Shown one piece after another: positions 1 through 23,563 of a stretch of DNA of 23,563 nt. The notes below the pieces were generated by a model. That model worked only from the letters and a program-made list of their open reading frames with translations, was not told where the DNA came from and made no database searches. Origin of the DNA: a virus; the IMG/VR virus record IMGVR_UViG_3300044825_002266, positions 1-23,563 of that record, one strand, 5' to 3'. The stretch's first letter is position 1; each line of letters starts with the position of its first letter. A program made the position numbers and the translations under genes.

Positions 1-442
1 AATTACTCTTAATAAATTGATCTAATGATGGATATTTCATTTCCATCATAATTGAATCATCAAGTTTAATTTTTGAATTATGTTCGGGATTTCTTTGAAC
101 TTTAATGTCATCTACAAAAATTTTAACAGGAACTGATGTTTCTTCGTCATCTGGGCAAATAATATTGACTTCGATTTCTTCTCCAACAGATTTCCCACGA
201 ATATTAAGAAAAAGATATTCGATATCAAAAGTTGGAAGAGATTCGACCTTAACATTTTTTGTTTCAATACAATTCTTAATAACTGTTTTAATTGCATTTG
301 TAATTTGCTTTGTATCTTCAGACTCCAAAGCAAGAACTAAAAGTTTTTCTTCTCTTACAAGAAAAGGTCTGTATTTTATTGTTTGTCTAGTTGATGGCAA
401 CTCAAGTTCATAAGTTGGTGTCGAAATCTTAGGTAAAGGCAT
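1..442 (-). CDS. 26: Baseplate hub protein, T4 gp26-like (partial, 3' end off the window)
   Basis: The frame is open from an ATG at 442 down to the left window edge, giving 147 residues that begin MPLPKISTPTYELELPS. The N-terminus (a short proline-rich strand, then YRPFLVREEKLLVLALES) and the following TKQITNAIKTVIKNC helix are what I recall of the T4 gp26 type (Pfam T4_baseplate), a protein of the baseplate hub and its assembly. It lies downstream of the gp54-like gene on the same strand, and an AATAAATA late-promoter-like octamer overlaps the stop codon of that gene about 30 bases before this start, so late expression is likely. The gene is incomplete only because the window ends. Family assignment is from memory of sequence pattern, without a search. 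Confidence 0.72.
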   Translation of the reverse strand, partial: MPLPKISTPTYELELPSTRQTIKYRPFLVREEKLLVLALESEDTKQITNAIKTVIKNCIETKNVKVESLPTFDIEYLFLNIRGKSVGEEIEVNIICPDDEETSVPVKIFVDDIKVQRNPEHNSKIKLDDSIMMEMKYPSLDQFIKSN

Positions 443-469
443 GATGTTCTATAGAAACTTCAGTGTGAT

Positions 470-477
470 TATTTATT
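470..477 (-). promoter_or_regulatory. Candidate late promoter AATAAATA
   Basis: Reading the minus strand, the sequence is TAATAAATA, one mismatch from the T4 late octamer TATAAATA. It overlaps the TAA stop of the upstream gp54-like gene and lies about 28 bases before the gp26-like start, a sensible spacing for a late promoter. Confidence 0.45.
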
Positions 478-1447
478 ATGCGATAGTAGGGTTTAAATTT
501 CCAGTCAATCCAGGTATTCCGGGTCCTATGGGAAAATCATTTCCATCTACATCACCAATAACCGGTAAATTTTGATTTATATTTCCTACATTTGGTAATG
601 AATTTGGTGATGCAAGTTCTGGAACTCCAGGAGCAATTGGATTAGGTTTAACTCCACCAGATGATAATTGAACACGTTCAGTTATGTATCTAGTATAAGA
701 AAACGAAACTGTACATTTAAGTAAATCAGAAGATTCATATGATACGGGCATAGAGTTTATACTTACGGGGTATGCTTGCATAAATTGATACCGTAAATAT
801 TGAGATCCAGCGTCCCTTTCAAACTTATTAATGTACAATTCATCAGTTGTATAGTCATCAGGATACCTGACCCGATGATAAAAATTCCTAGTACGTAGAC
901 CTCTAGCCTCTTGCTCATTAGCAATATATTGCATCCACTTTTCAAAAAACCAGAGAATATTATAATTTCCATCATCTCTTCCATGATCAACATAAAAAGT
1001 AAAATCTGCACGATCATCATACGATCTACGATATGCGTATCTTTCAGTAACTCCAGTATGATCATCGATAATTTCATTCGTCATGAATGAAGATCCAGGA
1101 AGAGATGCTTCACTGCAAGATAAAGTTAAAAGATCCAAATTGAGTCCATAATTTAAACCTTTTTGAGTAAACCAGGTTTGAACAGGACGAGGAGCATTAA
1201 ATATGCATTCATAATGCGATGTTAATGCTGGACGAAGAAGTTTTTCTCGTATAGTACCATAAACTCTCACAAATGGTGTTCTATTTCCACCAGTCTCACC
1301 ACTAGTATTTTGCGGTGATCCAGAAGAAGTATTTCCGGAAGTTGCGCTAGGTGGTTGGGGAATACCAGGAGCAGTTCCCTGAGATTGAGTTGTTGATGTT
1401 CTTCCTCTTGATCTATTTTGTTGTATTAGATCTTCTCTTCCAGCCAT
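476..1447 (-). CDS. 54: Baseplate tail tube initiator, T4 gp54-like
   Basis: 323 residues. The first ~60 are low-complexity Ser/Thr/Gly/Pro/Gln, followed by a folded domain (about residues 62-265) whose pattern (SHYECIFNAPRPVQTWF, a region of charged strands, and a C-terminal CTVSFSYTRYI strand) resembles the tube-fold proteins gp54, gp48 and gp19. In T4, gp54 sits on the baseplate hub and starts polymerisation of the tail tube. The last ~55 residues are again Pro/Asn/Gly-rich. It is divergent from the gp4-gp48-gp53 operon and followed by the gp26-like gene, so it belongs to the baseplate module. The alternative is another tube-fold baseplate protein. The exact T4 name is inference, the module membership firmer. 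Confidence 0.65.
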   Translation of the reverse strand: MAGREDLIQQNRSRGRTSTTQSQGTAPGIPQPPSATSGNTSSGSPQNTSGETGGNRTPFVRVYGTIREKLLRPALTSHYECIFNAPRPVQTWFTQKGLNYGLNLDLLTLSCSEASLPGSSFMTNEIIDDHTGVTERYAYRRSYDDRADFTFYVDHGRDDGNYNILWFFEKWMQYIANEQEARGLRTRNFYHRVRYPDDYTTDELYINKFERDAGSQYLRYQFMQAYPVSINSMPVSYESSDLLKCTVSFSYTRYITERVQLSSGGVKPNPIAPGVPELASPNSLPNVGNINQNLPVIGDVDGNDFPIGPGIPGLTGNLNPTIA

Positions 1448-1456
1448 CTATAAATA
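1448..1456 (+). promoter_or_regulatory. Late promoter CTATAAATA
   Basis: A perfect T4 late octamer TATAAATA (1449-1456), preceded by C, lies in the short divergent gap between the gp54-like gene and gp4. Transcription would start a few bases downstream, leaving a 5' leader of roughly 15-25 bases before the gp4 start. It is the only exact TATAAATA I found on the plus strand and the obvious promoter for the gp4-gp53 operon. Confidence 0.75.
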
Positions 1457-1485
1457 CTTTTACTAATATATTATGTATGCTGGAA

Positions 1486-1929
1486 ATGGCAGAAAGTATC
1501 AAAAGTATCTATAAACCATCTTATCCAGAAAAATATCAAGGTGACGCAAACAATATTATCTGTAGAAGTAGTTGGGAAAGAAAGTTTTGTTATTATTGCG
1601 ACCACAATCCAAGTATAATATCTTGGGCATCGGAAGAGTTTTGTATCGGATATGTGTCTCCTGTAGATGGTAGAGTGCATAGATACTTTCCAGATTACTT
1701 AATTAAGGTAAAAGAACAATCTGGTAAGATTAAAACTTATGTGATTGAAGTAAAACCAAAGAAACAAACCATCCCACCAAAACAAAAATCAAGAGTGACT
1801 AAATCATATCTTCACGAATGTAGAACTTATGCAGTAAACCAAGCAAAATGGAAAGCAGCAAAAGAATGGTGTGCCGATAGAATGTTAGAGTTCAAAGTCA
1901 TTACCGAAGAAGAGTTAGGTATCAAGTAA
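1486..1929 (+). CDS. 4: Head completion nuclease gp4
   Basis: 147 residues starting MAESIKSIYKPSYPEKY. The block YQGDANNIICRSSWERKFC, then ISWASEEFCIGYVSP, RYFPDYLI and YVIEVKPKKQ is the hallmark of T4 gp4 (also called gp50/65), a PD-(D/E)XK-like nuclease-fold protein that completes DNA-filled heads before tail joining; the FPDYL aspartate and EVKPK glutamate/lysine are the likely active-site residues. The frame is open further upstream, but that part is not gp4-like and runs through the late promoter, so I chose 1486; ATG at 1477 is a possible alternative. Neither has a clear ribosome binding site. The stop overlaps the next start as TAATG. Confidence 0.9.
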   Translation: MAESIKSIYKPSYPEKYQGDANNIICRSSWERKFCYYCDHNPSIISWASEEFCIGYVSPVDGRVHRYFPDYLIKVKEQSGKIKTYVIEVKPKKQTIPPKQKSRVTKSYLHECRTYAVNQAKWKAAKEWCADRMLEFKVITEEELGIK

Positions 1930-2318
1930 TGGCAGAAGGTTTCGGTCAATACGTAGGAACTGGTACTACACGAACAAAAGAACTTCTAAAAAGAGTCGAA
2001 GAATCTGGTAGTACAGATCCAGAAGACATAATGCTATTAATTATGGATATATTTAAAGAAGAAGTATTATATCCAGAACCAGGAAAATTTTACACTTTCA
2101 TTTATACACCAAAGACTCCAGATATTGAATATGATCAGCACCCTTTAATTGCTTGCACTGAACTTTATAATTGGGGATTCAAAGGACTTAATTTTCATTG
2201 GAGACAATCAAGAAATTATACTTGGGAAGAGATATCAGGAAAGCTCCATGTCGTTAAGTATAATGAGTTAGATGAGTTAGTTTCATTGCAGTATGGAAAA
2301 TTCCGTCTAAATAGATAA
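1929..2318 (+). CDS. Conserved T4-like phage protein of unknown function
   Basis: 129 residues, beginning MAEGFGQYVGTGTTRTKELL. It has an N-terminal helical, acidic part and a Trp/Tyr-rich centre (LYNWGFKGLNFHWRQSRNYTWEE). I do not recognise a characterised family. There is no signal peptide or membrane segment. The start overlaps the gp4 stop by one base (TAATG), suggesting translational coupling, and gp48 follows after an 11-base gap, so it is expressed with head-completion and baseplate genes. A structural or assembly role in the baseplate or neck is inferred from position only. Confidence 0.75.
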   Translation: MAEGFGQYVGTGTTRTKELLKRVEESGSTDPEDIMLLIMDIFKEEVLYPEPGKFYTFIYTPKTPDIEYDQHPLIACTELYNWGFKGLNFHWRQSRNYTWEEISGKLHVVKYNELDELVSLQYGKFRLNR

Positions 2319-2329
2319 AAAAGTCTATA

Positions 2330-3514
2330 ATGGCTCAATCTAAACCATATCTTTTACCTAACACTGCGGGAAGATATGTTACAGAAACTCTTACAAATAC
2401 CTCCGGTTCCATTTTTAGAGTAGATGGATCAAAAACAGTCTATGCAGATTATTTTATTGAAAATGGAAACCTTATTTTAGAGACATCAGCATTTGCATCG
2501 CCAGAATTTCAAAGAAATCTAGCGCAAAATTCTCAAGGATATAATAGAACAATAAGTAACTCCATTCTTGAGGCAACTGGAACCGCCCCTAGCGGAAACA
2601 CTGCACAAAATAATCCGAATGATTCGGGATCTCCCGATTCATCCCAACCAACAACGTCTCCGCCAAATAACAAACAACCAGTAACTGCACCACCGGGATT
2701 AATCTATCCAACTGACCTGGGATCTAGTGATCAAGATAAAATTAGATTTTGGGCAGCGGAATATGTTACGGGTAAAAGTAGAGGTCTTTCGGGAAGTGGT
2801 GTTCCATCTTTATCATCTGTTGTTGGGGCAAAAGTTGAAGTTCCTGTTTTTTTACCAATTCAATCGGCAATTTCAGACCAAAATGCAGTTGGGTGGGAAC
2901 CTGATACTCTAAATCCAATTGAATTGTATGCAGTAAATGCTTCATTGGACGTAATGGAGGCTGGTAGCATGGAAAACGTCACAAAAGTAAGTGCAGATAA
3001 TCTTAACACGGCTTTACAACGTTTAAGATCAAGCTCTAGAGAAGTAAGGACATATCTTGCCGGTCAAGCAGTTGGTGTAAATAATCTTCTTTCAAGGTTG
3101 CAAGGTCAAGTTCTAAACCCAAACTTAGAACTTCTCTTTCAAGGTCCGCAATTAAGACCTTTTAGTTTTACATTTAAGTTATCGGCAAGAAATGATATTG
3201 AAACAAAGACTATTAAGCAAATTATAAATTATTTTAAAAAATATATGGCTCCTAGATACAAAGATGGTGATCTGTTTATAAGAGCACCTCACATATTTGA
3301 AATAAAATATCTTTACAAGAATAAAGAAGATCACCCAGGACTAAATTTAATCAAAGCTTGTGCATTGACAAACTTTTCTGTTGATTATACTCCTCTTGGT
3401 TCATACATGACATATGAAGATGGAACAATGGTGGCATATACATTATCAATGCAATTCCAAGAACTTACTCCAATTTATGAAAACGACTACGACGGACACG
3501 ATATAGGATACTAA
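2330..3514 (+). CDS. 48: Baseplate tail tube cap gp48
   Basis: 394 residues. The N-terminal ~60 residues form a short domain (YLLPNTAGRYVTETL, VYADYFIENGNLIL), followed by a Ser/Pro/Asn/Thr-rich linker at about 85-125. The C-terminal half carries the tube-type domain: NPNLELLFQGPQLRPFSFTF, IKQIINYFKKYMAPR, and ALTNFSVDYTPLG with a final MQFQELTPIY strand. This pattern is characteristic of gp48, which with gp54 bridges the baseplate hub to the tail tube and fixes tail assembly. It is third in the gp4 operon and ends one base before the gp53 start. Length is close to T4 gp48 plus an extended linker. Confidence 0.85.
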   Translation: MAQSKPYLLPNTAGRYVTETLTNTSGSIFRVDGSKTVYADYFIENGNLILETSAFASPEFQRNLAQNSQGYNRTISNSILEATGTAPSGNTAQNNPNDSGSPDSSQPTTSPPNNKQPVTAPPGLIYPTDLGSSDQDKIRFWAAEYVTGKSRGLSGSGVPSLSSVVGAKVEVPVFLPIQSAISDQNAVGWEPDTLNPIELYAVNASLDVMEAGSMENVTKVSADNLNTALQRLRSSSREVRTYLAGQAVGVNNLLSRLQGQVLNPNLELLFQGPQLRPFSFTFKLSARNDIETKTIKQIINYFKKYMAPRYKDGDLFIRAPHIFEIKYLYKNKEDHPGLNLIKACALTNFSVDYTPLGSYMTYEDGTMVAYTLSMQFQELTPIYENDYDGHDIGY

Positions 3515-3515
3515 A

Positions 3516-4535
3516 ATGTCAAGAAACTATTTCCAGTACTTACCAAATTTTGAATACGTTAATCGCAATCCAGAAAACAGCGACATATCTAACTATATTG
3601 CGATCAAAAATCTTTTCAAAAGAGTAAAAATTAGGGAAGACATTTTTAATAACTTAAATTATTTTGAAAAATATCAAATCATTGGAGATGAAAGACCAGA
3701 TAATGTGGCATTTAAAATTTATGAAGATCAAAATCTAGACTGGGTTGTTCTTCTTGCAAATAATATTACAAATATTCAAAGCGAATGGCCATTACCCCAA
3801 AATTTATTTGATAAGGTTCTTCTAGAGAAGTATGGATCATATGAAAACTTATACTCCAATATTCATCATTATGAAACTATAGAGGTTAAAAACTCAGCAA
3901 GAGCTGTTGTATTACCAGCGGGACTAAGAATACAAAACACTTGGAGAACAAATGGCAACTTTATTCAAGTTATAAACACAAAAATAAATCAAATATTTGC
4001 TGGAAATGGTATCGTTGGGACAAAAACAGTAACAGTTACCATGAACAATGGCATTAAAGGATTAACTGAGGGGTCTCAGGTTTTAATCAATAACGTATCC
4101 GAAAATATATACAACGGGAAATTTACTGTTACTTCTGTTTTAGCTCCATTTAATGATATTGCAATCTCTTTTACATATGAACTTCCTTCAGTGCCATCAA
4201 TAATAAACCCAAATATAAGCACATCAAACAAAGAAGAAGTTGTCTTTACTCTCGAAAGTGGAATGGAGGGTGGAAATTCATATTACTATGAATTTTATGA
4301 CAGCAATCTTGAATCTTATACTTTAGTTCCATCAACGGATTTACTCAAAGCAGTTACAAATTACGAATACGAACTTTCAGTCGAAGATAAAAAAAGAAGT
4401 ATCTTTATCTTAAAACCAGATTATCTAGATCTTGTCTTTAATGATCTTAATTCGATTATGAGATACAAAGAAGGTGGTGTCCAATACATAGACACCACCT
4501 TAAAGAGAGGAGAAAATATTAGATTATATCAATAA
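3516..4535 (+). CDS. 53: Baseplate wedge protein gp53
   Basis: 339 residues. The N-terminal ~130 residues match the gp53 pattern (NYFQYLPNFEY, a conserved region through DNVAFKIYEDQNLDWVVLL, then WPLP and a YGSYENLYSNIHHYE motif), and the last part returns to DLVFNDLNSIMRYKEGGVQYI. T4 gp53 (196 residues) finishes the wedge by joining wedges around the hub. The centre (about 135-250) is an insertion of beta-rich sequence (VTVTMNNGIKGLTEGSQVLI, SFTYELPS), so the protein is much longer than T4 gp53. It ends the plus-strand operon and abuts the gp32 stop with no intervening base. A perfect hairpin is encoded in its last 25 codons. Confidence 0.88.
   Translation: MSRNYFQYLPNFEYVNRNPENSDISNYIAIKNLFKRVKIREDIFNNLNYFEKYQIIGDERPDNVAFKIYEDQNLDWVVLLANNITNIQSEWPLPQNLFDKVLLEKYGSYENLYSNIHHYETIEVKNSARAVVLPAGLRIQNTWRTNGNFIQVINTKINQIFAGNGIVGTKTVTVTMNNGIKGLTEGSQVLINNVSENIYNGKFTVTSVLAPFNDIAISFTYELPSVPSIINPNISTSNKEEVVFTLESGMEGGNSYYYEFYDSNLESYTLVPSTDLLKAVTNYEYELSVEDKKRSIFILKPDYLDLVFNDLNSIMRYKEGGVQYIDTTLKRGENIRLYQ
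4471..4501. terminator. Perfect 11-bp inverted repeat, possible bidirectional or gp32 terminator
   Basis: Arms aaggtggtgtc (4471-4481) and gacaccacctt (4491-4501) pair perfectly around a 9-base loop. It lies inside the 3' end of gp53 and, on the minus strand, about 35 bases past the gp32 stop. Neither side has a proper run of U, so termination is uncertain; it could equally protect mRNA 3' ends from exonucleases. Confidence 0.5.
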
Positions 4536-5483
4536 TCAGTCTTCGGCAAGACGTTGGAAGTATGCGAGAGCATCATCTTCATCTTCGTCAGATTCTTGTG
4601 AAATTTTAGGAAGAGAAGGAGTCTTGGATCGAGCATAAGATTGCTCTAGTTCTTCAACAACACGATCCTGGGCGGAGGGTTTTTGCTCATAATCATCTAG
4701 ATCATCTTCTTGTTCAACTACGGCACGAGAACGTGTAGGAGTAGTTTGAAGACCAAGAACAGCATTCAGGCGATTTTCAAGTTCTTCGTAGGTCTTGAAT
4801 TGGTCGGGAGCAGTCACTGCAGAAAGTGAGTATTGCTTTTTCCAAAGTGCTTCCAGAGCATCATCATCTTCAAGAAGAGGAGTTACACGATCAAACTCAG
4901 ACTTGTCATAATTCCAGTAACCATCTTTCTTGACAATCTTCAGTTTGAAGTTTGCACCCTGCCAGAAATCAAAAGGATTGATCGGAGTTTCATCCTCAAA
5001 TTCAGGTTGCATTGCTTCCATGATCTTATCAAAGATCTTCTTACCATATTTGAAGAGGAAGACTTTACCTTCGTTTTGAGGATTGGTAGGATCCTTTACA
5101 ACATAGATGTTGGAGTAATAGGACAGTTTACGCTTCTGTTTGCGAACAATTTCTTTATCCTTGTCGCTACCACTGTTCCACAGTTTCCGATTATGCTCAG
5201 AAACAGGGTCTTTTTGTCCGATTGTGGTCAGTGAATTTTCAATGTACCATCCGCCAGGACCTTGGAAACCATGTGAATACATTTTTGCCCAGGGAACTTC
5301 TTCACCCTCTGGTGCAGGAAGAAAACGGATAACTGCAAAACCGTTTCCAGTTTTATCTACCTCTGGTTTCCAGAGACGCTCATCAGCACCGCTAGAAGTA
5401 GTACTCATCTTCTCAACTTCCTTTACCAGTTTGGAAGTCAGAGAACCAAGTTTGGATTGCTTTTTAAGATTTTCGAATGACAT
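4536..5483 (-). CDS. 32: Single-stranded DNA-binding protein gp32
   Basis: 315 residues. It has the gp32 layout: a basic N-terminal B region (MSFENLKKQSKLGSL), an OB-fold core with FAVIRFLPAPEGEEVPWAKM, HGFQGPGGWYIE, the basic KRKLSYYSNIYVVKDP block (about 117-132) and EGKVFLFKYGKKI, and a long acidic C-terminal tail ending EDEDDALAYFQRLAED, the part that contacts gp59 and other replication proteins. It coats single-stranded DNA cooperatively in replication, recombination and repair. T4 gp32 binds zinc through a His/Cys cluster; this protein has no cysteine at all, and the corresponding segment (about 82-110) reads NSLTTIGQKDPVSEHNRKLW. A GAGG ribosome binding site precedes the ATG, and a second copy of the same leader motif lies upstream. 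Confidence 0.95.
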   Translation of the reverse strand: MSFENLKKQSKLGSLTSKLVKEVEKMSTTSSGADERLWKPEVDKTGNGFAVIRFLPAPEGEEVPWAKMYSHGFQGPGGWYIENSLTTIGQKDPVSEHNRKLWNSGSDKDKEIVRKQKRKLSYYSNIYVVKDPTNPQNEGKVFLFKYGKKIFDKIMEAMQPEFEDETPINPFDFWQGANFKLKIVKKDGYWNYDKSEFDRVTPLLEDDDALEALWKKQYSLSAVTAPDQFKTYEELENRLNAVLGLQTTPTRSRAVVEQEDDLDDYEQKPSAQDRVVEELEQSYARSKTPSLPKISQESDEDEDDALAYFQRLAED

Positions 5484-5485
5484 TA

Positions 5486-5531
5486 GATTACCTCGTATTA
5501 GTAGGATTTGGCTTTTGTGTACCTCGTTATT
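5486..5531 (-). promoter_or_regulatory. gp32 leader with duplicated Shine-Dalgarno-like motif
   Basis: On the minus strand AATACGAGGTAA (near 5488-5499), which contains the gp32 ribosome binding site, is preceded by a near copy AATAACGAGGT (5521-5531). In T4, gp32 represses its own translation by binding a leader structure; a duplicated site could serve a similar purpose here, but no pseudoknot is evident by eye. Confidence 0.35.
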
Positions 5532-5876
5532 CTACAGGTCTGAACCCGTTTTGTCAATCTGCTTTTTCATTACCTCAAGCATCTGAGACATATTGTTAAG
5601 GATAATGTTCATGTCTGTGCCTGCGGGCATACCCATCATAATGGCAGATTTAGTAATGCGTTCTTTCATTTCAATTGCTTCTGGATCATCCGACAAACTC
5701 ACTCTTGTATAAAGAACTTTTTGTTTATCAAGAAGTTTTTCCAAAAGTTCTACATGTTGAAGTTTCTGTTCTTTTGACATCGCAGGAAACTTAAAGACAT
5801 TTGAATAAACATCTTCTTGCAATTCTGCAATCTCGGTCATCTCTGCACGGACAACCTCAGAATTAAAGAAACTCAT
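5532..5876 (-). CDS. DUF1825-like cyanobacterial/cyanophage protein
   Basis: 114 residues, all helical-looking, beginning MSFFNSEVVRAEM and containing a central helix pair (KLQHVELLEKLLDKQKVLYTRVSLSDDPEA) and a Met-rich C-terminus (MSQMLEVMKKQID). The N-terminal MxFFxSExV and the LSDD motif are what I associate with DUF1825, a small family found across cyanobacteria and in cyanomyoviruses, function unknown. It lies between gp59 and gp32, overlapping the end of gp59 by four bases (ATGA), so it is translated with replication proteins. Family assignment is from memory of the pattern; function is not known. Confidence 0.7.
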   Translation of the reverse strand: MSFFNSEVVRAEMTEIAELQEDVYSNVFKFPAMSKEQKLQHVELLEKLLDKQKVLYTRVSLSDDPEAIEMKERITKSAIMMGMPAGTDMNIILNNMSQMLEVMKKQIDKTGSDL

Positions 5877-6469
5877 GAATCCTCCAGAACAATCTCTTTC
5901 AAGATTTTACGAAAACGAAATACATCAATATTTAGAAAAGGATTATATTTTTTAATCCTACGACTTACGGTTTCCCACACTGGGTCCTTAAGTTTCTTAT
6001 CAAACTTATTCCCGAACAGGAAGATTCTATCGTAAATGACTAGTGTTTCCAGACTAATTTTCCCGCTCAGGAATTTTTTTAGAACTGGGGGATGTCCCTT
6101 TGAACAATCAAATACTTCTTCAAATTTATTCTCCCCAAAAAGACTTTGCGATTCTTCCTTAAAAATATACGAAAGAGATTGAATTTTTTTCTGCCAATTC
6201 CTATACCTATCATCACCATCGCGAATCATTTCTCCAATCCAGAGTGTTTCGGGATCATTGCAAGAAACAAAATTTGATACGAAAAAATCTACGACTTCTT
6301 GATCTGTCTTTTGTCTGGAGACTTTTTCGAACCACATTCGATCTTTTCTTTTGTAAAAAGATTGAAGACTTGCTCGACTTTTACCGCAATATTTGAAATA
6401 ATCATAATTGTCTTTGGTGAAGTGATTCTTCAAAGACAAATAACACTTGTAGGCATCAAAAGGCATCAT
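5873..6469 (-). CDS. 59: Loader of DNA helicase gp59
   Basis: 198 residues, basic, helical, close to the T4 gp59 length of 217. Recognisable blocks are MPFDAYKCYLSLKNHF at the N-terminus, NYDYFKYCGKSRASLQSFYKRKDRMWFEKVS, FVSNFVSCND...WIGEM, LKKFLSGKISLETLVIYDRI and KKLKDPVWETVSRRIKKYNPFLNID. gp59 binds forked DNA and gp32 and loads the replicative helicase gp41; it also gates polymerase access during recombination-dependent replication. The gene sits between gp33 and gp32, separated only by the small DUF1825-like gene, close to the T4 order 33-59-32. Two consecutive ATG codons (6469 and 6466) are possible starts. Confidence 0.88.
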   Translation of the reverse strand: MMPFDAYKCYLSLKNHFTKDNYDYFKYCGKSRASLQSFYKRKDRMWFEKVSRQKTDQEVVDFFVSNFVSCNDPETLWIGEMIRDGDDRYRNWQKKIQSLSYIFKEESQSLFGENKFEEVFDCSKGHPPVLKKFLSGKISLETLVIYDRIFLFGNKFDKKLKDPVWETVSRRIKKYNPFLNIDVFRFRKILKEIVLEDS

Positions 6470-6497
6470 TCAAAAAAGTAATATAGGCAATTTTTAC

Positions 6498-6516
6498 CGG
6501 GGAAATTTTTGCCCCC
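6498..6516 (-). other. Intercistronic GC-capped inverted repeat between gp33 and gp59
   Basis: On the minus strand GGGG-C-AAA-AA-TTT-CCCC forms a short imperfect hairpin just after the gp33 stop. There is no convincing U-run. It may be a processing or weak attenuation site. Confidence 0.3.
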
Positions 6517-6524
6517 AAAATGGA

Positions 6525-6782
6525 TTATAAAGGCAATTTTGCTCGCGAGACTTTTTTTAGAAAGTTAAGTTCCATAGCTTCGTATTTAATCTTTTCCTTG
6601 AGAGGTTTAGATATCAACTTCGGAACGGATTCCAGATCGATATTATTCTGCTCACAAAAATAAACGATAGCGTCAATGTAATTCATCTCTTCATTTACTT
6701 GCACGAGATTCTCAATCTCTTGAGCAAATCTTGAAGGGCAGAAAAATTTACTTTCAAGTACCTTTTCTAATTCATTCTCCAT
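6525..6782 (-). CDS. 33: Late transcription coactivator gp33
   Basis: 85 residues starting MENELEKVLESKFF, with NEEMNYIDAIVYFCEQNNI aligned by eye to the T4 gp33 stretch FGMSYLEATTAFLEENSI and a C-terminal basic tail RAKLPL. gp33 bridges the host RNA polymerase beta flap and the sliding clamp gp45, coupling late transcription to replication together with gp55. The start at 6782 was preferred to a longer frame opening at 6806 because it places the family N-terminus first and overlaps the preceding nuclease stop by 11 bases. Position before gp59 and gp32 is close to the T4 order. The NATAAATA promoters elsewhere in the window would be its targets. Confidence 0.82.
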   Translation of the reverse strand: MENELEKVLESKFFCPSRFAQEIENLVQVNEEMNYIDAIVYFCEQNNIDLESVPKLISKPLKEKIKYEAMELNFLKKVSRAKLPL

Positions 6783-7452
6783 CTGACCTAGTACTGTGAG
6801 ATACAAATTCTTTAATATACCGAACTAATAACTTAATATAATCCTCTTTGTTTCTTTTGTCAAATATTTTTACTTCCCCACCAGGAGTAACCATAATTGT
6901 GATTAACTTTACTGGGGGAATATTGGTGAGTTCATAGTAAGCAGCAGCATAGAACATTTCTTGGACAAAATAGTTCTCAATCCATTCTTCTGGTTTGATT
7001 TTTTCCGAAGTTTTAAAGTCTATAACTGCAAGTTCGCCATCATATTCAGCAATACAATCTACTCTTCCAGCAAGTCCAAGATACTCAGAGTAAAGTGTTC
7101 TTTCAATTGCATGAATATTATTTATCTTATCAAGATAAGGTTTTGCATGAAAAAACATAAACTTTGTCAGGGGTTGATAATTATCCCAGTTTAATTCCTT
7201 GTTTTCAAGATAATCCTGACAAACTTGGTGAAAATCTGTTCCTCTTGCGGTTGCTTTCTTAGTGATTGCATTTGCTTTTTCTACACCAACTCTCTTACGC
7301 CACTCAACAAAGATCTGACGATTATAAAAAGAAGTTACAGAAGTAATAGAAGGCACCCATGATCCATTGGGAAGATTATAGAGACGGATGCTTTCTGTTG
7401 TTTTACACTCTAATTCAATATCACCCAGATAATTATGATGAATAAAGGTCAT
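6772..7452 (-). CDS. PD-(D/E)XK exonuclease, MGME1/RecB-nuclease type
   Basis: 226 residues. RGTDFHQVCQDYL (about 70-82), GLAGRVDCIAEYDGELAVIDFKTS (about 127-149) and QEMFYAAAYYEL (C-terminal third) are the ordered motifs of RecB-like PD-(D/E)XK nucleases of the MGME1 class: His75 of motif I, Asp132, Asp145 and Lys147 as the metal-binding/catalytic set, and a Q-xxx-Y motif. Such enzymes degrade single-stranded ends; in the phage it may process flaps during replication or recycle DNA. It overlaps the phoH stop by four bases (ATGA) and the gp33 start by 11, so it is embedded in the replication operon. Nuclease fold is firm; the precise role is inferred. Confidence 0.85.
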   Translation of the reverse strand: MTFIHHNYLGDIELECKTTESIRLYNLPNGSWVPSITSVTSFYNRQIFVEWRKRVGVEKANAITKKATARGTDFHQVCQDYLENKELNWDNYQPLTKFMFFHAKPYLDKINNIHAIERTLYSEYLGLAGRVDCIAEYDGELAVIDFKTSEKIKPEEWIENYFVQEMFYAAAYYELTNIPPVKLITIMVTPGGEVKIFDKRNKEDYIKLLVRYIKEFVSHSTRSDGE

Positions 7453-8204
7453 AGATTACTTTCCATTTTTGCAACGATATATTCTTTCACAAATCCAGAA
7501 CGAACAATATCTTCAACACTGAATTCGATAATGTCAATTGAAGGCATGATACGAAGAATTTTCATGAAATCAATGATGCCATTCTTCTCATTTGTTTTTA
7601 CTAGATCCGATTGAGTTGCATCACCACAGAACATAATCTTAGAATTCTCACCTACACGAGTGATAATAGAATCAAGTTCGTGAAAATTCAGGTTCTGAAA
7701 TTCATCTACGATAATGATTGAATTGTCCAGAGTAGTTCCGCGAATAAAAGAAGTACTCCAAAAACTAATCGTTCCTTGAGTTTTGAGGTTTCCATAGAGC
7801 ATCTCAAAGTCTGCATCCGATGGCATTTCGAACATATACTTCACCATATTCTTATATGGAATTTGGTAAAGTGAAGATTTATCTTCATGATCTCCTGGAA
7901 GAAAACCGATTTCGCGAGTAGCAACCAGAGACCTTACAATGTAAATCTTTTCATATGGTGTTCTTTCATCAAGAACATCTTTTAGAGCATTGTACAGGGT
8001 GATAAAAGTCTTACCTGTGCCGGCGCATCCATATGCAACAATGTTTTGTCCGTTTTTATAGCAGCGATAAAGTTCTTTTTGATTATCGGTAAGAGGATCA
8101 ATAGTCCTCATTAAATCTGCATTAATTGGCTTTTTTCTTTTCATCTGTTTATTACTCATCCCGAAAGGAACTGGTGATTTGGGAGTGTTTTTTCTTGCAG
8201 GCAT
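7449..8204 (-). CDS. phoH: PhoH-like P-loop ATPase
   Basis: 251 residues. A basic N-terminal stretch (MPARKNTPKSPVPFG) precedes the PhoH ATPase core: LTDNQKELYRCYKNG, Walker A GCAGTGKT (59-66), RSLVATREIGFLPGD (about 91-105), Walker B SIIIVDEFQN (162-171), then SKIMFCGDATQSD. This is the superfamily 1-like PhoH ATPase, common in marine phages and often regarded as a phosphate-regulon relative, although its activity in infection is unsettled; an RNA-related helicase role is also possible. No typical ribosome binding site is seen before the ATG. It couples to the downstream exonuclease by an ATGA overlap. Confidence 0.95.
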   Translation of the reverse strand: MPARKNTPKSPVPFGMSNKQMKRKKPINADLMRTIDPLTDNQKELYRCYKNGQNIVAYGCAGTGKTFITLYNALKDVLDERTPYEKIYIVRSLVATREIGFLPGDHEDKSSLYQIPYKNMVKYMFEMPSDADFEMLYGNLKTQGTISFWSTSFIRGTTLDNSIIIVDEFQNLNFHELDSIITRVGENSKIMFCGDATQSDLVKTNEKNGIIDFMKILRIMPSIDIIEFSVEDIVRSGFVKEYIVAKMESNL

Positions 8205-8213
8205 GTTAAAAAA

Positions 8214-8462
8214 TCAAACGGGTTTTACTTGTGATCCTGGTACTTTCGATGCTTTGTGTAGAACATCATTCCATCCTGGGTGTGACTTCTTAAGTCTATC
8301 ATAAACTTCGCCAACTTCACCAGAGTTTGGACAAGTTGAAGGATCAGACCAATCTCTATCCCAATCAGGATTGTCTTTCTTCCATTGCTCCCAATCAAAT
8401 ACACTCATAGTTACTTCTTTTTGTTCGCCAGTAACTTTATTATAAACTGGATATGTTGCCAT
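8214..8462 (-). CDS. Small conserved cyanophage protein, possibly FmdB-like without zinc ribbon
   Basis: 82 residues: MATYPVYNKVTGEQKEVTMSVFDWEQW, a Trp/Asp-rich centre (KKDNPDWDRDWSDPST), and a C-terminal LKKSHPGWNDVLHKASKVPGS segment. The N-terminal beta-hairpin (YxVYNKxTGE) and the last helix resemble short phage proteins related to the FmdB zinc-ribbon family, but only one cysteine remains, so it would not bind zinc the usual way. It lies between thyX and phoH with its own candidate AATAAATA late promoter, unlike its neighbours. Function unknown; family link is tentative. Confidence 0.65.
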   Translation of the reverse strand: MATYPVYNKVTGEQKEVTMSVFDWEQWKKDNPDWDRDWSDPSTCPNSGEVGEVYDRLKKSHPGWNDVLHKASKVPGSQVKPV

Positions 8463-8484
8463 AGGTTACATAAAAATATAGGAA

Positions 8485-8492
8485 TATTTATT
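8485..8492 (-). promoter_or_regulatory. Candidate late promoter AATAAATA
   Basis: Minus-strand AATAAATA contains the thyX TAA stop and lies about 23 bases before the ATG of the 82-aa gene. It is one mismatch from the T4 late octamer. Confidence 0.4.
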
Positions 8493-9177
8493 CAATAGTA
8501 ATAGAAGGAGCATCTACACATTCAGAGCATCCTTCCCGAGTCCAACCAAGTGCTTCGGATACTGCAGGGAATTGGCAAGTAAAAATACAACGAATCAACT
8601 CTGCAATTTCCATGTGTTCTTTCTGTGTTCCGTGTGCAGAACGAAGATCGATATAATGGATCCATGACCTTACAGAACCGGTCATATAGAGGCGTGTAGG
8701 CGTCGCTAAGGGCAATACAAACCTTGCACACTCCTTTGCCACTCCTGCTTCTAGAAGGCGGTTGTAGAGGCGTAGAGAGTGCTCAAAATGAACACGAATA
8801 TCCTCAGTCAAAATAAGTTTCAAATAATCAGGAATATCATCAATACTATTTTGACGATTCTTTGTGTCTTGCCTACGGAGTTCAGGGAGAGGAATTGTTT
8901 TACTCAGAAGATTTGTATCAGCATATCGTTGCGAAAATTCCTGATATGTAAAGGATCTATGTCGAAGAATTTGTGCCGCTAGACCACGAGTAGTATTAAT
9001 CTCTAGGGTCATTGATGCCTGTTCAAAGATACTCCAGTGTTGATGCTGAATACAATACTTAAGTAGTCCTGAAAACTTTTCATTCTCTTGATTGGAAGGA
9101 TTACTTACCCGAGCACAATATGCCATGTGCTTTTCTGCATCGGGAGTAACACTGATGAGTTTTACTTCTGGTTTCAT
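8488..9177 (-). CDS. thyX: Flavin-dependent thymidylate synthase ThyX
   Basis: 229 residues from the ATG at 9177. The ThyX signature RHR-x7-S is present as RHRSFTYQEFS (72-82), followed by QRYAD; the downstream ECARFVLPLATPTRLYMTG and the Arg/His-rich RSAHGTQKEHMEIAELI segment are also typical. The enzyme methylates dUMP to dTMP using methylenetetrahydrofolate, FAD and NADPH, supplying thymidine for phage DNA. The frame extends upstream; ATG codons at 9213, 9207 and 9204 are possible, and the one at 9213 has a GAGG six bases before it, but it would overlap the preceding gene. I chose 9177 because the fold begins with the VKLISVTPDAE strand. Confidence 0.93.
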   Translation of the reverse strand: MKPEVKLISVTPDAEKHMAYCARVSNPSNQENEKFSGLLKYCIQHQHWSIFEQASMTLEINTTRGLAAQILRHRSFTYQEFSQRYADTNLLSKTIPLPELRRQDTKNRQNSIDDIPDYLKLILTEDIRVHFEHSLRLYNRLLEAGVAKECARFVLPLATPTRLYMTGSVRSWIHYIDLRSAHGTQKEHMEIAELIRCIFTCQFPAVSEALGWTREGCSECVDAPSITIE

Positions 9178-9187
9178 AAATTCAAAA

Positions 9188-9367
9188 TCAATCAGGATAT
9201 CCATCATCGTCATAAAATACCTCGTCGTAATCTTCAATAAAGGGTGCGATTTCTTCGTACCTAGGTTCTTGTTTATATGTGTCTAGATCAGAATAGACTT
9301 CGGATTTAAGACACTCTACAAGAGACTCAAGGTTTTTGATAATTAACTTAAGCTTTTCTCTATCCAT
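9188..9367 (-). CDS. Small acidic protein of unknown function
   Basis: 59 residues starting MDREKLKLIIKNLESLVECLKSE, an amphipathic helix, then an acidic tail (IEDYDEVFYDDDGYPD). It is a typical cyanophage small hypothetical with no recognised domain. A longer frame beginning at a TTG (9385) is possible, but the ATG at 9367 is the natural start. It precedes thyX by 10 bases and lies just downstream of the terminator at 9401-9429, so it may begin a new transcription unit. Confidence 0.7.
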   Translation of the reverse strand: MDREKLKLIIKNLESLVECLKSEVYSDLDTYKQEPRYEEIAPFIEDYDEVFYDDDGYPD

Positions 9368-9400
9368 TTTTATCAACCCTGACAAAGGTAATTATAGTCA

Positions 9401-9429
9401 AAAAAAAGAGGGGAGTCAAGTCCCCTCTT
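9401..9429 (-). terminator. Rho-independent terminator
   Basis: On the minus strand AAGAGGGGA, a six-base loop (CTTGAC) and TCCCCTCTT form a perfect 9-bp stem followed immediately by a T-run (the A-run 9401-9407 on the plus strand). It lies just after the stop of the 33-aa peptide gene and ends the speD-side transcript. Confidence 0.9.
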
Positions 9430-9433
9430 AATA

Positions 9434-9535
9434 TCAAGCAACTTGTGGTTGCTTTGCCATATTTAATTGTGCAGCTTTAAGAAGACTTTCCTTCTTTGCT
9501 TTTTTCTTGAGGTAACGAACGAAGTAAGTATTCAT
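9434..9535 (-). CDS. 33-residue basic peptide
   Basis: The ORF runs ATG (9535) to TGA (9434) and encodes MNTYFVRYLKKKAKKESLLK followed by AAQLNMAKQPQVA, a Lys-rich amphipathic helix. An excellent ribosome binding site, AAGGAGGTG, lies seven bases upstream. Its start overlaps the stop of the DUF4278-like gene (ATGA), and a terminator follows directly. The perfect RBS, coupling and position argue for a real small protein; function unknown. Confidence 0.7.
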   Translation of the reverse strand: MNTYFVRYLKKKAKKESLLKAAQLNMAKQPQVA

Positions 9536-9693
9536 TGAAACACCTCCTTGTTATTATTGCAAGGACGATATGCTACTCCACGATACGTATTTGGTGTGTG
9601 AGAAGGAGCATGAGTTTGGTTGTACCAAGAAACATACTCTTTTTTTGCATCTTCAGTGTTGTACTTACAACCTCGGTAAGTGACTTGAGACAT
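9532..9693 (-). CDS. DUF4278-like small protein
   Basis: 53 residues beginning MSQVTYRGCKYNTEDAKKEY and ending with PNTYRGVAYRPC and a short tail. The duplicated TYRGxxY motif is the signature of DUF4278, a short family found in cyanobacteria and their phages with unknown function. A strong ribosome binding site, AAGGAG, lies nine bases before the ATG. It is coupled to the following 33-aa peptide by an ATGA overlap. Upstream lies the GC-rich tandem structured element. Small size explains why it is easily missed. Confidence 0.78.
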   Translation of the reverse strand: MSQVTYRGCKYNTEDAKKEYVSWYNQTHAPSHTPNTYRGVAYRPCNNNKEVFQ

Positions 9694-9725
9694 TAGGTTT
9701 TCTCCTTAATTTTGAGGCTAAAGAG

Positions 9726-9821
9726 CGTTCCTTCAGTCGGCGTTTGCGTTCGCTATTTGCGAATAGCGAATGAACGATCCGTTCCGCGTCGGCTTACTTC
9801 CGTCGCATAATGCGATGAACG
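9726..9821 (-). repeat. Tandem pair of structured GC-rich elements (candidate ncRNA or leader)
   Basis: Two related units, 9726-9776 and 9780-9821, share the plus-strand order CGTTCC, short spacer, GTCGGC, variable spacer, hairpin, TGAACG. In each, CGTTC and GAACG can pair as an outer stem. The inner hairpins differ in sequence: 9749-9770 has a 9-bp perfect stem (TTCGCTATT/AATAGCGAA) with a four-base loop, and 9803-9815 has a 5-bp stem (TCGCA/TGCGA). The stretch is clearly GC-richer than its surroundings, holds no plausible gene, and lies between speD and the DUF4278-like gene. The transcribed strand is assumed from neighbours. Confidence 0.6.
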
Positions 9822-9856
9822 TGTTGATATTTAGTATAAAAGTTTTGTAACTTTTG

Positions 9857-10183
9857 CTACCGTTCTATGTAACTTAGCGTATGATCTGTTGCATATAATT
9901 GTTGGATGATAATATCACAACCAATCTTTGGGTTACAGTCTCCGCAAGTATACACATCCACTGCTGCCTTACCTTCCTCGGGCCAAGTATGAATGCTGAT
10001 GTGACTTTCGGACAACAAACAAATTACAGTGACTCCCTGAGGATCAAACTTCTTTGAGATAGTCTGAACTACAGTAGCGCCACTTGCTACAGCTGCGTTT
10101 TCCAATAGGTCAATAAGACAACGCTCGTCATCCAAAAGGACAAACGAGCATCCATACAAGTTAAGTAGATAATGCTTTCCCAT
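9857..10183 (-). CDS. speD: S-adenosylmethionine decarboxylase SpeD
   Basis: 108 residues, the length of the small bacterial class. MGKHYLLNLYGCSF opens the fold, and LLSESHISIHTWPEE carries the self-cleavage site between Glu59 and Ser60, where Ser60 becomes the pyruvoyl cofactor; His65 and Cys80 (YTCGDC) are the expected processing/catalytic residues. The enzyme makes decarboxylated SAM, the aminopropyl donor for spermidine. In a cyanophage it may support polyamine supply for DNA packaging or host physiology. One base separates it from the preceding 63-aa gene. Confidence 0.96.
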   Translation of the reverse strand: MGKHYLLNLYGCSFVLLDDERCLIDLLENAAVASGATVVQTISKKFDPQGVTVICLLSESHISIHTWPEEGKAAVDVYTCGDCNPKIGCDIIIQQLYATDHTLSYIER

Positions 10184-10184
10184 T

Positions 10185-10376
10185 TTACAGTGGATTCTCC
10201 TCCGCTTCTTTAATCAATGAACTTACAATCTCTTCTGTGCCGTCCATTGTTTTGATAGCATATAGAGATGATTTTTGATATTTTTTTACCTTTTTATAAG
10301 TTTTTAAAAGTCTATTCAGATCATTCTTAGGAAGTTGAAATTCAACTTCAAAATCATTATTAAATCCTTTACTCAT
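10185..10376 (-). CDS. Small hypothetical protein
   Basis: 63 residues, MSKGFNNDFEVEFQLPKNDL followed by a Lys-rich helix (LLKTYKKVKKYQKSS) and an acidic C-terminus. No family recognised. It overlaps the preceding 101-aa gene by four bases (ATGA) and is one base from speD, so it is part of that operon. There is no membrane segment or signal peptide. Confidence 0.7.
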   Translation of the reverse strand: MSKGFNNDFEVEFQLPKNDLNRLLKTYKKVKKYQKSSLYAIKTMDGTEEIVSSLIKEAEENPL

Positions 10377-10678
10377 TTTCTTTTCTTTTTCTCAGGTTGC
10401 TTTATTCCCCACAACTTAGGGTTTGCTCTTCCATATCCAAAATCAATTTTTTTCACTGCACCAGGACCATACTTATCGTAATACATATCGAATATACGAA
10501 CTCTTGCTCCTCGTACTAGATCAAGACATTTTTTATCTTCTACTTCATACCAAATCAAATAGGCATCATTTGGGAAAGAATAATCTTTTGCTTTATCGAT
10601 GGTGGTATCTTGAAGCAAGATATCACAACCATAGTTACTTGGCAGAACATTTTTATCTTCTTTACCATACTCTGCCAT
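10373..10678 (-). CDS. Hypothetical protein of the speD operon
   Basis: 101 residues starting MAEYGKEDKNVLPSNYGCDI; a GGAG ribosome binding site seven bases upstream supports 10678 over a longer GTG frame at 10723. The sequence has a beta-rich, Asp-rich core (DAYLIWYEVEDKK, RIFDMYYDKYGPGAVKKIDFGYG) and a basic tail (KQPEKKKRK). I recall similar proteins in other cyanophages but know no function. ATGA overlap with the next gene. Confidence 0.75.
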   Translation of the reverse strand: MAEYGKEDKNVLPSNYGCDILLQDTTIDKAKDYSFPNDAYLIWYEVEDKKCLDLVRGARVRIFDMYYDKYGPGAVKKIDFGYGRANPKLWGIKQPEKKKRK

Positions 10679-10704
10679 ACTTTTCTCCGTACTTACTGCA
10701 ACTG

Positions 10705-11268
10705 TCACGAACGACCTCCCCACTGAATATCTGGGTATGCCTCCTTTACATTATCAAAAGATACTTTGTATTTATCGGTAAGTTTTTTATCTTTTGTAAG
10801 AATTAATACTTCTGATTCTCTTGGATGTAAACCCTGAAGAAGATTGATAAACATAGTTTCTCTACGGATTGTAGACAAACCATTGTTACCACCTTTTACA
10901 TAATGATAAAGATTTTGATACTCTCTGCGAAGTGAAGTTCTCCCGCGAGCATTAAGGTCTTGACCAGTGGCAGATTCGCCACCAGAAGCTTCTCTCATCA
11001 AATTTTCAGATAGAGTGCCAGAATATACTGATTGCTCGTCTGCGTTTGCATATGGAACATCTCCCTCTGGAAGAAGAGATACCACACTTTCATCAAAATT
11101 CCAAATAAAAATACTCTTTAAAGAATCATGCTCATATGTTTTAAGCACTTCAACTTTTTTAGCATTTGAACGTTGCTTAGAAGCAAGTTCTAAAATTTCA
11201 AATACAAATGGATTTGTTGGAAGAGTTTCGATAGGTTTTTCAGTCGTCGTCTTCCTCGTTCTCGTCAT
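10705..11268 (-). CDS. DUF6433-like cyanophage protein
   Basis: 187 residues from the ATG at 11268. The recognisable part is FEILELASKQRSNAKKVEVL, SIFIWNFDESVVSLLPEGDVPY and the C-terminal INLLQGLHPRESEVLILTKDKKL plus VKEAYPDIQWG, the pattern of DUF6433, a widespread T4-like phage family with no known function. A Ser/Gly/Ala-rich insertion at about 88-110 interrupts it. Its first ten codons overlap the acidic tail of the preceding membrane protein. ATG codons at 11274 and 11292 are alternative starts; no strong ribosome binding site distinguishes them. Confidence 0.75.
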   Translation of the reverse strand: MTRTRKTTTEKPIETLPTNPFVFEILELASKQRSNAKKVEVLKTYEHDSLKSIFIWNFDESVVSLLPEGDVPYANADEQSVYSGTLSENLMREASGGESATGQDLNARGRTSLRREYQNLYHYVKGGNNGLSTIRRETMFINLLQGLHPRESEVLILTKDKKLTDKYKVSFDNVKEAYPDIQWGGRS

Positions 11269-11473
11269 AGTCATAATCGTAATCGTTCTCAAATCGTACA
11301 GCTACTATCTCGTCTGGCATTACTTGCCCATTTTCATCAAAGAACTCTGGATGTAAATATGGAGGTCTTGATTCCAATAGATGCCTATAAGTTAACCAAC
11401 CTATTATACCTCCTACCATAAAGAAGAGCAAGGTAAACATTGCGGCGAATGTAATTACATATGCTGGTTCCAT
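11240..11473 (-). CDS. Small single-pass membrane protein
   Basis: 77 residues with one clear hydrophobic segment at about 5-28 (ITFAAMFTLLFFMVGGIIGW), a short charged loop, and an acidic C-terminus ending NDYDYDYDENEEDDD. A GGAG ribosome binding site precedes the ATG. Topology is probably N-out/C-in. Its last 29 bases also encode the start of the DUF6433-like gene in another frame. Small inner-membrane proteins of this type occur in many cyanophages; the function is unknown. Confidence 0.75.
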   Translation of the reverse strand: MEPAYVITFAAMFTLLFFMVGGIIGWLTYRHLLESRPPYLHPEFFDENGQVMPDEIVAVRFENDYDYDYDENEEDDD

Positions 11474-11491
11474 TTTTTTTCTCCAGAGAGT

Positions 11492-11698
11492 TTATTTTTT
11501 CCTAATATCAAAATGAAATTCTATAAAGAAATGAAACTCTCTACGGAACAGAGAGATCATCTTGCCAAACTTCACTTGAAAAGTTTTTGGTTCTGGTGAT
11601 CTCTTCCTCCTATTCCTAAGTAGTAACTCAACACCCCGATTAATCTGGAGTTCTGATTTATTTAGTTTGTTTTTTGCGTCTTCCTGGTCGTTTATCAT
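11492..11698 (-). CDS. Small basic hypothetical protein
   Basis: 68 residues from the ATG at 11698, MINDQEDAKNKLNKSELQIN followed by VELLLRNRRKRSPEPKTFQV and a Phe/Arg-rich end (LFRREFHFFIEFHFDIRKK) with alternating hydrophobic residues, likely two beta strands. It overlaps the preceding 119-aa gene by 41 bases. I cannot name it; the strand-like end and its filling of an otherwise empty gap argue that it is real, but it could be spurious. The longer reading from 11716 is less likely. Confidence 0.5.
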   Translation of the reverse strand: MINDQEDAKNKLNKSELQINRGVELLLRNRRKRSPEPKTFQVKFGKMISLFRREFHFFIEFHFDIRKK

Positions 11699-12017
11699 GA
11701 CTATACTTCCAAGCATCCTCTAAGATTCCATACAAATAATTTCTAATTTTTCTTGCTTCTGGTTTAGAAATATAACCATAGGCTTCACGAAGTTGCTTAT
11801 GAATTTCATCCGAACCACCTTCAAGGTAATCATCTAAATCCATCACAAGACTGTTGATTTCACTCGCAGTATAACTTTCAATAAATTCTTCTACTTCAAC
11901 ACGTTTTGTTCCGCGAATTTTTAGATAGTCATAAAATTTCAAAACAAATTGTCCTTTGAAAGCATAGTCGATTGCTTTCTCAACATCACCATAGACTTCG
12001 TGAAAATTAGTATCCAT
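11658..12017 (-). CDS. Conserved cyanophage hypothetical protein
   Basis: 119 residues, MDTNFHEVYGDVEKAIDYAF at the start, mostly helical and acidic in the middle (LVMDLDDYLEGGSDEIHKQL) and strongly basic at the C-terminus (KRPGRRKKQTK). No enzyme motif. Its ATG overlaps the stop of the glutaredoxin gene (TAATG), indicating coupled translation. The basic tail would allow nucleic-acid contact, but this is speculative. Confidence 0.75.
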   Translation of the reverse strand: MDTNFHEVYGDVEKAIDYAFKGQFVLKFYDYLKIRGTKRVEVEEFIESYTASEINSLVMDLDDYLEGGSDEIHKQLREAYGYISKPEARKIRNYLYGILEDAWKYSHDKRPGRRKKQTK

Positions 12018-12253
12018 TAAACTAAGTTTTGCTCCTTTAGATATTGAACAGTATCAGTACATCCACCGATGTGTTTGTCATCTACAATTACTTGAGGAAA
12101 AGTAGATCCTTGACCAAATTCTGCATAAAATTCTTCCCGAGAAAAATCTACATTTAATTTATAAACTACATGAGGAAGTTCTGTTAACTGTAGCACCTGT
12201 TGAACTTTTGTGCAATAGGGGCAACCATCTTTAGAATAAACGGTAAATTTCAT
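12017..12253 (-). CDS. nrdC: Glutaredoxin
   Basis: 78 residues, typical of short glutaredoxins. MKFTVYSKDGCPYC places the dithiol active site CPYC at residues 11-14; TFPQV supplies the cis-proline (Pro52), and GGCTDT the glutathione-binding loop. It would reduce disulfides, for example in ribonucleotide reductase during nucleotide synthesis; the symbol nrdC is used by analogy with T4. The gene is the first of the leftward block after the terminator at 12294-12313 and probably has its own promoter in the 40 AT-rich bases between. Confidence 0.92.
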   Translation of the reverse strand: MKFTVYSKDGCPYCTKVQQVLQLTELPHVVYKLNVDFSREEFYAEFGQGSTFPQVIVDDKHIGGCTDTVQYLKEQNLV

Positions 12254-12288
12254 AGTTATAATAAAAACTTAAAGTATATATTAGATAC

Positions 12289-12313
12289 AAAAAAAGGAGG
12301 ATTTCTCCTCCTT
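12289..12313 (-). terminator. Rho-independent terminator after the 1067-aa fibre gene
   Basis: On the minus strand AAGGAGGA-GAAA-TCCTCCTT, a perfect 8-bp stem with a GAAA tetraloop, is followed by a T-run (plus-strand A-run 12289-12293). It lies about 25 bases past the fibre stop and separates the structural block from the metabolic block. Confidence 0.93.
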
Positions 12314-12337
12314 AGTTTAGCATATGTGTCAAGCAGA

Positions 12338-15300
12338 TTATGCTTGTGCTTCAGTCCAGGATAGACGAGCAGCAACTGAAATTGGAACACCTGAAAGGTT
12401 TGTTGCGGTAATGGTAAAGGTATCTGGACCATCTGGGTAGATGCCAGTGTTAGCGAAGGTTCCGCCACCACCAACGATAGAGTTACCAAGATCTCTAACT
12501 TGTGTAAGATCTAGAGTACCAGCACCAGTTCCAACGTAGAATCCACAAACAACCTCACCACCAATCATTGTTACGCCATAACCAGCTTGAGCGGAATGGT
12601 CTGCAATTTGAGAAAGACTGGAGTTGATAGTAGAAAATCTGTTACCAACAGCATTTGTCCAAACTGTTGGGAATGCAGGCGCTGCATTCAGGTATCCACG
12701 AACAAGAATAGCAGTTGTAACACCCGTTACAGACATTCCAAGACCTCTCATAACTAACTGCATTCTATTGACGAGTTCTCTTTGTCCAAATCCTCCAGGA
12801 ACACCATTATCGGCGGAAGGAGAAACTCGAATTGAGAATAGTCCTCTTTCAGAGTTTGCAGGAATAGCTACTGGGTTAGATTGACCGTAAGTAAATACGA
12901 GTGACTTATCATCATCATATCTACCATCCATGATAACACTTGTACCCCAGTGCGAGATTGCTGGAGCAAATGTTGGGTAAGCAAGTTCAACCACAGTTGG
13001 TCTAGTTGCGGAGAAAGTAAATGTCTGAGCACCTGCAACCCCAGCAGTTGTTGCCATTGGAGGAACAATAATATTTGGGTTATTATCAAGAGAAGGGGTA
13101 CTAAACGTAATTGAGTTAATACCAATTGCAGTAATAAAGGTATTTGCAGCAAAAGAAGTTGATCCAAGACCAGAGATAACTCTTTGACCTACTTGTAGAA
13201 GAGCAGTTGATCCAACACCAACGTTGTTTCCTGCACCAATGGTAACGCTTAGGCCGAATGGATATCCAGATCTACCTCTAGTAAGTCCAGTCAGAGATGT
13301 TGTACCAATACCAGCATAGTTAATATATTCATATTGATCACCAGTTCCTGGGAAGTCTCCAGGTCTTCTTACAAGAACTGTACCAGAAGGAGCAGGGAAT
13401 CCAGCAGTAGATGCAATACCAATATAGTTATCGGTGCTAACAACAGTTCCAGTAGTGATAGTTGTAGGAGGATGTGTGACAGTTTCATAACGAGCTGGTA
13501 AGTTACCAGATCTCATGTATGCTTCTTGATTGACATTGTTATTAGCTAACTTATGGCAATACAATACATCGCCGTTTATTGCGCGGAATCCCCAACGAAT
13601 GAATCCAGCACCATACCAAGAGTAGTCCATATAGAACATCTGCATCTTGGAAAGATCGATGTTATATCCAGAAGGACCAGTTCCATCCATCTTATCGAGG
13701 TTCCACTGAGACTGAGGAATTCTTAGATCGTCAGTTCTCGTGACAGTTACATACTCATCTCTTGGTCCTCTGTAAGCAGGGTTAATTCTAATCTCAGTAT
13801 CACTCAAGATATCCGTAACCTTATATGTCTGTCCACGAATTACAATGTTACCACCAACAGTCAATTGTCTAGAGAATAATGTTGGGAAGTTGGGGTTGCT
13901 CTGAGTAACTTGTGTTGATTCTTGAGTTACTGTGACTCTTCCTGCAATTTGTAAGATAGATTGTCTTCTAACCAAGAATAAGGTTGTGCCATCGTGTTCA
14001 AAGAACACTCCATTTTGGAAGTCAAATAAACCAAGTCTAGAAATAGCACCCGTCCACGTAGTTACGTTTGCAACATAATTTCCAGTTGCTGTGGTAGCAG
14101 AGGGAGAAGTAAGTGCAGTGTAAGTAAAGGTATTTGCTCCAGTAACGCCCGTAACTTCAAAAGTTCCATTGTATGCACTTTCATTACATCCAGAAACAGT
14201 AATTTGAGTTCCGGGAACAACTCTTACAATTCCGTGAACTTCTTTCGCTCTAATAGTAACAGTTGTTCCAGAGGAAGTAATAGTTTCAATCGGAATATTT
14301 GGTTTAAGAATGGTTCCAGAACTTATCTGAATACCTTTACCGGATTGATAGCGGAAGTATCTACGAGTTTGGCGAACAACATGCTCATAATTAGATTGAG
14401 CATTTGTTCCAAAAATAACTCCACCGTCAAATGCTCTATGCAGAACTCCTCCACTAGGTCTTACATAAACTGTTGCTTGGTTAAATGCAGTTGTTGCAAG
14501 TCCAACAGGAGCACTATTTACATAATAGGTAAATTGTGTGCTTGATCCAACAGTAGCGACTTGGAAATTTCCATTTGGTGATGCTTGTCCAATTACTCCA
14601 CCCTGAGCACCAATGGCAAGTGCAGTATTCTGTCCAGTAAAGATGCTGGTGATGCCAATCTCATTACCAACAACTAATCCGTGAGGAACTTGAGTTGTAA
14701 CAGTAACAGCAAAACCTGGGTTAATCGTAGCAGCCCAGGTGCTGGTTGAGAATCCACCAAGTGGCATTGAGAGAGGGGTTCCGACACCAATTCTTGAGCC
14801 AGTAAAAGTAGTACCCGAAAAAATACCAGTTCTTGCCAGTGATAAGCAAGTTACAATGCCAGTATCATTTCTTAGTCTGGCAGTAAAGGTTGCAATTCCT
14901 GTTCCGCCACCATCTTCAATAATATAGTTTCCATTAACGTTTGAAATATTACCATCTTGAATAAAGATTGGTGTTCCGTTTGGAGGTAATGCTTGAGTAG
15001 ATGCAATAGTTACTCTTCTCGATCCCGTTGGCATTGTTAATGTAGTAATGCCTGAGATGACTACACCACCAGCAGAGGTTCCTGTTGTTGCAGAAAATCC
15101 AACTAAATTAATTGCTGAAGGCGCAGCAAAGGGTCTTTGATTGCATAGAATAATAGTTTCCCACTTCGATGCTTGAGATCCATATTCAAAGTCAGTATCA
15201 ATCAAAGACTGTGGTTCAGAAACTCTAAACTTATTAACAGGGTCAGTAAGAGTAGCACATGGTTCGAATAAAAGGTTAGTCTCTTCAACAAAGATTTGAA

Positions 15301-15541
15301 GAGTATCACTTGAGCTCATCGCACTGCAATCTGTGCTGACAACAACGGTCGTTCTATTTGTTGTTGAATTATAAGTAAGAGAAGTAGCTCTTCTCTGTGC
15401 ATCAGCAAAGTTATAAATTACCGTATTTAGATACGAGGTATTCGTGATTAAAAGTAAAGTTTTCCTGTCGGCATACCCATCAATCACAATGGTATTGGTT
15501 GATGGTGTAAAACTAATTAAATTTCTGAGTCTCTTTGCCAT
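12338..15541 (-). CDS. Large virion structural / tail fibre protein
   Basis: 1067 residues. The N-terminus (RLRNLISFTPSTNTIVIDGY...LLLITNTSYLNTVIYNFAD) and the block FRVSEPQSLIDTDFEYGSQ, followed by SKWETIILCNQRP, recur in cyanomyovirus structural proteins often labelled tail fibre. The middle is a series of beta-rich Thr/Gly/Val modules, several related (VTVTTQVPHGLVVGNEIGI, VTIRAKEVHGIVRVVPGTQI), probably beta-sandwich repeats. The C-terminal ~250 residues (FTYGQSNPVAIPANSERGLF to VAARLSWTEAQA) look like a distinct globular domain. A GGGAG ribosome binding site and an upstream TATAAATA indicate late expression. The protein is on the virion by inference; receptor binding is possible, not shown. 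Confidence 0.8.
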   Translation of the reverse strand: MAKRLRNLISFTPSTNTIVIDGYADRKTLLLITNTSYLNTVIYNFADAQRRATSLTYNSTTNRTTVVVSTDCSAMSSSDTLQIFVEETNLLFEPCATLTDPVNKFRVSEPQSLIDTDFEYGSQASKWETIILCNQRPFAAPSAINLVGFSATTGTSAGGVVISGITTLTMPTGSRRVTIASTQALPPNGTPIFIQDGNISNVNGNYIIEDGGGTGIATFTARLRNDTGIVTCLSLARTGIFSGTTFTGSRIGVGTPLSMPLGGFSTSTWAATINPGFAVTVTTQVPHGLVVGNEIGITSIFTGQNTALAIGAQGGVIGQASPNGNFQVATVGSSTQFTYYVNSAPVGLATTAFNQATVYVRPSGGVLHRAFDGGVIFGTNAQSNYEHVVRQTRRYFRYQSGKGIQISSGTILKPNIPIETITSSGTTVTIRAKEVHGIVRVVPGTQITVSGCNESAYNGTFEVTGVTGANTFTYTALTSPSATTATGNYVANVTTWTGAISRLGLFDFQNGVFFEHDGTTLFLVRRQSILQIAGRVTVTQESTQVTQSNPNFPTLFSRQLTVGGNIVIRGQTYKVTDILSDTEIRINPAYRGPRDEYVTVTRTDDLRIPQSQWNLDKMDGTGPSGYNIDLSKMQMFYMDYSWYGAGFIRWGFRAINGDVLYCHKLANNNVNQEAYMRSGNLPARYETVTHPPTTITTGTVVSTDNYIGIASTAGFPAPSGTVLVRRPGDFPGTGDQYEYINYAGIGTTSLTGLTRGRSGYPFGLSVTIGAGNNVGVGSTALLQVGQRVISGLGSTSFAANTFITAIGINSITFSTPSLDNNPNIIVPPMATTAGVAGAQTFTFSATRPTVVELAYPTFAPAISHWGTSVIMDGRYDDDKSLVFTYGQSNPVAIPANSERGLFSIRVSPSADNGVPGGFGQRELVNRMQLVMRGLGMSVTGVTTAILVRGYLNAAPAFPTVWTNAVGNRFSTINSSLSQIADHSAQAGYGVTMIGGEVVCGFYVGTGAGTLDLTQVRDLGNSIVGGGGTFANTGIYPDGPDTFTITATNLSGVPISVAARLSWTEAQA

Positions 15542-15572
15542 TTTGCTCCCTGCTTGCTTTTATATTAATGAT

Positions 15573-15580
15573 TATTTATA
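15573..15580 (-). promoter_or_regulatory. Late promoter TATAAATA
   Basis: An exact T4 late octamer on the minus strand, about 32 bases before the ATG of the 1067-aa fibre gene. Together with the terminator at 12289-12313 it makes that gene a self-contained late transcription unit. Confidence 0.75.
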
Positions 15581-15588
15581 AAAAATGA

Positions 15589-15777
15589 TCAAATACCAAA
15601 TCCAATTGCAAAAGCAATTGCGGTTGTGTTTGTTGCAATTACACTACCACCTGCGGTGGTTCCATCATGAACAACTAATGTTTTTTTATCGGTATCCACA
15701 GTAACTTCAGCTAAAGCTCCAGTAAAAGTTGCATGTTGTGCCGTAGTGCCTCTACGGAATTGCACCTGTTTTGTCAT
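15589..15777 (-). CDS. Stand-alone Mtd-like N-terminal domain protein
   Basis: 62 residues: MTKQVQFRRGTTAQHATFTG, ALAEVTVDTDKKTLVVHDGT, TAGGSVIATNTTAIAFAIGF and GI. The VQFRRGTTAxHxxFTG and EVTVDTDKKTLVVHDG motifs are those of the major-tropism-determinant-like N-terminal domain often found at the start of phage fibres, and they match the first ~48 residues of the 827-aa fibre at 18618-21101. Here the domain stands alone with a short hydrophobic end. It could be a trimeric collar or adaptor, a remnant of a deleted fibre, or a recombination donor. A GATAAATA late-like promoter precedes it. Confidence 0.78.
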   Translation of the reverse strand: MTKQVQFRRGTTAQHATFTGALAEVTVDTDKKTLVVHDGTTAGGSVIATNTTAIAFAIGFGI

Positions 15778-15803
15778 TTTTGGGGTGATTGCAGTTGTAC
15801 TTT

Positions 15804-15811
15804 TATTTATC
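15804..15811 (-). promoter_or_regulatory. Candidate late promoter GATAAATA
   Basis: Minus-strand GATAAATA, one mismatch from the T4 octamer, about 27 bases before the start of the 62-aa domain gene. A second similar octamer lies 26 bases further upstream. Confidence 0.5.
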
Positions 15812-15829
15812 TGGTAAAGTTTTTTTGCC

Positions 15830-15837
15830 TATTTATT
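15830..15837 (-). promoter_or_regulatory. Candidate late promoter AATAAATA
   Basis: Minus-strand AATAAATA contains the TAA stop of the sulfotransferase-like gene. It is the more distal of two late-like octamers before the 62-aa gene. Confidence 0.35.
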
Positions 15838-16573
15838 TCAATAGATTATTGGGTATATTTGAAATTATTTCACTCACTGACAAAACCAGATCACCAATCT
15901 CAGGATACTGATTGCACAAATCATTTTCAATAATTCCGAAGGAAGGGTATAAAGTTTTAACTGTCCCAAAAATAGGAAGCACTGTTTCATTCACTGAAGT
16001 ATCTTTACCATTAATTCCAAGAGATTTTACATATATGTTTGATAGATCAAAATCTTTTATTTTTTCAATTTCAAAGTGATCGCAAACCAAATCCATAGTT
16101 TCTTTTTTGTTCTTCAAAAAATTATTGGATTCTATCCACATTATATCTTTGCTTTCTCTTATCCATTGAATGTTATTCAACCACATAAAAGCGATTTTTT
16201 CCAAATCAGTTTTAAATTGATCTGAGTTCAATGAAGAATGGCAGTTGTTTAAATGATGTTCATACTTTGAAGAAATAATACTCTCCATATATGATGAAGA
16301 CTTTATTTTAAACAGATGATGTTTTAATTTTCGGTACAAAAATACTTTTTTTCCAGGAATGTTGTTTACAAACGGACAATAACCACTTCCAAATTTGACT
16401 ACAATGTTATTACAGTCTTCTGTCAGTTCTAGATCTTTATTGAATAGTAAATTGTTTGCCCAAGATGGTTCTGAATAAACAATAGTAGAATTTGCTAGCA
16501 ATGTTGCCATCAATGTAGATCCACAATGAGAAGTATGGTAGATCTGATTGATATTAATATCACTGATTTTCAT
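15833..16573 (-). CDS. Sulfotransferase-like P-loop protein
   Basis: 246 residues from the ATG at 16573, MKISDININQIYHTSHCGST. The segment YHTSHCGSTLMATLL (12-26) fits the 5'-phosphosulfate-binding loop of sulfotransferases of the type H-x-S-x-C-G-S-T-L-L, and SEP at 34-36 resembles the conserved acidic site that follows. A later segment VFLYRKLKHHLFKIKSSSYM could hold the 3'-phosphate-binding Arg/Ser. Such enzymes move sulfate from PAPS to hydroxyls of glycans, proteins or small molecules. The start overlaps the 2OG oxygenase end by 14 bases, with GAGG nine bases before it. The longer upstream reading frame was rejected. Base composition looks more AT-rich than the neighbouring fibre genes, hinting at transfer. 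Substrate unknown. Confidence 0.7.
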   Translation of the reverse strand: MKISDININQIYHTSHCGSTLMATLLANSTIVYSEPSWANNLLFNKDLELTEDCNNIVVKFGSGYCPFVNNIPGKKVFLYRKLKHHLFKIKSSSYMESIISSKYEHHLNNCHSSLNSDQFKTDLEKIAFMWLNNIQWIRESKDIMWIESNNFLKNKKETMDLVCDHFEIEKIKDFDLSNIYVKSLGINGKDTSVNETVLPIFGTVKTLYPSFGIIENDLCNQYPEIGDLVLSVSEIISNIPNNLLK

Positions 16574-17222
16574 TTGCCAAATCCTCATTCTTTTTTTCAA
16601 AACTTGCACCAAAAAAATGTGATATGCAATATCTACCGTGTCCAGAATAATAATCTCCATCATCTATACTGACCAACTTAACTCCATGAGTAACATAAGA
16701 GGGTAGTAAAATTAAACTATTATTCAAACACTTAAATTCATAATCATCATACTCTGGAAAAAATAATTCGCCACCTGAAAACTTTCTTGGTTCTTTATTA
16801 AAGTAACTAAATGCTAAGAAATCATGAAATATATCTGTATGTGGTTCATAGTAGTCCCCATTATGATAGTATCTTGCTTTCGTTATACAATAATTGGTAC
16901 AAAGAATTTTTTTATGTTGAGGAAATCTATCAAAGAATATATTTAAAAATCCGTGATTGAATAATTTTTGAGTGACTGTAATAATATTGGAAAGGTTTTT
17001 ATCGTTATATGCGGTATCTAATTGTATTGATCTAGATTTAGTTAGAAATTCTCCTGTTTGATAATCAACCGCCCCATGAATATATCCAGGTTCATACAAT
17101 TTTCCAGGTCTCGTTAGGAATTTAAGTTCTTCCCAAATCAATTCCAATTCTTCATCCGTGTAAAAATTTTCTATTATTAGATGTGGAAATGGTTCGTTAA
17201 AAATATTAATCTTCCTTTCCAT
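16560..17222 (-). CDS. 2-oxoglutarate/Fe(II)-dependent oxygenase, prolyl 4-hydroxylase type
   Basis: 220 residues. The Fe(II) triad is visible: His128 and Asp130 in YEPHTDIFHDF, and His179 in LLPSYVTHGV; Arg197 in SGHGRYCISHFF would bind the 2-oxoglutarate carboxylate. FSGGELFFPEYDD between them is the typical GGEL strand. The N-terminal half (NIFNEPFPHLIIENFYTDEE) matches P4H-like enzymes that open with FPHLIIDNF. These enzymes hydroxylate proline, other residues or small molecules. Several occur in marine T4-like phages with unknown substrates. It overlaps the sulfotransferase-like gene and sits among fibre genes, so the two probably act together. Confidence 0.85.
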   Translation of the reverse strand: MERKINIFNEPFPHLIIENFYTDEELELIWEELKFLTRPGKLYEPGYIHGAVDYQTGEFLTKSRSIQLDTAYNDKNLSNIITVTQKLFNHGFLNIFFDRFPQHKKILCTNYCITKARYYHNGDYYEPHTDIFHDFLAFSYFNKEPRKFSGGELFFPEYDDYEFKCLNNSLILLPSYVTHGVKLVSIDDGDYYSGHGRYCISHFFGASFEKKNEDLANENQ

Positions 17223-17255
17223 AATATATCACATATTTAAGTAATTATAATGTTC

Positions 17256-17735
17256 TCAATATCTTCTGTCAAATTCTGGTTGCTCCATATTAAGAGTCCA
17301 TGCTCTTTGACCCTCAGATCCTTCAACTTGTCTCCAATTTGAAATAGATTCGTCCCATTCGTATTGATATGTATCCCAGGGTTTTGGAAATGGAGGTCTC
17401 CACTTCAATCTATCTGGGTCATACCACCAAAGAGGATGTGGTTGTTCTGGAATAGGTGGCAAAAATCTTTTATATTTTTCATTATAAGAATACCCAGGAG
17501 GAATAAACGCATCATACTGTTCATCATAAAAATCACCAATACCTGCATACTTATTTCTAAAGTTTGCATTATAAGATGTCTGAGCCCATTTTGTATCTAG
17601 CCCATATAGATTTTTTAGAAATTCAATTCCTTTTTGTTCAGATTCATTACCATTTTCATCTAGTATGTCATCATTAGATATAACAATGACTCGTGTTACT
17701 ACATTATTTTGATCTAATTCTGCAAAGTGTGCCAT
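17256..17735 (-). CDS. Conserved cyanophage protein in the fibre cluster
   Basis: 159 residues. MAHFAELDQNNVVTRVIVIS begins a small beta domain, followed by DENGNESEQKGIEFLKNLYG, a Tyr/Asn-rich FRNKYAGIGDFYDEQYDAFI, and a Trp/Pro-rich C-terminal half (PHPLWWYDPDRLKWRPPFPK, YQYEWDESISNWRQV). I recall close relatives in many cyanomyoviruses, usually near tail fibres, without known function. The aromatic-proline repeats suggest a surface-exposed virion component or a glycan-contacting tip. AGGA ribosome binding site upstream. Virion location is inference. Confidence 0.78.
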   Translation of the reverse strand: MAHFAELDQNNVVTRVIVISNDDILDENGNESEQKGIEFLKNLYGLDTKWAQTSYNANFRNKYAGIGDFYDEQYDAFIPPGYSYNEKYKRFLPPIPEQPHPLWWYDPDRLKWRPPFPKPWDTYQYEWDESISNWRQVEGSEGQRAWTLNMEQPEFDRRY

Positions 17736-17754
17736 ATGTTTTTTTCCTATTGAA

Positions 17755-18615
17755 TTAACTTACGGTAAAAGTTCCACCAGCAGTAAAGTCATGAATCACA
17801 TAATCAGTTCCACCGACATTTGCGGTAGTGATAGTTCCACCAGTTGCTTTTGTTACTGTACCAGGATATCTTACAATGACTCTTCCAGAACCCCCAGTGT
17901 ATGAAGTTGTAGATCCAGTTAAGGGTCTGGCACCACCACCAGTATTTGCGGGTTGAGTATTTGTAGTTGTTCCATCTCCATTATTTCCTGAGCTAGATGT
18001 CCCAACTCCTCCTCCACCAAAAGCAACAGTCGATGATGATCCTCCCCTAAATGTTGTTAAATTATATCCAGATCCACCAGCACCACCACCCGTAGTTGTT
18101 GCATTAGCACCCACTCCACCTTTTCCGCCGCCGCCACCTCCAGCGCCGGTGACGGGCGCTGTACTTTGTGATCGCCCAGATCCACCATTATTTCCTTGCC
18201 CAGAAGTTCCCAGTCCCCCGGCAGATATATTCAGATTACCTTGACCACCACCACCGGATCCACCAGATTGAGATCCTGTTTGAGGAGACGCTCCGTACCC
18301 ACCACCGACAGCATCTGAAGCGCCAGTAAATGTTGTGTTAGATCCATTTGCACTTCCAGTTCCTCCACCACCAATAGTAATAGTTCTACTCACTCCAGAA
18401 TTTAAAGTTGTAGAATAAATATACAAACCTCCACCACCACCGCCGCCGCCGATGGTGGGGGGGAAAAAATTATCATCAGTACCAAAGGATGTATTCTGCG
18501 CTCGCGCACCGCCACCACCAGCCATCATAAGAACTTCTATTGCTAGTGGAGGATTATTGGTAATATTTCTTCTTCTAGCAAATCCACCGTTAATTCTTGA
18601 TAGTATAGGAGACAT
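17755..18615 (-). CDS. Glycine-rich adhesin-like protein
   Basis: 286 residues. After a short N-terminus (MSPILSRINGGFARRR, then PPLAIEVLMMAGGGGARAQN), residues about 34-255 are dominated by Gly with Ser, Thr and Asn in runs such as GGGGGGGG and GGSGGGGQGN, ending in GGSGRVIVRYPGT and a final VIHDFTAGGTFTVS strand. Glycine-rich blocks of this type can fold as bundles of polyglycine-II helices, as in the T-even tip adhesin gp38, though the sequence is not a clear gp38 homologue. The C-terminal SGRVIVRYP motif is common in glycine-rich phage fibre proteins. It lies directly downstream of the 827-aa fibre (two-base gap) with a strong GGAGG site, so a tip or side adhesin of that fibre is likely. 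Confidence 0.72.
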   Translation of the reverse strand: MSPILSRINGGFARRRNITNNPPLAIEVLMMAGGGGARAQNTSFGTDDNFFPPTIGGGGGGGGLYIYSTTLNSGVSRTITIGGGGTGSANGSNTTFTGASDAVGGGYGASPQTGSQSGGSGGGGQGNLNISAGGLGTSGQGNNGGSGRSQSTAPVTGAGGGGGGKGGVGANATTTGGGAGGSGYNLTTFRGGSSSTVAFGGGGVGTSSSGNNGDGTTTNTQPANTGGGARPLTGSTTSYTGGSGRVIVRYPGTVTKATGGTITTANVGGTDYVIHDFTAGGTFTVS

Positions 18616-18617
18616 AA

Positions 18618-21101
18618 TTATCGATAACCTCCGTTAACAACGCCTAAGAGATAATAGTTTGCAGTTGTACTTGCAGAACCAACAGTATTAATACCGGTAA
18701 AACTATATATGTCCATTCCACTGCTAGTGGTAACACCAGAAATTGCACTTGCCAATGAACCACCAGCCCAACGAATGGTTGCGTTAAATCCGTTAAGAGT
18801 AACAGCAGTACAACTTCTTGCAGTTCCCGTTTGATTTACAAATACACTAAAAGTAATTGAGGTATCATTAAAAGAAGAGTCAACAGGAATACCAGTAACT
18901 GCTAGTGTAATATTACCAGTTGGGTTTGTACAAATTGCAATATTACCGCCGCCAGTATTGTAAACTAGACTTGCAGTATTTCCATCAATCCTCGTGGTTT
19001 CCTCACCAACTGATTGGAATCTTGTAGTTGCAGCAGTTGTGTTACCAGTAATATTTGAAGAAGATGCAGTAACGATACCAGTAACTAAAACATCACCACT
19101 AACCGCAAGTTTTGATGTCGGATTTGTGGTTCCTATGCCAACATTTTTAGAACTATCAATTCTTACTGCTTCACCACTGTTACTATAAAACTCTAACTGC
19201 CCATCAGCAGAACTATACATTCCAGAGTCATTATCACCAGGACTGAAGAAACCATATCCATTATTATTAACACCAAGACCACCTGGAGCACCACCTCTTG
19301 CTCTGAAAGAGTTGGCAGTAGTAACACCAGAAACTGTAAAATCTCCACCATAATATAATGATCCAGTACCAGTTCTACCTAAAGCAACTGTATCTGAATT
19401 ACCAAAAACAATAAATCCTCTAGTACCATCTTGAACTCCAGAAAGTCGTGTGGTATTTGATAAGTTCAGATCACCAAGCCAAGCATCATCACCAATTCTT
19501 ACATTCTGACTATTTCCATTATTTGAGGTATAAACTTGATTTGCTGTTAGTATACCAGAAACTGAAACATTATCTGTAATAGTTACGGTTACAATACCAG
19601 AAGAAATAGGAGATACTGAAAGATTTGCGCCAAAGTTAATTGTTCCTGCTGTTCCTATTGTAGTATTATCGTCTCTAACAATAACTCCAGAACCAGACCC
19701 AACTATACCTGTCAATCCAGAACCATCGCCAGTAAACTTTGCCGCAGTTACATTGCCTGCAGCATCAATGTTTAAACGTACAACTCCATTTGCAGAAGTT
19801 GCATCATCCTCTCTAAAAATTCTAAAGTTATTTGAACTATCGTTATCAATATTCCAACGATAAACAGTTCCAGGAACTCCTCTAAAAATGAGTCTACTAT
19901 TAGAAGCAGCATCTTGATTTATTACTATTTTACCAAGAACTGTTAGTCCAGTTTCTTGTGGATTTGTGGTTCCTATTCCCAAACGACCAGAAATATAAGC
20001 ACCACCACCAACTTGAAGTTTTTGTTCCGATGTTCCTGTAAAAATTGTGGTTCCTATACCAACATTAAAGTTTTCATCACCAACTAACCAATACCTACTC
20101 GCATTAGCATCGGTTCTTATTCCAACTGCAAATTGATTACTTTTAGTGGTGTCTGGAGAGTCAAAATAATTAGCACCAGACCCACTACCAATTATAACTT
20201 TATAAGATGCTGATTCTGAAATACCATTTCTGGGTCCAAGGAAAATATTATTACTTCCAGTTTGGTTACTAATTCCAGCAGCAATACCAATAAAACTATT
20301 AGAACCTCCACTGCTGTTATTGAATCCTGCATTAAGTCCAAAGAAGACATTAGAACTTCCTGTGTTGGAATATCCTGCCGAACTACCAAGGAAGACATTA
20401 GAAACTCCACTTTGGTTGGAGTATCCTGCATTAAGTCCTAAGAATACATTGCTACTTCCAGTATTATTAAATCTTCCTGCATTAGAACCAATAAAGATAT
20501 TATTAGTACCATTGGTAATAGAAGATCCAGTATTGCTATCACCAATTCTTGCGTTATTATTCGCACCAAATCCCAATACTCCACCAATTTGAAGGTTCGT
20601 TTGTGGATTTGTGGTTCCTATTCCAACATTAGATAATGTATGAATTCCTGCTGCTGTTGTGACCCACTGTGTTCCTATTCCACCTCCACCACCAGCAATA
20701 CTAATATCAATTCTATTTCCAAAAACAGCAAATGTATTTCCACTACCTACAAAGTTTAATGCCGTAATAATTCCAGTTGTTACTAAATTTCCACCAGAGT
20801 AAATACCAATCCCCTGAACACCACCAGATAATGTAGAAACACCAGAGATATTAATGTTCGTCCCCTGAACACCACCAGATAATGTAGAAACACCAGAGAC
20901 ATTGATGTTTGTTGCATTAATATCTTTATTTACAATTCTTTGAGTTGTACTTGTTCCAACTAGAGGATGCCCACCAACAGTTGCACCATCGTGAATAACA
21001 GATACGTTTTTATCAGTATCTACTGTTATTTCTCCAGATTGCCCTGTGAATACAGAGTGTTCTGCTGTAGTTCCTCTTCTAAACTGTACACCTTGTACCA
21101 T
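18618..21101 (-). CDS. Tail fibre with Mtd-like N-terminus and YadA-head-like repeats
   Basis: 827 residues. Residues 1-48 are the Mtd-like attachment domain (VQFRRGTTAEHSVFTGQ, ITVDTDKNVSVIHDG). At about 66-99 a 17-residue unit, NINVSGVSTLSGGVQGT, is tandemly duplicated. Residues about 200-295 hold five-fold repeats of the form N-[IV]-F-[ILF]-G-x-x-A-G-[YF]-S-N, resembling the left-handed beta-roll heads of trimeric autotransporters. VGIGTTNP motifs recur at about 159, 360-375 and near 655-665, marking module starts. The C-terminus (DTSITFSVFVNQTGTARSCT, ASTTANYYLLGVVNGGYR) looks like a distinct tip domain. It is probably a trimeric fibre for host recognition. An AATAAATA octamer lies upstream. 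Confidence 0.82.
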   Translation of the reverse strand: MVQGVQFRRGTTAEHSVFTGQSGEITVDTDKNVSVIHDGATVGGHPLVGTSTTQRIVNKDINATNINVSGVSTLSGGVQGTNINISGVSTLSGGVQGIGIYSGGNLVTTGIITALNFVGSGNTFAVFGNRIDISIAGGGGGIGTQWVTTAAGIHTLSNVGIGTTNPQTNLQIGGVLGFGANNNARIGDSNTGSSITNGTNNIFIGSNAGRFNNTGSSNVFLGLNAGYSNQSGVSNVFLGSSAGYSNTGSSNVFFGLNAGFNNSSGGSNSFIGIAAGISNQTGSNNIFLGPRNGISESASYKVIIGSGSGANYFDSPDTTKSNQFAVGIRTDANASRYWLVGDENFNVGIGTTIFTGTSEQKLQVGGGAYISGRLGIGTTNPQETGLTVLGKIVINQDAASNSRLIFRGVPGTVYRWNIDNDSSNNFRIFREDDATSANGVVRLNIDAAGNVTAAKFTGDGSGLTGIVGSGSGVIVRDDNTTIGTAGTINFGANLSVSPISSGIVTVTITDNVSVSGILTANQVYTSNNGNSQNVRIGDDAWLGDLNLSNTTRLSGVQDGTRGFIVFGNSDTVALGRTGTGSLYYGGDFTVSGVTTANSFRARGGAPGGLGVNNNGYGFFSPGDNDSGMYSSADGQLEFYSNSGEAVRIDSSKNVGIGTTNPTSKLAVSGDVLVTGIVTASSSNITGNTTAATTRFQSVGEETTRIDGNTASLVYNTGGGNIAICTNPTGNITLAVTGIPVDSSFNDTSITFSVFVNQTGTARSCTAVTLNGFNATIRWAGGSLASAISGVTTSSGMDIYSFTGINTVGSASTTANYYLLGVVNGGYR
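20811..20912 (-). repeat. 51-bp tandem repeat inside the fibre gene
   Basis: Copies 20811-20861 and 20862-20912 are nearly identical, both beginning cccctgaacaccaccagata on the plus strand. They encode two 17-residue units of the fibre stalk and keep the reading frame. Confidence 0.85.
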
Positions 21102-21124
21102 TTATAATATGGATATCTTTTTTA

Positions 21125-21132
21125 TATTTATT
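21125..21132 (-). promoter_or_regulatory. Candidate late promoter AATAAATA
   Basis: Minus-strand AATAAATA, 5 bases past the stop of the giant repeat protein and about 24 bases before the ATG of the 827-aa fibre gene. Confidence 0.5.
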
Positions 21133-21136
21133 ATGA

Positions 21137-23563
21137 TCAGATGATAGTAACATAAACATATGGTGCTCTGTATGGGTTAGAAATTCCAACCCCAACACCA
21201 GAGACATTAATTGTACCAGATCCGATTGCAGTAGTAGGAGTAAAGGATTCTGCAGCAGTACCTGATAATGTGAAGAGTACGAATCTGTCTGGTGGATTAG
21301 ATCCCGATACTTCTGCAGAACCACCAAACGCACTGAAGGTTCCGGATCCAGTCCAGTATGGAACATAAATCTGAACATTTGGAGTGATTCCTCCAGTAAT
21401 TGCAAATGTTCCAATTCCAACATCGGATTCAGTATTCTTCTCAATTCCATTACCAGATTCAAGGATTGTTCCAGATCCAACTGCAGTTGCGGGTATAAAT
21501 CTTTCTTTTGCATTACCAGAAAGTGTAATAATAACAACTTGATCTGGAGGATTAGAACCTTCAACTTCTGCAGCACCACCAAAGGAACTAAATCTGCCAG
21601 AACCAATTTCAATAAAGGAACGTTTCTCGACTTTGGTTCCAGAGATAACAATTGGAACAACTTGATCTGGAGGATTGGATCCCTTAACTTCCGAAGATCC
21701 ATTGATTGCAAATAGAGTTCCAGATCCAACGTTAGAATAAGTGTTCTTGAGATCTGAAGCTGCACCAGAGATAACAATTGGAACAACTTGATCTGGAGGA
21801 TTGAATCCAGATACTTCTGCAGAACCACCAAAGGAACTAAATCTGCCAGAACCAATTTCAATAAAGGAACGTTTCTCGACTTTGGTTCCAGAGATAACAA
21901 TTGGAACAACTTGATCTGGAGGATTGGATCCCTTAACTTCCGAAGATCCATTGATTGCAAATAGAGTTCCAGATCCAACATTGGAATAAGTATTCTTGAG
22001 ATCTGAAGCTGCACCAGAGATAACAATTGGAACAACTTGATCTGGAGGATTGGATCCAGATACTTCTGCAGAACCACCAAAGGATCTGAATGTTCCAGAA
22101 CCAATTGCTGTTGCAGGAGTAAAGGACTCGGATGCAGTTCCAGAGAATACTACAATTCCGAAACCAAAGTTTGAATTATTGGATTTTTCAACTACATTTC
22201 CAGAGAATATTACAGATCCAGATCCAACATTGGAATAAGTATTCTTGAGATCTGAAGCTGCACCAGAGATAACAATTGGAACAACTTGATCTGGAGGATT
22301 CGATCCTTTGACTTCTGCAGATCCACCAAAGGCACTGAAGGTTCCAGAACCAATTGCTGTTGCAGGAGTAAAGGATTCTGCAGCAGTTCCAGAAATTTCA
22401 ATTGTTCCAGTTCCCCTCCATTCTGGCTTACCGCGAACTTCAGTCGCGCCATCACCACTAATAACAATGGTTCCAGATCCAACGTTAGAATAAGTGTTCT
22501 TGAGATCTGAAGCTGCACCAGAGATAACAATTGGAACAACTTGATCTGGAGGATTCGATCCCGTAACTTCTACAGAACCACCAAAGGAACTAAATCTTCC
22601 AGAACCAATTTCAATAAAGGAACGTTTCTCAACTTTAGTTCCAGAGATAACAATTGGAACAACTTGATCTGGAGGATTGGATCCAGATACTTCTGCAGAA
22701 CCACCAAAGGATCTGAATGTTCCAGATCCAACATTGGAATAAGTATTCTTGAGATCTGAAGCTGCACCAGAGATAACAATTGGAACAACTTGATCTGGAG
22801 GATTGGATCCAGATACTTCTGCAGAACCACCAAAGGCACTAAAGAATCCAGATCCTTGATAACGTTGTGGTATGAGAACATACCCAGTAATATTAATTGT
22901 CCCAGAACCAATGTAAGAAGATGGTACAAATCTGTCTCCAGTAGATCCAGAAATCTGGATAGTACCAAATGGATATACAGTCTCACCGGCAGTATAGAAG
23001 ATGTAATCATAATTCTCAACCTGATCTACAGGAGCAGTAATTAATCCATAAGAATCGGATTCTGTTGCAGAAGTATTAACAGTTCCGTAATTTTCTGGAG
23101 AACCACCAAGAAGCACAGAGTTGATGTTATATGAATCAGTATTCTTCTCTTCGAGAACTCCACTATTATCAATAAATCCAGAACCAACAAATACGGGTCT
23201 AAAGGATTCTCCAGCGGATCCAGAAACATTAAAGAGACCGAATGGGACAATTATTGGATATAGGAATCCATAAGAATCAACTTCAGTTACAGAAGAAATT
23301 ATTAATCCATAATCTTCAGTATCATCTACAGAATCATCGATGAGACCATAAGAAGTAGAGAACTCAATATTGGTATCAACTTCAATAGAATCAATACTAT
23401 AGAACTTAGTAATTGCTTCTCCAGCGATTCCAGATGCGGATATTGAACCAGAACCTTCTTGAGTAAACTGAATCTTGAGTTCATTGAAGGATGCACCAGA
23501 AATCTGGATAGTACCAAACGGAGTAATGGTTTCTCCCGCGGTGTAGAATACATAATGATAATC
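21137..23563 (-). CDS. Giant repeat-built tail fibre or structural protein (partial, 5' end off the window)
   Basis: The minus-strand frame is open from the right window edge to the TGA at 21137, at least 808 residues, so the true start lies beyond 23563. The sequence is built of short beta modules of the form GSGxxxxxGxxxE, SGSNPPDQVVPIVISG, AASDLKNTYSNVGSGT, TKVEKRSFIEIGSGRF and AGE(T/S)(V/I)xPFGTIQISG. NPPD appears ten times. Upstream of 23116 the same style continues (SGSAGESFRPVFVGSGF, DDSVDDTEDYGLI). Large proteins of this style occur in cyanomyoviruses and are taken as virion fibres. It ends in NPYRAPYVYVTII. Internal GTG and ATG codons are not real starts. Function inferred from style and neighbours. 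Confidence 0.78.
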   Translation of the reverse strand, partial: DYHYVFYTAGETITPFGTIQISGASFNELKIQFTQEGSGSISASGIAGEAITKFYSIDSIEVDTNIEFSTSYGLIDDSVDDTEDYGLIISSVTEVDSYGFLYPIIVPFGLFNVSGSAGESFRPVFVGSGFIDNSGVLEEKNTDSYNINSVLLGGSPENYGTVNTSATESDSYGLITAPVDQVENYDYIFYTAGETVYPFGTIQISGSTGDRFVPSSYIGSGTINITGYVLIPQRYQGSGFFSAFGGSAEVSGSNPPDQVVPIVISGAASDLKNTYSNVGSGTFRSFGGSAEVSGSNPPDQVVPIVISGTKVEKRSFIEIGSGRFSSFGGSVEVTGSNPPDQVVPIVISGAASDLKNTYSNVGSGTIVISGDGATEVRGKPEWRGTGTIEISGTAAESFTPATAIGSGTFSAFGGSAEVKGSNPPDQVVPIVISGAASDLKNTYSNVGSGSVIFSGNVVEKSNNSNFGFGIVVFSGTASESFTPATAIGSGTFRSFGGSAEVSGSNPPDQVVPIVISGAASDLKNTYSNVGSGTLFAINGSSEVKGSNPPDQVVPIVISGTKVEKRSFIEIGSGRFSSFGGSAEVSGFNPPDQVVPIVISGAASDLKNTYSNVGSGTLFAINGSSEVKGSNPPDQVVPIVISGTKVEKRSFIEIGSGRFSSFGGAAEVEGSNPPDQVVIITLSGNAKERFIPATAVGSGTILESGNGIEKNTESDVGIGTFAITGGITPNVQIYVPYWTGSGTFSAFGGSAEVSGSNPPDRFVLFTLSGTAAESFTPTTAIGSGTINVSGVGVGISNPYRAPYVYVTII
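21581..22078 (-). repeat. Two tandem 249-bp (83-codon) repeats in the giant fibre gene
   Basis: Copies 21581-21829 and 21830-22078 are almost identical in DNA, both opening aaaggaactaaatctgccag or a close variant, and each encodes an 83-residue double module with one AASDLKNTY and one TKVEKRSF segment. Shorter partial copies of the same units recur to about 22860. The frame is preserved in all. Confidence 0.88.

Follow-up and report, generated by a model that had tools for sequence, protein, structure and literature searches.

Genes for 2OG-Fe(II) oxygenases are found in cyanophages at 1-5 per genome, with as many as 24 in S-SCSM1 (PMC3037559, PMC9602691). To account for their abundance in aquatic phages, roles in DNA repair or in 2OG/nitrogen control (2OG signalling) have been put forward as guesses (PMC2984593, PMC3037559). 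Phage sulfotransferases have been noted earlier as well, with an unclear function (PMC10580990), and the neighbourhoods of fibre genes are known variable islands, in which Fe(II)-dependent oxygenases have been reported (PMC3909814, Table 1). An earlier account of a phage 2OG oxygenase-sulfotransferase pair was not found in the papers searched, subscription journals and preprints aside. The pair described here, which we refer to as OG and ST, is real and conserved and recurs in many uncultured aquatic viruses, and sulfation is its likely chemistry.

The window, by which we mean the complete 23.6 kb (23,563 nucleotides) that was analysed, is virus DNA of a T4-like cyanophage; compared with the nearest marine cyanophages, identity amounts to 68-73% for gp32 and to about 41% for the 1067-aa virion protein. 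The features surrounding the pair are collected in Table 1. An earlier note on this DNA had reported two ORFs overlapping by 14 bases amid fibre genes, and indeed both were recovered on the minus strand with an overlap of exactly that length. The overlap follows from the start of ST at ATG 16573 (MKISDININQIYHTSHCGSTLM...), which is favoured by the alignment with relatives and has a GAGG 9 nt before it as further support. A longer ST of 276 aa, starting at the in-frame upstream ATG 16663, was rejected, as the extension is not conserved in the relatives. Overlaps of 1-17 nt are common to most close relatives of the pair, and translational coupling is likely. Within the clade of the window dN/dS amounts to 0.04-0.11 for OG and 0.14-0.22 for ST, indicative of purifying selection, and therefore neither gene is a chance ORF. 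The order in which the phrog_7759 gene directly precedes OG is conserved in the window-type loci L003-L017, and its Pro/Trp/Tyr-rich product could be a substrate candidate. A fusion of this gene with OG in L004 and L014 was dismissed as a probable sequence error, because the genes are separate in the close relatives L006 and L007.

Table 1. Features of the window around the OG-ST pair
Feature	Position	Strand	Remarks
Virion structural protein, 1067 aa	12338-15541		downstream of ST
62-aa Mtd_N/tail ORF	15589-15777		downstream of ST
ST, divergent protein with predicted sulfotransferase fold	15833-16573	-	246 aa
Overlap of OG stop and ST start, 14 bases	16560-16573	-	read from the sequence
OG, 2OG-Fe(II) oxygenase	16560-17222	-	220 aa, predicted P4H-type double-stranded beta helix
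Small Pro/Trp/Tyr-rich protein, phrog_7759	17256-17735	-	phrog_7759 at 7.4e-36; directly upstream of OG
Gly-rich protein	17755-18615		upstream of OG
Mtd_N/tail protein, 827 aa	18618-21101		upstream of OG
Giant repeat fibre, phrog_11522 relative	21137 to beyond 23563	-	ten NPPD motifs; 5' end outside the window
Exchangeable block (827-aa tail protein, Gly-rich protein, phrog_7759, OG, ST)	15811-21093	-	absent from the homologous L123

OG is a member of the 2OG-Fe(II) oxygenase superfamily (PF13640). Its score passes the PF13640 cut-off marginally (27.1 bits versus 27), phrog_61 ('2OG-Fe(II) oxygenase') is matched at 6.7e-15, and the iron ligands H128/D130/H179 and the 2OG-binding R197 (positions by alignment) are invariant in 16 relatives. 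The AlphaFold model (pLDDT 88) has the double-stranded beta-helix fold and finds 282 PDB structures at E <= 0.001, with prolyl hydroxylases and PolD on top; the prolyl hydroxylase 6t8m is the best match (E 7e-10), and P. putida P4H with EF-Tu is also among the prolyl hydroxylases matched. The modelled fold is thus of the P4H type and nearest to P4H/PHD, yet the small-molecule enzymes PolD and PasI match too. Relatives that cover at least 80% of OG were found in 125 phage records, all with less than 60% identity. ST is absent beside many OG relatives, often so in the marine cyanophages, which implies that OG can do without ST, acting by itself or together with another partner. In L018 (5954-7141, minus strand), L019 and L020 an OG relative (54% identity) is located near a Trp halogenase gene (PF04820; E 1.5e-74 in L018) and not near a sulfotransferase; the clade formed by these oxygenases and OG may serve different tailoring enzymes.

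On its own, the ST of the window matched no model in Pfam, PHROGs or NCBIfam, so that the label 'sulfotransferase-like' rests on family-level evidence. Relatives from uncultured viral contigs yielded an ST family of 32 non-redundant members, in which GST, EP, KK-x-FL-x-R and one Trp are invariant. The GST belongs to a 5'-phosphosulfate-binding-like loop, HTSHCGSTL (13-21), and further motifs of ST are EP (35-36) and FLYR (78-81). A loop of this type is common to bacterial Sulfotransfer_3-like proteins; the family profile aligns to these HTSHCGSTLL proteins with an hhalign E of 1.9e-14 (probability 98%), and two of the bacterial proteins score just below the Sulfotransfer_3 cut-off. PF00685 (Sulfotransfer_1) is matched at E <= 0.1 by 5 of the 32 members (best 6.4e-7). 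When the ST profiles were searched against PDB sequences, no match was significant, the best being to an interferon receptor; tblastn of three family members against 50,697 phage records found no homologue, and genomes scanned with alignment A1 (nine members) gave no match. The same scan with the wider alignment A5 matched single-cell contigs of Prochlorococcus as well as proteins of Bacteroidetes and alphaproteobacteria. ST relatives shortened to 164-178 aa, in which the binding loop is kept and the C-terminal part is gone, were observed in L067, L069, L072, L073 and L082.

The top 50 Foldseek matches of the ST model in the PDB are all sulfotransferase-family folds (best E 3.4e-4, TM 0.3-0.5), including the antibiotic sulfotransferases Teg12/Teg14 among the top matches, and the best viral match (BFVD) is the 'sulfotransferase' of S-SCSM1. 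The canonical 3'-phosphate site of the SULT enzymes consists of an Arg followed by a Ser eight residues on. Arg81 of the FLYR motif is invariant in the family and the +8 residue is Lys89, a near-invariant Lys, whereas a Ser occupies this site in several bacterial relatives. Structure prediction, which the earlier note had suggested as a check on the PAPS site, thus returned the expected fold and a phosphosulfate-loop-like motif, on a low-confidence model (pLDDT 70) and with Lys at +8 instead of Ser. We consider ST to resemble the PAPS sulfotransferases by its predicted fold and do not claim formal family membership. The exchange of Ser for Lys, the weak family scores and the low model confidence would also suit a P-loop protein that no longer moves sulfate, but uses another donor or acts as a binding protein. 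We regard such a loss of transfer as improbable, since the GST loop, EP and FL.R are invariant, the gene is under purifying selection and an APS-kinase-like partner is present in a divergent group of loci (see below).

A PF13640 gene is located directly upstream of ST in 27 of the 31 non-redundant ST loci, which are related sequences and hence do not represent 31 independent events. The clear exception is L049, where ST lacks a 2OG neighbour and a late-transcription coactivator gene is found directly upstream instead. The OG and ST distance matrices of 25 pairs correlate with r = 0.87, a value reached in 0 of 2000 permutations, and the same clades appear in the OG and ST trees. OG and ST are therefore a real, co-inherited unit, the link being kept in at least four distinct genomic settings. 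As a baseline for the pairing we considered S-SCSM1, of the genomes met here the richest in 2OG genes: with 24 oxygenase ORFs among 293 annotated features, oxygenases make up less than a tenth of the genes even there. The sulfotransferase of this phage has no 2OG gene beside it, which shows that an abundance of 2OG genes alone does not force adjacency. It could be argued that OG and ST are separate cargo sharing a hot spot without a common pathway, OG then acting on 2OG/nitrogen signalling or on DNA. The abundance of 2OG genes in cyanophages (PMC3037559, PMC9602691) and the many OG relatives without ST would fit such an arrangement; it is nevertheless unlikely in view of the congruent distances, the persistence of the pairing in several settings and the unpaired sulfotransferase of the 2OG-rich S-SCSM1.

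In the window-type loci the order is Gly-rich fibre, phrog_7759, OG and ST. Another T4-like clade carries the pair between the genes for gp33 (late-transcription coactivator, PF16805) and the gp59 loader, with no fibre neighbours. Tail fibres flank it in L050-L054, L061-L063 and the podovirus-like L065, L069, L072 and L075, and head-scaffold genes are nearby in L077, L083 and the relatives L070, L080 and L081; psbA-like genes are also close to the pair in L081 and L083. Most podovirus-like loci show the order OG-family oxygenase, second 2OG oxygenase, ST, APS-kinase-like gene. The latter gene follows ST in the divergent phage group, directly so in most cases, and PF01583 is matched (E <= 0.01) by 8 of the 28 genes downstream of ST. 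The protein of L065 scores 46.6 bits against the PF01583 cut-off of 21.1 and that of L064 24.4 bits, with AAA models scoring higher for the latter; APS kinases are matched in the PDB at 7e-10. Compared with CysC of E. coli the phage protein presumably lacks the lid region. For the Clavibacter and Stenotrophomonas phage relatives of this gene no sulfotransferase is annotated nearby. In L064 (6294-7011) and L068 (8675-9410) a small nucleotidyltransferase gene (PF01467) overlaps the APS-kinase-like gene, possibly providing a second sulfate-activation step.

The P4H-type and sulfotransferase folds, the joint inheritance and the APS-kinase-like gene in the divergent group make hydroxylation plus sulfation a reasonable reading, and this part of what the earlier note proposed is supported to that extent, whereas its link to the NPPD motifs is not. 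The motifs had been put forward as natural candidates for the hydroxylase, in a giant fibre said to be adjacent to the pair. Ten NPPD motifs are present, as had been counted; the fibre, however, is separated from OG by three genes and 3.9 kb. Elsewhere NPPD occurs within reach of the pair only in L063 (two) and L013 (one; the same contig as L040). The close relative L123 shows the opposite: its fibre, with seven NPPD motifs, has the neighbours known from the window, yet the OG-ST pair is missing at that place. L123 1844-3368 aligns to window positions 22608-21094 and L123 3556-9706 to 15810-9682, which leaves 187 bp (3369-3555) in place of the five genes and about 5.3 kb of the window. Because L123 keeps the NPPD fibre without this block, the cassette belongs to the exchangeable block and not to the NPPD fibre. 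Since most pair loci, in addition, have no NPPD fibre in reach, this fibre was rejected as the specific substrate. Relatives of the giant repeat fibre, of the phrog_11522 kind (L122, L124), reach up to 2061 aa; the close ones carry 7-11 NPPD motifs, the distant ones lack them.

Could another fibre or virion protein be the target? The earlier note had envisaged a phage adhesin that is hydroxylated and sulfated by the pair. Several lineages that are not related to one another have the cassette next to fibre or tail genes: tail-fibre proteins adjoin it in the window-type loci, in L050-L054 and L061-L063 and in several podovirus-like loci, and Fe(II)-dependent oxygenases are listed among the host-recognition genes of metaviromic islands (PMC3909814). 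An occurrence mostly away from fibre genes, which the earlier note had named as evidence against its proposal, is not seen overall, although fibre genes are not next to the pair in the gp33-gp59 clade and in some podovirus-like loci. Position beside fibres alone is weak evidence, because fibre regions are variable islands in general. A fibre domain shared by every pair locus was not found, and the occurrence of NPPD fibres does not follow that of the pair. We hold a phage adhesin as the substrate to be rather unlikely.

A host glycan deserves the same weight. Of 300 genomes sampled from the picocyanobacterial family (Cyanobiaceae), 3 contain full-length ST homologues, and another is present in a second Prochlorococcus single-cell contig; most of the Cyanobiaceae homologues have no 2OG neighbour. 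In the Cyanobiaceae genome G120 (L119 6784-9142), however, a TPR protein gene is followed by a PF13640 oxygenase gene and, directly after it, by the ST homologue, in a surface-sugar island with a GDP-mannose dehydratase, an epimerase and a cytidylyltransferase, which makes host glycan a serious candidate target. The pair might thus alter a surface polysaccharide or lipid of the host during infection and thereby change the receptor, e.g. to block re-adsorption or superinfection. In line with such a role, the fibre proteins that accompany the cassette differ greatly, and fibre neighbours are absent in one clade. On the other hand, the G120 arrangement is found for only one of the four host ST homologues, the host 2OG protein, which has a TPR neighbour, represents another member of the family, and the fibre-side position in many phages would be left unexplained, so that we hold an action on the host surface to be a rather unlikely one too.

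A product of low molecular weight has been considered as well. The matches of OG to PolD and PasI and of ST to Teg12/Teg14 could point to a pathway for a sulfated metabolite; the T4-like cassettes, however, come without other biosynthetic genes, and we judge this improbable.

We favour, with about even confidence, a two-enzyme hydroxylation-sulfation tailoring cassette of aquatic phages, and the pair probably decorates some target with sulfate. OG would hydroxylate this target, after which ST, as a PAPS-dependent enzyme, would sulfate the new or a neighbouring hydroxyl. An APS kinase is encoded in 54 of 61 genomes sampled from the picocyanobacterial family, and such hosts should hence be able to supply PAPS; host PAPS would then explain why the cyanophages do without a kinase of their own, while some non-T4 phages would add their APS-kinase-like gene. 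The target would most likely lie at the phage-host interface, with a fibre or virion protein and a host surface glycan as equal candidates. Against the cassette count the lack of a curated family for ST, its model pLDDT of 70, the Lys for Ser, L049, the lone ST homologues of the Cyanobiaceae, the lone OG relatives and the loci away from fibres. What the analysis shows is the two genes with their motifs and predicted folds, their joint inheritance, the purifying selection and, in related loci, the APS-kinase-like partner; the sulfotransferase activity, the order of the reactions, the target and the benefit to the phage are inferred. A conserved partner enzyme would give a phage 2OG oxygenase a concrete chemistry, from hydroxyl to sulfate, and a mass tag. 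Should a fibre or a surface glycan prove to be the target, the phages would be decorating the recognition interface with sulfate. That this pathway, in some phages with a PAPS-making step of its own, decorates an adhesin or host receptor to steer adsorption is a tentative idea, and if true it would represent a novel type of modification, of the virion or of the receptor.

OG belongs with the cyanophage 2OG-Fe(II) oxygenases in its fold, its motif and its profile match (PF13640/phrog_61; Syn9 141/176 and the S-SCSM1 set), whereas the isolates inspected carry no sulfotransferase of the ST family. ST shares the predicted fold, the phosphosulfate-binding-like loop and the FLYR arginine with the PAPS sulfotransferases (PF00685/PF13469; Teg12/14, SULT2A1, CurM), from which it differs in matching no curated model and in the Lys for Ser at the 3'-phosphate site. 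The APS-kinase-like protein has the P-loop, N(G/A)D-x-x-R and F(I/V)xP of APS kinase (CysC) and scores above the PF01583 cut-off; it is shorter, however, and its gene is confined to the divergent loci and absent from the window. The other phage sulfotransferases (S-SCSM1 gp053, those of the OM43-phage genomes and 'S-SRM01') are likewise phage-borne and of unclear role; gp053 differs in having neither a significant tblastn match to ST nor a 2OG neighbour. A conserved neighbour pairing is also seen in the pelagiphages, where the 2OG oxygenase is joined by another partner enzyme, a ferrochelatase (PMC9599517).
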